A stretch of DNA of 59,751 bases from a virus. The stretch is taken from IMG/VR virus record IMGVR_UViG_3300044608_001438, positions 1 to 59,751 of that record. The stretch is one strand, 5' to 3'. The notes under the pieces were generated by a model. That model saw only the letters and a list, made by a program, of their open reading frames with translations. It made no database searches and was not told the origin of the DNA. Shown here one piece after another: positions 1-59,751 of this stretch (the stretch's first letter is position 1; each line of letters starts with the position of its first letter). The position numbers were made by a program, and so were the translations under genes.

Positions 1-48
1 ACGAACAATCGAATCCACCGAAGTCCTACTTGCGGCTTTTTCTGACAT
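1..48 (-). CDS. 5' end of zinc-binding small protein (cut by window edge)
   Basis: Only the first 16 codons are present. They begin at an ATG preceded by an AAAGGA ribosome binding site and run off the window start. The same bases recur inside the complete gene at 56196-56486, so this is the second pass over that gene rather than a new one. Confidence 0.75.
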   Translation of the reverse strand, partial: MSEKAASRTSVDSIVR

Positions 49-99
49 GGATGCTTTTCCTTTACGGACTCGGTGATTCGTAGCGTTAAAAATTACAAA

Positions 100-330
100 T
101 CACCCAACACGAACTAGCCGCACCTTGCCGCCAGATGTCAAAAGATCGATCGAAAGCAACCCATGAACATCATCAAACGTGGCTGGGATGCATCTCTGCC
201 CCGATTCCGTCGTCAATTCCTTGCATCCTTCAACATGCCCGACCGTGCCATCAAGCCTTTTGTGATGAATCTCTTCGGTTGATTCATGCACCCTAACCCG
301 GATTCCCGTCTCTGCATGTTGAAAAATCAT
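100..330 (-). CDS. small conserved protein, version 1 copy
   Basis: A 76-residue protein of unknown function. The start at 330 is chosen because GGAGG lies five bases upstream of the ATG; open frame upstream of it lacks a comparable site. It is clearly homologous to the protein at 56538-56768 (same length, shared core RLDGTVGHVEG and the end KVRLVRVG), which occupies the same place in the other version of the cassette. No signal peptide, membrane segment or catalytic motif is visible. Confidence 0.75.
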   Translation of the reverse strand: MIFQHAETGIRVRVHESTEEIHHKRLDGTVGHVEGCKELTTESGQRCIPATFDDVHGLLSIDLLTSGGKVRLVRVG

Positions 331-518
331 GTCTGCCTCCATCGCCATCAAAACCAAAAACCAAAAGGATCGGGCAGGGTTCGACACCTGCTTGCGTTGC
401 CCGCCGGCCTCGCCATCTACTCGCGGGTGCTTGTCTCGTCAGGACAAATATGCGGACTCCCCGAGCGCCACCGCCATCACCCTGCGTGGTTCCCGCCACG
501 CCGCCGATCCAGTCTCCG

Positions 519-869
519 TCAAATGTTCTTGCTGTGTTTCTCGTTCTCTCCATGCTTTCCAAAAGCCATCGGGTAGTAATGGAAAGAACCGTTGCCGTCG
601 TCCTCGATTGCTCCCATCACGCAATCGGCCCAGTAAACCTCTAGCTTTCCCTCAAGCCCAATGTCGTGATGGCCTGTGTTTTGAGGCCAACTGTGCAGGA
701 ACTCAAGCAGATCCGCGACGGCTTTGCACTCAACTTCGTTGTGCTGAAAACGAGCGTTAGCACACGCATCGTTGAATCGCTCCTCCCATCCGTCCTGCAA
801 CTTCTTGACGCAATCTAGGCACCACCCGGTATCGCTGTGGTCGCAGTTCTGCAAGTGTGGCATTGTCAT
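519..869 (-). CDS. hypothetical protein with Cys/His cluster
   Basis: A protein of about 116 residues, not recognised. The N-terminus carries closely spaced Cys and His residues (HLQNCDHSD then CLDCVKK), which may bind zinc. Its ATG overlaps the stop codon of the gene at 866-940 (ATGA), so translation is probably coupled. The version 2 cassette has no counterpart here. Confidence 0.6.
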   Translation of the reverse strand: MTMPHLQNCDHSDTGWCLDCVKKLQDGWEERFNDACANARFQHNEVECKAVADLLEFLHSWPQNTGHHDIGLEGKLEVYWADCVMGAIEDDGNGSFHYYPMAFGKHGENEKHSKNI

Positions 870-940
870 TGTTTGTGGCCCTCGCTCTTTTGATACCAAA
901 AACCGACTCCGAATCCGATCCAGTATCCGTCAATCGCCAT
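866..940 (-). CDS. very small hydrophobic ORF (24 aa)
   Basis: A 24-codon frame rich in Gly, Trp and Phe (GYWIGFGVGFW core). Both ends overlap neighbouring genes: its ATG overlaps the stop of 930-1025 and its stop overlaps the ATG at 869. This chained arrangement is the main evidence that it is translated. Confidence 0.45.
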   Translation of the reverse strand: MAIDGYWIGFGVGFWYQKSEGHKQ

Positions 941-1025
941 ACCTCTTTTCAAACAACACACCAAGAAGAAAGCCGACCCAATACGCCGTCACAACCAGTC
1001 CAGCTAAACTTGCGATGTCCAACAT
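930..1025 (-). CDS. small single-pass membrane protein (31 aa)
   Basis: A 31-codon frame with one hydrophobic segment (LAGLVVTAYWVGFLLGVLF) followed by charged FEKRYGD. It starts at TGATG, sharing the A with the stop of the upstream gene, and is preceded by GGAGGGTGAG. Function unknown; an inner-membrane location is likely. Confidence 0.55.
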   Translation of the reverse strand: MLDIASLAGLVVTAYWVGFLLGVLFEKRYGD

Positions 1026-1201
1026 CACTCACCCTCCACGGCTGGCGGCTGGGGCAACTTGTTGCAAGCAACAGGCTCTTTTAGTCGCTCTAAAAAATCA
1101 ATCAACGGCTGAAAACTGAGGCCATCCTGCATTTCTGCGATCCATTGATTCCATTCCGATTGGCCATCATCAAGGCCAACTGCTTCCCTCGTCGCGTCCA
1201 T
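1025..1201 (-). CDS. small hypothetical protein with PPAVEGE tail
   Basis: A 58-residue frame between two TGATG junctions. It begins MDATREA and ends QPPAVEGE. The protein at 57628-57885 in the other cassette also begins MDATR and ends QPPAVEGE, but its middle is unrelated, so the two junctions appear conserved while the body was exchanged. Function unknown. Confidence 0.6.
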   Translation of the reverse strand: MDATREAVGLDDGQSEWNQWIAEMQDGLSFQPLIDFLERLKEPVACNKLPQPPAVEGE

Positions 1202-1581
1202 CACTCACCCCCTTCTGTTGCTGGCGGCTTGGGGATCGGCTCAACCAATTTGATTTTTGTGTACCCAATCCGATCCGCCCATTTCGTTTGCCCAACCATA
1301 ACGCATGACGAACTACCCCAAATCTCCGTCCCAATTAGCCCCGCCAATACGTTAGGGTCGACCGTTGGCGGATTTAAGATCGTCAGCACTCTTTGACCGG
1401 CAACGCATCCTGGCTCTCTAGGCTCTAGCTTGAGTCGCACCGCTGGATTGTCTTTTGTCGCACCGTGGCACGTAGGGCAGTCGTCCCACGAATTCGCCTG
1501 ATCCTTTCCAGTCATGTTGCACGTTCCGCAATGACTTGGAGCGACCACAGTCACGGCTGCGATTCTTGCGTCAATCGCCAT
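1201..1581 (-). CDS. zinc-ribbon-like hypothetical protein
   Basis: A 126-residue protein with a four-cysteine cluster near residues 18-40 (CGTC, then CPTCHG) like a DnaJ-type or ribbon zinc site. The C-terminus PPATEGGE is created by the shared junction sequence that also supplies the ribosome binding site of the next gene. The ATG at 1581 is preferred to a GTG just upstream because it forms the TGATG overlap. Function unknown. Confidence 0.65.
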   Translation of the reverse strand: MAIDARIAAVTVVAPSHCGTCNMTGKDQANSWDDCPTCHGATKDNPAVRLKLEPREPGCVAGQRVLTILNPPTVDPNVLAGLIGTEIWGSSSCVMVGQTKWADRIGYTKIKLVEPIPKPPATEGGE

Positions 1582-1982
1582 CACTCACCCACCATCGAAA
1601 AGTTCGGTTTACAGTGTTGCCTCAGCCAGATCGCTTGGCGTTCCCTCGCCGCATCCCACGCCGCAGCCCGTGCCGCAGACCACGCAGCCCGCGCCGCATC
1701 CCGCGCCGCTGATCGCGCACAATCCCACGCCTCATCCCGTGCCGCAGACCACGCAGCCCGCGCCGCATCCCGCGCATCCCACGCCGCTGATCGCGCACAA
1801 CCCACGGAAAACAATCGCAGCGTTCGATCGTCCAGCACGCCCGGCCTAGTCGCCACCCAGACCAGCCACTCCGGGCGAGCAGTCGCCCACACGTCCGCCA
1901 TCGTCTTACAGTTCGCAACCGCCCAGTCGCGGTCATCGAGGCAAGCATGGTGCCGCTCGCAAAAGTCCTCAATCGAAATCAT
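1581..1982 (-). CDS. Ala/Arg/Trp-rich repeat protein, version 1 copy
   Basis: A 133-residue protein with two parts. The N-terminal 60 residues carry a conserved block (MADVWATARPEWLVWVATRP, then DDRTLRLF). The rest is a low-complexity stretch of Ala-Arg-Trp-Asp repeats (DAARAAWSAAR) encoded by tandem DNA repeats. The family recurs in phages; its function is not known to me. The other version of the cassette has the same N-terminal block in a frameshifted gene at 58168-58636. This copy lacks the DVAERF-type linker seen there and may carry an internal deletion. Confidence 0.7.
   Translation of the reverse strand: MISIEDFCERHHACLDDRDWAVANCKTMADVWATARPEWLVWVATRPGVLDDRTLRLFSVGCARSAAWDARDAARAAWSAARDEAWDCARSAARDAARAAWSAARAAAWDAARERQAIWLRQHCKPNFSMVGE
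1643..1805. repeat. tandem repeats inside the Ala-rich gene
   Basis: Units built on CCGCGCCGCATCCCGCG are repeated, and a longer unit starting GCCGCAGACCACGCAGCC appears twice (near 1671 and 1740). They encode the Ala-Arg repeats and could vary in number by slippage. Confidence 0.7.
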
Positions 1983-2071
1983 CACTCACCCCCCATCAAC
2001 TGAACCGCCAGAATCAGCACGAACACCGCAACGATGCCGACTAGATCGGCAAGGGATAGATCACTCGCCAT
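1982..2071 (-). CDS. 29-aa single-pass membrane protein, version 1 copy
   Basis: A 29-residue protein: a short MASDLSLADL head and a hydrophobic stretch (GIVAVFVLILAV). It is nearly identical to the gene at 58860-58949 in the other cassette, so the tiny frame is conserved. Its start overlaps the last codons of the upstream methyltransferase by 11 bases (GATGGCGAGTGA), and its stop overlaps the next start. Function unknown; it could be a small inner-membrane peptide. Confidence 0.7.
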   Translation of the reverse strand: MASDLSLADLVGIVAVFVLILAVQLMGGE

Positions 2072-2072
2072 C
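2054..2072. repeat. 19-bp direct repeat, left flank of methyltransferase
   Basis: GGATAGATCACTCGCCATC here is identical to 2871-2889 on the other side of the methyltransferase gene. Because of this, both the methyltransferase and the small membrane gene begin MASDLS. The pair looks like the joint of a cassette insertion by short homology (inference). Confidence 0.7.
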
Positions 2073-2888
2073 TAAAATATCTTTCGTCATTCTTGCCACA
2101 ACCTCAGCCACCTGTGGAACGATCGCATTGCCTAAGCATCTAAGTCGGTCCACCCTTCTGGGAATCCCATAAGCCACTCGACCCATTGCGGGTTCAATTG
2201 CCCAATGGACTGCTCCTCTTGTACGACAAACCCTTTCAAGTTGCCTTTTTGGTGATCGTGCATAGCCGACCTGCTCCCCGCTGGCCCGCTCCCCTTGGAG
2301 TCGGATGCCCGCGGTGTCGGCCACATCTTCACCGCACCAGGCAAACCATTTCGCAGGTTCGTCGGGTCTATCTCGCCCCGCTTCTCTGCGTCGTTCGCCC
2401 GAGGAGTGGGCCACGATCCATACCCTGTCCCGCCTGTGAGGGGCACCAACGGAGGAAGCTGGAATACAATGCCATTCCGCATCGTACCCGACCTCGGCCA
2501 GCGTCCCGAGAACTCTATCCAGCCCCCTGTTAAGCAACGCTGCCACGTTCTCCAACACAACCGCTCTGGGTCGCAATTCTCGAACCAAGCGAACGGCCTC
2601 GAAAAACAATCCGCTCCGCTCTCCATCCAATCCTGCCCCTCGTCCGGCGAAGGAAATATCTTGGCACGGAAAGCCTCCGATGATGCAATCGACTCGCTCA
2701 AGGTTGCTTGCATTGCACTCTCGGATGTCTCTTTGACGGTGGACTTTTGGCCAATGCTTTTCGAGGATCTTCGTTGCATAATCATCGATCTCCACTTGCC
2801 AACGGCAAACAAAACCAGCGCGTTCAAAACCGAGATCAAACCCACCGATGCCAGCAAATAGACTGCCAAAGGATAGATCACTCGCCAT
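2061..2888 (-). CDS. dcm: DNA (cytosine-5-)-methyltransferase
   Basis: A 275-residue C5-cytosine methyltransferase that would transfer a methyl group from SAM to cytosine in DNA. Motif I is seen at residues 9-21 (SLFAGIGGFDLGF), the catalytic motif IV with Cys75 (GGFPCQDIS), motif VI ENV at 113-115, motif VIII near 151-158 (HRRDRVWI) and a C-terminal GNAIVPQV. The target-recognition part is short, so this is a minimal enzyme. It directly follows a promoter module and a 5' hairpin. It is absent from the other version of the cassette, so it is accessory. Likely roles are protection from host restriction or modification of regulatory sites. The same DNA is open in a second frame with MTase-associated motifs (see 2132-2650). 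Confidence 0.93.
   Translation of the reverse strand: MASDLSFGSLFAGIGGFDLGFERAGFVCRWQVEIDDYATKILEKHWPKVHRQRDIRECNASNLERVDCIIGGFPCQDISFAGRGAGLDGERSGLFFEAVRLVRELRPRAVVLENVAALLNRGLDRVLGTLAEVGYDAEWHCIPASSVGAPHRRDRVWIVAHSSGERRREAGRDRPDEPAKWFAWCGEDVADTAGIRLQGERASGEQVGYARSPKRQLERVCRTRGAVHWAIEPAMGRVAYGIPRRVDRLRCLGNAIVPQVAEVVARMTKDILDGE
2132..2650 (-). other. overlapping frame resembling the C-terminal region of larger Dcm proteins
   Basis: This frame, different from that of the methyltransferase on the same strand, is open from 2950 to 2132. From about 2650 it reads through motifs I recognise from the C-terminal region of long phage Dcm-type proteins, in order: WRTWQRCL, GRWPRSGTMRNG, SWPTPRAND, MWPTPRASD and LNPQWVEWLMGFPEGW. 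The DNA for motifs IV to X of the methyltransferase is thus also the DNA for these blocks. No strong separate ribosome binding site was found, so translation is uncertain. It may be true overprinting, or it may show that the C-terminal region of the long family arose from a frameshifted copy of the catalytic core. Confidence 0.55.
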
Positions 2889-2889
2889 C
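2871..2889. repeat. 19-bp direct repeat, right flank of methyltransferase
   Basis: Identical partner of 2054-2072, spanning the start codon of the methyltransferase. Confidence 0.7.
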
Positions 2890-3037
2890 GTCGCGTCTCC
2901 TGTTCCTCGTTCGTTCGAGTTCCTTTGTCGCGGTCACCTTGCCGCGTCATGCCCTAATTATATACCCTACATCGGCCAGGACAACCCCAGCCGTTCAGTT
3001 TTTCGGAAAAATTCCGGAAAAATTCCGGCCCAGTTTT
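2890..3037 (-). promoter_or_regulatory. promoter module 1 (drives the methyltransferase)
   Basis: Read on the minus strand: two tandem GGAATTTTTCC elements, then -35 TTGTCC (2979-2984), a 16-bp spacer containing GGCCGAT, and -10 TATAAT (2957-2962). These are followed by GACGCGGCA and a hairpin CTCGAACGAACGAG (2906-2919) just before the ribosome binding site. The arrangement fits a sigma-70 promoter. Four further near-copies occur at 8403, 13830, 21225 and 59483. Confidence 0.75.
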
Positions 3038-3050
3038 CCCTGGGTTTCCA

Positions 3051-3070
3051 AAGGTCTCACGCGAGACCTT
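3051..3070. promoter_or_regulatory. dispersed palindrome site 1
   Basis: AAGGTCTCACGCGAGACCTT. It overlaps the last codons and stop of terL. Confidence 0.8.
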
Positions 3071-4478
3071 GCCACGGATCGCTCCATTCCGGCCCCTGGT
3101 CGGCCACCGCTCCAGCCGCCTCGGTCAGCACCCGGATCGCCATCTCCAGCGCGTCCGGCCCGTCGTCGTGCTTGCCCCCCGGGAACTCGCGGAGTTGACG
3201 CACCAGCAGCTCGTTCGACGCGGTCCTCCGGAAGACGATCTCCCGTCGCTCCAGCCACGTCCCCAGCCGCTCGATCCGTAGCACCTTGTTCGTGCTGTTC
3301 TGCAGTAGGATCGGATCCGGTGCGATGTACCCGATCGCCTCAGTCGCATCGCACCAGTCACGCGCCAGCAGCTCCTGGAATGCGTTCCCCTCGATCGCCA
3401 CGAGTGCGGGCAGACGGTCCGCGCAGAACCGCGCAACGGTTCGCATCATCGCAGGCACCGGCTCGCGATCGATCTTCGAATCCACCCACAGCTTGCCCCC
3501 GGAGTATCCCACAAAAACACACCCGTAATAGTCGCCCCTCTTGGCGTCGCGTCCCTTTGATGGATCGAGAGCCACGGACGATAGATGGAACCGTTCCGGC
3601 CAATCATCCGTCCAGATGTTCGCGAAGTAGTGCGCCGGAAACTCCGCCGCCTCGCTGTCGCCTGGTCGCCCCTGGTACAGACTATTCCACCATCGCGCCG
3701 GTAGCGTCCGCTTGAGCTTGGCGAGCTTCTCGAACGGCCATCGCTCCGGCCACAATGCCTCCCCGATATCTCGCTGCAGTGGATCGATCTTCTGGTCTTC
3801 GCAGAGACCCTGGAGCGTCACGCATCGGATGGAGAAGCCCAGGTCGGCACGGCGCGCGAGCAGTCGCCCGATCAGGTCGTCCTCGTGCCACTGCGTCGAA
3901 AGAATCACGACCTTGCCAGTCGGACTCAACCGCGTCGATACTGTCGAGGTGAACCAGTTCCAGACGTCGTCCCGGTCCCGTTCGCTCGACGCTTGCTTCG
4001 GTCCTCGAACGTAGTCGTCGATCAAGAACAGGTCGGCACCGTACCCGACGATCGACCCACCAACACCCGCCGCAATCATCCCGCCAGCCTTGCCGTCGAT
4101 GTTCCAGTTGTTCGCTGAGGAGTGCGCCGCGTCGACCCCCTTGAGACCAACGAGGGGCCCGAGCTCGTGGACCTTGTCGCGGACCCATCTGGAATGATCC
4201 CTAGCAAGTCCCGCCGTGTGAGTCGCTCCGATCACTCGCTTGTGCGGGTTCCGCAGCAGGAACCACGCTGGAGCCCACTTGCCAAGGAACTCCGATTTCC
4301 CGTGCCTCGGAGGAGCCTTGACGATCAAAACTTCGCGATCGCTTTTCAGATGCGCTCGGAACTCATGGTCGATCACGTCCAAATGGCGCGCTCGCTGCCA
4401 GTCGCCCATCGAGTAGGTGACCGCAAGGTTCGCCGGACTCAGTAGCGCCAGCGCTCGCTGGTCATTCGGCGTAGTCAT
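3057..4478 (-). CDS. terL: terminase large subunit
   Basis: A 473-residue packaging motor that translocates and cuts DNA at the portal. The ATPase has a Walker A-like APPRHGKS (residues 55-62) and Walker B LFLIDD (about 151-155). The nuclease half begins near VALDPSKG and ends with GGKHDDGPDALEMA, the usual C-terminal acidic block of large terminases. The start MTTPNDQ overlaps the small subunit by 17 bases; an upstream open extension lies inside terS and is rejected. The stop codon lies inside a dispersed palindrome. A 3' fragment reappears at the window end (59650-59751). Confidence 0.95.
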   Translation of the reverse strand: MTTPNDQRALALLSPANLAVTYSMGDWQRARHLDVIDHEFRAHLKSDREVLIVKAPPRHGKSEFLGKWAPAWFLLRNPHKRVIGATHTAGLARDHSRWVRDKVHELGPLVGLKGVDAAHSSANNWNIDGKAGGMIAAGVGGSIVGYGADLFLIDDYVRGPKQASSERDRDDVWNWFTSTVSTRLSPTGKVVILSTQWHEDDLIGRLLARRADLGFSIRCVTLQGLCEDQKIDPLQRDIGEALWPERWPFEKLAKLKRTLPARWWNSLYQGRPGDSEAAEFPAHYFANIWTDDWPERFHLSSVALDPSKGRDAKRGDYYGCVFVGYSGGKLWVDSKIDREPVPAMMRTVARFCADRLPALVAIEGNAFQELLARDWCDATEAIGYIAPDPILLQNSTNKVLRIERLGTWLERREIVFRRTASNELLVRQLREFPGGKHDDGPDALEMAIRVLTEAAGAVADQGPEWSDPWQGLA

Positions 4479-4956
4479 CCGGCGCCCCCGGATCAGGCCT
4501 GAACTCTCGCGCGTCGAGCAATCGATCCAATCGCGGATCCGCCTCGACCGTCTTGAGGAAGTCGTTGACATTGACGGCGTAGGTGTTCTGCTGGATGTTC
4601 ACGGTCACTTGGTCCGGCAATTGTGCTACGTTGTTGGCGTGGTCCATCGCTACCAGGATCTTCTGAGCCGCAAGCCGGTACCGGATGTCCTTCGTCGGAT
4701 CCAATGCGATCATCCCTGCATCGTAGACCATCCGCTCACGGAGACCCTTGGGGACCGGCCAGCGCTGATTGACCGCGCGAAGTTCTAGCCGCTGATCCTT
4801 GATCCTTGCGAGCTTCGCCAGCATCGCTGGATTACCTGCATCCGCTGCGGCTTTCGACTTGGCCACCACGTCCGGCGCGAACTCCGGCCACCATGGGGAA
4901 GGCTCCATTCCCTCTTCGATCTTTGGTAGTGGCTGTTTCTTCTTGCGTGGCATCAT
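4462..4956 (-). CDS. terS: terminase small subunit
   Basis: A 164-residue protein directly before and overlapping terL. It is called by position, basic N-terminus (MMPRKKKQPLP), helical make-up and size, which fit a DNA-recognition small terminase. Its ATG shares TAATG with the stop of the preceding short gene, so it is probably translationally coupled. No single diagnostic motif was seen. Confidence 0.75.
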   Translation of the reverse strand: MMPRKKKQPLPKIEEGMEPSPWWPEFAPDVVAKSKAAADAGNPAMLAKLARIKDQRLELRAVNQRWPVPKGLRERMVYDAGMIALDPTKDIRYRLAAQKILVAMDHANNVAQLPDQVTVNIQQNTYAVNVNDFLKTVEADPRLDRLLDAREFRPDPGAPDDYAE

Positions 4957-5123
4957 TAAAGCGTCCGGGTCGGATTCGCACCGCCTTCTTCCGGCTGGAT
5001 GCCGGACGTGTCACTATCAACACTTCGAACGCGCTTTGGGTATGGCTTGCGTAGTGGCTCGATCTTGCGACGCATTTCATCATCGAGTGGCATGAGGTAT
5101 CGATGCTTGCCGACTACTGACAC
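4956..5123 (-). CDS. short ORF coupled to terS
   Basis: A frame of about 55 codons ending at the TAATG shared with terS. The sequence looks protein-like (KHRYLMPLDDEMRRK, then PLRKPYPKR). The start is uncertain: GTG at 5123 has GGAG three bases upstream, and an ATG lies at 5097. A GGTGCGAATCC stretch that resembles a tRNA T-arm is simply its coding sequence. Function unknown. Confidence 0.5.
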   Translation of the reverse strand: MSVVGKHRYLMPLDDEMRRKIEPLRKPYPKRVRSVDSDTSGIQPEEGGANPTRTL

Positions 5124-5173
5124 TTTCTCCGCACCAACTGGTACGGCCTTTCGCGCACCAGTCCATCCTCAGT

Positions 5174-5698
5174 TTAGGGCGTGAACTCATGGCCACACTC
5201 CGGACAGGAGATTTTCGACTTTTCATCCAGCCGACTTTGATCGTCCTCCGTCGCTGGCTGGAAATCAGGCGACACGATCCCCAAATCCTGAGCCCATTCG
5301 GTCAGCATGTCGGCAATCGCCTGCTCCCCGGTATGGACATCCCGCATCAGCGTTTCGAATGCGTCATCGTCGACGGTCGCCAACTCGCTGGACTTGTCCA
5401 GGATCAGCAAAGCTAGCTTCTCTTGCGCCTCGGATAGTTCGACGTACTCAACGTCGACCAAGGTTTCCTCTCCGTGCTGCAGGGCTTGCATGATCCGTTC
5501 GTGGCCATCTACCACGTAGCCGGTAGTCTTGTTGACTAGCACGGACTTCAAGAACCCCAATTCCCGGATCGAACCTTCCACCACGTCGCGCTGCTGCTGC
5601 GGATGCCTGCGGTGGTTGAACGGATTCGCCAGCAGTTGTCCGGCAGGCACCCGATCATGGCCGACGATCTTCGATTTCCATTCCCACTTTTTCGCCAT
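5174..5698 (-). CDS. ParB/sulfiredoxin-type N-terminal domain protein
   Basis: A 174-residue protein. Residues 10-80 fit the ParB N-terminal (ParB/Srx) fold: a PAGQLLANPFNHRRH segment, then GFLKSVLVN and the signature VDGHER. A helical middle is followed by a C-terminal CPECGHEF half zinc knuckle. Such single-domain ParB-like proteins often sit beside phage terminases and can act as nucleases or DNA-binding proteins; they are not proven partition proteins. A dispersed palindrome lies immediately upstream (5705-5724), so the gene may be controlled by it. Confidence 0.8.
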   Translation of the reverse strand: MAKKWEWKSKIVGHDRVPAGQLLANPFNHRRHPQQQRDVVEGSIRELGFLKSVLVNKTTGYVVDGHERIMQALQHGEETLVDVEYVELSEAQEKLALLILDKSSELATVDDDAFETLMRDVHTGEQAIADMLTEWAQDLGIVSPDFQPATEDDQSRLDEKSKISCPECGHEFTP

Positions 5699-5704
5699 AG
5701 CTCA

Positions 5705-5724
5705 AAGGTCTCTCGCGTGACCTT
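5705..5724. promoter_or_regulatory. dispersed palindrome site 2
   Basis: AAGGTCTCTCGCGTGACCTT, between the ParB-like gene and the end of its upstream neighbour. Confidence 0.8.
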
Positions 5725-5918
5725 CACTCCTCATCGTACATCTCATCGGCAACGATTGCCGAAACGATCCACCACAGGACCACCCAGACGGCCGCGAACA
5801 GCGCCGCACCGATCCGGGTTGTCCACGTTCCATCATAGGTCGCCGCGATCGCCAATGGAATCACCGCCAGCAACGCCGTCGAACAAAACGACTTCCACTG
5901 ACACTCAACCCAACGCAT
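5724..5918 (-). CDS. small two-pass membrane protein
   Basis: About 64 residues with two hydrophobic segments (ALLAVIPLAIAA and ALFAAVWVVLWWIVSAIVA) joined by a short turn, and an acidic end (DEMYDEE). Size and topology would fit a holin, but no endolysin lies next to it and other small membrane proteins occur in the window, so the function is open. Its start overlaps the end of the upstream gene. Confidence 0.6.
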   Translation of the reverse strand: MRWVECQWKSFCSTALLAVIPLAIAATYDGTWTTRIGAALFAAVWVVLWWIVSAIVADEMYDEE

Positions 5919-6123
5919 CATGCCTCCGGCTGTTTCGCTTTGGTCGCTCGGACTTTCGCGACCGGATCCGCTCCCGATCGACCATCTCGGCCATTCGATA
6001 GTCTAGCGCGTCATCCGAATGAAACACGCTGTACCCGCTCCGTGCCCGCTGGCGCATTACCTCGATCTTACCGGCGCTCCCCGGCAAGTGCTCGGTCGCT
6101 GGTAACAAATCGCCGTACCTCAT
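5905..6123 (-). CDS. small conserved phage protein, KIEVMxxR...FH motif
   Basis: A 72-residue basic protein with the pattern GKIEVMRQRARSGYSVFH followed by DDALDY. A second protein at 41207-41485 has a similar EKIRVMAWRFENG...FHERDAG pattern, so the phage may carry two members of one small family. The start at 6123 forms an ATGA-type overlap with the GNAT gene. Function unknown. Confidence 0.65.
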   Translation of the reverse strand: MRYGDLLPATEHLPGSAGKIEVMRQRARSGYSVFHSDDALDYRMAEMVDRERIRSRKSERPKRNSRRHDALG

Positions 6124-6587
6124 AGCCACCTCAACCAAAGATCCGCCTGTCGTCCGTCCTGCGAAATCATCGGGTTAGGGCTCCGCTCCATGCCCCAATG
6201 CTCGCAGATTTTAGCCGCATCCGAGTACCTGAAACAAGGGACCGTCACATGAGAAAGCCGATTGAGCTTCCCCAAATGCTCGGCCCAGGCCATTAGCATC
6301 GTCCCGACTCCCAGGCCCCGGAACGCCGGATCTACCACCATCGCCGACACCCAAACCCGCGAGCGGTCATAGACCACGCTGGCGCACCCCAGGATCTCAC
6401 CATCGAGTTCGGCCACCCAGTGCACCCGCTGCGACCCAGGACAGCCCGCGTAACGTCGCGAGTCGTCCTCATGCGGTTGATCCTCCGGGTAGCCTTCGAT
6501 GAGCGCCGTTGCCCGTGCAAAGTCCTCCGGAGTCGACGCCTCCCGGATCACGAGGTCGTCCGCTATCCGATCATCCAGAGTACCCAT
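6120..6587 (-). CDS. GNAT-family N-acetyltransferase
   Basis: A 155-residue protein with GNAT layout: strands around HWVAELDGEILGCASVVY, then VSAMVVDPAFRGLGVGTMLM, where RGLGVG matches the acetyl-CoA pyrophosphate-binding motif A, and a C-terminal part with YSDAAKICEHWGM. It would acetylate an amine substrate; the target is unknown. Near-terminase phage GNATs are common. The start at 6587 is supported by GGGGGA seven bases upstream. Confidence 0.85.
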   Translation of the reverse strand: MGTLDDRIADDLVIREASTPEDFARATALIEGYPEDQPHEDDSRRYAGCPGSQRVHWVAELDGEILGCASVVYDRSRVWVSAMVVDPAFRGLGVGTMLMAWAEHLGKLNRLSHVTVPCFRYSDAAKICEHWGMERSPNPMISQDGRQADLWLRWL

Positions 6588-6679
6588 CGCGAAATCCCCC
6601 ATGCCACACCGACCAACGTAGCACACGCGAGCAGGCACAACACCCGCCCATCTTCCTCAGGCTCTTTGTACTGCTGCAT
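6563..6679 (-). CDS. 38-aa membrane peptide
   Basis: A short frame beginning MQQYKEPEEDG and continuing as a hydrophobic helix (LCLLACATLVGVAWGI). It bridges two genes: it starts 23 bases before the end of the upstream gene and runs 25 bases into the GNAT gene. It is supported by its clear membrane-helix pattern and by filling an otherwise unexplained gap. Confidence 0.5.
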   Translation of the reverse strand: MQQYKEPEEDGRVLCLLACATLVGVAWGISRWVLWMIG

Positions 6680-6950
6680 CGAATCGCTCCCAAATGATAG
6701 TAATTGAACCTTCCGGCAAGTCAGCATGAGCCGTGACCATCGCTAGGCAAATCCGCCCAGATTGCGTCAGGGTAAATCCGCCGTACTTCGCCGGACTCAA
6801 AAACACCCGGCGACGATTGAACCGCATCGCCAACTTGACGCCTCGCGCCGCCTGCGGAACCTCATCCGCCGGAATCCTCAGATGCCACACCCGGAACTTC
6901 TTCCCCTGCCGGATCTTTGTCACCATGCTTGCCGTCGCTTCCCGAATCAT
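6657..6950 (-). CDS. hypothetical protein
   Basis: A 97-residue basic protein starting at an ATG with GAGGAG upstream. It has alternating strand-like segments (FRVWHLRIP, then MRFNRRRVFLSPAKYGGFTL) and no motif I recognise. It overlaps the tail of the upstream gene by 89 bases in another frame, which is long even for a phage. Confidence 0.6.
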   Translation of the reverse strand: MIREATASMVTKIRQGKKFRVWHLRIPADEVPQAARGVKLAMRFNRRRVFLSPAKYGGFTLTQSGRICLAMVTAHADLPEGSITIIWERFDAAVQRA

Positions 6951-7341
6951 TCGATCTCCTCACTATGACAAAACACTCGACCAGCCCCGGGAGGCTACGC
7001 GCCTGCCGGGTTCCCTGGTCCAAACACTCCTCGCCAGCCTTCGGTCGTCGCCACTCCAACGACTCGCCCGGCTGCAGCAATCCATCCGGCACCACCGCCT
7101 CGACGATGGCATGCTCCACACGTCCGCGCCGATAGATCAACTCATCCCAACCAAGGATTATCACCCCGCCGGAGACCTGGAGCGATATCCGAACGGCAAG
7201 GTTCGCGTGAGCCGGTCGCGGCTTGCCAGTCGGTAGCCGGAGCGTAATCCGGCTCACACGAGTCCAGACCAGCGAGCTAGCGCCGACTGACACCAGATCG
7301 CCAACGCGGATCCGACTGGCTGGCACATGCTCCATGATCAT
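6862..7341 (-). CDS. hypothetical protein
   Basis: About 160 residues. The N-terminal 110 residues look folded (RIRVGDLVSVGASSLVW, then a GGVIILGWDELIYRRG strand pair). The last 30 are Gly/Asp/Ser-rich and lie over the start of the next gene, so the true end may be earlier if there is a frameshift. Its ATG overlaps the upstream stop as ATGA. Function unknown. Confidence 0.6.
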   Translation of the reverse strand: MIMEHVPASRIRVGDLVSVGASSLVWTRVSRITLRLPTGKPRPAHANLAVRISLQVSGGVIILGWDELIYRRGRVEHAIVEAVVPDGLLQPGESLEWRRPKAGEECLDQGTRQARSLPGLVECFVIVRRSNDSGSDGKHGDKDPAGEEVPGVASEDSGG

Positions 7342-7712
7342 GGCTCCACCCCGCACTGCGTCACGATCGCGTACGGGCGATCCTCGCCAATCCTGAATGC
7401 CGCGATGTCGCCACCCTTCGACTTCAGAACGCACGGATCGTCGAACGGAGTCAGCAGGTCGACCACGATCTTCCAATCGCGGATCTTCTCCTTGAGCGGA
7501 AGCGATCCGTGGGTCGGATGATCGATCGTCTTTTCCAACCACGTGACCACGTAAGGCCCGCCCTCACGATCGCGGATCGATGATCCATCGTGGAACACCT
7601 TGACAAACTCTGAGCCTCCGTCCGGATAATTGATGCAGCACCAATGGGTGCCGTAGGTCTGCGCCCGCTCTACCGCGCTCAACAGGCTCGAATACTGCTT
7701 AATCTTTGCCAT
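7338..7712 (-). CDS. hypothetical protein
   Basis: About 124 residues (AKIKQYSSLLSAVERAQTYG, later GGPYVVTWLEKTIDHP). Not recognised. It starts at TGATG, sharing a base with the previous stop, and ends at ATGA, so it sits in a chain of coupled small genes from 8106 to 6120. Confidence 0.6.
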   Translation of the reverse strand: MAKIKQYSSLLSAVERAQTYGTHWCCINYPDGGSEFVKVFHDGSSIRDREGGPYVVTWLEKTIDHPTHGSLPLKEKIRDWKIVVDLLTPFDDPCVLKSKGGDIAAFRIGEDRPYAIVTQCGVEP

Positions 7713-7885
7713 CACACCACCCCCTCATAGTTGAATATCAAGACACCCTCAGCAGTCGGCCCGCCGTAGCGGTACCGATGCACCTTGCCGTCGTCGCCCG
7801 TGCGGATCACCGCCGGAGGCCATCGCAATGGCGGATACTCGCGGCGCGTTCCGTCCAGCGGACCGCCGACAAACTCGATCGTCAC
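7712..7885 (-). CDS. small FVGGPLDG protein
   Basis: A 57-residue protein beginning with GTG and the block TIEFVGGPLDGTRREYPP, followed by GKVHRYRY and GVLIFNYEG. The VGGPLDG start and YR...Y strands are typical of a widespread small phage protein of unknown role. GTG is chosen because it overlaps the previous stop (GTGA) and has a GAGGTGGGGAA site. Confidence 0.7.
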   Translation of the reverse strand: MTIEFVGGPLDGTRREYPPLRWPPAVIRTGDDGKVHRYRYGGPTAEGVLIFNYEGVV

Positions 7886-8106
7886 TTCCCCACCTCGATT
7901 TCTTTCTTCGCGGCCACGAGCGCCGCCGCGCACTGAGCAATCGACCGAAACTCCACCTTCCGCGTCACGATCCGCCCATGCCGATCAGTATCGACACAGT
8001 AGACGCTGCAATCGATCCCGCGTCGCTTCCAGATGCTCGCGATCTCTGCTGCCGCTCTTGCGCTCTTCGTGTTGTAACCCTTGCCTGCCTGATTGACTGC
8101 GTACAT
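7882..8106 (-). CDS. hypothetical protein
   Basis: A 74-residue basic protein (AVNQAGKGYNTKSARAAAEI, then YCVDTDRHGRIVTRKVEF). It is the first gene after the hairpin at 8140-8167, with AAAGGG upstream of the start. Function unknown. Confidence 0.6.
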   Translation of the reverse strand: MYAVNQAGKGYNTKSARAAAEIASIWKRRGIDCSVYCVDTDRHGRIVTRKVEFRSIAQCAAALVAAKKEIEVGK

Positions 8107-8139
8107 CGCATTGACCCTTTCGATTGATGATTGGAGGAA

Positions 8140-8167
8140 GCCCCCCTGATCACTGCGACCAGGGGGC
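8140..8167 (-). terminator. CTGGTC-family hairpin terminator
   Basis: GCCCCCTGGTC...GATCAGGGGGGC hairpin after the gene at 8184-8399. The stem and loop match those at 13092 and 13509. No clear U-run follows, so it may be a weak or factor-assisted terminator. Confidence 0.55.
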
Positions 8168-8183
8168 GAGTAGTCGTCATCGA

Positions 8184-8399
8184 TCAGAACTTCATCGTGT
8201 CGAACAGAGCGGTGCCGAACTCAGGGAACGCGGTACCCTTGCCATACTTGTTTCTCTTGCGGCTGATCTGGAGGTAGACGTTCTTGCCGGTCTCTTCCAG
8301 GATCTTGTCAGCCAACCACAGAGCAGCGATCGGGCTGAGAGCCAACAGACCGCATCCGAACTCCCGAGCAGCCACTGCGTTGATCTTGTCAATCGTCAT
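8184..8399 (-). CDS. hypothetical protein in a single-gene unit
   Basis: A 71-residue protein (TIDKINAVAAREFGCGLLAL, LWLADKILEETGKNVYLQIS). It lies alone between promoter module 2 and a hairpin terminator. The ATG at 8399 is chosen because it directly follows the promoter leader and hairpin; the upstream extension would be inside the leader. Function unknown. Confidence 0.65.
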   Translation of the reverse strand: MTIDKINAVAAREFGCGLLALSPIAALWLADKILEETGKNVYLQISRKRNKYGKGTAFPEFGTALFDTMKF

Positions 8400-8402
8400 C
8401 GT

Positions 8403-8528
8403 CTTGTCCCTCGTATCTTCGAGTTGCTTTTCGTTCGCGGCTCGTTGCCGCGTCTTCAATCATCATGACATATCATCGGCCAGAAGGAAACCCCAGGTCG
8501 AACATTTTTCGGAAAAATTCCGGAAAAA
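8403..8528 (-). promoter_or_regulatory. promoter module 2
   Basis: Near-copy of the module at 2890: tandem GGAATTTTTCC-type elements, the spacer with GGCCGAT, a -10 at CATGAT (8462-8467), the GACGCGGCA leader and the hairpin at 8410-8423. The -35 (TTTCCT) is the weakest of the set. Confidence 0.65.
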
Positions 8529-8568
8529 CTTCTGCCCCATGGATTCCCTGGAAATACTGCGTTTCCCG

Positions 8569-8588
8569 AAGGTCTCGCGCGAGACCTT
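8569..8588. promoter_or_regulatory. dispersed palindrome site 3 (perfect)
   Basis: AAGGTCTCGCGCGAGACCTT, a perfect 20-bp palindrome touching the stop codon of dnaN. Confidence 0.85.
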
Positions 8589-9648
8589 AGCCCCGCTCCA
8601 TCGGCATTAGGACGTAGGTGCATGGCCCCGCCTGCAGCATCAGGGCTTCTTTCGCGCTGCGGACGTAGACGCTGACCCGCTCGGCATCGACCCCCGCTAG
8701 CCACTGGATCAGATACCGGGAATCGACGGTCAGCTCCGGTCGGTCTCCTCCCTCGTAGGGCATCGACGCGCGAGCTGATCCGATGTCGGCCGCTCGTGCC
8801 GCTGCCTCGATCGATCCATCGCGAAAGCTCAGGTCGATCCCTCGCGATTCCTGATCGCTACAGATCGCCGCTTGCTTGACCAAATGAAGGAAGGACTCCC
8901 GGCCAACAGTCACCGGATCGCTCGCCTGCGGAACGATCGATTCCCATTTCGGAAACCGCCCTTCGATCACTGAGCACCACACCGCGAATCCATCGGCCTT
9001 CGCCCACCAGCGATTCCCATCGGTCCCCATGTGGACCGTCCCAGTCACCTTCCGCGCGAGGTTCAACGCACGAGCCGGAACCACCACCGAAGTCCATGCC
9101 GCGATCGTTCCTCCGATCGTCGCGAATGACAAGCGGCGCCCGTCCGTTCCGATCATCCGCATCCCGTCGGTAGACTGTTCGAACATCACACCACCAAGAG
9201 CAAATCGTGAATTGTCGGTATCGATCGACCACACCGTCGCACTGATGCCACGGACCAGCGCAGCGGATTCGACTTCGACTTGCGGCTCCATCGCCGACGC
9301 CCACACAGGGAACTCATCCGGGTTGCCGGTAGGCAGTTTGAACACACCAGCCCCTGCCGCGATCTGAACCTGCCGATCGTCCACCTCCAGCGTCACGGTA
9401 TCGCCGGTCGCCTCTGAGATGATCGCGCCGAATCGCGTCGGCAATAGAACCTTGCACGGCCGATCGACTTCCGCTTCGATCTCCGCTATCGCGCCGATCT
9501 CAAGGTCGGTCGCCTGGAGCGTTACCCCGCTTGCGTCTGCCGTCAGCAGGACGTTTCGGAGCACTTCCTTTGGCCCCCTTGATGGCACCACCGCCGCGAC
9601 GCTTGCCCATGCCTTTTGAACTGCCTGCCGATTGAGTCTGATCTTCAT
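8587..9648 (-). CDS. dnaN: DNA polymerase sliding clamp (beta subunit)
   Basis: A 353-residue protein with the three-part layout of the bacterial beta clamp. The N-terminal domain has LRNVLLTADASGVTLQATDLEIGA, a middle block has the diagnostic IGTDGRRLSFA, and the C-terminus has YLIQWLAGV...VLMPM. Clamps tether DNA polymerase to DNA. No phage polymerase gene was found, so it probably works with the host replicase (inference). The start MKIRLNR follows GGAGATGGTG. The C-terminal VLMPM is the usual clamp end. Confidence 0.93.
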   Translation of the reverse strand: MKIRLNRQAVQKAWASVAAVVPSRGPKEVLRNVLLTADASGVTLQATDLEIGAIAEIEAEVDRPCKVLLPTRFGAIISEATGDTVTLEVDDRQVQIAAGAGVFKLPTGNPDEFPVWASAMEPQVEVESAALVRGISATVWSIDTDNSRFALGGVMFEQSTDGMRMIGTDGRRLSFATIGGTIAAWTSVVVPARALNLARKVTGTVHMGTDGNRWWAKADGFAVWCSVIEGRFPKWESIVPQASDPVTVGRESFLHLVKQAAICSDQESRGIDLSFRDGSIEAAARAADIGSARASMPYEGGDRPELTVDSRYLIQWLAGVDAERVSVYVRSAKEALMLQAGPCTYVLMPMERG

Positions 9649-10045
9649 CACCATCTCCAAAAAAAGTAACCTCAACTCTTGGTCGCTCGCGGTCGATTCC
9701 GATCATCGGAACCTCTGCCATCCGGAGCACCTGCCAACTATCGTCCTTCGCCAGTCCTGCATCGATAGCGCCGTCTATGATCGGCTTGCAGTTCTGGAGC
9801 ATGTTCACCTCGTCGCGCTTGCGATTGTCCGGAACCCAAAACGCATAGGTCACACGTGAGACCTTCTTCGTTCGTCCGGCCAATTCCGCCCGCACTGCCT
9901 TCCATGCGAACGCCCTCAGTCTCTTGATCGCTCCCGCCTTCCAGATCGGACTCCCGGAGTTCTGCGAAAGATCCCGCATTCGCTCCCAGGGTACCACAAT
10001 CGTTAGGCCACTATTTCCTGCCGGAGTCTTTCGACTATCTGGCAC
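9500..10045 (-). CDS. rusA: RusA-like Holliday junction resolvase
   Basis: A protein of about 181 residues. Residues 10-125 fit RusA: a pre-strand PWERMRDLSQNSG, basic residues, then NMLQNCKPIIDGAIDAGLAKDDSW with the acidic catalytic region, and RPRVEVTFF at the end of the fold. It would cut four-way DNA junctions during recombination or packaging. The last 50 residues are low-complexity and overlap dnaN by 149 bases. A dispersed palindrome variant lies inside it (9846-9865). Confidence 0.85.
   Translation of the reverse strand: MPDSRKTPAGNSGLTIVVPWERMRDLSQNSGSPIWKAGAIKRLRAFAWKAVRAELAGRTKKVSRVTYAFWVPDNRKRDEVNMLQNCKPIIDGAIDAGLAKDDSWQVLRMAEVPMIGIDRERPRVEVTFFGDGDEDQTQSAGSSKGMGKRRGGGAIKGAKGSAPKRPADGRRKRGNAPGDRP
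9846..9865. promoter_or_regulatory. dispersed palindrome site 4 (variant, inside rusA)
   Basis: TAGGTCACACGTGAGACCTT. The outer arms are kept and the centre varies. It lies wholly inside coding sequence. Confidence 0.6.
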
Positions 10046-10251
10046 TCAGTTTCTCCTTTGCGACCTGATAACTTAATGTACCTGCTGTTCGGAGCGCGAA
10101 CGACTAGCTTAACTCGTCCACTAGTTTCCCGTGTCAACTGCCAAAACGAAAAACGTCGCAGCATCGCTACCATCGCATTTCCGTCAGTGATTGGAAATCG
10201 AAATGCCAAATCTTCTGCGAAATCATTAGAGCTCACCACCACGACCTCCAT
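10003..10251 (-). CDS. hypothetical protein
   Basis: An 82-residue basic protein (MEVVVVSSNDFAEDLAFRFP, later KLSGRKGETECQIVERL). Not recognised. It overlaps rusA at its end and the HNH gene at its start, as expected for a coupled small gene. Confidence 0.6.
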   Translation of the reverse strand: MEVVVVSSNDFAEDLAFRFPITDGNAMVAMLRRFSFWQLTRETSGRVKLVVRAPNSRYIKLSGRKGETECQIVERLRQEIVA

Positions 10252-10721
10252 CGACGTATAAATTCTTCGCGATGCTCTATTGGCTCGACTGGATCCGGAA
10301 TGCACCGCACCGAGCACCTACGCAAGTACGCATCATCATACCAGCCCGCGTCCGCCTTGATCTTAAGCCAAACCAAGTTCGCTACCGTCAGCTTCGGCAA
10401 GTGATGTTCCGCGAATCTCTCCCCGTGCTGCTGCTTGTGACAGAGCGAGCACAACTGCACGACCACCCGCCGATCCTCGCGTCGCGGCTTGTTGACTATA
10501 TGGGCCCTCTCAATCATCCACGGACCGAACCAGCCTGCAGGTCGGTCGCACTCGCGCCGGCCACAGGCCCAACAGAAGGGCTCCCCGATGTTCGTGAGTT
10601 CGGCGAAGTCCCGCAAAAAGTCGCGATAAGTTCTTCGCGCGTTGTATCCTGGCTGATCCCACACAGATCCCGAACCAGGAATCCCGCCGGATGACTTATG
10701 ACGTTTTCGACCCGTCGCCAT
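10233..10721 (-). CDS. HNH-type nuclease-like protein
   Basis: A 162-residue protein. It has CWACGRREC near residue 50, then ERAHIVN, and VVQLCSLCHKQQHG: two CxxC pairs around an AHI/HxxxH core, the pattern of zinc-supported HNH nucleases. A role in DNA processing or recombination is likely. The start at 10721 has AGGAGG upstream. It lies within the C-terminal part of the overlapping gene at 10514-11173. Confidence 0.75.
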   Translation of the reverse strand: MATGRKRHKSSGGIPGSGSVWDQPGYNARRTYRDFLRDFAELTNIGEPFCWACGRRECDRPAGWFGPWMIERAHIVNKPRREDRRVVVQLCSLCHKQQHGERFAEHHLPKLTVANLVWLKIKADAGWYDDAYLRRCSVRCIPDPVEPIEHREEFIRRWRSWW

Positions 10722-11173
10722 GCTACCTCCTGATCGCATAGTTCCCACCGTGCCCGACGTTCGAACGCCTCTTGCAAGGTCTCGCGTGAGACCTTTGCCG
10801 ACGCTCGCAAGTATCGTGCATCGCCGTAGATCGTCTGATGGTCTCCCTTGAGTCGCGATCGATGCAAATCCTCCTCCGCCTGCTTCGTGCCGTCCATGCA
10901 ATCGTACCGCTGGACGATAACAACCGAAACATCCTTGCCCCACACCTGAACGAATCCATCGGGGTGCAACTCGAGGACAACCGCGTGCCGCTTCTTGCCT
11001 TTGAGGATCCATTCCTCGACGTACTCGGTTAGCCGTGCGCCGTACTCCCCGAGGATCGACCGCCAGTTGCGAGCGATAAACCATTGCAGGAACCTTCGCC
11101 CGTCCTTTGAGGTCAGCAACCACTTTTCGGATTGCGTCCATCGATCCGACCATTTCACCTTCTTCTTAGCCAT
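10514..11173 (-). CDS. hypothetical protein with internal palindrome
   Basis: A 219-residue frame (AKKKVKWSDRWTQSEKWLL, then a YVEEWILKGKKRHAVVLELHP strand region). Not recognised. The first 150 residues look genuine. The last 69 overlap the HNH gene in another frame, and the composition there is weaker, so the real end may be earlier. A dispersed palindrome encodes KVSRETL within it. The start overlaps the helicase stop by 19 bases. Confidence 0.6.
   Translation of the reverse strand: MAKKKVKWSDRWTQSEKWLLTSKDGRRFLQWFIARNWRSILGEYGARLTEYVEEWILKGKKRHAVVLELHPDGFVQVWGKDVSVVIVQRYDCMDGTKQAEEDLHRSRLKGDHQTIYGDARYLRASAKVSRETLQEAFERRARWELCDQEVAWRRVENVISHPAGFLVRDLCGISQDTTREELIATFCGTSPNSRTSGSPSVGPVAGASATDLQAGSVRG
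10776..10795. promoter_or_regulatory. dispersed palindrome site 5 (inside a gene)
   Basis: AAGGTCTCGCGTGAGACCTT, about 55 bases upstream of the HNH start and inside the preceding coding sequence. Confidence 0.8.
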
Positions 11174-12747
11174 GCGTAAGTCCTCGATGCTGGGAGATGG
11201 TACTTCGAACTTTCCTTGCCAGGAGGTGGATTCTTGAGCTGATACGGGCTCACCGAAGGAATCCCGGCCTCAGTACACTTGCGATAGAAAATCGGAATCA
11301 GACTTGAGAATGGCAAGCCAGAATAGACCGACGACCATAGGCAAGAATCCCATAGCTTTTGATGCGTCACCGCCTTCGACTTCGGTCCCTTCGTCTTGAA
11401 TACTGGCCCCTCCTGCAACACCAGTTCCCCGGACTCCTGCATGATCCGACGGACGCTCCGCTTGTGCTGATGCTTGCAATGAGGGCAAACGTCGCCCGAC
11501 GTGCGCCATCCGTGACACTTCGGACATTGGATCGGCTCTGGCTCCTCGCCTTTCTTGTACCGCTCCATCCTGTTGTCCGCGATGTCCTTCGACGTCTCGC
11601 CCAAGATCCACTCGCGGTCCTGGTTCGGCGATCCGTGCCGCCAGTATCCTCCACCGTGGTCCTGGAGGATCTTGTCGCTGTAGTCCGGCCAATATCGCTG
11701 AATGCGCCCGACCGACTGCAGATAGCTCGCGATCGATCCGAACACTGTCGCGAAGATCCCATGACGCAACCACGGCATGTCGATCGCCTCGCGAAGGATG
11801 AACCGGTTGCAAAGAACCTTGATCTCGCCGGACCGACTCAGGCGCAAGACTTCCTCTCGCGTCTCCTTGTTCAATGGATGCTGGACCAACTGCCAGTTGC
11901 CGGATGCCTGCAACTCCGGGAGCATCGCGACGCCATCGCCGACTGCCGCAGTCAGCACACCTCGCCGCATGAACTCTTCCGCGAACCAGAACGCACCACC
12001 GACCGAAGGCCCGAACAGGATCGCAGGTTCGGCAAACGGATTCAGCTTCCGCCAGTTCGCGAAACAGTCGCCGATGATCTTCGCCGCTCGTGGCTCCAGC
12101 GCCTTCGTCGAATACTCGAAGTCGGCATTCCGACCCAATCCAGAACAATCGATCTCCGACGGAGAATAGACGCGGACCGGCAGGTGAGCCTTGACCGATC
12201 GCAGTTCTGAGTAAGTGCCGAACTCGATCAGTTCATCGCAAGCATCCTTGAGACCGACCGGGGTGCCGGTGAATCCTACCAGCGTCGCCCCGCGTGCCGT
12301 GTGTCCGGAGAACAGCCCGCCCTCTCCGTGTCCTCCATCGAAGACCGCCCGCGCCTTCGTTCCTCGCTGCTGATGGAACTCATCGACCAGGACCAGCGTC
12401 GCTGCGTGCAGATCCTCCCGGCCCCGTTTGGCGCACCTTGAGAACGCGGTGTCGATCATCGCCATCTCGATCGGATGTTCCCCGGTCCGCTTGTAGCCGC
12501 TGGCGAAGATCCCATGATCGATCCCGCGATCGTTGAATACCGCGCTCATCTGCTCAAGCAACATAGTCCGGTGAAGGTAGATCGCCACCTTGCCCCCATG
12601 CTCGACCTCCTCCACGGCCAGTTGTGCCATGCAAGTAGTCTTCCCGGCACCAGGAGGTGCAACCCCGCACATCCGCCGGACGCCCGCCGCGCGTCGCTCG
12701 TAGACCAGCGATTTGCCCCTGTCCTGATGCGGCCAATTCACCCTCAT
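11155..12747 (-). CDS. superfamily 2 DNA helicase with C-terminal zinc finger
   Basis: A 530-residue ATP-dependent helicase. Motif I is APPGAGKT near residues 31-37, motif II DEFH near 122-125, motif III GFTGTPVG, and the C-terminal RecA-like half ends at motif VI (QSVGRIQRYWP). A four-Cys zinc finger follows (CPKCHGW, CPHCKHQH), and then a basic tail. It probably unwinds DNA for replication or recombination beside dnaN, rusA and the HNH gene. The start MRVNWPH overlaps the upstream stop as ATGA. Confidence 0.9.
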   Translation of the reverse strand: MRVNWPHQDRGKSLVYERRAAGVRRMCGVAPPGAGKTTCMAQLAVEEVEHGGKVAIYLHRTMLLEQMSAVFNDRGIDHGIFASGYKRTGEHPIEMAMIDTAFSRCAKRGREDLHAATLVLVDEFHQQRGTKARAVFDGGHGEGGLFSGHTARGATLVGFTGTPVGLKDACDELIEFGTYSELRSVKAHLPVRVYSPSEIDCSGLGRNADFEYSTKALEPRAAKIIGDCFANWRKLNPFAEPAILFGPSVGGAFWFAEEFMRRGVLTAAVGDGVAMLPELQASGNWQLVQHPLNKETREEVLRLSRSGEIKVLCNRFILREAIDMPWLRHGIFATVFGSIASYLQSVGRIQRYWPDYSDKILQDHGGGYWRHGSPNQDREWILGETSKDIADNRMERYKKGEEPEPIQCPKCHGWRTSGDVCPHCKHQHKRSVRRIMQESGELVLQEGPVFKTKGPKSKAVTHQKLWDSCLWSSVYSGLPFSSLIPIFYRKCTEAGIPSVSPYQLKNPPPGKESSKYHLPASRTYAWLRRR

Positions 12748-13076
12748 GGTTCGACCCTCACCTTCCGACCGATCTTCTTTTCGTACCGATGGAGAACCGG
12801 CAGGATCATTTCCAGGTGGTGCCACTTGCGCCACTTCTGGACGATGCGGCCATCGACGCAGAGGCACCATCGATTGTCGCACTCCACGAGGACCGCCCCT
12901 TCGTCCGGCCAGTCGCAGAACTCCGGCAACTTTCGCGCCGTGTCCGATGTCCGCAGCAGCTCAGCGCCGTCCGGCATGATCCGACGCAGTACCCGCTCAA
13001 TCACTCCCCAGCGCCGCGCCGGCCCGAAGCTCGACCAGTATGGCTCCGCGCGGCATAGTCTCAACAGTTCGTCCAT
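12744..13076 (-). CDS. hypothetical protein upstream of helicase
   Basis: A 110-residue protein (DELLRLCRAEPYWSSFGPAR, later CLCVDGRIVQKWRKWHHLE). Not recognised. The ATG at 13076 has GAGG five bases upstream. It is coupled to the helicase by ATGA. Confidence 0.65.
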   Translation of the reverse strand: MDELLRLCRAEPYWSSFGPARRWGVIERVLRRIMPDGAELLRTSDTARKLPEFCDWPDEGAVLVECDNRWCLCVDGRIVQKWRKWHHLEMILPVLHRYEKKIGRKVRVEP

Positions 13077-13087
13077 TGTCACCTCAC

Positions 13088-13119
13088 AAAAAGCCCCCTG
13101 GTCGCAGTGACCAGGGGGC
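13088..13119 (-). terminator. CTGGTC-family terminator with U-run
   Basis: AGCCCCCTGGTC...GACCAGGGGGC stem followed on the minus strand by TTTTT. It ends the unit of the gene at 13133-13471. Confidence 0.8.
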
Positions 13120-13132
13120 GGGTCACCTTGCG

Positions 13133-13471
13133 TCAGTAGTCTGAAGGATGCATGATCGTCATGCCACCCTTCGCGTTCGGCATAACCCAGATCGTATCCG
13201 CCGCGGTATGCTCAAGGATGATCGGAGGATCCTTTTCCCTCGATGCTCTCACCGCCATAACCGCGTCCATGATGAGGGGCAGGACCACCTTGTCGTACTG
13301 CGACTCGTCGCCGTAGCGTTCTTTCGCGACCCGCTCGCACTGAGCATGAACTGCGATGCTCAGGAGTAGCCAGGGGAACCGCGCTGGGTAGGGATGGACC
13401 AACACGCCATCTTCGATTGCTTGGTCTTCCGTGTACATCGACACAACCGGGAAGTCATCAAACATACTCAT
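13133..13471 (-). CDS. DUF6573-like hypothetical protein
   Basis: A 112-residue protein whose first 30 residues (VVSMYTEDQAIEDGVLVHPYP) resemble a family that starts YTRAQAIEDGVLVDV, found in phages, plasmids and mobile elements. The role is unknown. It lies between a 5' hairpin (13481-13494) and a U-run terminator, so it is a self-contained unit. Confidence 0.7.
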   Translation of the reverse strand: MSMFDDFPVVSMYTEDQAIEDGVLVHPYPARFPWLLLSIAVHAQCERVAKERYGDESQYDKVVLPLIMDAVMAVRASREKDPPIILEHTAADTIWVMPNAKGGMTIMHPSDY

Positions 13472-13503
13472 TTTCGTTTCCTCGCGTCTTCGAGTTGCAA
13501 ACC

Positions 13504-13533
13504 AAAAACCCCCTGGTCACTGCGACCAGGGGG
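13504..13533 (-). terminator. CTGGTC-family terminator with U-run
   Basis: CCCCCTGGTCACTGCGACCAGGGGG followed on the minus strand by GGTTTTTGG. It ends the unit of the gene at 13550-13828. Confidence 0.8.
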
Positions 13534-13549
13534 CAGATATTCCAGATGA

Positions 13550-13828
13550 CTAATCTTCGCTCTTATTTCGATGAGCAATCTGTCTCGCCATCGTTTTAAG
13601 ATCGCTCTCGGTTGGAAGTCTCCAGCCGATTCCGAGCGTGTTTTGGTCCCAAACGCTCGACACGTACTGGAACTCGCCACATTGATCGACAAGAGAAACA
13701 CAAACCAAGTGGGTACCCCATTGATTGGTCTCGCGGTCAACCACCTGAACGAAACGCGGCCCGAAGTGGCTCTTGCTCACCAGGATCGTTCCGTTCTTGA
13801 TTTCACTCAGGTCGATTGTGTTTCGCAT
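13550..13828 (-). CDS. hypothetical protein in a single-gene unit
   Basis: A 92-residue protein (IDLSEIKNGTILVSKSHFGP, later GWRLPTESDLKTMARQIAHR). Not recognised. It lies directly between promoter module 3 and a terminator. Confidence 0.7.
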   Translation of the reverse strand: MRNTIDLSEIKNGTILVSKSHFGPRFVQVVDRETNQWGTHLVCVSLVDQCGEFQYVSSVWDQNTLGIGWRLPTESDLKTMARQIAHRNKSED

Positions 13829-13829
13829 C

Positions 13830-13965
13830 GTCGTGTCCTCGTTCGTTCGAGTTCGTTTCGTTCGCGGTCCCTTGCCGCGTCTTCAATCAATATGACCTAT
13901 CATCGGCCAGAACTCAACCCCGCCGGGATCATTTTTCGGAAAAATTCCGGAAAAATTCCAGCCCC
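13830..13965 (-). promoter_or_regulatory. promoter module 3
   Basis: Same order as at 2890: tandem GGAATTTTTCC, -35 TTGAGT (13912-13917), 17-bp spacer with GGCCGAT, -10 CATATT (13889-13894), GACGCGGCA, and hairpin 13838-13851 before the start codon. Confidence 0.75.
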
Positions 13966-13992
13966 GGCGGATCGACAATTTCCAGGGATTTC

Positions 13993-14838
13993 TCAGGTCT
14001 CGCGCGTGACCTTCGCCACTTCTCGGGAAATCGCGTCGGTCCAGGGGAAGAGCCGATCCTCGATCCCTGCGGCGTCGATCGCCCGGAGGAACTGGCCCCA
14101 GGTCTTCGCTACCTTCTTCGCCGCGTCCGGGTCGATCGCGATCACCTCGACCTCTTCCTCCGGCTCATCATCCGCGACGGTCTCGCCGTAAACGTGTCCG
14201 CACTGCCCGCACTTGTCGTGCCCTGCGTCCGTGGTCAGCCACCAGTCAACGTCACACGCCGGACACCGCTCGCCCTTCGTCTGCCCGCGCGGTCCCTCCG
14301 GTTTCTCCTCCTCAGTCGGTGCCGTGTAGGTCGGCTCCTTGATCTTCGCCGGTGCCTCTGCTCCATCGCGCCGCGTGATGGTCGTCTGCTCCGGATGCTC
14401 TTCCTTGCGAATCTTCCCGACCAGGGCTTGCGACACCCGGCAAATCTGCGCGATCTCGACCGCTGGCTTTTTCGGCCACTGAGCCAGCGCCATCCGCACC
14501 GCGTTTCGTTTGTCGTCGTCCGTGCGCCTGACTCCGTGGTCAGCGTTCGCGCCGCACGCACGAGCCATCACCATATCGAGGTCGCCTTCGATCACCTCGG
14601 CCCAAACCTTCGACCGGCCAGCCTTGAGACATGCTCCGCAGCGCTGCCAGCCGTCGGTCAGGTAGAGCACCCCAGCGACCGATACGATCTCGATCGGTGC
14701 TTTGAAAGGCCACCCCGACTCCTTTCCGCTCTCCGCAATCGCCTGGTACTCCGTCTGGACGTCATCCGTCACGGACCGCCGCGCTTGGTACTTGGAGTCG
14801 AAAGTGATCTTTTCAATCGATACCCATTTCTGTGCCAT
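13993..14838 (-). CDS. ParB-like nuclease/HTH protein with zinc finger
   Basis: A 281-residue protein. The N-terminal ParB-type domain has KYQARRSVTDDV, then TDGWQRCGACLKAG, followed by the ADHGVRRTDDDKRNAV block common in phage ParB-like proteins. An HTH reads PAVEIAQICRVSQALVGKIR. After an acidic/proline linker comes a zinc finger (CPACDVDWW...CGQCGHVYG) and a helical tail. It probably binds DNA; it is a second candidate reader of the dispersed palindrome, one of which forms its own last codons (KVTRET). Start: AAGGAGG upstream of MAQKW. Confidence 0.8.
   Translation of the reverse strand: MAQKWVSIEKITFDSKYQARRSVTDDVQTEYQAIAESGKESGWPFKAPIEIVSVAGVLYLTDGWQRCGACLKAGRSKVWAEVIEGDLDMVMARACGANADHGVRRTDDDKRNAVRMALAQWPKKPAVEIAQICRVSQALVGKIRKEEHPEQTTITRRDGAEAPAKIKEPTYTAPTEEEKPEGPRGQTKGERCPACDVDWWLTTDAGHDKCGQCGHVYGETVADDEPEEEVEVIAIDPDAAKKVAKTWGQFLRAIDAAGIEDRLFPWTDAISREVAKVTRET
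13994..14013. promoter_or_regulatory. dispersed palindrome site 6
   Basis: CAGGTCTCGCGCGTGACCTT, forming the last codons of the ParB-like gene. Confidence 0.75.
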
Positions 14839-14851
14839 CTCGCTAACCTCC

Positions 14852-15379
14852 TTAGAGTGCCTTGTTGCCGTGCCTGAAACCACGCTGCCTGTTGACCTCG
14901 TTCTTCGCGACCATCGCGTCGAACAGCAAACGACTCGACGTTGCCATGTCCGCGACGTTGCGGAAGACCACAATGAGCTGACCGGTGAACTGTTCCAGAG
15001 TCCCCTTCCTCAAGTACTCCAGCGCTTCGCTGATCTTGAGGTGGACTGTCGCAATCTGCTCCGATCGATGGACCAAGTTGAATGTCTCCACGTCCGCCTC
15101 GAACCATCGCCGAAGACCTTCAAGCGGATGAAGCCCTTCGAGAAGATCAAGAATCCGGATTGCGACGTCGGCCAACTCCTCTAGGTAGTTCGCCTCGTCT
15201 CCATCGATCGCACCTTGCCACGCCTCCGACAGTTCGGAATGAATCAGCGCGATCTTTTCTGCCAACTTCCGCTTGTTCGTATCCCAGTCCGACGCGATCG
15301 CGACGTCCCATCCATTGGCCTCGTTGGTCGCCCAAATCCGCTCGGCCAACTCCATCCAGTCATCAACCGTTACCCGCAT
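14852..15379 (-). CDS. MazG-like nucleotide pyrophosphohydrolase
   Basis: A 175-residue all-helical protein. HSELSEAWQGAIDGD followed by YLEELADVAIRILDL fits the metal-binding ExxxE...ExxxD arrangement of MazG/all-alpha NTP-PPases, and the end KNEVNRQRGFRHGNKA resembles the substrate-binding K...N...R tail. It would hydrolyse (d)NTPs to monophosphates. The start MRVTVDDW is preferred over a long basic extension that lies in the upstream gene. Confidence 0.8.
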   Translation of the reverse strand: MRVTVDDWMELAERIWATNEANGWDVAIASDWDTNKRKLAEKIALIHSELSEAWQGAIDGDEANYLEELADVAIRILDLLEGLHPLEGLRRWFEADVETFNLVHRSEQIATVHLKISEALEYLRKGTLEQFTGQLIVVFRNVADMATSSRLLFDAMVAKNEVNRQRGFRHGNKAL

Positions 15380-15854
15380 ACTCCACCCCAAACATTGAAT
15401 TGAAAGGATCCGACTTATCCAGGACCACGGAACATCCGCGATCCGTTGCCCAACTCCGCTCCTCAGTAAACGGCCCGCAATGCAAGCACGCCTGAGCATC
15501 CTCCGAAACGTACACCGAACATCGCTCGCACATCGCCGCCCGTGACCCGCCACGCTCGGCTACAAATCCAAGCGACTCCAACCACTCGCGATCCGGACCG
15601 AACCATAGATAGTCATCCCATGCCGACCACGCGAGCCGGCACAGGTCACGCATCGCAGGCCCTCGCTGCATGATGATCCACGCGAACGGCCCGCGATCGT
15701 CACGCAAGAACGCCGCCACCCGCAGGAGCCTTGCCGACAATTCGCGATCGCTGACGATTGCTGTGAAGTGAGTCGGGAAGAACTCCGGATCGATTCGCGG
15801 CGACCTGACGTAGAGCCCGTTATCCGTCCGGTGAAGAATGAACTTACTCAGCAT
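15363..15854 (-). CDS. hypothetical protein with zinc knuckle
   Basis: A 163-residue protein with a late four-Cys cluster (MCERCSVYV...CLHCGPF). The N-terminal part has Arg-rich strands (VSDRELSARLLRVAAFLRDD). Not recognised. It is coupled to ERF upstream and MazG downstream by short overlaps. Confidence 0.6.
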   Translation of the reverse strand: MLSKFILHRTDNGLYVRSPRIDPEFFPTHFTAIVSDRELSARLLRVAAFLRDDRGPFAWIIMQRGPAMRDLCRLAWSAWDDYLWFGPDREWLESLGFVAERGGSRAAMCERCSVYVSEDAQACLHCGPFTEERSWATDRGCSVVLDKSDPFNSMFGVEYAGNG

Positions 15855-16701
15855 TCGCAGGCCCCTTGGTCATCTCTGGGATCCGCTTCGCGATGTCCGC
15901 GTTGATATGGTCGACCTCGGACTGATCGAACCACTTGCGCTCCAGGTAACCCTTCGCCCGGGTCTGGTACTGGCTCAGGAGAGCAAGGTCGGTGCAGACT
16001 GGGATCCGCCGGCGAAGCGACTGGAACAAGACCTGGAGGTGTATACCCTGGTCGATCTTGTTCGCGACGCGCATCCGGTTGGAAAGTCGCTCCACGTCTT
16101 CGAGCTGATCGACCGGCCCCTTGTTCGCACGTTCGAGGACTTCCATCTCCGGGGGAAAGACCGCCGGCTGCGGCTTCTCTGCTGGCTTGTCTGCCGACTT
16201 CGGATGAGTCTGCGGGGTTGGCTTGGCCTGCTCCTTCGCGGGCTTCTCCGCTGGCTTGTCGGCCTGCGTTGGTTCTGCGATCGAGGCGTCTGGGTCCATC
16301 GCCTCCGTAGGGATACAGAGCAGTTGAAACAATGCATACTTGTAGGCGATCGACATCGCTTTGTTGTACGCCTTGTCTCCAGTATCCGCCGCCTCTCCGA
16401 TTACCTCCGTCCAAATCGATGAGCCATCGACGCCCGACACCAGATGGTACCGCATCCTCAGCCTGACAAAAAACTGGACGCCTCCATTTCGCGTCGTTCG
16501 TTCCTTGTGGTCCGACTCCATGATCTCAGTACGAGGGTATACCTTGCACTTCGCCAGCACCGGATGAACCGTGTTGTAAACGTCATCGATGCCCCTGAAC
16601 GTGAACCCTTGCTGGATGTTCTTCCGGTCCTTTGCGATCGCGTCGACCTCTGCCAGCATCGCGCAGATCGCGCCGTGGATTGCCTCTACCTTGTCCGTCA
16701 T
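15844..16701 (-). CDS. erf: ERF-family single-strand annealing protein
   Basis: A 285-residue recombinase. The ERF core is seen in FTFRGIDDVYNTVHPVLAKC near residues 32-51 and GEAADTGDKAYNKAMSIAYKYAL near 105-127, which form the DNA-annealing fold. A Lys/Pro/Ala-rich linker (about 145-185) leads to a helical C-terminus. It would anneal complementary strands in phage recombination, together with SSB and RusA. A 5' hairpin lies about 65 bases upstream (16765-16778). Confidence 0.92.
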   Translation of the reverse strand: MTDKVEAIHGAICAMLAEVDAIAKDRKNIQQGFTFRGIDDVYNTVHPVLAKCKVYPRTEIMESDHKERTTRNGGVQFFVRLRMRYHLVSGVDGSSIWTEVIGEAADTGDKAYNKAMSIAYKYALFQLLCIPTEAMDPDASIAEPTQADKPAEKPAKEQAKPTPQTHPKSADKPAEKPQPAVFPPEMEVLERANKGPVDQLEDVERLSNRMRVANKIDQGIHLQVLFQSLRRRIPVCTDLALLSQYQTRAKGYLERKWFDQSEVDHINADIAKRIPEMTKGPANAE

Positions 16702-16764
16702 AATCGATGATCCCCTGTTGTTCTACTGGTAACTACACAGCTTCTAAAATGCATCTCAACCTAC

Positions 16765-16778
16765 CTCGTACCTTCGAG
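16765..16778 (-). promoter_or_regulatory. 5'-UTR CTCG hairpin before erf
   Basis: CTCGAAGGTACGAG, a member of the leader hairpin family. Here it is not fused to a full promoter module. Confidence 0.5.
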
Positions 16779-16794
16779 TTCAATCCGGCTAACC

Positions 16795-16902
16795 CTACGA
16801 ATCGCCGAAGTCGTCATCCACCATGAATGCCCAACGGAACGCAAGATAAACCAGCGCCCAAGCTATCAGCGCGGCCGCGACCGCCTCCAGCAGGTCACTC
16901 AT
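16795..16902 (-). CDS. 35-aa membrane peptide
   Basis: Starts MSDLLEA, then one hydrophobic helix (AALIAWALVYLAFRWAFMV) and an acidic end. The start overlaps the upstream stop as ATGA. Function unknown. Confidence 0.55.
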   Translation of the reverse strand: MSDLLEAVAAALIAWALVYLAFRWAFMVDDDFGDS

Positions 16903-17143
16903 CGCTGTCCTCGTGCAACGTGTTCGCGTCGTCCCCGTCGCTAATCCGCACCTTGTCGAACTCCAGATCCAGGTCACCCGGGAACTCGATGCGGTACTGA
17001 ATCGATCTCCTGGTGTTCCATCGCGCATTCACGCGGATCTCGATCGGCTCGCCGTCTTCATCCCACGAACGAATCACTAACGCATCATCAACAGACAACC
17101 GACGAATCACGCGCGGCCGGTGCTCAGAATCCGAGCGGGGCAT
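16895..17143 (-). CDS. hypothetical protein
   Basis: An 82-residue acidic-ended protein (PRSDSEHRPRVIRRLSVDDA, later YRIEFPGDLDLEFDKVRI). GAGGAGATTCC precedes the start. Not recognised. Confidence 0.6.
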   Translation of the reverse strand: MPRSDSEHRPRVIRRLSVDDALVIRSWDEDGEPIEIRVNARWNTRRSIQYRIEFPGDLDLEFDKVRISDGDDANTLHEDSDE

Positions 17144-17417
17144 GGAATCTCCTCTCCAACATCTTGACCTTCTCATCGGGGCAGAGCACAGTCTCCGCCC
17201 TCACCAATTGCACATCCTCAATCGCCGACAGCCGGAACCCTCGCGGCTCCGCAGCGCCCAGACACAACGCCAGTACGCGCGGACCTTCAAACCGAATGGG
17301 ACTAACAACCCGCTCCGTCACGCGGCCCGACCCATCGCGATAAACGATCCGGCACACCCAGTCGTCCGGAGTATTCATCGCCGATCGCAGCCGAAGCGTA
17401 AAGAACGGATTGCCCAT
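17124..17417 (-). CDS. WYL-like small protein
   Basis: A 97-residue protein with a strand pattern like the WYL ligand-binding domain: CRIVYRDGSGRVTERVVSPI, then VLALCLG and GFRLSAIEDVQLV. WYL domains usually regulate in response to nucleotides or nucleic acid; here the domain stands alone without an HTH. The start at 17417 has GGAG upstream. Confidence 0.55.
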   Translation of the reverse strand: MGNPFFTLRLRSAMNTPDDWVCRIVYRDGSGRVTERVVSPIRFEGPRVLALCLGAAEPRGFRLSAIEDVQLVRAETVLCPDEKVKMLERRFHAPLGF

Positions 17418-17421
17418 CGAA

Positions 17422-17862
17422 TCACACTCCTGATGGCGCGTTCTCCGCACCTTCCCAAATCACTGGAGGATCTACCGTGTTCTGCACGTTTCGCGCGAAT
17501 AGCTCCGCGATCCGTTGCTCGTGCTTCGCGACCTCTGCTTCGACGTTCTGGAATCGTTCCGTCGCTGCGATCGCGTTCTCCTTGACCAGCTTGGCCAAGT
17601 CGATCACCTGATTGTATAGCCGCTCCATCTGATCGGCTAGTGCCTCCGGTGTAATTAGCACCGGCTGTTCCTTCGCCCATCCTGGAAAGTCTAACCTCCA
17701 GTAGTCGATCGATGAAGGACTGACCGCAAAACCAAGCGCCTCAGTCGCTGCCTTCGCTCCGGCAGTCGGACCGGAATAGACTCCGACGTTCTCCGCCATC
17801 CAAGTCCGAACCCGCAACGCATCGCGATGCCCCAAGAACCGAGTCTTCTTCTGCCCGTCCAT
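17422..17862 (-). CDS. hypothetical protein, possible DNA-binding/coiled coil
   Basis: A 146-residue protein. The N-terminal half (HRDALRVRTWMAENV, then TEALGFAVSPSSIDYWR) could be an HTH; the C-terminal half is a likely coiled coil (MERLYNQVIDLAKLVKENAI). It starts after AGGAGGTGAAGATA. No family recognised. Confidence 0.6.
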   Translation of the reverse strand: MDGQKKTRFLGHRDALRVRTWMAENVGVYSGPTAGAKAATEALGFAVSPSSIDYWRLDFPGWAKEQPVLITPEALADQMERLYNQVIDLAKLVKENAIAATERFQNVEAEVAKHEQRIAELFARNVQNTVDPPVIWEGAENAPSGV

Positions 17863-17896
17863 TATCTTCACCTCCTAAGAAATAAACCAACACCCG

Positions 17897-17916
17897 AAGG
17901 TCACGCGCGTGACCTT
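17897..17916. promoter_or_regulatory. dispersed palindrome site 7 (perfect)
   Basis: AAGGTCACGCGCGTGACCTT, a perfect palindrome with the GGTCAC form of the arm. It touches the stop codon of 17916-18026 and lies 35 bases upstream of the gene at 17862. Confidence 0.85.
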
Positions 17917-18026
17917 CAATCATCCAGCCGGTCGACCGCGCGGCCGCACTCGGCAATCACCTGACACCACACCGACACACTGACCGCAATAGAAATCACC
18001 GCGAACCCAAAGGCTACGTAGGCCAT
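17916..18026 (-). CDS. 36-aa membrane peptide
   Basis: Starts MAYVAFGFAVISIAVSVSVW, then a polar end. It sits between the MTase stop and a palindrome, with GGAGTGAGTC before the ATG. Function unknown. Confidence 0.55.
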   Translation of the reverse strand: MAYVAFGFAVISIAVSVSVWCQVIAECGRAVDRLDD

Positions 18027-18029
18027 GAC

Positions 18030-18998
18030 TCACTCCACGAACTGAAAGGTCGATTGCTGATCTTCCTTCGCTGTAACATCCAGCGTCGCAAGATTCTTTA
18101 CCGCCTGCCGGAAGTAGCTCGGCTTGAGCTCAATACCAACGCCGCGACGACCCAGCCGGACAGCCCCGAAGACTTCTGAACCTACGCCCATGAAGGGAGT
18201 CAGCACAACCTCGCCCGGATTGGACCACATCGCAACGGCCCGTTCGATTACATCGAGTTGCAGGGGGTGGACGTGCTTTTCGTCTTCCAATTCGCGGGAC
18301 TCTTCGATGTTCAAGACTCGATCGATCCGAATGTCCATCCACACCGACGACGCGTAATTCCTCCATATCCATTGGCTGAAAGAGTTCTTCTTCTGATCCC
18401 CAACCATCCCGCGAAGATGTAATAGCTCCGCTGGCGGCTGCTGCTCTCCTGCATACTCGAGCATTCCGTTTTCGTGCTCCACCGGAACCGAGTTCTCTCC
18501 CTTGCGACGGAACATCAATAGGTAATCAGCGTTCGCAATGGAACATCGAGTCGAATCTTCGCAGAACGTCTTGTGGTGAAGGCTCTTCATCATGGTCCGA
18601 TTGCGGACCATCAAAGGTTCCTTCCAAATGACTCGACGCCCGCCGTACTCGAATCCCCGCTTGAGATGGTGCCGGATGATCTCGCCGGGAAGATCATACA
18701 TCGCGTCGCATCCCTGGTTACTCAATGGAATGTCCATGCAATGCACCGCGCTAATTCTTCCAGGCTTGGTCAGCCGTGCGATCTCATCGATGCAGAATCC
18801 GTAATGGTCGAAGAACTCATCTTTGTCGATTGCGTTGCTCATGTCGCGTTCGTCGCTGCTGTACGTGTAGAGACCAGCGAACGGAGGAGAGTAAACCGTC
18901 AGGTCGATGCACTCATCGGGCATCGTCCGCATTACCTCTACGCAATCGCCGTTGTACACCGCGAATCGATCGTTAGTTACTTGGTCGCTTGTAGCCAT
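18030..18998 (-). CDS. DNA N4-cytosine or N6-adenine methyltransferase
   Basis: A 322-residue SAM-dependent enzyme. The catalytic motif IV is SPPF at residues 37-40, near the N-terminus; the SAM-binding motif FMGVGSE lies near residue 270. That order is the beta class of amino-methyltransferases. Conserved VIWKEPL, RCSIANADYLLMFRRKG and the C-terminal GVGIELKPSYF support it. It overlaps the SNF2-like helicase by 22 bases, so the two are likely co-translated and may act together on phage or host DNA. Confidence 0.9.
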   Translation of the reverse strand: MATSDQVTNDRFAVYNGDCVEVMRTMPDECIDLTVYSPPFAGLYTYSSDERDMSNAIDKDEFFDHYGFCIDEIARLTKPGRISAVHCMDIPLSNQGCDAMYDLPGEIIRHHLKRGFEYGGRRVIWKEPLMVRNRTMMKSLHHKTFCEDSTRCSIANADYLLMFRRKGENSVPVEHENGMLEYAGEQQPPAELLHLRGMVGDQKKNSFSQWIWRNYASSVWMDIRIDRVLNIEESRELEDEKHVHPLQLDVIERAVAMWSNPGEVVLTPFMGVGSEVFGAVRLGRRGVGIELKPSYFRQAVKNLATLDVTAKEDQQSTFQFVE

Positions 18999-20422
18999 GC
19001 TGGCACCTCAACTTTCTTGGTGTAGATATTGGAACGTTCAACCCTTTCAGCCCTATTCATTTCGCGGACCAGAACATCGAACATCGTTCGCGCTTGGTCG
19101 GCTTTTCTTCGCATGTTTGCAAGCACTCTTTCCTCGCCCTCGGTCGCGACCACATCAAGCGTCACCGGGCGAGTTTGCCCAAAGCGATAGCATCGCCTTA
19201 CGCTCTGGTAGTACTGCTCGTAGGAGTGGCTTGCGAACGTCACAACGTGGTTGCAGTGCTGCCAGTTCAGGCCCCATGCCCCGATCTTCGGCTTGATAAT
19301 GAGAACCCGCAACTCACCAGACTGGAAAGCTTCATAGATTTCTACCTTCTCATCGTCCGGGGTGCGTCCCGCGACCTGTCGAGCGCCAGGAATCATCTCC
19401 TCCAATCGGTCGGCCTCTTCGTTCATCTGGCACCAGACTACCGCTGGCCTGTCATGCTTCACCAGATCGGCAACGAATCCGCATCGCTGATCCATCGTCC
19501 TTTTCCGCTCTGCTCGCTCCGCACCTAGTCCATGAGCAGGGATATTGAAAAGGAAACCTGGGGGCGGGGCATCTGGCTTGATTACGTGATCCCGTTCGAT
19601 CAGCTCAGGAAGAACAAATCCTCCATCCTCGAAGCCAAGATCCGATGGCATCCGGCATGCCCTTGCCCAGCTTGCAACCCATCGCCAAAAGTGATCTACC
19701 GCATGATGCTTTAACCGCCACTGGCCTATCGTCTGAGCAACCCGAAAAGCCAGCTTCCCGTAATAGTTGGAATCCTGAGCAATCAGCCGTTCGGCTTCCT
19801 CTTGCTGCCTCGTCTCCTTCTTCTGGCCCTTGTCGTCGAGTTGCCGAAAGAATCTCCGCAGCATGTCACTATGCGACAGCTCACCAAGAGCTTCGGAAGA
19901 TGTCCCGAGTTCCACGTAGTCATTGGGCGCCGCCGTCGCAGTGCAAAGCAGGCGGAACGCCAGCTTGTTGGTGAATCGCGTTATCTGCTTGCGAGTCTCT
20001 CCATCGACACTTTTCAGAATCGAAGACTCGTCGCAGACAAACCCGGCGAAGTCGCTTGGATCGAACAGATGAAGCCGATCGTAGTTCGTCACAACAATTT
20101 TCGATTGCAACTCCCCCGCCTTTGACCTGTGCGCCTCGATCCCAAACTTCTCCGCCTCCCTGACCGTTTGATTGGCAACGGCCAAAGGGGTCAAGATCAG
20201 AACGCGGCCGTTCGTCTTCTCCGCCACCTTCTGCGCCCACACCAACTGCATCAGCGTCTTTCCTAGCCCGCAATCCGCAAAGATCGCTGAGCGCCCGCGA
20301 CGCAATGACCACCGCACCAAATGCCGCTGGAAGTCGAACATCTGATCCGGTAGCTCGCCAACCTCGAAGCCGCAATCACTCGTGAATTGCGACTTTCGAT
20401 CCAAGAACGATTCGTAGTCCAT
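18977..20422 (-). CDS. SNF2/DEAD-type helicase
   Basis: A 481-residue ATPase: motif I ADCGLGKT (about 49-56), motif Ia ILTPLAV, motif II CDESS (130-134), motif III CTATAAPND, and in the second lobe GLNWQHCNHVVTF and SVRRCYRFGQTRPV (motif VI). This is an SWI2/SNF2-like translocase, common in phages next to a DNA methyltransferase. It is not a replicative helicase by motif. Plausible roles are remodelling or anti-restriction together with the MTase (inference). Confidence 0.9.
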   Translation of the reverse strand: MDYESFLDRKSQFTSDCGFEVGELPDQMFDFQRHLVRWSLRRGRSAIFADCGLGKTLMQLVWAQKVAEKTNGRVLILTPLAVANQTVREAEKFGIEAHRSKAGELQSKIVVTNYDRLHLFDPSDFAGFVCDESSILKSVDGETRKQITRFTNKLAFRLLCTATAAPNDYVELGTSSEALGELSHSDMLRRFFRQLDDKGQKKETRQQEEAERLIAQDSNYYGKLAFRVAQTIGQWRLKHHAVDHFWRWVASWARACRMPSDLGFEDGGFVLPELIERDHVIKPDAPPPGFLFNIPAHGLGAERAERKRTMDQRCGFVADLVKHDRPAVVWCQMNEEADRLEEMIPGARQVAGRTPDDEKVEIYEAFQSGELRVLIIKPKIGAWGLNWQHCNHVVTFASHSYEQYYQSVRRCYRFGQTRPVTLDVVATEGEERVLANMRRKADQARTMFDVLVREMNRAERVERSNIYTKKVEVPAWLQATK

Positions 20423-20464
20423 CGGTCGTCGTCCCTCCGACGTTAGAGAAAAAACCTCACAACC

Positions 20465-20959
20465 TTAAACCAATTCAAGAGCGGACCGGAGCGTGTCCAG
20501 CGTGTCACGGCCTGCCACGATATTCACGTCGCACTCGTCATGAGGCAAGCCGGTCTCGCGGTTGAATCCGGCTCCGTTCTTGGCCACGTGATCGCTGACC
20601 CGCAGATCGAGCGACTGACCGTTTTTGTCGAGCACATAGTACCGGCTCGCGGAGTGTGAGCAACTTCGAATCGTCACTTCCCAGCCCAGCGACTCGGCCA
20701 TCGGAACCACGCCACGAACCAGAGCTTCGAAGGCGTCGCGGATCGCGTCATACTTCGCATCGGCTTCGGCCTGATCTTCGCGCTCCAGCTCTTCTTTGTG
20801 GTCTTCTTCGTCAATCTCCTGTTGGATGCACTCGGCCAGGAACCGAAGCTCGTCGTAGGTCGGCTCGCGGTCGTGCCGTTCGGTGAGGATCTCGCGGGCT
20901 TGGACAATCACTTCGTCCGTCGCGTCGATCGTTTGTGGCTTGTTCTTGTTCTTGCTCAT
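20465..20959 (-). CDS. acidic hypothetical protein
   Basis: A 164-residue protein with a strongly acidic helical middle (CIQQEIDEEDHKEELEREDQ) and a C-terminal half of strand character (GWEVTIRSCSHSASRYYVLD). The ATG at 20959 follows a CTCG hairpin and GAGGA. Not recognised. It lies downstream of the terminator at 20996, so it needs its own promoter or read-through. Confidence 0.65.
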   Translation of the reverse strand: MSKNKNKPQTIDATDEVIVQAREILTERHDREPTYDELRFLAECIQQEIDEEDHKEELEREDQAEADAKYDAIRDAFEALVRGVVPMAESLGWEVTIRSCSHSASRYYVLDKNGQSLDLRVSDHVAKNGAGFNRETGLPHDECDVNIVAGRDTLDTLRSALELV

Positions 20960-20968
20960 AATCCTCTC

Positions 20969-20982
20969 CTCGTGTCTTCGAG
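20969..20982 (-). promoter_or_regulatory. 5'-UTR CTCG hairpin
   Basis: CTCGAAGACACGAG directly before GGAGAGG and the start at 20959. The ribosome binding site adjoins the 3' arm, so folding could affect initiation. Confidence 0.5.
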
Positions 20983-20995
20983 TTATCCGCCCAAG

Positions 20996-21019
20996 GCCCC
21001 GGGTCACGCGACCCGGGGC
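20996..21019 (-). terminator. strong GC hairpin after the gene at 21034
   Basis: GCCCCGGGT...ACCCGGGGC, a perfect 9-bp stem with a 6-base loop. No U-run follows, so termination strength is uncertain. Confidence 0.55.
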
Positions 21020-21033
21020 AAACCAATTTCCGA

Positions 21034-21219
21034 TCAGCCCTTCAAGAACTCAAGAGACTCTCTGGCTGTCTTTCCGAGATAGACACCATCTCGCCACCAA
21101 CCGGCCAGAGTCTCACCTCGCCAATTCTCCGCCTTTTCCTTGACCGCCCCCAGCTCAAGCAGCTCTTGGCGGGCGATGTCTTCCTTGCTGGCGATCTGAT
21201 TCGATACCTTCTTGCTCAT
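21034..21219 (-). CDS. small helical protein in a single-gene unit
   Basis: A 61-residue protein (SKKVSNQIASKEDIARQELL, then WRGETLAGWWRDGVYLG). It lies between promoter module 4 and a GC hairpin. Not recognised; composition fits a small regulator or scaffold. Confidence 0.65.
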   Translation of the reverse strand: MSKKVSNQIASKEDIARQELLELGAVKEKAENWRGETLAGWWRDGVYLGKTARESLEFLKG

Positions 21220-21224
21220 GGTCT

Positions 21225-21345
21225 TGTCCTCGTTTCTTCGAGTTCTGTTCTGCGCGACTGACTGCCGCGTCTTCGATCATTATACACTCTATCGGCCCGA
21301 GGGCAACCCCAAGCAGGCTATTTTTCGGAAAAATTCCGAAAATTC
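21225..21345 (-). promoter_or_regulatory. promoter module 4
   Basis: Upstream GGAATTTTTCC element, -35 TTGCCC (21301-21306), 16-bp spacer with GGCCGAT, -10 TATAAT (21279-21284), GACGCGGCA, and hairpin 21229-21242 before the start at 21219. Confidence 0.78.
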
Positions 21346-21445
21346 CGGCGACGGGATTCGTCCGGATTCTTGTTTTCCCTTGTTTTTCTTGGGTTTCCGG
21401 CGTCTAGCCCCGGACGGAATCGGCTCGGATTTTCGTCCGGATCCG

Positions 21446-21465
21446 AAGGTCTTGCGCGAGACCTT
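21446..21465. promoter_or_regulatory. dispersed palindrome site 8
   Basis: AAGGTCTTGCGCGAGACCTT, in the non-coding region upstream of promoter module 4. Confidence 0.8.
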
Positions 21466-21514
21466 CGCCCAATTCCAGTCGATTTCCCCGACCTCAAGGC
21501 GCACCGCCATCCCA

Positions 21515-21835
21515 GGCTGAATATAGACTTTAGGGGCCTAGTATCAACCTTGCGGGGTGGTGCGTGCTGCTCGCTGATTACGCTCGGGAAGTCGCTTATG
21601 CGGGGCTCTTTGCCTCTTGCGAGGTTTCAGCGTATGGACCGGGACGCATGCGTCTTGGACGGATCAACTACCGTCGCGTTGCCCGGATAGACTCCTCGAT
21701 CGAAATCGAGGAGGAGCCCCTTTCGCGACCTCCTTTGCGACCTCTTCGGCATGAGGGGGCGAGCATCCTTTATGCTCTCCGGCCCGGTGTCGGTTGGTAA
21801 ACCGAAGGGGGGCCAGTTGAGATTCCCCGAGCGCA
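21515..21835. other. non-coding stretch rich in hairpins
   Basis: No convincing gene. Several strong inverted repeats occur: CCTCTTGCGAGG near 21612, GACGCATGCGTC near 21644, CTCCTCGATCGAAATCGAGGAG near 21691, GAGCAT...ATGCTC near 21761, and CGGTTGGTAAACCG near 21790. The cluster suggests a structured RNA, an origin, or a control region. A plus-strand frame 21564-21800 exists but lacks good support. Confidence 0.4.
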
Positions 21836-21852
21836 CGCGATGGGTGCCAAAT

Positions 21853-21920
21853 AAAAAAGCCACGTGTAGACCGCTTCGACTAGGCACACACCCCCATGCC
21901 CAATCTCAGCCACGTGGCTT
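21853..21920 (-). ncRNA. candidate 68-nt small RNA
   Basis: A sigma-70-like promoter (see 21927-21955) would start transcription near 21920. The transcript opens with an AAGCCACGTGG arm and closes about 60 bases later with its complement CACGTGGCTTTTTT, a terminator-like end. A short GGCA...TGCC hairpin may form inside. There is no ORF. The size and the promoter-to-terminator spacing suit a discrete sRNA. Its target is unknown. Confidence 0.55.
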
Positions 21921-21926
21921 CAGATA

Positions 21927-21955
21927 AGTATAGGGGCGCGGCTATGGGCAATCAA
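21927..21955 (-). promoter_or_regulatory. promoter of the candidate sRNA
   Basis: -35 TTGATT (21950-21955), 17-bp spacer, -10 TATACT (21927-21932). It differs from the repeated module. Confidence 0.6.
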
Positions 21956-22044
21956 GTCCGGTCTAGGAACCGACTGCCGGTATCTATCATAGGCAAGAGG
22001 CAAGCGCAAGAAAACCGGCAATCGGAAAATTCCCGACGGATCCA

Positions 22045-22064
22045 AAGGTCTCGCGCGTGACCTT
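22045..22064. promoter_or_regulatory. dispersed palindrome site 9
   Basis: AAGGTCTCGCGCGTGACCTT, immediately left of the 18-bp iteron-like repeats. Confidence 0.8.
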
Positions 22065-22069
22065 ACGAA

Positions 22070-22108
22070 ATCCGAACGATTCCGAACGGGATCCGAACGA
22101 TTCCGAAC
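22070..22108. repeat. iteron-like direct repeat pair
   Basis: ATCCGAACGATTCCGAAC occurs exactly at 22070-22087 and 22091-22108, separated by GGG; a partial ACCGAACGGG follows at 22131. Each unit holds two TCCGAAC cores. The location in the largest non-coding region beside a palindrome suits an origin or operator. Confidence 0.6.
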
Positions 22109-22144
22109 CCTCCGTAATTCCCGGATAGTTACCGAACGGGAACG

Positions 22145-22180
22145 AAAAAAGCCGCCCCAAGGCTTCCCCAGGAACGGCTT
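22145..22180 (-). terminator. possible terminator
   Basis: On the minus strand AAGCCG...CGGCTTTTTT, a 6-bp stem with a long loop followed by a U-run. It would end transcription of the leftward genes starting at 22399 only if they extend this far. Confidence 0.4.
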
Positions 22181-22294
22181 CCCGGCTGATCGCTCCACCG
22201 GCATTTCAGCGCCCAAACGCGCATTGGAGCCGGTGATTCGGTTAGTTCACTGCGACAGCCTCAAAATCGACGCACTTTCCCTACGTCGATTCGC

Positions 22295-22399
22295 TCATGG
22301 TCCAAAGAGCGCCCACAGGATCCCGCAGGTAGCGACAGTGACAAGAGCGAGGAACCACCATCGCGGATAGTTCTCGCGATCATTCCACCAGTAGCTCAC
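22295..22399 (-). CDS. 34-aa membrane peptide
   Basis: Begins GTG SYWWNDRENYPRWW and continues with a hydrophobic helix (FLALVTVATCGILWALF). GGAGG lies eight bases upstream. It is the last gene before the large non-coding region. Function unknown. Confidence 0.55.
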   Translation of the reverse strand: MSYWWNDRENYPRWWFLALVTVATCGILWALFGP

Positions 22400-22452
22400 C
22401 GCCAAACCTCCAAAATAGCCCCATAGACGAACGCAACACGATAAACGCCCAA

Positions 22453-22701
22453 TCACCCGCCACGCGCAAACATCGACGCCACGCCAGCGGCCAGCAGCAT
22501 CCCAACGAGGAATCCGGCCAGGATCCAAACCGGCTGGATCCACGCCTGCCGGCGGACCGCACACCACACAGCCCGCTGACCATCCGCAAATCCGTCGCGG
22601 TACTCTTCCGATCCCCAGCAGACGATCGACAGCCCGTTGATCGTCCAACCGCACTCGACGATCCCTGGATCGTCTTCCGCGTCATCGTCCCATCGGACCA
22701 T
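22453..22701 (-). CDS. small single-pass membrane protein
   Basis: An 82-residue protein with a soluble acidic head (VRWDDDAEDDPGIVECGW), then RDGFADGQRAVWCAVRRQ and a C-terminal helix (ILAGFLVGMLLAAGVASM). AAGGA lies upstream of the ATG. Function unknown. Confidence 0.6.
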   Translation of the reverse strand: MVRWDDDAEDDPGIVECGWTINGLSIVCWGSEEYRDGFADGQRAVWCAVRRQAWIQPVWILAGFLVGMLLAAGVASMFARGG

Positions 22702-22882
22702 CGATTTTTCCTTCCAACTTCTTCGCGACCTCGGAACGCCGACCGGCCAGCGACTCACGGTATCGAGCGTAGCAGATCGCCGCCTTCTGGTCATCCGGCT
22801 TGTCTTCGCCAGCCATCGCCGCGATGCATCGGGAAACGTACTCACCCTCGTCTTCATTGGGTGTCGGTGTTGGGATCGGCAC
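22682..22882 (-). CDS. small conserved phage protein
   Basis: A 66-residue protein starting MPIPTPTPNEDEGEYVSRC, then DQKAAICYARYRES. It matches a common small phage pattern PxPxxxExxxxFxxRC...DQKxAIC of unknown role. It overlaps the genes on both sides. Confidence 0.65.
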   Translation of the reverse strand: MPIPTPTPNEDEGEYVSRCIAAMAGEDKPDDQKAAICYARYRESLAGRRSEVAKKLEGKIDGPMGR

Positions 22883-23393
22883 TGGTGGCTCCTTTGTGTA
22901 GTCCTTCGCGATCGAAACTTGCGACGCCTATCGGGGCGCATTCAATCAAGTCGGAACCAACGTACGGCATCCCGTTTGTATGCGGGGAGTATTCGCCGAA
23001 TCGAAAGTGAGTGACTGCGGTCAAAAACGGGTCAGTGACCAAAGGTGTCATATCCGGATGGACGTAGCGAGCCCCTTGCAATCCATTCTCTACGGCCAAT
23101 TCCAGCGCGAACATCACCCGCACCGCAGCATTGACTAGATGCGGCTCGGATCGATCGCCCAAGCGAAACTCGTTGAGATGGTTCATCGCATGGGCAATCT
23201 GCGATTCGATCGGAATCTTCTTCCAGTTTCCCGGCCCGTACTTGCGGGATCCAAACCCGCAGCACTGAGCGAGGAGTCGCAAGGCAAACGGCGGAACCTG
23301 TGAAAAGTCCGCCTCCGTGAATGACTGCCGCCCGCCCTGCTCGTTCTCTACTGTTTCACCCTCAGGCGCCACAGGCCACCTCCGGAAAATCAA
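22854..23393 (-). CDS. dATP/dGTP diphosphohydrolase-like (DUF5664-type) protein
   Basis: A 179-residue protein whose first 120 residues fit this helical family: GRQSFTEADFSQVPPFALRL, CGFGSRKYGPGNWKKIP, HAMNHLNEFRLGD and a later HLVNAAVRVMFALEL. The KYGPGNW and MNHLN...GD blocks correspond to the substrate and metal sites of MazZ-like enzymes that act on purine dNTPs. No PurZ-like gene was seen, so a fully modified genome is not implied. The last 50 residues are of unknown type. Confidence 0.65.
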   Translation of the reverse strand: MIFRRWPVAPEGETVENEQGGRQSFTEADFSQVPPFALRLLAQCCGFGSRKYGPGNWKKIPIESQIAHAMNHLNEFRLGDRSEPHLVNAAVRVMFALELAVENGLQGARYVHPDMTPLVTDPFLTAVTHFRFGEYSPHTNGMPYVGSDLIECAPIGVASFDREGLHKGATSADPNTDTQ

Positions 23394-23742
23394 CCTGAGT
23401 AAACACCCTGAGCCCGAGCCATTCCGCCACGGCCCGTTCAGCTCTTGCCACCTTCGATCGTTCCCATCCAGGTAGCAACAGGATCGCCGTCGCCGATTCG
23501 ACGATCGCTACCAGATCCCGCTTCGCAGCATCGCGCAGACTGAACCCGATCGCATCGAGGTTCTGCCAGTCGTAATCCTCAGGAAGCGTCGAAGGATCGA
23601 AGCCAGCCTGCTGATCCAGTTCGGCAGGATTGATCGGCTTGTGCCCGAGCATCTGCAAGAGCGCCGCCGCACGATAGAACGCCGGGAAGTTAAACTGCGG
23701 GATCCCCCGCATCGGTCCGGCTATGTACACAACTTCCGCCAC
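23362..23742 (-). CDS. DUF4406 / nucleoside deoxyribosyltransferase-like protein
   Basis: A 126-residue protein beginning VVYIAGPMRGIPQFNFPAF, the hallmark of the DUF4406 group in the nucleoside 2-deoxyribosyltransferase fold. DLVAIVESATAILLLPGWERSKVARAE follows, including the usual GWERSxGAxAE-like helix. It is probably a base or nucleoside modifying or salvage enzyme. It overlaps the DUF5664-like gene, so the two may serve one nucleotide pathway. Confidence 0.8.
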   Translation of the reverse strand: MAEVVYIAGPMRGIPQFNFPAFYRAAALLQMLGHKPINPAELDQQAGFDPSTLPEDYDWQNLDAIGFSLRDAAKRDLVAIVESATAILLLPGWERSKVARAERAVAEWLGLRVFTQVDFPEVACGA

Positions 23743-24022
23743 TGGCCCACTCCTCGTAGATTCGATATGTCAGGCGGTACGCCGCCCAGAACGCGTCGCC
23801 GTGATGGTCGCCCTTCTCATGCCACGAAAGACAGTGAGCAACCTCATGGGCAAGCATAAACGCTTGCACGTCGTCAGGGTAGTTCGCCTGCAGATCGATT
23901 CGAAAAGATTCTCCGTCATGCCAAGTCAGCGCGAAGAAACTATCCATCCCGCGCGTACGACGGATCCGCAAGCGAAGCGCTGGGAACTCTTTCCGGTATC
24001 GCGCCGCCAGCGATCGCCACAT
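23690..24022 (-). CDS. small zinc metallopeptidase-like protein
   Basis: A 110-residue protein with MLAHEVAHCLSWHEKGDHHG: HEVAH is a HExxH zinc site, and the second H...HGxxFW follows as in SprT/WLM-like domains. Whether it cuts peptides is unknown. Confidence 0.7.
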   Translation of the reverse strand: MWRSLAARYRKEFPALRLRIRRTRGMDSFFALTWHDGESFRIDLQANYPDDVQAFMLAHEVAHCLSWHEKGDHHGDAFWAAYRLTYRIYEEWASGGSCVHSRTDAGDPAV

Positions 24023-24023
24023 C

Positions 24024-25019
24024 TCAGGAGCTCCGCACGCGGTAGTCAGGAGTGATCCTTGGAATCGTTACGTCGTACTGGCCATCCCTTGCCACGTCGA
24101 TCCATGCGAAGGACCAATCCCACTTGTTGATTCTTGCATAGCGCGGATGCATCACGCAGAGACACCCTTGCGACCAAGAGAACGCTTCCTTCTTGTCCCA
24201 GGTCGGATGCGGTTGCATCGATGAGGAGTGCCCGTGAGCCGTTAGCGTCGAGGCATTGGTCCGGAGGAACGCGCCGCGTGCCTGATTGACCGGACTTGTC
24301 AAACCCTTCGGCAGTTCGTGACCGTGAAAGATCGGCAACATCCCCGCCATGATCGGTCGCTGATCCTCGACCTTCTCAATACCGAACCGCTCGAACTCGA
24401 GCAGCGACTCAATGAAGCATTGCGGGACGTCGTAGATTTCCGGCGCCCTTTGCCAGATGAACCGCTCCCATCGCTCCTCATGGTTCCCGAGCTTGTAGAT
24501 GAACCGCGCCTTCGGGAACTTCTTCCGCAACCACGCCAAAGAATCGACAACGATCTTGCGCTCCTCGTTGAGCCTCGGCGCCCGCGGCTCTTGATCCCAT
24601 CGACTAGCGCGATAGAAGTCGGCCCAATCACCATTCAGCAACAGAACATCCGGCTTGCGTTTTCTGCCCCACTCAACAGCCGCTTCGATTACCGCGCCGA
24701 CGTGGAACGGTACGTGAGCGTCAGACAGCGAAAGAACTTTCAGGCCTGCGCCCAAATCGAACGGCAGCCAATCTTCCGCGAGGCTCTTGGGGAACCCTTT
24801 CCCCAGTGTGTCCTTCGCGCGGCCGTCCGGTCGATGCTTCCGTGTTCGGTCGCCGTTGGATCCCGTATGGGTCCGGATCGCACTTCGCGCCTGCTCGATA
24901 CTCGTGAAGTCCGCCGGGTACTTCTTCGCAAGCATTCTTGCCAGAGCGATCTTGTTCATCCCAGGATTGTTTGCGATCGCTTCCAACGCGAGTTGACCAG
25001 AGCGTGTAATTGACTTCAT
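24024..25019 (-). CDS. calcineurin-like metallophosphoesterase with N-terminal HTH
   Basis: A 331-residue protein. Residues 1-65 are helical and HTH-like (ALARMLAKKYPADFTSIEQA). The phosphoesterase core shows the ordered metal motifs DAH (in SLSDAHVPFH), GDW (NGDWADF), GNHEER, GHE and AHGHS. It likely hydrolyses a phosphodiester; DNA repair-type phage enzymes and nucleotide phosphatases both look like this. The start has GGAGG at a good distance and lies 11 bases left of a palindrome. Confidence 0.88.
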   Translation of the reverse strand: MKSITRSGQLALEAIANNPGMNKIALARMLAKKYPADFTSIEQARSAIRTHTGSNGDRTRKHRPDGRAKDTLGKGFPKSLAEDWLPFDLGAGLKVLSLSDAHVPFHVGAVIEAAVEWGRKRKPDVLLLNGDWADFYRASRWDQEPRAPRLNEERKIVVDSLAWLRKKFPKARFIYKLGNHEERWERFIWQRAPEIYDVPQCFIESLLEFERFGIEKVEDQRPIMAGMLPIFHGHELPKGLTSPVNQARGAFLRTNASTLTAHGHSSSMQPHPTWDKKEAFSWSQGCLCVMHPRYARINKWDWSFAWIDVARDGQYDVTIPRITPDYRVRSS

Positions 25020-25029
25020 GCTACCTCCA

Positions 25030-25049
25030 GAGGTCACGCGCGCGACCTT
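25030..25049. promoter_or_regulatory. dispersed palindrome site 10
   Basis: GAGGTCACGCGCGCGACCTT, between the phosphoesterase start and the stop at 25050. Confidence 0.7.
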
Positions 25050-25265
25050 TCAATCGTCGCTGCGAAAAATCAAACCGGCGATGAATAAACACCCGCCGAC
25101 CGCCATCAGAAACCACGCGAGCGGATTCGACAAGAGACCGACTGCCAGAGCGACCACCGGCCCGACAACCGGGAACAGAGCGAACAGAACAGGGAATAAA
25201 AAAAGCCCCGCGCCGCACATCAGCAGCACGAGGCCACACCCACTGAGACAGCCACCGCCGCTCAT
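25050..25265 (-). CDS. small multi-pass membrane protein
   Basis: A 71-residue, mostly hydrophobic protein with two to three helices (LVLLMCGAGLFLFPVLFALF, then GPVVALAVGLL and WFLMAVGGCLFIAGL). The ATGA overlap with the upstream stop fixes the start. It is part of the membrane/secretion cluster 25050-27399 and might be holin-like. Confidence 0.6.
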   Translation of the reverse strand: MSGGGCLSGCGLVLLMCGAGLFLFPVLFALFPVVGPVVALAVGLLSNPLAWFLMAVGGCLFIAGLIFRSDD

Positions 25266-25534
25266 TTCTTCGGCTCGACAATGACGGCCGACAGCTTCTC
25301 TTTCAGCGCGGCTTCCTTCTCGGCTTGGTCCGCCTCCAGGACGATCCGCTTGAGGATCGCTAGTTCTTCGGCGCTGATGCCATCGGTCAGGTCGACGCCC
25401 TTCTTCTTGCTCCAACGGACAGCGACTACAAGAGTCACCACCGCGAGAACAAATAGAAGCCCGAGCACGAACAACAGGCCAACCGCCCAAAAGATCCCCG
25501 ACGCAATACCGCCCAGACTCTCGATCGATTCCAC
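25262..25534 (-). CDS. membrane protein with charged coiled-coil tail
   Basis: A 90-residue protein: one hydrophobic helix near residues 10-42 (FWAVGLLFVLGLLFVLAVV), basic RWSKKKG, then an acidic helical tail (SAEELAILKRIVLEADQAEK). The GTG start has GGAGG eight bases upstream. Function unknown. Confidence 0.6.
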   Translation of the reverse strand: MESIESLGGIASGIFWAVGLLFVLGLLFVLAVVTLVVAVRWSKKKGVDLTDGISAEELAILKRIVLEADQAEKEAALKEKLSAVIVEPKK

Positions 25535-25536
25535 TT

Positions 25537-26175
25537 TCAAATCCTCCACTTGGTGAGCATATAGACGACGGCCAGCGTCAGCAGGCACAGCATCGAAAAA
25601 ACAAACAGGATGAAGATCCCACCGAGCACCCACGCGACGCCCGCTACCGTGTTCCTCACCGGAGTCCTGGGAACCCCGAACAGGTTCCCATCAGGCACCG
25701 ACGACTCCGGGGACCACGGCATCGCGAACGATGGATCGCATTGACCATCCGGACAATCCGGAGCCTGGATCGCTTCCGCCGGTCCTGGATCGAGGTTGTG
25801 GGCCTGCTTCATCGCCTCATACAGAGCCTCAGCGGTCTTCGGGATGTTCTCCCGCGACGCCTTGTAGACGACGCCACCGTCAGCCCTTTGCAGCGTCACG
25901 CATGGAAGATCCGCCGCGGAGATGAAAGCCGAATAGCGCTGGATCATCAGGGCATCCGCCGGGTAGTGGTGCCAATGAGTCTTCCGCTTGAGGTCACGCA
26001 ATCGCGCGTCCGAATCGAACCACTTCACCAAGATCGCTTCCGATGGACTCTCTTTCCAGTTCGGCGACGTCCAAACAGACAGGAAGTATTTCTCGCCGTC
26101 TGCCGGACGATCCGGGACCGCCTGAGCCATGACTGACGAACATAGAACAAGGAACATCAACAGCCCGCGCATCAT
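25537..26175 (-). CDS. secreted/membrane-anchored thioredoxin-fold-like protein
   Basis: A 212-residue protein with an N-terminal signal (MMRGLLMFLVLCSSVMAQA), a 100-residue outer domain (FLSVWTSPNWKESP...DLPCVTLQRADGGVVYKASR) that resembles a degenerate thioredoxin-like fold, a Pro/Cys linker and a C-terminal membrane helix (WVLGGIFILFVFSMLCLLTL). It probably acts in the envelope. The exact role is unknown. Confidence 0.65.
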   Translation of the reverse strand: MMRGLLMFLVLCSSVMAQAVPDRPADGEKYFLSVWTSPNWKESPSEAILVKWFDSDARLRDLKRKTHWHHYPADALMIQRYSAFISAADLPCVTLQRADGGVVYKASRENIPKTAEALYEAMKQAHNLDPGPAEAIQAPDCPDGQCDPSFAMPWSPESSVPDGNLFGVPRTPVRNTVAGVAWVLGGIFILFVFSMLCLLTLAVVYMLTKWRI

Positions 26176-26176
26176 C

Positions 26177-26821
26177 TCACCTCGATGGATAGTTTCCGAC
26201 CAACAGCTTCGCGCCGCCCTGGTAGCACCTCTCGCAAACGGTAGTCGACGGAACGCCATCGATCCAGTCGGTATGCCACTGTTGGCCGATCGTTTCGCGG
26301 TTGCAGCTCGCGCACTTGAGCCCACCGGTCTTCACTTCGCCCAGCAACTGCACCGGGCGCGGACAGCGACCATCTGGACAACTCGATTCCGGCATAACAG
26401 GGACGGGAACCATCGGGACTTCTTCTTGCGGAAGAATCACCGGCTCTGGGTTCGGATACGGTGTCGGTCCGATCTGCGGGTAGGCTGGTTCTACATAGGG
26501 CGCCGGCTGATAGTTCGGGTAGCTCGGTTGTGGCTGGAATCGAGCACGGCGGGAACGGAATCGATTGAGCACCCAGCAATCTTTGATCTCGTTCAGAGCG
26601 GCCTTGTTGACCAGCCCGAGCTCAGCTTCTGCCGACTTGATCTCACCGCGCGGCCGGCGCAGTTCAACCTGTCGCGGCTTCGCGTCCTCATCGGCGCGAA
26701 AGACGATCGCCGCGCCTACGCCAACGATCGCCGCGGCTAGCAACACGGCACAGAGCCCGAACAGCGCAGCGGTCCCCGCGCTCAAAGCCACCACCAACGG
26801 ACTCGACTTGTCTTCGTTCAC
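26177..26821 (-). CDS. membrane protein with Pro/Tyr-rich region and zinc finger
   Basis: A 214-residue protein: helix at residues 10-40 (VALSAGTAALFGLCAVLLAA), a Pro/Tyr-rich stretch in the middle (YPNYQPAPYVEPAYPQIGP), and a C-terminal four-Cys knuckle (CASCNRE...CERCYQGG). It is directly coupled to the lipoprotein gene upstream. Function unknown. Confidence 0.65.
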   Translation of the reverse strand: MNEDKSSPLVVALSAGTAALFGLCAVLLAAAIVGVGAAIVFRADEDAKPRQVELRRPRGEIKSAEAELGLVNKAALNEIKDCWVLNRFRSRRARFQPQPSYPNYQPAPYVEPAYPQIGPTPYPNPEPVILPQEEVPMVPVPVMPESSCPDGRCPRPVQLLGEVKTGGLKCASCNRETIGQQWHTDWIDGVPSTTVCERCYQGGAKLLVGNYPSR

Positions 26822-27399
26822 TTCCTCACCTCATAACCGGGATAAAGCAATGGACCAACTGGAGAGTACAACGCCGAAGCCGCGAAGCCACCGTAGCCGC
26901 GCCAGTTCTTCAAGAACTCCTGCTTCGGGATCCAAATGTAATTCTGAACCCGGTTGTTGTCATTCAGCAAGGCAAATTCCTGGCCATCTTTGCGAGTAAA
27001 TCCGCAGAAGTGAACGCAATGGCTCGGGAAGTACCAGATGATCGCACCGCGCCGCGTCTCGCTCGCCCAGTCCAGGAACGACGGATCGCCGTCTTCGGTG
27101 TAGACGAACGGGATCCGATTGACTGACCAAATCCGCTTGATCGAGTCCGCCGTCTGACCGCCTGCGTAGCTCTTGCGGAACCCGTCGGCCAGCGCCAGCT
27201 GATGCTGCCAGCGCAGATGATAGACGCTCGACGCAATGACGCACGAGCCGGACCCTTTGGCGTCGGTCCAGTTCCACGGACGCAATCCGACCGGCAGGTT
27301 CGCAGCAGGAACCTCGACCGGAGGCGCAGGGAGCTGAACCACCCGCGACGAACGCCCACATCCGACCAAGAAAAGCAGCAGCAGCAAACAAAATCGCAT
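26818..27399 (-). CDS. lipoprotein with papain-like cysteine peptidase features
   Basis: A 193-residue protein. Residues 1-15 are a lipoprotein signal with lipobox (LLFLVGCG). The mature part has GSGSCVIASSVYHLRWQHQ (possible nucleophile Cys), HCVHFCGF (possible His) and LLNDNN (possible Asn/Asp), in the order of C39/papain-like peptidases. It may be a lysis or entry-exclusion factor, or act on the cell envelope; a clear endolysin is otherwise missing. Confidence 0.65.
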   Translation of the reverse strand: MRFCLLLLLFLVGCGRSSRVVQLPAPPVEVPAANLPVGLRPWNWTDAKGSGSCVIASSVYHLRWQHQLALADGFRKSYAGGQTADSIKRIWSVNRIPFVYTEDGDPSFLDWASETRRGAIIWYFPSHCVHFCGFTRKDGQEFALLNDNNRVQNYIWIPKQEFLKNWRGYGGFAASALYSPVGPLLYPGYEVRK

Positions 27400-27444
27400 A
27401 GGTCACCCCCGCGAGGGTTGTACCCTTCTGGGTGTCACTTTGGG

Positions 27445-28134
27445 TTAGATAGATGGGTACCAGCGACGACACGCCGGGTCAGCCACCGCTTTCAGCCGGA
27501 ACGATTCTCGATGCTGCGGCTTGGCGTTCGTGTACCAATCATCCGAGCCATAGCCGGACGCATGAGCCGCCGATGTTTCGCCCCAGCGATAGACGTACTG
27601 AGGAGGACCATAAAGGCATGGATCGATCATCCCAAGCCGTTCGAAATTAGCGATCGATTCCTGGTCGTAGGAACATTTAGCAGACTGAGAGAGATTGCCT
27701 TCAAAGACCTCCCGCCACATCGCGCAGGATCCCCAGAATCGACCCGCCCCGGATTCCGGCTGGAGCGTCCCGGTGTAGGTCGAGTAGACCGTAGCAGGCT
27801 TCGAAAATGGTCCGTGTCGGAGCGCCTTCGAGTGATTCAGCAGATGATGAGGGAAGTACAGGTCATCATCATCCCAAATCGCCACCGCCTCGAAATCCAG
27901 ATCGGCACACTCAGAAAACCCCAGCAGATACTTTTGCGGGAGCGTCGGAACCCTCGCCCCAGTTTGGACAACAATCACATCCGAAGGCGCATCCGTTGCA
28001 TCGATCGTCCCAAGATCATCAATCAAGCATAGATAGGCGTCATCGTCTTTCGCCTGCTGCTTGAAGCACCATATCGCATTCCAGACAAGTTCAGGACGTC
28101 GCCCATAGGTCGGACATAAACAGAGAAACCGCAT
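27445..28134 (-). CDS. family 2-like glycosyltransferase
   Basis: A 229-residue protein. The start MRFLCLCPTYGRRPELVWNA and the DDDD metal/nucleotide-sugar site (AVAIWDDDDLYFPHHL) fit GT-A glycosyltransferases, and a later GSCAMWREVFEG with SYDQESIANF supports the acceptor half. It would move a sugar from a nucleotide donor. Its position beside another glycosyltransferase and a Thr-rich virion protein suggests virion glycosylation. Confidence 0.8.
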   Translation of the reverse strand: MRFLCLCPTYGRRPELVWNAIWCFKQQAKDDDAYLCLIDDLGTIDATDAPSDVIVVQTGARVPTLPQKYLLGFSECADLDFEAVAIWDDDDLYFPHHLLNHSKALRHGPFSKPATVYSTYTGTLQPESGAGRFWGSCAMWREVFEGNLSQSAKCSYDQESIANFERLGMIDPCLYGPPQYVYRWGETSAAHASGYGSDDWYTNAKPQHRESFRLKAVADPACRRWYPSI

Positions 28135-28153
28135 CGCCACCCCCTAGCGTCCA

Positions 28154-28173
28154 AAGGTCTCACGTGAGACCTT
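28154..28173. promoter_or_regulatory. dispersed palindrome site 11 (perfect, longest)
   Basis: AAGGTCTCACGTGAGACCTT. The symmetry extends to 26 bp (28151-28176). It lies between the two glycosyltransferase genes. Confidence 0.85.
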
Positions 28174-28176
28174 TGG

Positions 28177-30195
28177 TTATGACCGATCGCAAGTTCCCTT
28201 GCAACCATTGCGGCACTCCGTTTCGCAGGCTTTTTCCTCGGCTCTCCTGATCGCTTCATCGATCAGGCTTTCCTCAAGTCTCAACGGATTGAGCCGGAAG
28301 GCCAGCGCCCAGCCTTCGCGCTTGAGTGTAGCCGCCGCGCCGATCCGCAGCTTTTCCGCCCAAGTCCACTTCTCGGAGTTCTCTTTGACGTTCTTGAGAA
28401 TCCAGGCGTATGGCTCTGGTTGTTTGCAGATCGTCGGCCCCCAATAGTCCATCTGCAGCGCGACGGCTTTGCACGAACATCCTGGACGCTCAGTGACTCC
28501 AAGCGACTCGAGCATCCTGAACATTTCAGTACCGGGACCAAATCCAGGCGGCCAAGGAATGATAGTAGACTTTGGCCGGAACTCCTCGACCTTGGAAAGG
28601 ATCGTCAGGCCCCATTGGCTCGGCCCATGATGCGCGACAAACCAATCTGAATTCTCCGACAGGAACGCCTTCATCGCGTCCCACATTCCGTCCTTCCCAT
28701 CGTCGCCGATTTCCCCATTGGCCTGAGTGTCATGGATCGCGATACACCTGGATACCATCGGACCCCATGCCTTCAACTCCTCGCCTAGTCGTTCGCCGTT
28801 GGCGCGCGTGTCGAGGAACAGGAAGTCGCACGCCTCTGGCTGTCGCGGGTGATTGTGGTCCCAAGGAACGATCCTTGCCGCCCCGTACCGCTCAGCGTAG
28901 TCCTGGATGGCGTCCTGCTCTTCGTTGTAGCTCGTTACCTCACACCCAGCCACAACCAGCGGGAAAACGGACTCACGACGCTTGGCTAGTTCCACTGCCT
29001 TTTTGCACCCCTTCGCGTGGTGAATGATCGCGTCGAAATGCTCGTTCAAGTCTCGCGGATTCGCTCGCAGGAAGTCGAGCACTCCCGGAATGTCGAACAC
29101 ATGAGACGGCTGGGGATGATTGATCGGCCTACCGGATGGAGCCGTTGGAGGTCCTGCCGGTGGAACGTAGCCGACCGGGTCAGCGACAATCTGCTGCCAC
29201 TTCTCTTCCGGCAGACCTTCTCCCATAAAGTGCTGTCGGATCGGCTCGATGTCGCGACCGAGTTCCTGGAAGCCGATCACATAGTTCCGAACCTTCCCCT
29301 CCATCGTGTATCGATATCGCGCACCCTCTGGACGCCCGAATCGATGCCACCACCCGAGCCCTGGAACGCAATAGGTCGCACTTCCTCGCGCTAGGTACTT
29401 CGCGTGAATATACCCTTCCTCGCCACCGAACTCCCGGAAGTCACGATTGAATCCAGGCCAAGATTCCCGCCGCGCCAGGAACATCCCGAGGCCCTGAGCA
29501 GGAACCTTAAACGGATCCACGGTGAGTTCGTTCGGCGGTCGATTCCACGATGTCATGAGTGGACGGATCCTTGGGACAAAACGCCTCAAAGCCATCTCAT
29601 GCCCAGCGTATGGGATGCGATCCGGAATATCGAACCCAAGATCGATCCTCTTCATCTCAAGACTAGATCCGACCTCAAAGAACACACAGTTCCCATCCTG
29701 ATCCGGATGAACGGAAAACACCTGCCCGTCAGCCGTCGCCCACGCAGTCGCCCAAATCCCCCACATCTGGCCACGCCAAACCATATCGAAGTGCGTCGAT
29801 CCCCACTTCAATCCATCGTAGTAAATCGGACCGGTAAGCATCGAGTCGCGATATGACGCCTGATGCGTCACCGAATAAGCACGACCCAAGAAATTCGGCT
29901 GAAGCAACACGTGACAATCGAGCACCAAGACCCAATCACCGATCGCATTGTCGAAAATCGCCTGACGCGGTTGAGTCGTTGAGTTTGGCCCGTGGTACTC
30001 AATGAACCGAACCGGAACCAATTGCACCTTGTCGCAAAACGACTTGAGCTCGCGCGAGTGAGCACTTCCAGGAGACGCATCGATTACTAGGATCTCAGCC
30101 ACATCGTAAAGATTCTGGTAGGCGAGAATCGACTGAATGGTAAATACTGCGCCGTGAAAATCTTCGTAGTGAGCCATCCCGATAGAAATCGTCAT
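28177..30195 (-). CDS. large two-domain glycosyltransferase-like protein
   Basis: A 672-residue protein. The N-terminal 300 residues fit a GT2 enzyme: TISIGMAHYEDF, ILVIDASPGS, and WVLVLDCHVLLQPNFLG with a DCH in place of the usual DxD, later EFGGEEGYIHAKYL. The second half (from about residue 360, HFDAIIHHAKGCKKAVELA...DFLFLDT) resembles a Rossmann-type class I enzyme, possibly a methyltransferase. The C-terminus is Cys-rich (CSCKAVALQMDYWGP, CETECRNGCKGTC). The start MTISIGM abuts the mucin-like gene. Confidence 0.75.
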   Translation of the reverse strand: MTISIGMAHYEDFHGAVFTIQSILAYQNLYDVAEILVIDASPGSAHSRELKSFCDKVQLVPVRFIEYHGPNSTTQPRQAIFDNAIGDWVLVLDCHVLLQPNFLGRAYSVTHQASYRDSMLTGPIYYDGLKWGSTHFDMVWRGQMWGIWATAWATADGQVFSVHPDQDGNCVFFEVGSSLEMKRIDLGFDIPDRIPYAGHEMALRRFVPRIRPLMTSWNRPPNELTVDPFKVPAQGLGMFLARRESWPGFNRDFREFGGEEGYIHAKYLARGSATYCVPGLGWWHRFGRPEGARYRYTMEGKVRNYVIGFQELGRDIEPIRQHFMGEGLPEEKWQQIVADPVGYVPPAGPPTAPSGRPINHPQPSHVFDIPGVLDFLRANPRDLNEHFDAIIHHAKGCKKAVELAKRRESVFPLVVAGCEVTSYNEEQDAIQDYAERYGAARIVPWDHNHPRQPEACDFLFLDTRANGERLGEELKAWGPMVSRCIAIHDTQANGEIGDDGKDGMWDAMKAFLSENSDWFVAHHGPSQWGLTILSKVEEFRPKSTIIPWPPGFGPGTEMFRMLESLGVTERPGCSCKAVALQMDYWGPTICKQPEPYAWILKNVKENSEKWTWAEKLRIGAAATLKREGWALAFRLNPLRLEESLIDEAIRRAEEKACETECRNGCKGTCDRS

Positions 30196-30199
30196 TGCG

Positions 30200-32500
30200 T
30201 TACCCCGGAGGTGCGGTAGAAGGTGCCGTCGTCGTGGTCGTTGTGCTCGTAGTGCAAACCACCCCAGCACAAGGACCGCTCGTAAATGTTCCACCAATCG
30301 AGGAACAGTATGACGACGTTGTGATACTTGTCACCCCATTTTTACAGCAGCAACCATACTGGGGGCAAGGATCCGGAGAGCAAACCGTGCCGGCGCCTTG
30401 CCACGTGTTGCGGACGTTCAGCCGCGCGAGGCAAGCGGCCTGAGTCAATACCTCGCACGGAAGGCTTGACCCCTGATCGCTAATCCCGCAGCAAGCCCCA
30501 GTCGGAGGAGTCGTGCTCGTCGTCGTGCTGGTCGTCGTGCTTGTTGTGCTCGTGGTTGTCGTCGCGCAATCGATCTCGGCGCATGTCTTTCCTGGGTAGA
30601 AATCACCTGAGCACGCTGCCGCATTGGCGACGTTAGCGCACGCCTTAGGACCGCCGCCGACGGCCGCGCAGCAGGCCCCAGGCCCTCCAGTGGTCGTAGT
30701 GGTCGTGCTAGTGCTTGTGCTGGTCGTTGTAGTGTTGGATCCGCAGGGAGTAAATGCAACCTCGCAGTTCCCCGATCCGGTGTGGGTCGGTGCGGCGCAT
30801 GGGCAGTTTCCAGGGCATGGCGATGGAGCCGCAAGGGTCCAAGCCGACGCAGAAGCATTCCATCGCCATCGGCAATTCCCTCCGCAGTTCGGGGTCGTGC
30901 TCGTGCAACTGGCGCAAGCGTTTTGAGCCCCAGGCTTGCAGGCAGTGTATGCCAGCTCTCCGCAAGAGCTTGGAGCGTAGTTCGGGTATGGACAGCGTCC
31001 AGGGCATTGCAATTCAGAATCAGGCTGTCCGCACTGTTTGTTTGATGATCCGCAATAGGTCGGTTCGCATCCATGAACATTTCCGAGCGGGTTCAGTGGA
31101 TTCGGCGAGTATCTTTCCCAAACCAAGCCGCAGCTTCCATATTCCACGGCTCGCCATTGACAGTCTGGAAGTCGCGGGCACGCTGTCGTCGTGGTGCGGA
31201 TGCAAGCGTAGGTCGTTCCCGTGATGCAAGGTCTTTGCCGATTCAGCTCTTCATCGAGATTGAACGAAGGACAAACAGCCCCAGCAGAGCAGCTATTGAA
31301 CAATACTACGCTAAACTCTTCTCCGGTTGATGGATTCTTGACGCATTGGACGGACCAGCCACAGTCCCCAGGGGCGCCGGTCGTGGTCGTCGTATTGCAG
31401 TTGCACGTCGTCGAAGTGCACCCGTCGACGGTGTCATAGATCCGGCGATCGCAATAGGTGTAGGTGCAATCACCAGGAAACGGACAGAACGTAGGACGCG
31501 GGCACTGGCAAGCTACCGTCGTGCTCGTCGTGCTCGATGTCGTCGATGTGCATGGGCAAGCGCTCGTCGTCGTAGTCGTGCTGGTCGTCGTGCTAGTGCC
31601 GGTCGCGCAAGTGTCGGAACTCTTGGTCCATGTTCCACCGGACTCAGTCCAGTAGCACGATCCCTGACAAGGAGAGAGACCTGGAGCCGTTGGGAGTCCG
31701 GTTGTCGTGGTCGTGAGAATCGGAACGCCTGATGCGTTCAGGATCGTCACGCCTGCGACGTGTTGATCGGCGCCGGCAGACTGCCACGCTCCGGAGTCCG
31801 CCTGCACGATTTCCCATGAGCCAGCCACAGGATTCGCCCGCAGTGACACACCGACGGAACCTTTCGCGCGAACCATCGGCAGTCGCTGGATAGCCCCGTA
31901 CCCGCAGGAAGGAACTGCGTAGGGACCATTGAACACAAACGGCCCGGATCCTTCTGGCTTGCGCACCGTCAGATAGGTCTCTGATCCGTACTCCAGGGTT
32001 CCGGTCACCTCTAACACGGCGAATGCTGGGATCTCTTCGCACGCGAAATTCACGAACCCCATCGGCTTGCCGTTGTTCGGACGAATCAGCCAGCTTCGGG
32101 TCGTCGTGTCTTCGTAGTAGCTTTCCGTCGGATCGGCCGTCATTGCGATAAAGGCAGTCCCTGCACCGCTCAAATACCATGACCCCGACACGGGACCGAC
32201 TGAATTGCCAACCTGAGTATCCGCATCATCGACCACCGCAAGGCATGGGAACGACAGCGTACAGCGGCCGTAGGATCCGTTCGGTACAGGTGCCTCTAGG
32301 TTGAAAGCACATCGCGCCGGATCTTGCGCTAGCGCGTCGGTCGCCGTTGCCTTTCGGACCGACAGAACCATGTCCCCATCGCGATCGGTTGCAGCGTGGT
32401 CGCCCTCTCCGTCTGGCTTGAGGATCATGCAAGCGAATGGAGGGATCGTCTCCCCAGTGTCGTTGAGGAATGAGAACGTCCGCAGTTGAGCCTCAAACAT
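30200..32500 (-). CDS. mucin-like Thr-rich, Cys-rich virion protein
   Basis: A 766-residue protein. Residues 1-250 look like a folded structural domain (FSFLNDTGETIPPFACMIL, GSWYLSGAGTAF). The rest alternates Thr/Ser tracts (for example TSTSTSTTTTTT) with compact Cys-rich blocks such as GACCAAVGG and GACCGISDQG, ending in another Thr tract. The tracts are ideal O-glycosylation targets, and two glycosyltransferases lie next door. It is probably an exposed tail or fibre protein. This style is known to me from planctomycete proteins. Confidence 0.75.
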   Translation of the reverse strand: MFEAQLRTFSFLNDTGETIPPFACMILKPDGEGDHAATDRDGDMVLSVRKATATDALAQDPARCAFNLEAPVPNGSYGRCTLSFPCLAVVDDADTQVGNSVGPVSGSWYLSGAGTAFIAMTADPTESYYEDTTTRSWLIRPNNGKPMGFVNFACEEIPAFAVLEVTGTLEYGSETYLTVRKPEGSGPFVFNGPYAVPSCGYGAIQRLPMVRAKGSVGVSLRANPVAGSWEIVQADSGAWQSAGADQHVAGVTILNASGVPILTTTTTGLPTAPGLSPCQGSCYWTESGGTWTKSSDTCATGTSTTTSTTTTTSACPCTSTTSSTTSTTVACQCPRPTFCPFPGDCTYTYCDRRIYDTVDGCTSTTCNCNTTTTTGAPGDCGWSVQCVKNPSTGEEFSVVLFNSCSAGAVCPSFNLDEELNRQRPCITGTTYACIRTTTTACPRLPDCQWRAVEYGSCGLVWERYSPNPLNPLGNVHGCEPTYCGSSNKQCGQPDSELQCPGRCPYPNYAPSSCGELAYTACKPGAQNACASCTSTTPNCGGNCRWRWNASASAWTLAAPSPCPGNCPCAAPTHTGSGNCEVAFTPCGSNTTTTSTSTSTTTTTTGGPGACCAAVGGGPKACANVANAAACSGDFYPGKTCAEIDCATTTTSTTSTTTSTTTSTTPPTGACCGISDQGSSLPCEVLTQAACLARLNVRNTWQGAGTVCSPDPCPQYGCCCKNGVTSITTSSYCSSIGGTFTSGPCAGVVCTTSTTTTTTAPSTAPPG

Positions 32501-34283
32501 TCTTGTCCCTCACCTTCCCGAGTTGTGCCGCCTGCAGTTCGCGAGTCAGCTTTGAGACGATCTCTTGATCGACCTGCTTTAGCTTCTCTTCGTAGGTCGT
32601 CCGGTCTTCCGGTCGCTCCGTCTGCCATTCCATAGAGGTCGTGCAAAGTCCGTTCGCCGACTTGTTCAGCGTGAGCGATCGGACCGCCCCGTCAATGTCG
32701 TAATCGAAGACCAGCCCCCGTAACTGCAATGAGCACGCCTGAGGATCGACGTACCGCCGCAGTTCACGCTCACAGTAGTACAGCGCCTCCCGTTCGAACT
32801 CTTGGAAGTCCGTTTTGTCTTCGCCTCCGGAACTCAGCGCGAACTCATATTCCAGCCCCGGCGCGTCGATTGTCTTGACCAACCCGGGAACACCGTTCGC
32901 GATGCGGTACCAATACTGCTGCCGGAGCGGTTGTCGCTTCTGCACGTCGCGAAGAACGAAGGAAGTCCGGAGCCACAGCCAGGGCTCCTCGCGCGAGGCC
33001 ACTCCGTTCGCGTCGCGGTCCATGTAGATAACCGGCTCATCGAACTTGACTATCCCAGTCTGCGCGTCGATTGTGAACCGTCGGCCGTCTTTCGATCCGC
33101 GCGTGTTCGGGTCGTCGTACCCGCCCCCATAGATCAGATATGGGGTCAGGCTTTCGATTGTCGTATTCTGCGGGAATTGCCGGGAGTTTTGCGCGATTGA
33201 TGCGGGCTTGTCGTCGTTGTTGCTTGCGGCCTGCTTTCGATCGTAGAAGTATCCCAGGACGGTCGCGGGCTTGCGGTCCGGTCGCTTCGCATCCGAAAAG
33301 AACGGGAGCGATACTTGGGCACCATCGAGGGGCAGGATCCGCGTTCGATCGTTCAGCGTGAACACTTCGTCGATGTACTTCGAAGGACTGAACCCGGAGC
33401 CCTTCGCCGCGCGTTCGGCTTCCTTGAGGAGCGACGCGAACTGCGATTTCCCGGGGATCTCTTCGTTGTCTTCGACGATGCGGAACGTCCGCCAAATGGT
33501 CTGCCGCGCGAGGTCGCGATACTTCGAATCGACACCCATGAATGAGTCAGGATCTTCGTTGGCCCAGCCTCCAGCGGGCTTGTAGCTCAGCTCGTCGATC
33601 GGTCGAATCCACTCAGTCGCGAATCGCTCATAGCCGACCGCCTCCAACCGTAGATCCCGTTGGAATCGAATCGGGGCACCTTGCACGCAAATCCACTCGG
33701 GAACCACCGGAGGCTCTTCGGTAAATGTCGCTTCCGCAACGCGTCGATCGTTCGTCGGCGCCTGGATCCCCTCGCCGATCCGGACAATCCGCGATCGATC
33801 ATCCCAACCCAGAACGATCTGCAAACCAACCGAATCGAGCAACTGAGTCAGCGCATTCGCAGCGACTTCACCTTCCCATGAGACCGGGGGAGTGATCTCC
33901 GGCACCAGGGCCACATCGACGCCCACTTCGCCCATCGCCTCCAGGCAATCGCCGACCATTTCGCGCATAGTCCTCCGGACGCCGTTCTGCACATTGAACG
34001 CCCCGAATACCGTGCCATAGTGCCACCGCCACCGCCGGTCTTGCAATGACACCTCCCGCATCTTGGCAGGCCCAGGAGGGACCACGGAGCGAATCACGCG
34101 ACAGTCCGACAGCCGGAGGTAGCCTGAGCCGTAGAACACATCAAGGACGCCGAATTGAGCCACTGGCGCCCCAAGGATGAACCGCAGGGTAATCAGCCCC
34201 GGCTGGACGCCTGCGGATCGGCCGATTGAGCATTGCCCGTCCGCCGCGAATCCGTTCCAACGAAAGATCCCCTGCAAGTCCAT
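32493..34283 (-). CDS. tail protein, probable baseplate/hub component
   Basis: A 596-residue protein placed between beta-helix and mucin-like proteins and downstream of the tape measure. Its N-terminal 90 residues (DLQGIFRWNGFAADGQCSI) and the long mixed middle suggest a tail hub or adhesin support, but no diagnostic motif was found. The start at 34283 follows an in-frame upstream extension judged unlikely. Confidence 0.6.
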   Translation of the reverse strand: MDLQGIFRWNGFAADGQCSIGRSAGVQPGLITLRFILGAPVAQFGVLDVFYGSGYLRLSDCRVIRSVVPPGPAKMREVSLQDRRWRWHYGTVFGAFNVQNGVRRTMREMVGDCLEAMGEVGVDVALVPEITPPVSWEGEVAANALTQLLDSVGLQIVLGWDDRSRIVRIGEGIQAPTNDRRVAEATFTEEPPVVPEWICVQGAPIRFQRDLRLEAVGYERFATEWIRPIDELSYKPAGGWANEDPDSFMGVDSKYRDLARQTIWRTFRIVEDNEEIPGKSQFASLLKEAERAAKGSGFSPSKYIDEVFTLNDRTRILPLDGAQVSLPFFSDAKRPDRKPATVLGYFYDRKQAASNNDDKPASIAQNSRQFPQNTTIESLTPYLIYGGGYDDPNTRGSKDGRRFTIDAQTGIVKFDEPVIYMDRDANGVASREEPWLWLRTSFVLRDVQKRQPLRQQYWYRIANGVPGLVKTIDAPGLEYEFALSSGGEDKTDFQEFEREALYYCERELRRYVDPQACSLQLRGLVFDYDIDGAVRSLTLNKSANGLCTTSMEWQTERPEDRTTYEEKLKQVDQEIVSKLTRELQAAQLGKVRDKNV

Positions 34284-34293
34284 CGGCCAGCCC

Positions 34294-34584
34294 TCAAGAT
34301 AGATCGACCACTTCGCCGATAGACACCTGCACCGACACATCCGGCCAGCGGCGCCGGAACGTCACGATCCGCCCGAGGATCGCGTCCCCCGCCTGCTCGC
34401 CTTCTCCCAGGTCCAAAATGTAACAGATGGAGTCCTGACCGTCTGGGTTGTTACGGTTGCGAAATCGCATCGGAGGGATCGACGCGAGCCAGCTCATCGT
34501 CAGCGCGTGCTCCAGTTCCATCTGCGACTGAACCGCATCGATCGCCGGACCGTTCCACCATGCCAGAACCGTAAGACGTTGCAT
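34294..34584 (-). CDS. small tail-region protein
   Basis: A 96-residue protein (QRLTVLAWWNGPAIDAVQSQ, then YILDLGEGEQAGDAILGR). GGAG precedes the start, and a dispersed palindrome lies 11 bases upstream. Likely a minor tail component by position. Confidence 0.6.
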   Translation of the reverse strand: MQRLTVLAWWNGPAIDAVQSQMELEHALTMSWLASIPPMRFRNRNNPDGQDSICYILDLGEGEQAGDAILGRIVTFRRRWPDVSVQVSIGEVVDLS

Positions 34585-34594
34585 CGCTGCTCCA

Positions 34595-34614
34595 AAGGTC
34601 TCGCGCGTGACCTT
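34595..34614. promoter_or_regulatory. dispersed palindrome site 12
   Basis: AAGGTCTCGCGCGTGACCTT, overlapping the stop of the beta-helix gene and upstream of the gene at 34584. Confidence 0.85.
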
Positions 34615-35851
34615 ACGAAATCGTTACACCAAAGCCAAGATCCAGCGTCACATCGGCAAGCCGCGCGCCGACCAGGACCACGCCGGTCGTCCAGGTGATC
34701 TTGTCGAGCGGATCGAGGATCGTTCCGCCAGCGTGAATGTCCGCCGCCGCGATCGTCTTGGTAGACGCGACGCGCCCGAAGTCGCAAGTCCCGCCGGGTT
34801 CCGCGGTCAGCTTGGTCGAAATCCCGCCGGAGGACTCCCAGTTGATCCGCGCCCTCGATCCCACCTTGACCGTCGGAGTCGCACTGGCCAGCCGGGTTGT
34901 GACCGTCGCCCCGTCCCTCGCGGTCAGAGTCGTTGCGTTCGATTCGAGCACCAGTTCCCCGCCCATGCAAGTGATCGTCGTGACCGTCACCCTGGAAGAG
35001 ACCGAAACGGAAGGACGCACCCTGGCCCCAGGTCGCTCGATGATGTTCAGCGCCGATACCGCCGCGCTCGATGGATCATCCAGCAGGATCGATCCGCCGT
35101 AGACGTTGACCACGGAGGAGGAGTCCAACCCAAAGAGTTGAATCGGGAACCCTTCGAGCGTGTTAGCCGGCGATGCAAAGACGGTCACCGTGCCAGTTCC
35201 GTCGTTCAGGTCGATCAGGATCCGGCCAGCCCCAACCCCCGGACCGTCGCCGATGTTCACGACGAGAGTCCCCGAGCCATCGCCCAGCGTCAGGAACCGC
35301 GTCCGATATTCCGGATATCCCGCCGCGTTCGTTGGAGGAAGTCCGATCGCTCCGTTGTAGCTTGCCTTGATGGTCAGGCTGGCGTAGTTCGTCGTGTCCG
35401 TCAAACCATAAAGGACCGGCACCGATGAGTCTTCTAGCACGAGGTCATCGGCCGCGCTCGGTAGCGTACCGCCGGACCAGTTCGCCGCAAGGTTCCAAAA
35501 GTTCGGACCGCTCGCCGCGGTAATCTCGGTCACCGTCGCCGTTCCGCTGGACGCGCTCGCTGTGATCGTGTGAGGCACTCCGCCAGCCCGTGCCGTCAGT
35601 TGCAAGCCCACGAGCACCGTCGACTCGATCCGCTGCGCCGCGATGAGCTCCTGATGTTCCGGCTCGCTGGAAGCGTTCCAAGCCGCAATCAATCCATCGA
35701 TGATCGTCGCAAGGCTGGAGGTGGTTGACACGTAGGAAACCGTCTTGCCGTTGATCGTCACGTTGTAGGTATGGGATCCGGTCGCGCTCCAAGTCACCTT
35801 CGTCACCTGTGCCACGCTTGCGGCCCGTCCGGTCCAGGTCTTCGTCGCCAT
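34613..35851 (-). CDS. beta-helix-like structural (tail) protein
   Basis: A 412-residue protein. The start ATKTWTGRAASVAQVTKVTW and a cell-adhesion-like YNVTINGKTVSYVS domain are followed by a long run of short Val/Thr strands (FLTLGDGSGTLVVNIGDGPG, later SSRVTVTTITCMGGELVLES), the look of a right-handed parallel beta-helix. Probably part of the tail tip or a fibre. Confidence 0.7.
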   Translation of the reverse strand: MATKTWTGRAASVAQVTKVTWSATGSHTYNVTINGKTVSYVSTTSSLATIIDGLIAAWNASSEPEHQELIAAQRIESTVLVGLQLTARAGGVPHTITASASSGTATVTEITAASGPNFWNLAANWSGGTLPSAADDLVLEDSSVPVLYGLTDTTNYASLTIKASYNGAIGLPPTNAAGYPEYRTRFLTLGDGSGTLVVNIGDGPGVGAGRILIDLNDGTGTVTVFASPANTLEGFPIQLFGLDSSSVVNVYGGSILLDDPSSAAVSALNIIERPGARVRPSVSVSSRVTVTTITCMGGELVLESNATTLTARDGATVTTRLASATPTVKVGSRARINWESSGGISTKLTAEPGGTCDFGRVASTKTIAAADIHAGGTILDPLDKITWTTGVVLVGARLADVTLDLGFGVTIS

Positions 35852-36570
35852 CAAACCCTCCGATGCGGGACGCCCCGCAACTCTTGGTGCCACTCAAACT
35901 CATAGGTCCAACTGATCTCGTACTCGGTATCGATCCGGCCAAGCACGCGCGGACTCGATCGCTCAATCCGCGGCTTGCGCATCTGAGCAAACGGCCAAAT
36001 CGGTGGCGGTGGCTCTGGGTACCCAAACAGCCCGACGGCCCGCCCGCTCTGAGTGTACTGCCAAGGAGCGTTCTGCGTCCCGATCTGTCGTTCTGGGAAG
36101 TTCACCGACCCGCCAGCGTAGACGTACTCGAGACCCCCTGCGCCTTCCGTTAGCGACTCGGAGAACTCAAGCAAGCCATCCGTAGTTCCCAACTGCTCCG
36201 CCTCGTAAACGACGCGGTATCCCATACCCGTAGCGAAGACATCATTGGCTTGGTTCGGGAGGCTGGAATCGATGATGTACGGACCGAGAAGGCAATTCGA
36301 TCTCAGCAATTGCATCACGGTCGGGGTGTCGGTGTCGTCCTCAAGGAACACCAAATCCAGATTGGGCTGGTAGATCCTCTGCCGGCGCAGAATCTCAGAG
36401 GTCATCTGCGACTGGGTGGCATTGGTCCCCTGGAGGACGATCCGCCCGGAGATGTCCCAACGCTCGCGCAACTTTGCGACACGTTTGGTCACGTCGTAGA
36501 CGGGAGAATAGGTGATCGATGCGACGGCTTCGTTCTGCGGAAGCGTGTTCGGTCCGACTCGTAATCTCAT
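35851..36570 (-). CDS. tail protein
   Basis: A 239-residue protein (RLRVGPNTLPQNEAVASITY, later GFLEFSESLTE-like segments and FEWHQELRGV at the end). It directly follows the tape measure gene with a 4-base overlap, so a distal tail role is likely. Confidence 0.65.
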   Translation of the reverse strand: MRLRVGPNTLPQNEAVASITYSPVYDVTKRVAKLRERWDISGRIVLQGTNATQSQMTSEILRRQRIYQPNLDLVFLEDDTDTPTVMQLLRSNCLLGPYIIDSSLPNQANDVFATGMGYRVVYEAEQLGTTDGLLEFSESLTEGAGGLEYVYAGGSVNFPERQIGTQNAPWQYTQSGRAVGLFGYPEPPPPIWPFAQMRKPRIERSSPRVLGRIDTEYEISWTYEFEWHQELRGVPHRRV

Positions 36571-38753
36571 CCTCCGTTCGCCCTCCGCTGGATCCGCGCG
36601 TCGATGTTCGCCACTTCTTTCGTCAGGTCAGCGACCCGCGTCGCGAGCGATCCGATGTCCCGGTCGTACAGTTGTTTGATCTGCGCCGTCACCGCCTGCG
36701 CCGTCGCTTCTGCGTTACTCTGGATCTGCACGGAGAAATCGATCGACGATTCCAGTTCAACCGAAAGCATCTCGCGCATCGACTCTAGGGCACCTTGCCG
36801 CCGCTCGGATGCCTGAGTAATCCCGAGCCGGTCGAACCCTGCCGCCTGAGCCCGACGCAACGCCTGTAGCTCGATCTCCGAGTCGATCTCCTGCGACAGC
36901 CCCCGCAATCGCCCGAGTTCCTGCGCGCTCAACTGCTGGCCCGCTGCAAGTCGCTCCCGCAGCATCACGATCTCTTGTTGGTTCGCCTCATCCATCAAAC
37001 CAAATCGGACCGCCGCGGACTGTGTCGCTTCTTCCTCGGCCGCGATCCGCTGTTCGACCGTGCTCAGCGCTTCGCGGTTGGCCGCGATCATCTCCTGAGC
37101 CATTGTCCGCTGCTGGTCCGCGATCCGCTGGGAAAGGGTCAATTCCTGCTCACGCAACGACAGGATCCGAGCCGCTGCCGATTCGCTTCCCTTCGCCGCC
37201 GCGTTCTGCAGGGTAGCCGCTTCCAGGACGATCGATTCCAACTGCTCCTGATCGGATAGCCCGCGCCGCGATAGCTCCCACGTCTTCGCCGTGAGGTCGT
37301 ACTGCTCGCGAATCCTCTCGTTAAGGCTCTGCTGTGATTCTTCCTTGCGTGCTTCGTCCTCTTGGTTCAGCGCGGAAATCTGCTGGAACCTTTGGAACTG
37401 CCGATCGATCTCTTTTGATCTCGCACGCTCAGCCGCCAACTGGCCCCCGGAGGCCATCCCGGAAAATGGATTGTAAGCACTCGCGCCGATCGACTCGACG
37501 AACCCGCCCGCCTGAGCACCGCCACCGAATCCGAACTGGCTCGCCTCCTGCAACGTCTTGAACGAAGACACTACCCCGAACGCAGCGCCGGCCAAAGCCG
37601 TGAGACCAGCCGCAGCAGTACCCGCAGCGCCGGCACCGACGCCCGCCATTCCAACCGCACCCATCCGGCCAGCAAGCGCCGCAGCGCCGCCCATCATCGC
37701 CGCACCGCCACGCGCCGCCATCCCACCCAGTCCGGTGAGTTGTGCCGCACCCTCGACAGAGGAAATTGTAGCCCCCTTGAGCCGTGCCGCGTTCAACGCC
37801 TCCTGAGCCGCAGTAGCCGCGATGGTGGCCGTGTTGAAAAGCCGCATCGCCTTTTCCATCCCCAACAGGAGCTTAGTACCGCCGACCGTTAGATCGATGG
37901 TCCCCTGCATGGTGAGGAGCGCGTCTTGCACCTTCTGCAGTTCGGTCTCGCCGGTGAGCCCGAAGAACACCATGCCGCGCGCGAGCTTCATCACCGATTC
38001 CGAAGTCTCAGCAAACGATTGGAGCAATTCCTGACCTGCTCCGTTCGCCCGGTCGATGTTCTTCTGGTACTCGCTGAGGGATCTCGCCTGCTGTTGCTCT
38101 CCCTGCTTTGCGATCCGCTGAGACTCGCGCGCCGCTTCCTGCTCCGAGCGCATTATCGCTCGATTGTTGGCCTCGGCGATACGGCTGTTTTCCTTTGAGA
38201 TAGCCGCCAACTGTCGCTTGCGTTCAGCCTCTTCCCTGGCGAGTCGTTTCTGCTCGTTTGCCTCAGCGACCCTCATCGCCTTCGCTTCCGCCATCGACTG
38301 GCGACGATCTTCCGCCTCCTGGCGCGATAACTGTCGCTTGCCATCGGCGACGCTCTTGTCGGTCTGCCGGATGATGTCGGCCGCACTCTTCTGAGCCGCC
38401 ACTAGCTCGCTGAGGCTCTGCTGGCTTGCTGCTCCGCTCTCGCGCTCCTTTGCAACCTTGCTAAGCGCCTGCTCTAGCTGCTGAACGGATGCGATCCTCT
38501 TCGCGTCCAACTGCTGATCCAAGGAGAACCCAGAGCGCTTGAGGGCCTCAAGGTCGCGAGCGTGCTTGTTCTGGAGATTCCATAGCGTATCCGCACCTTT
38601 GATCTGCTGATCGATGACCTTCTGCGCGAGAGATTGCGAAGGACCATCGCTTACAGATTTCTGAGCGCGTGCGATCGACTGCCCGAAGTCGCGGATCACC
38701 TGCTGCGCCGCAGGGTCCGCTTTGGCCGTCAAGAGAAATTCGACTTCGCGCAT
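36567..38753 (-). CDS. tape measure protein
   Basis: A 728-residue protein. Residues 1-260 are strongly charged coiled coil (many Glu, Arg, Gln). An Ala/Gly-rich, membrane-like segment lies near 330-410 (GGMAARGGAAMMGGAAALAG). Another long coiled coil follows to the end. This is the normal build of a tape measure, which sets tail length and helps DNA entry. It follows the frameshifted chaperone pair, as expected. Its length predicts a fairly short tail of about 110 nm (rule of 0.15 nm per residue; inference). Confidence 0.9.
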   Translation of the reverse strand: MREVEFLLTAKADPAAQQVIRDFGQSIARAQKSVSDGPSQSLAQKVIDQQIKGADTLWNLQNKHARDLEALKRSGFSLDQQLDAKRIASVQQLEQALSKVAKERESGAASQQSLSELVAAQKSAADIIRQTDKSVADGKRQLSRQEAEDRRQSMAEAKAMRVAEANEQKRLAREEAERKRQLAAISKENSRIAEANNRAIMRSEQEAARESQRIAKQGEQQQARSLSEYQKNIDRANGAGQELLQSFAETSESVMKLARGMVFFGLTGETELQKVQDALLTMQGTIDLTVGGTKLLLGMEKAMRLFNTATIAATAAQEALNAARLKGATISSVEGAAQLTGLGGMAARGGAAMMGGAAALAGRMGAVGMAGVGAGAAGTAAAGLTALAGAAFGVVSSFKTLQEASQFGFGGGAQAGGFVESIGASAYNPFSGMASGGQLAAERARSKEIDRQFQRFQQISALNQEDEARKEESQQSLNERIREQYDLTAKTWELSRRGLSDQEQLESIVLEAATLQNAAAKGSESAAARILSLREQELTLSQRIADQQRTMAQEMIAANREALSTVEQRIAAEEEATQSAAVRFGLMDEANQQEIVMLRERLAAGQQLSAQELGRLRGLSQEIDSEIELQALRRAQAAGFDRLGITQASERRQGALESMREMLSVELESSIDFSVQIQSNAEATAQAVTAQIKQLYDRDIGSLATRVADLTKEVANIDARIQRRANGG

Positions 38754-38757
38754 CGCG

Positions 38758-39138
38758 TCACTTCCTCATGGTCACCAGTGCCAAGATCAGTTCGTCCTGC
38801 GATCGCTTGTCGATCCGCGCCTGCTGCTCTGATAGTGCCGCTATCGCCCCGGAGAGGAACGTATCGGCCCGCTCCGCGTCCGTCAGGTGCCCCGACTGCC
38901 AGAGACGCACCACCGCCTCCTCGCCCGCTATCAGATCCGGATTGTCCCGCCAGTGACCCTTCGGACAGCCGACCGAACATTCGCACGGAGTCAGCCCCGG
39001 ACGAACGACCGGCAAGCCTACCCGGTCGACCATCACTTTTCCGGTTTCCTCGTCGAACATCCAGCGCCGGCAGTCGGAACACTTACGGAATGCGACTTTC
39101 GGATGGAGCGCGCGATTCCGGACGGCCGTCAGGATTTT
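38758..39138 (-). CDS. tail assembly chaperone, frameshift (T-like) part
   Basis: This frame has no good start of its own. It reads from the slippery heptamer through ILTAVRNRALHPKVAFRKC, a CSDC...CECSVGC cysteine set and a helical end. It would be made as a fusion to the 125 residues encoded by 39509-39135 after a -1 shift. An internal ATG at 39060 would cut the CSDC pair in two, so it is not preferred. It sits just before the tape measure gene. Confidence 0.8.
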   Translation of the reverse strand, partial: KILTAVRNRALHPKVAFRKCSDCRRWMFDEETGKVMVDRVGLPVVRPGLTPCECSVGCPKGHWRDNPDLIAGEEAVVRLWQSGHLTDAERADTFLSGAIAALSEQQARIDKRSQDELILALVTMRK

Positions 39139-39509
39139 CCCAGGATCTCGTCTCCGGTCTTCGGCTGTTCTAACGTGTCAGACGCCTTCTCGCCACGCAT
39201 GATGTAGTACATGTCATAGAGCAGGGCCTTCTTGAGACAGAGCAGGATTTCCTTTGAGTGTGGAACATCCTCGCTCCAGTTGGTGAGATGCGACGCGACG
39301 ATCTCGACGACCAGCTTGTAGCCGCGTTGTGGGTCCGCGAAGATCGCGTTCTTCACTTGAGCCGCATACCGCTCTGCATCAGCCCCGAGGATCGGACGAA
39401 ACGCGAACCATAGATGACCGTGAATGCCTTCCTTCTCCGCGATGTATGCCGTCTGCTCCACTCCGTCGCGGATGATGTTCTGTCGCCAATCGCTGACCTG
39501 TCGTTCCAT
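39129..39509 (-). CDS. tail assembly chaperone (G-like)
   Basis: A 126-residue protein between the major tail protein and tape measure, of the usual size for lambda gpG-type chaperones (ERQVSDWRQNIIRDGVEQTA, later ASDTLEQPKTGDEILGK). Chaperones bind the tape measure during tail assembly. The slippery sequence lies eight codon positions or fewer before its stop. Confidence 0.8.
   Translation of the reverse strand: MERQVSDWRQNIIRDGVEQTAYIAEKEGIHGHLWFAFRPILGADAERYAAQVKNAIFADPQRGYKLVVEIVASHLTNWSEDVPHSKEILLCLKKALLYDMYYIMRGEKASDTLEQPKTGDEILGKS
39135..39141 (-). promoter_or_regulatory. -1 ribosomal frameshift heptamer GGGAAAA
   Basis: In the G frame it reads CTG GGA AAA, that is G GGA AAA, the X XXY YYZ form. 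A -1 slip gives GGG AAA ATC CTG, the frame of the T-like part. Lambda uses GGGAAAG at the same position between the same two genes. Confidence 0.85.
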
Positions 39510-39523
39510 TGCTCACTCCAAAC

Positions 39524-39551
39524 AAAAAAGGGGGAACCGAAGCTCCCCCCT
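39524..39551 (-). terminator. terminator after the major tail protein
   Basis: On the minus strand AGGGGGGAGCTTCGGTTCCCCCTTTTTT: a GC stem with a short loop and a U-run. Confidence 0.85.
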
Positions 39552-39583
39552 ATCGTACCCGACTGCCTGCCGTGGGCAACTGA

Positions 39584-40489
39584 TTACGCCTTCCACATTC
39601 TCAGTTGTGCGTCTGATGCCGCAGGGCTGCTCATCGTCGAGGTGCGATACGCCTCGAGTTGCACGGGGAAGGTAATCCGGCCACTCGCGGGAATCGTTGG
39701 CGCCGCGTTCGGGATCTTCGCGTTGCCGAATGCGAAAGTGTACGTTGTGGTCCCATCACTGATCGCAAGCGACGCCGCAGCACCAGCGAGAGCCGCGCGA
39801 TACAGCGCGAGATTGTCCGAGTTGAACACGCACTCCAGATCGAGAGTCACCGCGAGGTCTTGCGCTTCGAAGTCCGCCGGAGTGATGGCGTTCTGGAAGT
39901 TCTGATCGTCGACTACGTTATCGATATTCAGTCGGAATGACTTGATCTTGTAGGCAGTCGAATTGTAGGTGAACGTCGCGTCCGAGAACAGGAAAGCACT
40001 CTCGCAAGTGTAAGCCGTCGTCGGCCACGAGGAGCTATAGACCGTCTCCGCCTTGCCGGTGCAACTGAGATTCCAGTTGACGTACTGCTGTTCCGATCCG
40101 CTGATCTCAAGTGTAGTAGGCCAGACTTCGTAGAGGTACCTAGCGGCCACCTTGTCGACCGCCGCGTAGAACTTGGTCAGGGCTTCTGCCGGTAGCCACG
40201 GATCGCCGGACGTTCCGGTGCCAGCCGACCCACCGACCGACCCAACGACGCGCCCCAAGATCCAGTCAATCTCCGTCGGCCCGAAGTAGCCCGAGATTGA
40301 TCCAGCGGAGGTGTCCGTGGCAATCCTTGCGCGACAGCTTCGACGCTGACGGCTCCCTCGATGGCCGTCTTCGCGAAGGAATGTCCGGGATCCGGCCAGG
40401 GAACATTCCCGGAACGACAGAGCGACTGGATTAGTGGAAAGGGCAGCATTGTCCGCGACGACGACGCGGGAGACGGAACTTTGGCTCAT
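39584..40489 (-). CDS. major tail (tube) protein
   Basis: A 301-residue protein between tail-completion genes and the G/T chaperones, the standard place of the tail tube gene. It is strand-rich (TLEISGSEQQYVNWNLSCTG, later ITFPVQLEAYRTSTM). The terminator just after it fits high expression. Assignment rests on position, size and fold-like composition. Confidence 0.8.
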   Translation of the reverse strand: MSQSSVSRVVVADNAALSTNPVALSFRECSLAGSRTFLREDGHRGSRQRRSCRARIATDTSAGSISGYFGPTEIDWILGRVVGSVGGSAGTGTSGDPWLPAEALTKFYAAVDKVAARYLYEVWPTTLEISGSEQQYVNWNLSCTGKAETVYSSSWPTTAYTCESAFLFSDATFTYNSTAYKIKSFRLNIDNVVDDQNFQNAITPADFEAQDLAVTLDLECVFNSDNLALYRAALAGAAASLAISDGTTTYTFAFGNAKIPNAAPTIPASGRITFPVQLEAYRTSTMSSPAASDAQLRMWKA

Positions 40490-40519
40490 CGGTTGGTCCT
40501 CCGTCCCCCAATCATCCCG

Positions 40520-40801
40520 CTAGGCAATCACTTTACAAGGATCCCAGCCCTGCCGTCCGATTATCCCATCGATCCGCATCAAGTAGTCTTCGCCGGGTGT
40601 CGGGTACCGCGTCGCAGGCTCGACGACACCCCCGCCCAGGATCGACAGCGCTTCCTCTGCTGATCCAGCCGCGATCCAAATCGACAGGCCTCGATTGGTC
40701 CCCCAGTACCATCCGTCGATGACTGCCTTGGTTGCAGATTCTGCGACTCCTTCAAAGGTCTCGCGCGTGACCTTTGGAACCGTCGGGTCTTTCTTGTTCA
40801 T
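40520..40801 (-). CDS. small tail-region protein with palindrome-coded N-terminus
   Basis: A 93-residue protein (NKKDPTVPKVTRETFEGVAE, then WYWGTNRGLSIWIAAGSAEE). The dispersed palindrome encodes KVTRETF at residues 10-16. Its ATG overlaps the upstream stop. Function unknown. Confidence 0.6.
   Translation of the reverse strand: MNKKDPTVPKVTRETFEGVAESATKAVIDGWYWGTNRGLSIWIAAGSAEEALSILGGGVVEPATRYPTPGEDYLMRIDGIIGRQGWDPCKVIA
40755..40774. promoter_or_regulatory. dispersed palindrome site 13 (inside a gene)
   Basis: AAGGTCTCGCGCGTGACCTT, in codons 10-16 of the gene at 40520-40801. Confidence 0.85.
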
Positions 40802-41316
40802 GGTGCGGGTACTCCGAGTTGTGAGGAATCACGCGGCAGATAGGTGACGTACACGGTCACAACCACCGCCGAAACATCATATCCAGAATTGAACGGATCG
40901 TCGGGGAACTGCGGCCCCTGCTGAGCATCGACCCGCTGGAAGGTCATCGCGTCATCGCCGGATAGTGCCGTCGTCAGTTGGCGGAGCGGATAGGGAGCGT
41001 ACCCGTGGGCCTTGTTCTTGAAGATCGCCATCACCCGCTCGGATACCGCAAGGTGGTTCTCCAGCCCGTCGGTCAGGTCGCTATCCTTCGGCTCGATGAA
41101 GACGACAACGCACTGCAAGCCCACTTCCTCGCGCCGATTCTCGAAGACAGGATCCGTCCGGGATCCAGGGACCACGAATAGCCCCGGCTCCCACCTAATT
41201 CCGCGGTTATAGGCTTTCTTCTGGATCTTCGGGTTGAACCCATCTAAATCTGCGTCCGCTGCGAGTGTGTCGCGGATCGCGTTCAAGACTTCCCAATGGC
41301 GACTCATCAACGTCAT
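40798..41316 (-). CDS. tail completion/terminator-like protein
   Basis: A protein of about 172 residues placed just before the tail tube gene, where tail terminators usually lie (RHWEVLNAIRDTLAADADLD, VGLQCVVVFIEPKDS, YDVSAVVVTVYVTY). The alternating helix-strand pattern and the variable-length EPKDSDL turn suit that family. The start could also be 41307. Confidence 0.65.
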   Translation of the reverse strand: MTLMSRHWEVLNAIRDTLAADADLDGFNPKIQKKAYNRGIRWEPGLFVVPGSRTDPVFENRREEVGLQCVVVFIEPKDSDLTDGLENHLAVSERVMAIFKNKAHGYAPYPLRQLTTALSGDDAMTFQRVDAQQGPQFPDDPFNSGYDVSAVVVTVYVTYLPRDSSQLGVPAP

Positions 41317-41485
41317 AGTCGTACCCTGCATCCCTCTCGTGAAACAACTGGATCCCGTTTTCGAATCGCCACGCCATCACCCGGATTTTCTCGTGGCTCC
41401 CAGGTCTCGCGTGCGTCGGATGCCCCTTCTTGCGTGGTGTTGGCGGCTCGTCCGGTTCCGGCTGATTGTCGCCAGTGACCGGCAC
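41207..41485 (-). CDS. small protein with HEKIRVMAWR...FH motif
   Basis: A basic Pro-rich protein of about 92 residues. It has PRKKGHPTHARPGSHEKIRV followed by MAWRFENGIQLFHERDAGYD. The EKIxVM...R...G...FH pattern matches that of 5905-6123. The start is uncertain (GTG at 41485 has GGAAGG upstream). It overlaps the completion gene by about 110 bases. Confidence 0.5.
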   Translation of the reverse strand: MPVTGDNQPEPDEPPTPRKKGHPTHARPGSHEKIRVMAWRFENGIQLFHERDAGYDYDVDESPLGSLERDPRHTRSGRRFRWVQPEDPEESL

Positions 41486-41516
41486 GCCTTCCGACGGTCC
41501 GAACAGCTCATCGAGA

Positions 41517-41972
41517 TTAACGCCCCACCAGGAACTCAAAACATAGATCCTCAAACGGCTCGCGGATACTCTCCAACTTCTCTTCGTGGACGTAGTAGAA
41601 CTCGCGAGCAGGGATGCGGCTAGTCCCGAACTGCTGGTATTTTGCGTAGGGAACCGTGAGCCCGAGTCGGAGGTCACGCGGCCCGATGTTCTCAGTCTGC
41701 CCATCGGCGCCTCGCGTGGTCGCTGCTCTGAGCATCTTGCCGGAGAGAATCAAGAGCGGATGCGGCCCGTACTTCGCGACCGTGGCCGGCGCGTGAGGTG
41801 GCCAAATCTGGGAAGCGCTGTTGCGCGTCTGGATGAAGTTGTCCGCGATCGCATCATGGATCCTAGGGACGATCTGATTGAAGACGCGATCCAACGGCGC
41901 GGACTCCATCGCGTCGGCAAAGTCGCCGAACACTTTCACCGCGTCCTCTGCCTTGAACCTCTTGGGGATCAT
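41517..41972 (-). CDS. tail completion / virion morphogenesis protein (gp10-like)
   Basis: A 151-residue protein with RIHDAIADNFIQTRNSASQI, then PLLILSGKMLRAAT and a late FGTSRIPAREFYYV block, the pattern of HK97 gp10 / Mu gpG-like neck proteins. The ATGA overlap with the upstream stop sets the start. Confidence 0.75.
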   Translation of the reverse strand: MIPKRFKAEDAVKVFGDFADAMESAPLDRVFNQIVPRIHDAIADNFIQTRNSASQIWPPHAPATVAKYGPHPLLILSGKMLRAATTRGADGQTENIGPRDLRLGLTVPYAKYQQFGTSRIPAREFYYVHEEKLESIREPFEDLCFEFLVGR

Positions 41973-42499
41973 CGGACCGCCTTTGCGGATCGCCTGCACA
42001 GGCATCGCCATTGGGAATAGTCGACCGTACGCTTGACCGACTTGATGATCCAATCGACCTCCAACTTGAGGATGTCGGCTGGCAGTGGCTCGATCGGATC
42101 CGTTCCATCGTTCAGCGTTTCCGCCCAGATGACAAAGACCATATCCGTGACGTCATACCCCACTGAGGTAGCCGCCGCAACGATCTTTTCGTCGTGCGTC
42201 GGATTACAGCGCAGAACCTTTACGCCTCCGCCCGGCGCCGTTGGCGTTGCTCCAGCGAACTCGCGATCAGGCCCAAACTCAAAGCCCGCATTCTCGACGC
42301 CGTCGATCCATTGCCAATCGTCCTCGAAGTCGACCGACAGCTTGTGCTCAAAGTCAACAGGCGATGGGATCGGCGTGATGCTCGCCGTCCCTTCGTAGTC
42401 AAGGAATAGCCCGTACACAACACCATCGGCCACCTCGCCCGGATCCGGGATCCAGGTGACGGGACCAATGAACGAATAGGGAACGATCCGGATCGCCAT
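41969..42499 (-). CDS. head-tail connector-region protein
   Basis: A 176-residue protein (AIRIVPYSFIGPVTWIPDPG, later VFVIWAETLNDG). By position it is a connector or neck component. No motif recognised. Confidence 0.6.
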   Translation of the reverse strand: MAIRIVPYSFIGPVTWIPDPGEVADGVVYGLFLDYEGTASITPIPSPVDFEHKLSVDFEDDWQWIDGVENAGFEFGPDREFAGATPTAPGGGVKVLRCNPTHDEKIVAAATSVGYDVTDMVFVIWAETLNDGTDPIEPLPADILKLEVDWIIKSVKRTVDYSQWRCLCRRSAKAVR

Positions 42500-43731
42500 C
42501 AGCTTACCCTCGTTCTCGCGCCACTCGTGTAGTTGTAAGTCACGGTCGCCAGGGTCGTGCTTCCGTTCGTGTCCTTAAAGACCAGCGTTGCGGTCCCGTT
42601 GCCGTTGTCGGTCACCTGCACGGATCCGGTCGCGCCGCTCGCCGCCAGCTTCTGCAGGACCAGCGCAGCGGCTAATTGGGAATCGAGGTTGTTCGTCGCA
42701 AGGCCCAGCGCGGATCGAATCGCATCGTCTGCCGACGCATCAGACCATACCGCCGAAGAAATCGCCGCGATTGCGTGTACGTGGGTAGTCGGAATGATGA
42801 TGAAGTTGTCGCCAACTTGCGGGGCCTGCGTAAACGCCTCCTCTACAGTGATCACCCCGTTGGCGTTCGTGTAGGTCAGGATCGGGCTGTTCTGCTCGGA
42901 TAGGTTGCCATCGAGAAACAGCATCACAGCATGCTTGAACGCACCGGTCGGGTAGTTCACATTACTCGAAAAGCTCGTTGTGGTCGGTGTTGCGGCGGAT
43001 GTCACCGTCCCATCGACAATGGTGTTACCCTTCTTGATGATCGAGATGTACTTGGCAAGACTGTGAGCTACTCCATCATGGTCATCAACGCTTTCTTCTA
43101 GAACAGCGTCGGCAATGGCTCCCGCTGTCGGAATGTCACCAACTGCTGCCGGTTTAGCCGGGAGGTTGTCGGTCTTTGCTTTGATCGCCGCCACTTCTGT
43201 ATCGATGTATCCAGCAATCGAAGACAGGTTGTTATTGACGGTTGCAAAAGATGCTGCGATGTCGCTTGCGTCTGCCGGATCGGATGGCAGATTGTCGGTC
43301 TTGGCTTTGATGGCCGCTATTTCAGTATCGATGTAGTCATCGATTGCATCTATCTTCGTCTCAACGTCCGTTGCCGTTTTGATCGAGGTGCCGGATAGAT
43401 TGACGGTGGAGGAAGCATTGGCGATCTTCGATTGATCGGTGCCAGCGTGCCCGAAGGAAGATGACGAGGTGAACACTACCTCCATGCTATTGGGGTAGCA
43501 CGATGTCTTGTAAACAATGATTTGCAAAGCATCGCAGTCCGTCTCACCCTGCGTCGGTGTGTAACTCCAGACGCCCTCCTCAACGGCAAGCCCACCGGCA
43601 CCAATCGCCCACGATTCAGCATCCTTGCGCACCTTGACCGAGACGCCGGTTGTCTGAACGGCACCATCACTAATCTGGACCACTGCGCCAATCGTGATCG
43701 GTCGCGGGCTGGCGTTGTTGCGTGCGTACAT
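42499..43731 (-). CDS. fibre-like structural protein with repeats
   Basis: A 410-residue protein. The repeat DTEIAAIKAKTDNLPSDPA recurs as DTEVAAIKAKTDNLPAKPA about 40 residues later, as in phage tail fibres. The C-terminal half is Thr/Ser/Gly-rich with strand segments (SVQVTDNGNGTATLVFKDTN). Its location between head and connector genes is unusual for a fibre. It may be a head fibre or decoration. Confidence 0.65.
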   Translation of the reverse strand: MYARNNASPRPITIGAVVQISDGAVQTTGVSVKVRKDAESWAIGAGGLAVEEGVWSYTPTQGETDCDALQIIVYKTSCYPNSMEVVFTSSSSFGHAGTDQSKIANASSTVNLSGTSIKTATDVETKIDAIDDYIDTEIAAIKAKTDNLPSDPADASDIAASFATVNNNLSSIAGYIDTEVAAIKAKTDNLPAKPAAVGDIPTAGAIADAVLEESVDDHDGVAHSLAKYISIIKKGNTIVDGTVTSAATPTTTSFSSNVNYPTGAFKHAVMLFLDGNLSEQNSPILTYTNANGVITVEEAFTQAPQVGDNFIIIPTTHVHAIAAISSAVWSDASADDAIRSALGLATNNLDSQLAAALVLQKLAASGATGSVQVTDNGNGTATLVFKDTNGSTTLATVTYNYTSGARTRVS

Positions 43732-44564
43732 TATCGAATCCCCCCGCCAATGATTGAACGTGATCGAGTCGCCCACGGTGCGCGAAATGCGGGAGCCTCT
43801 TCTGCGGCAATGCTGTAGCGTCTTTTCCGTCTTTGATATAAACCGCCTGGACCAAGTTGATAGATTTCGGCGGCTTCGTTTGCGGTTATGATCCCGCGAA
43901 AAACCATCTGCTCGAACCATTGAACCGTACTGCCAGTTCCCGAAACAAAGAATGTTCCGCGCTTGGCCCATGACCAATTTTGGCTGGGCGCTGTGTTTGA
44001 TGTATAGGTTGTGGTCTGAGCGTTCGCACCGTTTACGAAAATCCCATGCGCCTTAGTTGTCTGCGAATCAGAAAACGTCTGAACAAAGCAGATTGCATCC
44101 GCTAGTGCGTTTGCGCTTGATCCGAAATCATGCGCCAACTGAGCAGTAGCAGAGCCCGCAATCCTTGACGCAATCTGACCCAAATTTCCACCGACGCCGT
44201 AAAGCAGCTCAACCCCAGACGCCCCGGTCGCATTGCTCGTGCTGTAGGGAAAATGAATCACTGCCGTCAAAACGCGAAACCACGAGACAATGGAAAAATC
44301 AGTACCACTGAAATCGTTTGATCCAAAATCAACCCAATCATCAACACCGTCATGTGACAAGCCAGTGTTGCCGCGAAAGGTGCCCCACTGAGTCGCTAGG
44401 TCGATGCCAGTTGTCAGGCCCCATCTGCTGTTGCGTGAGAAATCATAAACCCTGCCGCCGGTTTGACCGAGAACGGGAGACCATGCACGAAGCACTCGAT
44501 CCCAGTATCTTGGGAAAGCACTCTCGCCGTGGGTTCCGTAATCAGCTAGGCTGGGTCTAATCAT
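43731..44564 (-). CDS. LamG/concanavalin-like lectin-domain virion protein
   Basis: A 277-residue protein. The central domain has LSHDGVDDWVDFGSNDFSGT, then FSIVSWFRV and a late GIFVNGANA..., the pattern of LamG jelly-roll carbohydrate-binding domains. The end is basic (GPGGLYQRRKRRYS). It probably binds surface glycans from the capsid. Confidence 0.75.
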   Translation of the reverse strand: MIRPSLADYGTHGESAFPRYWDRVLRAWSPVLGQTGGRVYDFSRNSRWGLTTGIDLATQWGTFRGNTGLSHDGVDDWVDFGSNDFSGTDFSIVSWFRVLTAVIHFPYSTSNATGASGVELLYGVGGNLGQIASRIAGSATAQLAHDFGSSANALADAICFVQTFSDSQTTKAHGIFVNGANAQTTTYTSNTAPSQNWSWAKRGTFFVSGTGSTVQWFEQMVFRGIITANEAAEIYQLGPGGLYQRRKRRYSIAAEEAPAFRAPWATRSRSIIGGGIR

Positions 44565-45087
44565 TCCTGACCAACCTACGCGGAACGATGGTTAGGCGCG
44601 AAAGATTGTCACTATTGGGGGTCCTGGCTCGCAGAGCTTGTCCTAAATTGTTGTCCACGATTGGCACAACGTATCGGCCCCGAGGTCGCCAGATAACGGG
44701 GAACTGCGTGATGACGGTATTGAGGTCAGCCGTCGCAATAAGACTCACAGTCGGAGGACCAGCTTGGCGAAGGTTCACATCATTCGACCCGAGCGTGTAA
44801 CTACCTGCCGATCCAGTAACTTTCGCTGGCCATGTGGTATTGTCCCAACTCGAAAGTAGATATGCCTCAATAGTCGTCTGCGGAGAGGGAGCGGTTCCGG
44901 TCTCGACAGAAAAGTACACCATGTACTCATCTTCCCAGTTCTCCGTCAGGTCGACCGATGCCCCCATGATCGCCGCGCCGTTGGCCAATCCGTTAAAGCT
45001 CAGCGTCGCCGTTACGCCCGGTGCTCCGGCCTCGCCCCAGACGATCGCCGCGCCCTGTGTGATCTGAATGTAATCTAGCAATGCCAT
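44557..45087 (-). CDS. virion structural protein
   Basis: A 176-residue strand-rich protein (ALLDYIQITQGAAIVWGEAG, TIEAYLLSSWDNTTWPAKV, FPVIWRPRGRYVVPIVDNN). Probably part of the head-surface set with 43731-44564. No diagnostic motif. Confidence 0.6.
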   Translation of the reverse strand: MALLDYIQITQGAAIVWGEAGAPGVTATLSFNGLANGAAIMGASVDLTENWEDEYMVYFSVETGTAPSPQTTIEAYLLSSWDNTTWPAKVTGSAGSYTLGSNDVNLRQAGPPTVSLIATADLNTVITQFPVIWRPRGRYVVPIVDNNLGQALRARTPNSDNLSRLTIVPRRLVRND

Positions 45088-45521
45088 CAGCTATTCCTCC
45101 ACGCTACTGCAACGTCTGCGGCTGTGATGTTTGGCTGTCTCTCTGCTGCTCGCAGCAGTGGCGCAGCTTGCTCGGCACTTAGCCCGACACCACCAGTCGC
45201 AATCGGCAGGGTGAGCAGATGCCGGATCTTCGGATCTCCTAAGTCTAACCCAGGAGATGAAGGGTCTAAAAGCCACTTCAACGCACGTTTCACGATCGGG
45301 TTGGCCTGCGCAACTGCCTCGATCTGCTGGCAGACCACCTCACCATCAACAGGATTGGCGAACATCCCAACGATGTTAATATCTGCAACGCGGTAACTTT
45401 CCAGGACCGGATCGGCAATCACTCGGCACCTAGCGGCGCACGTCTCATCGTCGCCCAGCTCTACTGCAGCTCTGGCAATCGGATCATCCTCGATCAGTGC
45501 CCGCAATTCACTCGGAGTCAT
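45087..45521 (-). CDS. conserved phage protein
   Basis: A 144-residue protein (TPSELRALIEDDPIARAAVE, then DDETCAARCRVIADP). The block SELRALIxxDxxA...GDDxxCAARC recurs in a phage family of unknown role near structural genes. Confidence 0.65.
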   Translation of the reverse strand: MTPSELRALIEDDPIARAAVELGDDETCAARCRVIADPVLESYRVADINIVGMFANPVDGEVVCQQIEAVAQANPIVKRALKWLLDPSSPGLDLGDPKIRHLLTLPIATGGVGLSAEQAAPLLRAAERQPNITAADVAVAWRNS

Positions 45522-45528
45522 CGCACCC

Positions 45529-45798
45529 TCACGGAATCAGGTCGGTCGAAAGTTCAAAGGGCCCACCGTCGCCAGCGTTCATCGCCGCCTCAGTCTCAGC
45601 CGCTGCCCGGATCAATCCGTCGATCTCTCGCAACTCGCGATACAAAGCATCCTTGTAGCCGACGTGATCTACAGTGGTCCCGCCGTCGGTGCTTGCGATG
45701 TTCGGCTTGCCGCCAGCCTTCGTCACGTTGAGCTGAGCCAACTCTGCCGCGATCGCATCGCGACGGGCTTTCAGATTCGCGAGGTAGGCGGATGTCAT
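45529..45798 (-). CDS. small helical virion-region protein
   Basis: An 89-residue helical protein (SAYLANLKARRDAIAAELAQ, then YKDALYRELREIDGLIRAA). Such proteins (one per connector region) are common between capsid and connector genes. Role unknown. Confidence 0.6.
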   Translation of the reverse strand: MTSAYLANLKARRDAIAAELAQLNVTKAGGKPNIASTDGGTTVDHVGYKDALYRELREIDGLIRAAAETEAAMNAGDGGPFELSTDLIP

Positions 45799-46016
45799 CG
45801 CTTCTTCCGGCGCGGTGGCACGGGCTCCGGTGGTGGTGGTTCAGGTGCGACGATCGGCTCAGGTTCTGCAAAGGTCGCGCGCGTGACCTTCTCGGCGGAA
45901 ACCTCAAGAGCATCGCCGGAGTACTTCAGACGAGCCAATCGAATCGCCTCCGTCGAGTCCGGCGCATCCTCAGGAACATCAATCGTCACGCGGTCGAATC
46001 TTACTTTCCAGGCCAT
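45795..46016 (-). CDS. small protein with palindrome-coded segment
   Basis: A 73-residue protein with KVRFDRVTIDVPEDAPDSTE, then KVTRATF encoded by the palindrome, and a Pro-rich basic end. Function unknown. It starts after the terminator at 46046. Confidence 0.55.
   Translation of the reverse strand: MAWKVRFDRVTIDVPEDAPDSTEAIRLARLKYSGDALEVSAEKVTRATFAEPEPIVAPEPPPPEPVPPRRKKR
45871..45890. promoter_or_regulatory. dispersed palindrome site 14 (inside a gene)
   Basis: AAGGTCGCGCGCGTGACCTT, inside the gene at 45795-46016. Confidence 0.8.
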
Positions 46017-46045
46017 CACATAACCCTTTCATGAGTGAAAAAAAT

Positions 46046-46081
46046 GGCGGGTCACCTCTGGAGATGGGTAGAGGCCCCGCC
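46046..46081 (-). terminator. terminator with U-run
   Basis: On the minus strand GGCGGGGCCTC...GAGGTGACCCGCC followed by ATTTTTTT. It separates 46145-46621 from the genes to the left. Confidence 0.8.
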
Positions 46082-46144
46082 TGCGGCTTTTCCACGGTTG
46101 CAGTCCGTCGGCAATACTCCGCCAATCCGAGAGGGATGCGACGC

Positions 46145-46621
46145 TCAGAGAAGCGTCACGCCTCGTTCCTCCATCCATCGTGTTTCTTCGTCAGTCAGTT
46201 GCCCGGTCTTCGCGAACTTGGCCCGCAAGGTCGCTTCCTTGTGAGCCTCACGCAATGCCTCGGCGCGCTTCTCTGCCCCTCCGATAATCTCGACCTGTAG
46301 CGCAACCTTGACCGTATCGAGTGCCCTTCCGGGTCGCTCTGGGTCCTGATGCGTCGCAGCATACCACCGCATCGCTTCCGACTCGTCGCAGGCTTCAATG
46401 TCCTCTGGCCGGAGAGTTGCGGCCCACTTCGGATCACGAGGACCGACGCGGAACTTGTAGCCGTTCCCGCGAAATGGAGCCCCGTCGACCACCACGCCTC
46501 CAGCCGCCCGAGCTTCCTTTTCCTTGATCGCGGCTTCCAGCTTCTCCAACTGCGCCTGCTTCTCAGCGATCAGCCGGTCAGCGTCGCGCAGGTCTTCAAT
46601 CGTGCCCTTCTTCTCAGCCAT
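46145..46621 (-). CDS. coiled-coil protein, possible head-region factor
   Basis: A 158-residue protein: an N-terminal coiled coil (RDADRLIAEKQAQLEKLEAA), then a VGPRDPKWAATLRPEDIEAC segment and a charged helical tail. It lies between two terminators downstream of the capsid gene. Role unknown. Confidence 0.65.
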   Translation of the reverse strand: MAEKKGTIEDLRDADRLIAEKQAQLEKLEAAIKEKEARAAGGVVVDGAPFRGNGYKFRVGPRDPKWAATLRPEDIEACDESEAMRWYAATHQDPERPGRALDTVKVALQVEIIGGAEKRAEALREAHKEATLRAKFAKTGQLTDEETRWMEERGVTLL

Positions 46622-46640
46622 TCCTCACCCCTCAAACGAA

Positions 46641-46672
46641 ACTAGGATCCACCCCGAAAAATGGATCCTAGT
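46641..46672 (-). terminator. terminator after the capsid gene
   Basis: ACTAGGATCCA...TGGATCCTAGT, an 11-bp perfect stem with a 10-base loop, followed on the minus strand by TTCGTTT. Confidence 0.75.
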
Positions 46673-46703
46673 GTATCGCTTTTCAGTTTCCCTACGCAAC
46701 GGA

Positions 46704-47861
46704 TCAGGCGGTACTCTTCGCCATGTAGAGACGATCCATCACAGCCGGAGCCCCACGCTCAGAGACCTTGAACCGTGCAACGATATCGCGCTCGAACGCT
46801 GCGGTGTCGCTCGGTGGCGCCTGCTCAACACGGAGAGGCCAATTCTCCATGTAGGCAAAAGCCCGCTTCGGATCTCCGTAGAACCAGGTCGTGTCCGAAC
46901 TGGTTCGGTTCTTCACGTAGGCGCCGCTGATGACGCTGAAGCGCTGATGCAACTGCGGCCCATTGGTCTCGGTCTCGATCGTGCTTCCGGTCGTCTGACG
47001 GACCAAGGTCGCATTGGCGATTCGCAGGGCGGTCATCTGCAGGGCCTGAGGCACCAGCAACACGTTCGGCATCACCGCGATCGGCTCGCCGGTCGTCGGA
47101 TCGGTCAGCGCGTTGAACTTCTGGTCCACCGCGTCGATGTCCGTGTAATCGGCCAGTGCGTTCGTCGTGGCGGTGTTGTCGCTCTGGTAGGTCGCGACAG
47201 CCGCTCCACCGTTGCGACGGTAGATCGTCGAGATTCCGCACACCGCATCGAGAATCCGTTTCTCACGATTGACGGCCACTTCTTCACCGAGCCGCTGAGC
47301 CCGTTGCAGAACAATGCCAGTCCGATCGAAGAACAGAATCTCCTTCGTGATGTCGAGGATCAAACCGCGCTTGATCGTCGCTGGAGTCTCGACGTACTCT
47401 TCGAGGAAGGTCGCTTGAGGGTATGGGTTGCCGTCGTTGACCACCTCGACAGCATCACCGACGCGGCCGGCGCCAGGGATCTTCTCTCCGCTGAACTGAG
47501 TCGGGATCACCGTGACCAACTGATCGCCGATCAATCCCGGTTGCTCATAGCCGGAAAGAGTCTGAGTAAAGGCCAACTGCTGCATCAGGACGGAGAACGC
47601 CGCAGTATCAACCGCGTTTGCGGCTTCCTGAAAGTTCGACACTTCCGCACCGGGTCGGCAGTAAGTATCGATGTACTCTCGGCCCGACTCGACGAAGTTT
47701 TCGAACAGGTGGCGGATCGACCACCGGTGCCCCAGCTCGCTCCGGTCACGCGCGAAAGTCTGCTTCACGTCCTCAACAAACCGACCAACGCACCCATCCC
47801 GGCGAGCGGCTTCATACAACCGCCGCAGCTCCTGGTGCCGATTTCGAATCGCACTGCTCAT
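46704..47861 (-). CDS. major capsid protein
   Basis: A 385-residue protein in the usual place after protease and decoration genes and followed by a strong terminator. HK97-like layout: an N-terminal arm with helices (RHQELRRLYEAARRDGCVGR), a P-domain-like region (VETPATIKRGLILDITKEIL), and a late TWFYGDPKRAFAYMENWPL with the usual strand end. A plus-strand frame of 709 codons covers it but is judged a shadow. Confidence 0.85.
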   Translation of the reverse strand: MSSAIRNRHQELRRLYEAARRDGCVGRFVEDVKQTFARDRSELGHRWSIRHLFENFVESGREYIDTYCRPGAEVSNFQEAANAVDTAAFSVLMQQLAFTQTLSGYEQPGLIGDQLVTVIPTQFSGEKIPGAGRVGDAVEVVNDGNPYPQATFLEEYVETPATIKRGLILDITKEILFFDRTGIVLQRAQRLGEEVAVNREKRILDAVCGISTIYRRNGGAAVATYQSDNTATTNALADYTDIDAVDQKFNALTDPTTGEPIAVMPNVLLVPQALQMTALRIANATLVRQTTGSTIETETNGPQLHQRFSVISGAYVKNRTSSDTTWFYGDPKRAFAYMENWPLRVEQAPPSDTAAFERDIVARFKVSERGAPAVMDRLYMAKSTA

Positions 47862-47915
47862 CTGGTATTCCTTTCAAACCACAATCAAAAAACCGACACC
47901 AAGTACGGGGAAGGA

Positions 47916-48635
47916 TCAGCGCTTTTGAGCGCTGACGTGAAGATCGACGTTCAGAGTCTCCTGGTTCGCGCCGCCGTTCTTCAGCGCGTAGACGGCGCTC
48001 ATCTCGGTTGCACTCGTGAAGGTCTTGCCCTTCATCGTGTAGACCGCGACGCCATCGATGTAGAAGAACACATCGCACAGAGCAGAGGTCGTCGGGACCA
48101 CTTCGATCTCGAGCAACTGGTAGGCTGCGCCGCCGGCCGTCTGAGCGCTTTTGGTCAGGCTCGCGGCAGCGTTCAGCTCGACCTTCTCCTGAGTCGACCC
48201 AAGCGAGAAGATCACGTTCCAGTTGGTGCCACCGTCGACCTTGTAGAAGCCAACACCGGAGAACGACGCAGCAGGCCCGCCCCCATTATCCTGGAGGAAG
48301 TTCGCAGCGATGCCCGATCCGAAACCGACGAACACGTTCGCGTCATCGGTGCTGGCTTCGGTGAACTGGACGCGATGCTTGCCGTAGAGCGGCTTGCCGG
48401 CAGCGAACAGGTAGACCTCCTTCGTCAGCAAGTAAATCTCGTCATTGTCCGCAACGGTGCCATCCGATGGCTGGAGAGCCACAACACCGCCGGCCGAATC
48501 GCCGACGGTGGACGTCCCGCTATCGGTCGCGGTCGTGGTCCACACGTTGGTGTCTTCTGCGTAGAAATCGTCGACAATCGAATGAGTGTAGATCACCTGA
48601 TGGATCCGATCGTCCAGGTTCAGTCCCTTCGGCAT
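47916..48635 (-). CDS. head decoration-like protein
   Basis: A 239-residue strand-rich protein between protease and capsid genes (KGLNLDDRIHQVIYTHSIVD, then FVGFGSGIAANFLQDNGGGP and LLEIEVVPTTSALCDVFFYI). The second half has a LamG-like pattern. It probably decorates the capsid surface. Confidence 0.65.
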   Translation of the reverse strand: MPKGLNLDDRIHQVIYTHSIVDDFYAEDTNVWTTTATDSGTSTVGDSAGGVVALQPSDGTVADNDEIYLLTKEVYLFAAGKPLYGKHRVQFTEASTDDANVFVGFGSGIAANFLQDNGGGPAASFSGVGFYKVDGGTNWNVIFSLGSTQEKVELNAAASLTKSAQTAGGAAYQLLEIEVVPTTSALCDVFFYIDGVAVYTMKGKTFTSATEMSAVYALKNGGANQETLNVDLHVSAQKR

Positions 48636-48683
48636 GTTCTCTGTTCCTTCTAAAAAACCCTTGAATCACTTGGAAAAACAGGC

Positions 48684-49733
48684 TCAGCCGATCGAACGGA
48701 TGAACTCTTGGAAACTGGATGGATACTTTTCGGCTCCCTCCTGCAACTTGCCAGGACTCGCGGCCGGTCGCTTGGCCGGATTGACCCCGACCTCGGATCG
48801 TGCGGTCCAGCTTTCGACCAGCGACTTCCGGAGCGGCTCACCAACGGCCATCAGCGCGGCCAATCGGGGAGCGGTGCATTCGCGGTCGAGCGATTCGAGC
48901 AACTGGCGACAGGTCGCCTCCGTCTGGATCTTCTCCAGGGATTCCTTCATCGCCTTGTTTTCTTCCTTGAGCTTGTCCATCTCTTCGGCTACCGCCGCGT
49001 CGGGTTCCGCGCTCTGTTGCATCGCGGCTTCCATTGCGAGCACCTTGCGGAACTTCTCCAGCTTCTGCTCCATCGATAGTGACTTGTCGCCGATGATCTT
49101 CTGAACCATCATCGACAGCGCCATGTCGAGATGAGCTTCCGGAGTGTCCTCCATCGGCTCGATCTCCATCGACGCCATATCGTCATAGCCTTCGTTCTCA
49201 AGCAGGCGAGCCAGGACCGGCGCCAACACCGAACCAGCGACAGCCTCCACCAATTTCTTGCTCATTGCGTACCCCTCGAATAGTCCCTTGTTGGTCGCTG
49301 GATCTGACACCAAGTCGACGGAATGAACGGCGACGATCTCAGTCACCACCGACACCCCGTTCTGCATCCTGTCTTCGCCGTCCGCGTTGTGACTCAGCCC
49401 GAAGGAATCCGGGAACCGCTCGATCGATTCCAAGATCATCTCCGTCTGCGGATGGCTCTTGAGGTATTCAAGGTCGCCCCACAGCTCCCCGTTGTCATCC
49501 GCGCGGACGTTCGTGAGCGTTCCCCAGCGATCCTTAAATGATCGCTCGCCATTCTTCCGGTCGTGGTCGATGAAGACCTTCGCCCCTTCGTACAGTGGGA
49601 TCGCCTTCCGGACGGCTTCCTTCAAGTATCGCCGACGGTTCCGCGACTCGAGGCCCAAGACCTTGACCCCGCGAATCACTCCAGCCTCACGGTCGACCTT
49701 GCCACCGCTGTAGGCTTCTTCCCATCGTGCCAT
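48684..49733 (-). CDS. prohead protease fused to scaffold-like region
   Basis: A 349-residue protein. Residues 1-160 are the protease: KVFIDHDRKN, RWGTLTNVRAD, DSFGLSHNADG and VHSVDLVSDPATNKG, with the conserved His and Ser-Asp blocks of head-maturation proteases. From about 170 to 300 the sequence is a charged coiled coil (MSMEQ...KLEKFRK, MDKLKEENKAMKESLEKIQ), fitting a fused scaffold that is removed after head assembly. Confidence 0.82.
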   Translation of the reverse strand: MARWEEAYSGGKVDREAGVIRGVKVLGLESRNRRRYLKEAVRKAIPLYEGAKVFIDHDRKNGERSFKDRWGTLTNVRADDNGELWGDLEYLKSHPQTEMILESIERFPDSFGLSHNADGEDRMQNGVSVVTEIVAVHSVDLVSDPATNKGLFEGYAMSKKLVEAVAGSVLAPVLARLLENEGYDDMASMEIEPMEDTPEAHLDMALSMMVQKIIGDKSLSMEQKLEKFRKVLAMEAAMQQSAEPDAAVAEEMDKLKEENKAMKESLEKIQTEATCRQLLESLDRECTAPRLAALMAVGEPLRKSLVESWTARSEVGVNPAKRPAASPGKLQEGAEKYPSSFQEFIRSIG

Positions 49734-49795
49734 ATCAAAGACCCTCCGTTCCGCATGAGGTTACGGCGGAGGTAATCACTTTGGCGGAAGGTCGC

Positions 49796-50416
49796 CTATT
49801 GAGTTGCGACGGTCGCGGCATAGACAAGGAAGCATCGGCAGTTCGGATGCGCCGGAGGTGGCCCCATCGACCCCCAGCGAGAGCGCGGCCGATTGTGCAT
49901 CGGACCGCAGACCGGACAGACCCGCTCATCCAACTGAGTGATCCACCGCGGCTCCGTGTCGATCCCGATCCCTTCGAGGATGTCCTGCCCTTCGGCTTCC
50001 GCTTCGCTCACCGCCGTCGTGGTCTCAGTCACTCCCACCGTATCGGCCCGCGATGGCGCCAAGACCCGATCCTCCAGCGTCCGCGCGAAGTCGTCCGAGT
50101 CGGCCAGCCATCCGCGCGAGGTCGCCGCCATGTCGCGCCCGAGTCGTTCGGCTTGAGCCTTCGCCCCTGCGTCGATGGATCGCTGATTGCGCTTGAGCAA
50201 TTCCGCGATCGCCTGATCGTCGGCCGCGATGAGGATCAGCATCGCGATCAGTGCCCGCTGCCGGATCTCCTGGATTGTCTCCAGGGTTGCCGCTGCGATC
50301 TCACGGCCAAACCGGTCCGCATCGAATCGGTTCCGGTCGCGGAACCGTCCGAAGACCTCGCGCACGTCCGACGCAAGGGCCCGCTCATAGGTCGATCGTT
50401 CAGCTAGATCCGGCAT
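49796..50416 (-). CDS. minor head protein (phage head morphogenesis family)
   Basis: A 206-residue protein. The C-terminus has RVCPVCGPMHNRPRS and PPAHPNCRCFLVY, the CPxC...HPxCRC signature of SPP1 gp7/Mu gpF-like head morphogenesis proteins. It lies directly after the portal gene, as usual. A dispersed palindrome is just upstream. Confidence 0.88.
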   Translation of the reverse strand: MPDLAERSTYERALASDVREVFGRFRDRNRFDADRFGREIAAATLETIQEIRQRALIAMLILIAADDQAIAELLKRNQRSIDAGAKAQAERLGRDMAATSRGWLADSDDFARTLEDRVLAPSRADTVGVTETTTAVSEAEAEGQDILEGIGIDTEPRWITQLDERVCPVCGPMHNRPRSRWGSMGPPPAHPNCRCFLVYAATVATQ

Positions 50417-50426
50417 CGCATCTCCG

Positions 50427-50446
50427 AAGGTCTCGCGCGTGACCTT
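50427..50446. promoter_or_regulatory. dispersed palindrome site 15
   Basis: AAGGTCTCGCGCGTGACCTT, between the portal stop and the head morphogenesis start. Confidence 0.85.
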
Positions 50447-50453
50447 TCAAAAC

Positions 50454-52790
50454 TCAAGGATATTTGCCCCATGACTCCAGGATCGCCACTTGCCGCGCGG
50501 TCGATTCTTCCAGGTTCCCGGATGCAGATTCGACCGACTCCCGAGCGACGATCTCGCTCGCCCAGTTCACCCCAGTATCACCGCCCCAGCCCAACCACGC
50601 GACGTACCCAGCATCCCGCCAGGGTTCGTCCTTGTACTGCGGATCAACCTCGGCGTTCTTGCGATGGCGCCCGAATGCGGCCATCCGGCCGACGGTCTCG
50701 CGCGATAGATTCTCGCCGCTCGCCAACTGGTTCGCCCGAGTCCAGCCGACGCGAGTCATCCCCTTCACCGCGTCGCCGTGCTTCTCTCGCCATGCCAGGA
50801 CCTTCTTCGCGTTGCCCTGAGCTCCTTCGGGTGGCTTGTAGGTCTTGGTCGATTCCTCCAACTCGACGGACTCAGAAGGACCCAAGAGCTTGTCGACGTT
50901 TGCCGGCGCGATCCCCAGCAGTCCGAGCATCACACCCGCCGCGGATCGATCGATGTCCCCCTGCTTGAACTCGCTGACGATATCTGCGATCGCCTTCCGG
51001 TTCCGGTTCCACTGCTGGCGCGAGAGTCCGGCATACTCGCCGGATGGCCCCGACTCGTCGACCTCTTCCGTTGTCCCCTGGTCCGCCTGGGGAACTGGTG
51101 CCACGGCAACCGTCGTCCCGGTCGGAACGAAGTCGGCAGTCCCGGCCGTCGCCATCACCGCCTCCGCCTGATCCTGCGTCAACTGGAAAAACATCACCAA
51201 CTGCGCAACGCCCGACGCTCGCGGTAGAACGCCCGCAGCGACCTTCTCCACTATCTGAGACGCGGCTTGCACTTGCGCCCCGTTTAACGCGGTATCTGCC
51301 ACCTTCTCGGTCGGAATTGGCTCAGGGGTTGCGGCTAGTGCGGCCCCGACGTCCACCGGCGCCTGCGGTCCGTCCTGTCTCTGGTTCAGCTCTTGCTCGT
51401 AATCGCGGCCCAATTCCGTGATCGCCGTCTGATCCGTCACCCATCCTTGCGACTTCTCAACCGCGAGCGACTGCGCCAACTGCAACCGGTCGATCGGAAT
51501 GACCTTTGGCTGGACGATGTTCACTTCCAGCCCTGGCTCCAGGTCGCTCATGTAGTTGATCCCGAACCGGCGGAACTTGCCCGCATCGACGGCCAGATGG
51601 AGAACCTTCCGGATCATCTCTCGCATCTCCTGCGCACGGGTCGCCTGTTCTGCCAGCCGCCCTTGAACGAACGGGCTTTGCGCGACGATCGCCGACGCGT
51701 AGTTATTGTTTGCGTAGTCCCCGGTCAGCATCCCCTCCGGAAACGCTTTGATCGATCCGGCCAACCTCAGCGCCGCACTCATGACCGCGACGTAGTTCTG
51801 GCTGTTGTTCGTCCCGGCGAGCGGTCCCGCGTGGTACTTCTGACCGTTTCGAACATCAAGCCGCTGAGCACCTTGCATCGGAAGGATCCGCTGAGAGGCC
51901 CCGGTCACCGGGTTCTGACCGACCACGCGTGCCATCTGCGTAAGCGCCGCCGCCTGCGTCCCGGTCACGTTCGGCGCGTGCTCGACGATGTAGGCAATCG
52001 CGGCTTGCACAGCCGTCCCTTCCGCTGTGTTCGCGAGGATCTTGTCGCCACGGGAAAGGTACTGATGCGGCGTGTAGAAGTCGCTGACGCCCCGCTTTGC
52101 ACCCGATCGGACGTTCCGCTTCCAGTGAAGGACACGCTTCGCCGGCGCAAAGTTCCAATCGGTCCCCGCCTCATCCCGGACGAAGTGATACCCGAGCGGC
52201 ATCGACGGTCGCTCCGGTCGCGTCATCACCCCGAAGGACCACGACGGGTCGAAGTCGGCTAGCACGTACTGATCGAGCCGCCCGAGCGGTTCCGATAGCT
52301 CGTCTGCCTCCCGCACGACCAGACCCGGCGCGCCATCCCACACCAACTCACCGAGGAACTCCCCGTCCTCGATCGATCGCGCGAACGACTCGCGCTCCAG
52401 CCCAGGCGACCAGCCGCAGGAGGTCATGAAGTCATCGATCAGCCGATTAGCGTAGGTCTTGATTTCCGGCGATGGATGCGACACGCTCCAGTCGAATCCG
52501 GCCCCGATCGTGTAATCGGTCAGCCGCTCCACCCAGGCCCGCGCCATCGGCACTCTGGCGACCAACAGCCAGCTCATGGCCCGGATGATCTGCAGGTCGA
52601 TCTCCGTCTCGTAGACCGGACGATAGCGGCCGTCCTGTCGATCCCAAAGGGTCGTCGCGTATAATCCACGGCGGAGACGGTAGCCCCAGCCGGGCTGATC
52701 CCAGAACGAGTCGGCAACGTCCACCACGTCGCCGTAGGCTTCCTGGATCGCCCCGGAACCACCCACTGCCTCAGTCATCGCATTGTCCAT
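50454..52790 (-). CDS. portal protein with extra C-terminal domain
   Basis: A 778-residue portal, which forms the ring at the DNA-entry vertex. The core fits lambda-type portals: LLVARVPMARAWVERLTDY, FARSIEDGEFLGELVWD, RVLHWKRNVRSGAKRGVSDF and FPEGMLTGDYANNNYASA. An Ala/Gln/Thr-rich stretch precedes a C-terminal module (from about residue 670) with RVGWTRANQLASGENLSRET and GYVAWLGWGGDTGVNWA, a domain I know from ends of other phage head proteins. Start MDNAMTE at 52790; an upstream extension would cover the divergent regulator and is rejected. Confidence 0.9.
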   Translation of the reverse strand: MDNAMTEAVGGSGAIQEAYGDVVDVADSFWDQPGWGYRLRRGLYATTLWDRQDGRYRPVYETEIDLQIIRAMSWLLVARVPMARAWVERLTDYTIGAGFDWSVSHPSPEIKTYANRLIDDFMTSCGWSPGLERESFARSIEDGEFLGELVWDGAPGLVVREADELSEPLGRLDQYVLADFDPSWSFGVMTRPERPSMPLGYHFVRDEAGTDWNFAPAKRVLHWKRNVRSGAKRGVSDFYTPHQYLSRGDKILANTAEGTAVQAAIAYIVEHAPNVTGTQAAALTQMARVVGQNPVTGASQRILPMQGAQRLDVRNGQKYHAGPLAGTNNSQNYVAVMSAALRLAGSIKAFPEGMLTGDYANNNYASAIVAQSPFVQGRLAEQATRAQEMREMIRKVLHLAVDAGKFRRFGINYMSDLEPGLEVNIVQPKVIPIDRLQLAQSLAVEKSQGWVTDQTAITELGRDYEQELNQRQDGPQAPVDVGAALAATPEPIPTEKVADTALNGAQVQAASQIVEKVAAGVLPRASGVAQLVMFFQLTQDQAEAVMATAGTADFVPTGTTVAVAPVPQADQGTTEEVDESGPSGEYAGLSRQQWNRNRKAIADIVSEFKQGDIDRSAAGVMLGLLGIAPANVDKLLGPSESVELEESTKTYKPPEGAQGNAKKVLAWREKHGDAVKGMTRVGWTRANQLASGENLSRETVGRMAAFGRHRKNAEVDPQYKDEPWRDAGYVAWLGWGGDTGVNWASEIVARESVESASGNLEESTARQVAILESWGKYP

Positions 52791-52853
52791 TTCCCGGCCC
52801 CCTTGCCCCGACAGTACCCGACCCAATTCACTTTGGCCACCCAGGAGAACACC
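52791..52853. promoter_or_regulatory. 63-bp divergent intergenic region
   Basis: Lies between the portal gene (leftward) and the HTH gene (rightward). It must hold the start signals of the plus-strand gene. AGGAG six bases before 52854 is clear; a good -35/-10 pair was not found. Any promoter of the head operon could also be here. Confidence 0.4.
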
Positions 52854-53510
52854 ATGCCCCGGCAGATGATCGGAACCGAAAAGATCATGCGAATCTATCG
52901 GCTCCGGCAGATGGGACTGAATTTCAGCGACATTTCGAAACGCGTCGGATGCGCCATGAATACCGTCCGCGCTCACCTATCCGGCGAGTATCTCTACCCT
53001 CCAGCCCTTGCGTCGAAGCTCGACCGGCTCGCCCCGGCCCTGCATCTTATCACACCGGACGATCACATATCACTTGCGGAAGCGTCCTTCCTGATCCCCA
53101 CGCGGCCATCATCCAGGACGCTGGCGCGGTTCTGCCTCGACGGTTACTTGCGGTCCGCGATCATCGATAGGCGGTACTGGACCCGCTCGGAGTGGGTCGA
53201 AGAGTTCGTCCGCGCGAGATGGCCCGATGCACCGACCGGGCTTTGGGTGCATGTTTCGGCGGTGCCATACATGCTTTCGAAGAGACCTTGCGACGGATTC
53301 CGCAAGGCCCTTTCGCCGAAGATCATTTGCGGTCAGCGGGTCGTGTTCGTGCCCGATGTTCGGGCTGTTGGTCAGATGCTCGGCAATCCCATCCGGTCCG
53401 ATCGGTCGATCGTTTCTGTTGCGATCGACCTGCTAGAACGTTGTAGAGGCAGAGTCATCCTGCGCCGGACAGACTTCACTCGATGCCGGATACAGTCTGC
53501 TTTTGACTAG
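52854..53510 (+). CDS. helix-turn-helix DNA-binding protein (only plus-strand gene)
   Basis: A 218-residue protein. Residues 8-45 (EKIMRIYRLRQMGLNFSDIS, then GCAMNTVRAHL) form a resolvase/CRP-like HTH. A second block (ISLAEASFLIPTRPSSRTLA, then GYLRSAIIDRRYWTRSEWV) resembles excisionase-like winged HTHs, and a third (VSAVPYMLSKRPCDGFRKAL) repeats the theme. The start at 52854 is fixed by AGGAG six bases upstream. Placed divergent from the head operon, it is a likely transcription regulator. Its stop shares CTAG with the stop of the convergent gene. Confidence 0.78.
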   Translation: MPRQMIGTEKIMRIYRLRQMGLNFSDISKRVGCAMNTVRAHLSGEYLYPPALASKLDRLAPALHLITPDDHISLAEASFLIPTRPSSRTLARFCLDGYLRSAIIDRRYWTRSEWVEEFVRARWPDAPTGLWVHVSAVPYMLSKRPCDGFRKALSPKIICGQRVVFVPDVRAVGQMLGNPIRSDRSIVSVAIDLLERCRGRVILRRTDFTRCRIQSAFD

Positions 53511-54559
53511 GACTCCTTCTTGATGCGGGCGTAGCGATAAGAATCGCGGGCGCTTTCCAAATTGAAGGTGTTGAGATTCGCCCTCCACCCAATCAACTCG
53601 TCTTCCTCCCAAGATATTGAATCGTCGGAAAACTCACACGGTTTCCCGCAATCTCCAGGCAATACCGGCTGCCGGTATTCCGGCTCGGCTGGCTTGGCCG
53701 GCTCTGGCTCCTTCGCTGGTGGTTCGGCAGGAGATAGCCAGTCGCGGTGAAAAACAAATCGCAGTCCATGCCAAGCAAATCCGCAAATGTGGAAGCGGCC
53801 TTCCCGCTCGCTTTCAATCTTGCCGACCTTTCCGTCGAACTGGTGCATCTGCGGCGCCCAGTATGGATGATCCCACTCCTCCCAATCGCTTGGCCTCGTC
53901 ACCCGCACCCAGTCGCCAACCTTCGGCTCCCATGCTGGCTTGGGCGTCTCGATCTTGATTCGGGCAAAACGCCATTGCATGGGACGATAGAATCCGACGT
54001 GCCCGCAAAGGAATCCGTAGGGGCGGTCCCAGTCTATCGCGAGCAAAGTACACTCCCTCCACGGATCTGCTGTAGAGTTTTGGACCTCGACTATCTTTCC
54101 AATGTCGCCGTCATTTACCAGCCTGTAGCCTTCGCCCGGGGCTGGCTTTGGATCTGCCGGATGCTCTGGCTCCTTCGCTGGCTCATCGACAACCGGACGA
54201 GCGAAAACGCAAAAATCATCTTTGCGAACCGTCATCCCAGCAGAGATTTTGACAGGGCGCCATCCTAAGCCGTCTGGCGGATCGCTGGGCGGGCTTGCTT
54301 TCCCTTTCACCCGATCGCTAGAACACACAACCTCTCCCGGCTCAAGGATTCGCCACTTCTTCGGCGGCTCGTCGGCTACCATTTTGTTGTCGCCGGCAAA
54401 ATGGTCTGCCTGATGCTCACCAGAATCCTCCAGCATTTCATGCAACTGGATTTCTCGCGCGGGCCTCTCGCCAATCTCGATCAGCCGATCCATCTTGTCG
54501 CTCATCACATGCAACACCGCACCGATGTGACGCAAGAGCTCATTGGTATCCACTTCCAT
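53507..54559 (-). CDS. hypothetical protein with three related modules
   Basis: A 350-residue protein. After a helical start (NELLRHIGAVLHVMSDKMDR) it has Pro/Glu linkers between similar blocks: KWRILEPGEVVC, YRLVNDGDIGKIVEVQNS, and YRQPVLPGDCGKPCEFSDDS. The last two each end in a YARI or FARI strand. The blocks look like repeated beta modules. Function unknown. Confidence 0.65.
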   Translation of the reverse strand: MEVDTNELLRHIGAVLHVMSDKMDRLIEIGERPAREIQLHEMLEDSGEHQADHFAGDNKMVADEPPKKWRILEPGEVVCSSDRVKGKASPPSDPPDGLGWRPVKISAGMTVRKDDFCVFARPVVDEPAKEPEHPADPKPAPGEGYRLVNDGDIGKIVEVQNSTADPWRECTLLAIDWDRPYGFLCGHVGFYRPMQWRFARIKIETPKPAWEPKVGDWVRVTRPSDWEEWDHPYWAPQMHQFDGKVGKIESEREGRFHICGFAWHGLRFVFHRDWLSPAEPPAKEPEPAKPAEPEYRQPVLPGDCGKPCEFSDDSISWEEDELIGWRANLNTFNLESARDSYRYARIKKES

Positions 54560-54610
54560 CACTCAACCCTCCAGTTCACCAGTAACAAAGTTCAGTCAAC
54601 GCTCACGCAA

Positions 54611-55039
54611 CTACCGACCCACCTCCCAGATACACTCCCGCTCGTCAAACCCACGGCAATCAGGACACCCAAGAAGCTCGGCCATCACTTCGCGAATCGG
54701 CTTGCCTCCGTCACTGCACCTGGATTCCGAATGCACCCAGCCACCGAAGTTCCCAGTGTGGCAAGGACGACCCGACCACCACCACCAACCTCCCGTAATG
54801 CCCCAAGTCAGCCAGCCCTTCTTCAGCTTCGGAGGCTTCCAGTCGGGCTTAAGCTGCCTGACTGGCTTAGGCGGTTCCGTGGCAATCGGGCGCCAAATCA
54901 ACCGGATATTCTCGCCGTACAATGTTTCGCAAAGATGTTTCACTACGACGTCACCCTCTGCGACTTCCCCAATGACAAGCCGGAATCCGTCCTTGATGAA
55001 TCCCCTCGGCACCTGAACCTGAACCCATTCGCATTCCAT
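54611..55039 (-). CDS. hypothetical Trp-rich protein
   Basis: A 142-residue protein (ECEWVQVQVPRGFIKDGFRL, later KGWLTWGITGGWWWWSGRP and CPDCRGFDERECIWEV). The C-terminal cysteines may bind zinc. GAGG lies upstream of the start. Not recognised. Confidence 0.6.
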   Translation of the reverse strand: MECEWVQVQVPRGFIKDGFRLVIGEVAEGDVVVKHLCETLYGENIRLIWRPIATEPPKPVRQLKPDWKPPKLKKGWLTWGITGGWWWWSGRPCHTGNFGGWVHSESRCSDGGKPIREVMAELLGCPDCRGFDERECIWEVGR

Positions 55040-55071
55040 CACCACACCTCACTAGAAAAAAAGTTCGTTAC

Positions 55072-55091
55072 AAGGTCTCGCGCAAGACCTT
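55072..55091. promoter_or_regulatory. dispersed palindrome site 16 (left of the XRE gene)
   Basis: AAGGTCTCGCGCAAGACCTT, immediately downstream of the XRE gene. Confidence 0.8.
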
Positions 55092-55097
55092 CCAAAA

Positions 55098-55325
55098 TCA
55101 ACGACCGTCCCGGTACTCATCGTCGATCGGAGCACGGCAAACCAAGTCCGGCGGACGTCCGATTGGCTCGCACGTCCACTCGCTCATCTGCGTCGCCGAC
55201 ACCCCGGCACACTGAGCAAAGGCCCGCAACGTCATCCCGTGGCTCTGCCGGAGATTCCGCCGCAAGACCTTCATCGCCTCGACCAGCCGGTCACGCTCCA
55301 GCCGGATCGCCATCTCTTGTTCCAT
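55098..55325 (-). CDS. XRE-family (Cro/CI-like) regulator
   Basis: A 75-residue protein. KVLRRNLRQSHGMTLRAFAQ followed by CAGVSATQMSEWTCEPI is the XRE helix-turn-helix. There is no C-terminal cleavage or dimer domain, so it is Cro-sized. AAGGAGACAGCG precedes the ATG. Palindromes lie 6 bases beyond its stop and 21 bases before its start, so it is the best candidate for the protein that binds the dispersed sites and controls itself (inference). Confidence 0.82.
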   Translation of the reverse strand: MEQEMAIRLERDRLVEAMKVLRRNLRQSHGMTLRAFAQCAGVSATQMSEWTCEPIGRPPDLVCRAPIDDEYRDGR

Positions 55326-55346
55326 CGCTGTCTCCTTGTTCAATGC

Positions 55347-55366
55347 AAGGTCTCGCGTGAGACCTT
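55347..55366. promoter_or_regulatory. dispersed palindrome site 17 (right of the XRE gene)
   Basis: AAGGTCTCGCGTGAGACCTT, overlapping the ssb stop region and 21 bases upstream of the XRE start. Confidence 0.85.
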
Positions 55367-55749
55367 TAGAAAAGGGTGTAGTCATCGAACGGATCGACGG
55401 GCTCGGACTTCGGGGCCGATCGCTCGCCCTTGCCCTTGAGCAACTGGACGGACAGGACCAGGATCTTTGTCTTGGTCCGCTTCTCCCCGTCCTTCTCCCA
55501 TGAGTCCGTCTTGAGCTTCCCGGTCACCATCAACGGGTCGCCCTTTGCGGCGTAGTTGTTGACCACGTCCGCGAGCTTGCCCCATGCGACGCACTCGGCG
55601 AAGAACGGATCGTCAATCCACTCGTCGCCCTTCTTGCGCCTCTCGTTGATCGCTAGGGCGAAGTTGCAGACCTGCGACTCACCGACCGATCGCAGCTCCG
55701 GATCCCGCGTGAGATTCCCGACCAGAATGACTTGATTGAATGCCGCCAC
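55366..55749 (-). CDS. ssb: single-stranded DNA-binding protein
   Basis: A 127-residue SSB. The OB-fold starts AAFNQVILVGNLTRDPELRS, continues CNFALAINERRKKGDEWI and FFAECVAWGKLADVV, and reaches GDPLMVTGKLKTDSWEKDG. The end DPFDDYTLF resembles the acidic SSB tail. The GTG start is chosen over a longer frame because AGGAGATCAACT precedes it and the extension would include the tRNA-like element. It would support replication and ERF recombination. Confidence 0.93.
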   Translation of the reverse strand: MAAFNQVILVGNLTRDPELRSVGESQVCNFALAINERRKKGDEWIDDPFFAECVAWGKLADVVNNYAAKGDPLMVTGKLKTDSWEKDGEKRTKTKILVLSVQLLKGKGERSAPKSEPVDPFDDYTLF

Positions 55750-55787
55750 AGTTGATCTCCTGAAAAAAACTAGAACACCTAACCCAT

Positions 55788-55861
55788 TCCCGCCTGCCGG
55801 ATTTGAACCGGCAATTCCCAGCGTTGCCGCTGGTCGTGTTTCCTGCATACACCACGGCGGG
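55788..55861 (-). tRNA. tRNA-like element, probably non-decoding
   Basis: Read on the minus strand it is 74 bases and folds as a cloverleaf: acceptor CCCGCCG/AGGCGGG (six of seven pairs), D-stem GTGT/ACAC with a GG-containing loop, anticodon-arm stem CCAGC/GCTGG, and T-arm GCCGG-TTCAAAT-CCGGC. The anticodon loop GGCAAC has only six bases and lacks the universal U33, so normal decoding is unlikely. No CCA is encoded. It lies just upstream of ssb and may be a degenerate tRNA or a tRNA mimic. Confidence 0.55.
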
Positions 55862-55867
55862 AGCCGA

Positions 55868-56047
55868 CTACTCAACCTTTGGAGGCGTCACGTCGCCTGT
55901 GACCCACTCGGCGGCTTCCTCAAACGGATTGCCGATGTTCTGATCGACCCAAGTTCCAACGCCACCGCCAAACACAAACGCTCCAAAGATCGCAAAAAAC
56001 AGAACCAAGTCAGCCAAACCGCGTCGATTTCTTTTGTCACGTCGCAC
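55868..56047 (-). CDS. small membrane protein
   Basis: About 59 residues: basic start (RRDKRNRRGLADLV), a hydrophobic helix (LFFAIFGAFVFGGGVGTWV) and a polar end. GTG is favoured because AAGGAG precedes it. Its stop lies six bases from the tRNA-like element. Function unknown. Confidence 0.55.
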   Translation of the reverse strand: MRRDKRNRRGLADLVLFFAIFGAFVFGGGVGTWVDQNIGNPFEEAAEWVTGDVTPPKVE

Positions 56048-56071
56048 AATCAAACTCCTTGTTCGTCGTAC

Positions 56072-56284
56072 CTAATCCGCGATCACCAACGCAGTGAGGC
56101 GTTCCAACTTTGCAAACAACTTCTCGCTTGGTCGCTTGCCTGTCTTGTAGCACGCAATGTATTCGTCCTTTGCCGCGACAAGATCTCGGAGAAAATCACG
56201 CTCCATCACCAGCATTCGCCCTTGCTCGCTGTCGTTCGCAATCTCCGCTGCTTCTAACTCTGAAATCCGTCTGAACTTGCTCAT
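56072..56284 (-). CDS. small helical protein
   Basis: A 70-residue protein (SKFRRISELEAAEIANDS, later MERDFLRDLVAAKDEYIACY). AAAGGA lies upstream of the ATG. It overlaps the zinc-binding gene by 89 bases. Not recognised. Confidence 0.55.
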   Translation of the reverse strand: MSKFRRISELEAAEIANDSEQGRMLVMERDFLRDLVAAKDEYIACYKTGKRPSEKLFAKLERLTALVIAD

Positions 56285-56486
56285 TGCTTTTGTATCCTTT
56301 GAACCAATACCAAACTCGCTCAAACCAAAACGGTCGCCCGCAATCTCGGCAAATCAACCTGTCGTGCGGATTGCCGCGCCAACCAACGATCTCTGACCCC
56401 CAAAAGAATCCGTATCCGTCGCACTTGCAGACAGGACGACGAACAATCGAATCCACCGAAGTCCTACTTGCGGCTTTTTCTGACAT
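56196..56486 (-). CDS. zinc-binding small protein, complete copy
   Basis: A 96-residue protein with CKCDGYGFFWGSE and RLICRDCGRPFWF, a four-Cys zinc site, then aromatic WYWFKGY. The last 30 residues overlap the next gene and look low-complexity, so the end may be earlier. Its first 48 bases recur at window positions 1-48. Confidence 0.65.
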   Translation of the reverse strand: MSEKAASRTSVDSIVRRPVCKCDGYGFFWGSEIVGWRGNPHDRLICRDCGRPFWFERVWYWFKGYKSNEQVQTDFRVRSSGDCERQRARANAGDGA

Positions 56487-56537
56487 GGATGCTTTTCCTT
56501 TACGGACTCGGTGATTCGTAGCGTTAAAAATTACAAA

Positions 56538-56768
56538 TCACCCAACACGAACTAGCCGCACCTTGTCGCCAGAGGCCAAGACGTCGATCGAAATCAAGTC
56601 ATGGACATCATGAATCGTAGCAGGAACGCAGCGTTGCCCCGCCTCCGTCGTCAATTCCTTGCCGCCTTCCACATGCCCAACCGTTCCATCTAGCCTCTGA
56701 TATTCAATCTCTTCGGTTGCTTCATGCACCCTCACTAGAAGCCCAGTCTCTACATGTTGAAAAATCAT
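56538..56768 (-). CDS. small conserved protein, version 2 copy
   Basis: A 76-residue protein homologous to 100-330 (both start MIFQH and end KVRLVRVG, with about three quarters of residues alike by eye). GGAGG lies five bases before the ATG in both. Unlike neighbours in the cassette, this gene is retained in both versions. Confidence 0.78.
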   Translation of the reverse strand: MIFQHVETGLLVRVHEATEEIEYQRLDGTVGHVEGGKELTTEAGQRCVPATIHDVHDLISIDVLASGDKVRLVRVG

Positions 56769-56863
56769 GTCTGCCTCCATCATCACAAAACCAAAACCAA
56801 TGGATCGAGCAGACACACGCCGCCGATCCAGTCTCCGCTAGGCGGCTGGTCCACCTTGACGGA

Positions 56864-57061
56864 CTATTGACACCAAACGCTGTACCCGTAAAGCGTCGGT
56901 GATTCTATCCAACAGCAGCCTTCTTTACCGAGATTTGCTTTTTGCTTTTCCGTCAGATTGATCTGATCGTAATTGCCTTGCTCTCTCAGTTCTCGTTGCG
57001 AGTCAGAAAGTACGGCAAGCCACTTTTGTTTTTTCGTCAGCACGATCTCGCCTTCATTCAT
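56864..57061 (-). CDS. small hypothetical protein
   Basis: A 65-residue protein (NEGEIVLTKKQKWLAVLSDS, then NYDQINLTEKQKANLGKEGC). It has no counterpart in version 1. The start overlaps the upstream stop as TGATG. Function unknown. Confidence 0.6.
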   Translation of the reverse strand: MNEGEIVLTKKQKWLAVLSDSQRELREQGNYDQINLTEKQKANLGKEGCCWIESPTLYGYSVWCQ

Positions 57062-57264
57062 CACTTCCCAACCTCCACGCTCGATGGCGGCTCTGGAATT
57101 CTCTTCATAAATCGCCCACACACTTCACATTTGGGGGATCGTTCCCCAGTGCCGTGAACAGGGCAGCTTTCGTCTGGTTCTAATGCTAATTGGTAGCAGC
57201 AGCACTCATTAGATTTGCGGCAAACATGCGTTCGATCAATCTCCTGCATTAAAACGTCACTCAC
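57061..57264 (-). CDS. Cys-rich zinc-finger-like small protein
   Basis: A 67-residue protein with HVCRKSNECCCYQ, SCPVHG and CEVCGRFM, likely one or two zinc sites, ending SSVEVGK. The GTG start has GGGAGG upstream. It is absent from version 1. Confidence 0.6.
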   Translation of the reverse strand: MSDVLMQEIDRTHVCRKSNECCCYQLALEPDESCPVHGTGERSPKCEVCGRFMKRIPEPPSSVEVGK

Positions 57265-57289
57265 TTCCCCACCTCCCTATGCAATGGCG

Positions 57290-57628
57290 TCATGCAGACG
57301 CTGTTCTAAATGTAGTTTGCAATCGCGTCATGTCAGATGCTTTTAACATCGTCTTGTTTTTTGTATCGTAAATATCTCCGCTGCGGAATACAGCGTACCT
57401 CTTGAAAGTGTTTTTTGCTCTGCTCGATAGGTGCTTGTGATACCCAATCTGCCATAACACTCTACAGTTAAAGTGATGGCGAAATATGCAAGCTACGCTA
57501 AAAGGCGACGGATGGGAGTACCCAGTTACCAAAGATAGTTCTTTGTACTGAGGAGACTCGTGCTTCGCATCTAAGCAAGCAGCGTCAAACTCAATCAATT
57601 CTTCAATTAATGACAGGTCGTAATCCAT
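57290..57628 (-). CDS. hypothetical protein
   Basis: A 112-residue protein (DYDLSLIEELIEFDAACLDA, later FRHHFNCRVLWQIGYHKHLS). Its coding DNA from 57290 to 57600 is noticeably more AT-rich than its neighbours, a sign of recent acquisition. It starts at TGATG. Confidence 0.6.
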   Translation of the reverse strand: MDYDLSLIEELIEFDAACLDAKHESPQYKELSLVTGYSHPSPFSVACIFRHHFNCRVLWQIGYHKHLSSRAKNTFKRYAVFRSGDIYDTKNKTMLKASDMTRLQTTFRTASA

Positions 57629-57885
57629 CACTCCCCCTCCACGGCTGGCGGCTGTGTATTCTTGAGAATGTCTTCCAAGGTTCGCCAAGCGAAAAAATAT
57701 AAACAAGATTGCCACTGACTTTGCCTTAGAAATTCCAAATCACTGATAACACTGATAGCCTCGAAGTCGCCAGTCATCTTCTGACGTATTTCGTCCTTCC
57801 GCTCCTCAACCTCCTTGCGTGTCATGTCAAGCAAATTTCGCACACGCTTCAACTCACGCTCAACTTCTGCCCTCGTTGCGTCCAT
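57628..57885 (-). CDS. coiled-coil small protein with PPAVEGE tail
   Basis: An 85-residue protein: a coiled coil (DATRAEVERELKRVRNLLDM, then RKEVEERKDEIRQKM) and the tail TQPPAVEGE. Its first and last codons match those of 1025-1201, but the body does not. Confidence 0.6.
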   Translation of the reverse strand: MDATRAEVERELKRVRNLLDMTRKEVEERKDEIRQKMTGDFEAISVISDLEFLRQSQWQSCLYFFAWRTLEDILKNTQPPAVEGE

Positions 57886-58175
57886 CACTCTCTCCCTTCT
57901 GTTGCTGGCGGCCTGGGAAGTGGCATCCAGTGGGTCGGCTTGCGAAAGCGGTCACTCCTGCCAAGGCCAATCGTGATCCATTCGTTCAACGCATTTTTGC
58001 CAAGCTCCGGAGGGTAGTACAAAATCACGTTGCCAGACGGTGCCGTCTCGATCGGTTGCCATCCGGTCGACTCCCGCAGTTTAGCCACCTCCTTCCTCAG
58101 CCGCTCGATTTCCTTCGCCTGCGCCTTGATCGTCGCCGCAGCTACATCGTCAAGCAGATCAGACTTGTCAGCCAT
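57885..58175 (-). CDS. DUF551-type small phage protein
   Basis: A 96-residue protein: a coiled coil (DDVAAATIKAQAKEIERL) followed by the DUF551 pattern GWQPIETAPSGNVILYY ... KPTHWMPLPRPP. The family is very common in phages; function unknown. The tail PPATEGRE comes from the shared junction. The upstream basic open region is the shadow of the Ala-rich gene. Confidence 0.75.
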   Translation of the reverse strand: MADKSDLLDDVAAATIKAQAKEIERLRKEVAKLRESTGWQPIETAPSGNVILYYPPELGKNALNEWITIGLGRSDRFRKPTHWMPLPRPPATEGRE

Positions 58176-58636
58176 CGCCCTCGCCCCTTTCAAAGTTTGG
58201 CGCTGCGTTTTTGCGCAGCCAATCCGCTTGCTTAGACAGCGCCGCATCCCGCGCCGCATCCCGCGCCGCCCTCGCCGCATCCCGCGCCGCAGACAGCGCC
58301 GCCCTCGCCGCATCCCGCGCCGCAGACCGCGCCGCATCCCGCGCCGCATCACTCGCCGCAGACAATTCCTCCGCTGTCGCCTCGCCTTTTGCGAATCGCT
58401 CGGCAACGTCGATCGCGTCGCGGCTACAGATGTTCAACCGATCGAGCGCAAAAAACCGCAAACAGCCTCAGCGTGCGATCGTCCAAGACGTCTGGGCGAG
58501 TTGCCACCCACACCAGCCACCCTGGGCAAGCAGTCACCCAAACGTCCGCCATCGCCTTGCAGTTGGCCAAAGCCCATTCGCGACCTTCCTTGCAGGCATA
58601 GTGCAGTTCGCAAAATTCAGCAATCGACATCATCAC
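58168..58636 (-). pseudogene. Ala-rich repeat protein, frameshifted (version 2)
   Basis: Frame one starts at about 58633 and reads ANCKAMADVWVTACPGWLVW, then DDRTLRLFAVFCARSVEHL, and stops at 58424. Frame two then continues in register with the family (SRDAIDVAERFAKGEATAEE, then Ala-Arg repeats) to 58168. About a dozen bases seem lost at 58424-58437, so this looks like a broken gene; a programmed shift is less likely. The second part could be restarted from a TTG. Confidence 0.6.
58236..58360. repeat. tandem repeats inside the Ala-rich pseudogene
   Basis: Units of CGCCGCATCCCGCGCCGC and CCTCGCCGCATCCCGCG in tandem, comparable to 1643-1805 but differently arranged. Confidence 0.7.
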
Positions 58637-58860
58637 TCACCCACCTTTCGCACGAATCCCGTCAACGCCCAATCGGCCCAAGGATGGTAAGGCACCGCCT
58701 CCACCCTGTACGCACCACGCACGCCAGTAATCCGCAACGCCGACTTGCCAAGCTCCATCGCTTGCTGCTCGGTGTCCGCCCTGACGAACGAATCGCCGAG
58801 GTGGATGTTTCGGTTCTTGCCGGTATACGCTCGCACCCGCCACATCTGCCAGCCTAACAT
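58633..58860 (-). CDS. hypothetical protein
   Basis: A 75-residue protein (LGWQMWRVRAYTGKNRNIHL, then VRADTEQQAMELGKSALRIT), a small alpha/beta unit. It starts at TGATG after the membrane peptide. It is absent from version 1, where the membrane peptide is followed directly by the Ala-rich gene. Confidence 0.65.
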   Translation of the reverse strand: MLGWQMWRVRAYTGKNRNIHLGDSFVRADTEQQAMELGKSALRITGVRGAYRVEAVPYHPWADWALTGFVRKVGE

Positions 58861-58949
58861 CACTCACCTCCCGTCAAGTAAACCGCCAAGATCAGCACGA
58901 ACACCGCCACGATGCCGATGAGATCGGCTAGGTTCAAATCACTCGCCAT
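58860..58949 (-). CDS. 29-aa single-pass membrane protein, version 2 copy
   Basis: Nearly identical to 1982-2071 (MASDLNLADLIGIVAVFVLI, then a short end). The start overlaps the last codons of the upstream gene by 11 bases, exactly as in version 1, although the upstream genes are unrelated. Confidence 0.7.
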   Translation of the reverse strand: MASDLNLADLIGIVAVFVLILAVYLTGGE

Positions 58950-59187
58950 CGCTGACCCGCTCCCAGATGGCCCAGCCTTCACGCTGGCAGACGCCAAAAT
59001 CATCCCGGCACGCTGGCAGATCGTAGCGGTCGATCGCCTCCTGGATGGCGTCGGTAAGCTTGTCTCCCTCGCTCCAGAATAAATCCCGCGTCCCGTCGCT
59101 CTTGACCGCACACACCCGCCAGCCGCTGTCCCAGCTAGCCGCTGCCTCAACATCCACCCGCACGATTTCAACTGTTGTTGTCGCCAT
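58939..59187 (-). CDS. hypothetical protein
   Basis: An 82-residue protein (TVEIVRVDVEAAASWDSGWR, later FGVCQREGWAIWERVSDGE). Not recognised. It ends in DGE, as the methyltransferase does in version 1. Confidence 0.65.
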   Translation of the reverse strand: MATTTVEIVRVDVEAAASWDSGWRVCAVKSDGTRDLFWSEGDKLTDAIQEAIDRYDLPACRDDFGVCQREGWAIWERVSDGE

Positions 59188-59215
59188 GATCCGTTCTCCT
59201 GATGTTCGTCGTTAG

Positions 59216-59247
59216 AAAAAGCCACCCGGCCACTGCGACCGGGCGGC
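59216..59247 (-). terminator. terminator with U-run
   Basis: GCC-CCCGG...CCGGG-GGC stem (one mismatch) followed on the minus strand by TTTTT. The loop CACTGCGA resembles that of the CTGGTC family. Confidence 0.75.
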
Positions 59248-59256
59248 GTCGCACAA

Positions 59257-59481
59257 TCAGCCAGCCACAGCCCAAGCTGGCACGGCCACCACTTCGCCGC
59301 ACCCAATCTCTCGCACGATCGATTCAGCCAGCTCGACACTGGCGAACTGCCTGGACTGAACTAGGTCAGACCGCCAAGCAGGACCGACCTGGTTGATACC
59401 GGCGAAGTAAAAAAATTCGCCGCCGTACTGGCCGCAAGTGTTCTTGATCCGAATCGCGTAGACGGTTGCAAAGCTCATCAT
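59257..59481 (-). CDS. hypothetical protein in a single-gene unit
   Basis: A 74-residue protein (SFATVYAIRIKNTCGQYGGE, then FASVELAESIVREIGCGEVV). It lies between promoter module 5 and a terminator, taking the place that the methyltransferase holds in version 1. Function unknown. Confidence 0.7.
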   Translation of the reverse strand: MMSFATVYAIRIKNTCGQYGGEFFYFAGINQVGPAWRSDLVQSRQFASVELAESIVREIGCGEVVAVPAWAVAG

Positions 59482-59482
59482 C

Positions 59483-59622
59483 GTGTCTCCTGTTCCTCGT
59501 TCGTTCGAGTTGGTTTTCGTTCGCGGCTCGTTGCCGCGTCATGCCCTAATTATACACCCTACATCGGCCAGGACAACCCCAGCCGTTTAGTTTTTCGGAA
59601 AAATTCCGGATTATTTTTCGCC
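59483..59622 (-). promoter_or_regulatory. promoter module 5
   Basis: -35 TTGTCC (59571-59576), 16-bp spacer with GGCCGAT, -10 TATAAT (59549-59554), GACGCGGCA and hairpin 59496-59509. It is almost identical to module 1 and occupies the same map position. Confidence 0.75.
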
Positions 59623-59643
59623 CCGGTTTTCCTTGGATTCTCG

Positions 59644-59663
59644 AAGGTCTCACGCGAGACCTT
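59644..59663. promoter_or_regulatory. dispersed palindrome, second reading of site 1
   Basis: AAGGTCTCACGCGAGACCTT. It corresponds to 3051-3070 and also overlaps the terL stop. Confidence 0.8.
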
Positions 59664-59751
59664 GCCACGGATCGCTCCATTCCGGCCCCTGGTCGGCCAC
59701 CGCTCCAGCCGCCTCGGTCAGCACCCGGATCGCCATCTCCAGCGCGTCCGG
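59650..59751 (-). CDS. terL: terminase large subunit, 3' fragment (cut by window edge)
   Basis: The last 33 codons of terL (ending EWSDPWQGLA), identical to 3057-3158. It shows that the window has gone once around the map. It is not a second gene. Confidence 0.9.
   Translation of the reverse strand, partial: PDALEMAIRVLTEAAGAVADQGPEWSDPWQGLA

Follow-up and report, generated by a model that had tools for sequence, protein, structure and literature searches.

The DNA analysed here, referred to as the window, is the 59.75-kb virus record IMGVR_UViG_3300044608_001438 (positions 1 to 59,751). All called genes lie on the minus strand, and the gene set includes terminase, portal, capsid, beta-clamp-like, ERF, helicase and DNA methyltransferase proteins. 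The closest match of the helicase in the genome collection comes from a Planctomycetota MAG (71%). ARAGORN reported one tRNA-like gene of undetermined anticodon at 55787-55862. The longest coding-free stretch of the window spans 1233 nt (21220-22452) and contains a promoter-like site, a terminator hairpin and, downstream of both, a conserved structured RNA (Table 1). The next called minus-strand gene after the hairpin starts at 21219; downstream of the structured RNA, two small genes are followed by the helicase-methyltransferase pair. A first-pass annotation of the hairpin had placed it in the largest non-coding region, where no ORF fits, and both statements are borne out. All gap ORFs of at least 25 codons have negative codon log-odds, compared with about +0.17 per codon for the called neighbour genes, and none of them matched a family at the curated cut-off. 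Coding readings of an 86-aa GTG ORF (21887-21627) and a 73-aa ORF (21510-21289) were dropped, each having a negative codon score and no family above the cut-off; their weak tblastn matches represent the RNA core or a repeat module.

Table 1. Features of the non-coding gap and their coordinates in the window.
Feature	Position	Strand	Basis or remark
Intrinsic terminator closing the upstream gene block, distinct from the hairpin	22145-22178	-	-19.0 kcal/mol, U6
Copy of 20-bp palindrome (17 in the window)	22045-22064		Flanks the RNA locus
Long imperfect hairpin around the 12-bp palindrome AGCCACGTGGCT (21908-21919), an alternative to the terminator	21864-21966	-	Predicted only
Promoter-like site TTGATT-17-TATACT	21927-21955	-	9/12 matches, predicted start about 21920
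Candidate short RNA: stem AAGCCACGTGG/CCACGTGGCTT, 44-nt loop with inner hairpin, then U6	21853-21920	-	Folding, shuffles
Enclosing helix: GGAGGTCGC-GAAA-GGGGCTC (21733-21714) with GAGCCCC-GCATAA-GCGACTTCC (21608-21587)	21587-21733	-	Partner swap
Homologous segment of the structured RNA family	21595-21728	-	Profiles trained without phage copies
Hairpin CTCCTCGAT-TTCG-ATCGAGGAG, directly 5′ of the core	21692-21713	-	Sequence of this hairpin varies among members
Core: CCGGG-CA-ACGC stem, 5-bp hairpin with loop UAGUUGAU, 3′ strand UGCGUCCCGG	21634-21688	-	Covariation
Copy of the same 20-bp palindrome	21446-21465		Downstream of the structured RNA

The promoter and hairpin elements described by the first-pass annotation are present on the minus strand, from 21955 down to 21853. 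The hexamers TTGATT (21955-21950) and TATACT (21932-21927) are separated by a spacer of 17. By itself this match is weak evidence and not above chance, as a scan of 4 kb returned three such sites versus 1.3 expected. The hairpin that follows looks like an intrinsic terminator with a promoter-like site at its base. Its GC-rich stem of 10-11 bp stands directly before U6, and the predicted start at 21920 coincides with the stem base. The candidate RNA (AAGCCACGTGG...CCACGTGGCTTTTTT, 21920-21851) folds at -34.5 kcal/mol (z -5.2), and a longer 81-nt piece (21920-21840) gives a z of -3.2. In 60 dinucleotide-shuffled windows, a stem of at least 11 bp with a long loop and a U-run arose 0.10 times per window, and such a terminator with a promoter of at least 9/12 at the stem base did not arise once. 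The combination of promoter and terminator exceeds chance, by criteria that were set after the feature had been seen.

The same DNA can encode a second, competing fold. In the predicted long hairpin (-44.7 kcal/mol, z -3.6) the upstream stretch 21966-21922 pairs with the terminator loop, and the two predicted folds are mutually exclusive. Which of them prevails depends on the 5′ end of the transcript. A transcript from 21920 forms the terminator only (-34.5 versus -20.6 kcal/mol), the minimum-energy fold of a transcript from 21966 is the long hairpin, and from 21985 the terminator wins again (-52.9 versus -48.5 kcal/mol). Judged by these folding energies alone, the region has the predicted anatomy of a start-site-dependent attenuator. 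A perfect 12-bp palindrome at the start site could also act at the level of DNA, as an operator or part of a replication origin, with the hairpin being incidental, and short direct repeats at 22065-22106 would suit such an element. We find this hardly credible, however, as AGCCACGTGGCT is unique in the window, the GC skew has no inflection at the palindrome and the arms lead into a U-run in gene orientation. Adjoining the RNA locus, the interval 22065-22140 holds directly repeated short words (ACGRRATCCGAACGATTCCGA) and more copies of CCGAACG, iteron-like in appearance.

Long-loop terminators with an inner hairpin and a U-run are also found in leaders of the same helicase-methyltransferase phage group (L004, L016, L023, L137, L186, L171/L172). 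The leader element of these related phages is ordered as promoter, strand a, a mostly A-rich linker, strand B, a small hairpin, strand a′, 0-4 nt, strand B′, a U-run and a start codon 6-24 nt further on. It was located at L016 3624-3716, L004 3899-3993, L023 59-144 and 2611-2694, L137 2708-2793, L186 7609-7693, L171 7417-7495, L172 8054-8130 and L075 6203-6294. The a:a′ and B:B′ helices are predicted to form a pseudoknotted terminator; locks of at least 8 bp occur in eight of 68 long-loop terminators of related phages versus 0.1 expected, and compensatory changes are seen among the leader homologs L004/L016/L186 and L171/L172. In the window, strand a (TAGACCG, 21964-21958) could lock to CGGTCTA just before the 3′ arm. 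This 7-bp lock is correctly placed, and 12 of the 68 distinct long-loop terminators have locks of at least 7 bp, compared with 0.85 expected. Nevertheless, the leaders of the related phages differ from the window element: their lock helix spans 7-12 bp, the linker is mostly rich in A, the promoter precedes strand a, and a start codon follows the stem by 6-24 nt. The window lock has 7 bp, whereas the class is recognized by at least 9 bp that stop 0-4 nt short of the 3′ arm; the linker of 37 nt is not A-rich, no start codon lies 6-24 nt past the stem, a better promoter follows strand a, and the lock energy does not differ significantly from shuffles (p 0.07-0.16). With its short lock, long linker and missing start codon, the hairpin was not accepted as a member of this class, and we regard a pseudoknotted leader terminator at this site as very improbable.

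The substantive result of the locus is a conserved RNA family, whose copy in the window (21728-21595) lies outside the segment singled out by the first-pass annotation. When the gap was compared with the fetched loci by means of a single-sequence profile, one match emerged, in the phage contig L145, the helicase of which is a 68% relative of the window helicase. Over a 55-nt core both copies adopt the same fold, with two compensatory changes. A covariance model built from these two sequences retrieved a third copy from a Planctomycetota chromosome, which raised the compensatory pairs to four of 14. The three-sequence model then matched 31 of 398 genomes of one Planctomycetota class at E≤0.01 and at least 24 of the 398 at E≤1e-5, some of them with two copies. 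An independent pattern search detected the RNA in 18 of the 398 genomes, with a reversed control pattern giving zero throughout, and there were no matches in 488 genomes from two other phyla. Among the R1 matches, L301/L304 falls in what looks like protein-coding sequence and was discarded, and L302 scored a weak 25 bits. The R3 genome searches, in which few of many first-look candidates were scored, had lower sensitivity than R2 and the pattern search. When both phage copies were left out of training, sequence profiles still matched the window, at 21728-21635 (E 1.4e-13) and at 21695-21595 (E 2.3e-14). Model R2, of which the window copy is itself a part, scores that copy at 78.9 bits. Rfam 15 gave no match to the structured RNA at gathering or relaxed thresholds.

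Covariation supports the proposed structure. In an alignment of 26 distinct family sequences, 93.4% of the cells are paired and double-sided changes number 49, compared with 12.7 ± 3.5 in shuffles; sliding the partners by one column destroyed the signal. The 26-sequence alignment was fitted to the model and thus leans towards the structure, and the two- and three-sequence alignments were made without it. The copy in the window has the core stems with their conserved loops as well as the enclosing helix and the 5′ hairpin, the latter standing 5′ of the core with variable sequence in most members. The pair at columns 13/71 is mostly open outside the window copy, and helix 1 is thus shorter at its inner end in most members than it is in the window. 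Of 22 members, 21 are predicted to form the enclosing helix, and a GAAA / UAAG-like internal loop is often visible in the alignment. In the window, its own partners yield -49.2 kcal/mol versus a mean of -25.3 kcal/mol for partners taken from other loci; the corresponding means across members are -33.7 for own and -26.7 kcal/mol for swapped partners (mean rank 5.5 of 20). Additional modules on the 5′ and 3′ sides, for instance a hairpin loop UUNNAACCUC, can be seen in the alignment of members. In the window these outer modules are partly visible in the alignment but gave zero profile matches, and profiles did not confirm any extent of the RNA past 21733-21587. The provable extent is therefore about 150 nt, and a full length of perhaps 350-400 nt is an estimate. 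A promoter-like site containing TATATT (21547-21520) lies just beyond the provable RNA; it may belong to the 3′ end of the RNA and was not counted as a promoter.

The family is carried by two phage contigs (the window and L145) and by Planctomycetota of one class, there in regions that resemble prophages or are otherwise mobile. Scanning the neighbours with PADLOC and PHROG revealed no single conserved partner at the bacterial loci, and a tRNA stood beside one of the 26 loci scanned. Genes that recur next to the RNA encode type I restriction subunits, SNF2/DEAD helicases, a ParB-methyltransferase fusion and other methyltransferases, as well as an anti-restriction protein, integrase, resolvase and transposase. 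Among these genes are members of the PHROG families to which the helicase and the methyltransferase of the window belong. Such a setting fits an accessory RNA of phages and prophages. A link to DNA modification is suggestive only, because mobile elements carry such genes anyway, and an accessory role tied to DNA modification or restriction would be a guess. One of the bacterial loci (L303 9176-10302, on the Planctomycetota chromosome G177) suggests a decayed mobile or defence island. Here the AT-rich gap that holds the RNA is bordered on one side by an HsdR/YgjP pair and on the other by an ORF with no more than a fragment of a D12 adenine methyltransferase domain.

The U-run of the terminator ends at 21853 and the provable RNA begins by about 21733, the distance between hairpin and provable RNA being about 95-120 nt. 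A comparable terminator was absent upstream of all 21 further loci of the family that were checked, so that the terminator is a feature of this phage and not of the family. The hairpin might be an independent trans-acting phage sRNA and the conserved downstream RNA a separate gene. The spacing between the two would allow for this, and a promoter in register with the stem base together with a strong terminator makes up a complete start-stop unit. On the other hand, the terminator hairpin accounts for nearly the whole molecule, and neither exact words in viral and genome contigs nor distant blastn in phages and plasmids revealed a homolog of the 70-nt hairpin. The missing homologs are weak evidence, because the close phage relatives in the viral collection are fragments that do not span the hairpin locus. 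Synteny via the neighbour proteins 20465-21007 and 22854-23393 yielded zero viral relatives, the RNA locus is not syntenic in L197 (a 75% relative of the window phosphoesterase), and the conserved 500-nt gap upstream of the helicase in L011/L015 has no significant similarity to the window gap. Pairing of the hairpin loop with phage start regions, a check that had been proposed along with the small RNA, was no better than that of shuffled loops (p about 0.6). A separate trans-acting RNA is unlikely in our judgement. Of the original proposal, a small RNA with its own promoter and terminator, the part that is supported is a locus for non-coding RNA that includes a strong intrinsic terminator; a conserved independent sRNA is unsupported, since no homolog was found and the other 21 loci have no upstream terminator.

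The upstream gene block already ends in its own terminator at 22178-22145, so that the second one points to a transcript starting between the two. This bears on a reading in which the hairpin is a mere insulating terminator against upstream read-through, TATACT is coincidental and the structured RNA starts elsewhere. Read-through beyond 22145 is possible, a TATGAT site (21994-21989) offers an alternative start, and promoter matches of equal quality occur by chance about 1.3 times per 4 kb. Against it speak the terminator that the upstream block already has and the coincidence of promoter and stem base, absent from all 60 shuffles. We consider a pure insulator quite unlikely.

We favour, with somewhat less than even confidence, a model in which the 1.2-kb gap is a minus-strand RNA locus and the hairpin a promoter-proximal terminator that yields a terminated leader of the structured RNA, about 70 nt long. 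The conserved product of the gap would be the structured RNA around 21733-21587. RNA polymerase starting at TATACT would generate the ~70-nt RNA, for which the terminator is the only possible fold, and read-through past the hairpin would lead to the structured RNA. Transcripts from further upstream, able to form the long hairpin, would continue into the structured RNA. The analysis shows the anatomy of the terminator, the non-coding nature of the gap and the RNA family with its covariation; we infer that the promoter is used, that termination and read-through both occur and that the two RNAs form one unit. Several observations speak against an attenuated locus: from 21985 the terminator is preferred again, the promoter matches at only 9/12 positions, and the 21 other family loci without an upstream terminator indicate that the RNA as such does not include one. 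To our knowledge, promoters of Planctomycetota phages are poorly known, and the 9/12 match is to be read accordingly. More tentatively still, a new RNA family may be spread by Planctomycetota phages and mobile elements, recurrently beside DNA-methylation, restriction and helicase genes, with a start-site-dependent attenuator that gates its synthesis here and releases the 70-nt RNA.

Transcription attenuators and terminated leader RNAs have two mutually exclusive folds, one of them a terminator, ahead of a downstream unit. Likewise, the locus has two exclusive predicted folds, one a terminator, before a downstream transcribed unit; in contrast, that unit is a non-coding RNA without a known sensing partner. 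As far as we know, the phage-borne structured RNAs GOLLD and ROOL are still without known function. They are large ornate RNAs of phages and prophages (PMC12286853). The present family resembles them as a structured non-coding RNA of phages and prophages with unknown function, covariation-supported stems and no conserved neighbour gene. However, the window RNA did not match the Rfam covariance models of GOLLD, ROOL or OLE at gathering or relaxed thresholds, its provable extent (about 150 nt) is much smaller, no tRNA island, a frequent neighbour of GOLLD and ROOL, exists in the window and a tRNA accompanies only one of 26 family loci, and the family was seen only in Planctomycetota and the two phage contigs. 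RNA-based prophage origins of mycobacteriophages also express a non-coding RNA from a phage gap of several hundred bases (PMC7157519). The RNA described here, known from sequence, shares this setting but differs in that no parABS cassette was found among the window genes searched and that the family occupies varied chromosomal sites. It is uncommon to find a structured RNA that has strong covariation and is yet uncatalogued. A family common to phage and Planctomycetota prophage-like regions, many near methyltransferase, restriction or helicase genes, provides a testable lead on the role of such RNAs in a phylum with little-studied regulatory RNA. The locus also teaches that a striking hairpin can mark the right place and the wrong molecule.

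Repeated elements surround the RNA locus. The statement that the hairpin stands outside the repeated module family was roughly right for this gap element, except that copies of a 20-bp palindrome flank it and a promoter module starts at 21349. The palindrome (AAGGTCTCGCGCGAGACCTT) occurs at 17 sites from 3051 to 59663 with up to three mismatches (0 in 100 shuffles), for instance at 8569-8588, 34595-34614 and 50427-50446. It is common to close phage relatives; most copies mark the 3′ end of a minus-strand gene, in some cases overlapping the stop codon, and no U-run comes after them. The module, approx. 125 bp long, is found upstream of genes in five copies with 75-79% identity (21220-21349, 8401-8526, 13830-13962, 2904-3029 and 59494-59608) and holds a TTGCCC-16-TATAAT promoter-like site (21306-21279). 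In L011 (6870-7503) and L015 (3724-4360), a gap of ~630 bp upstream of the helicase is 91% identical and contains a terminator-like hairpin on the opposite strand, both arms of which have changed between the two phages.
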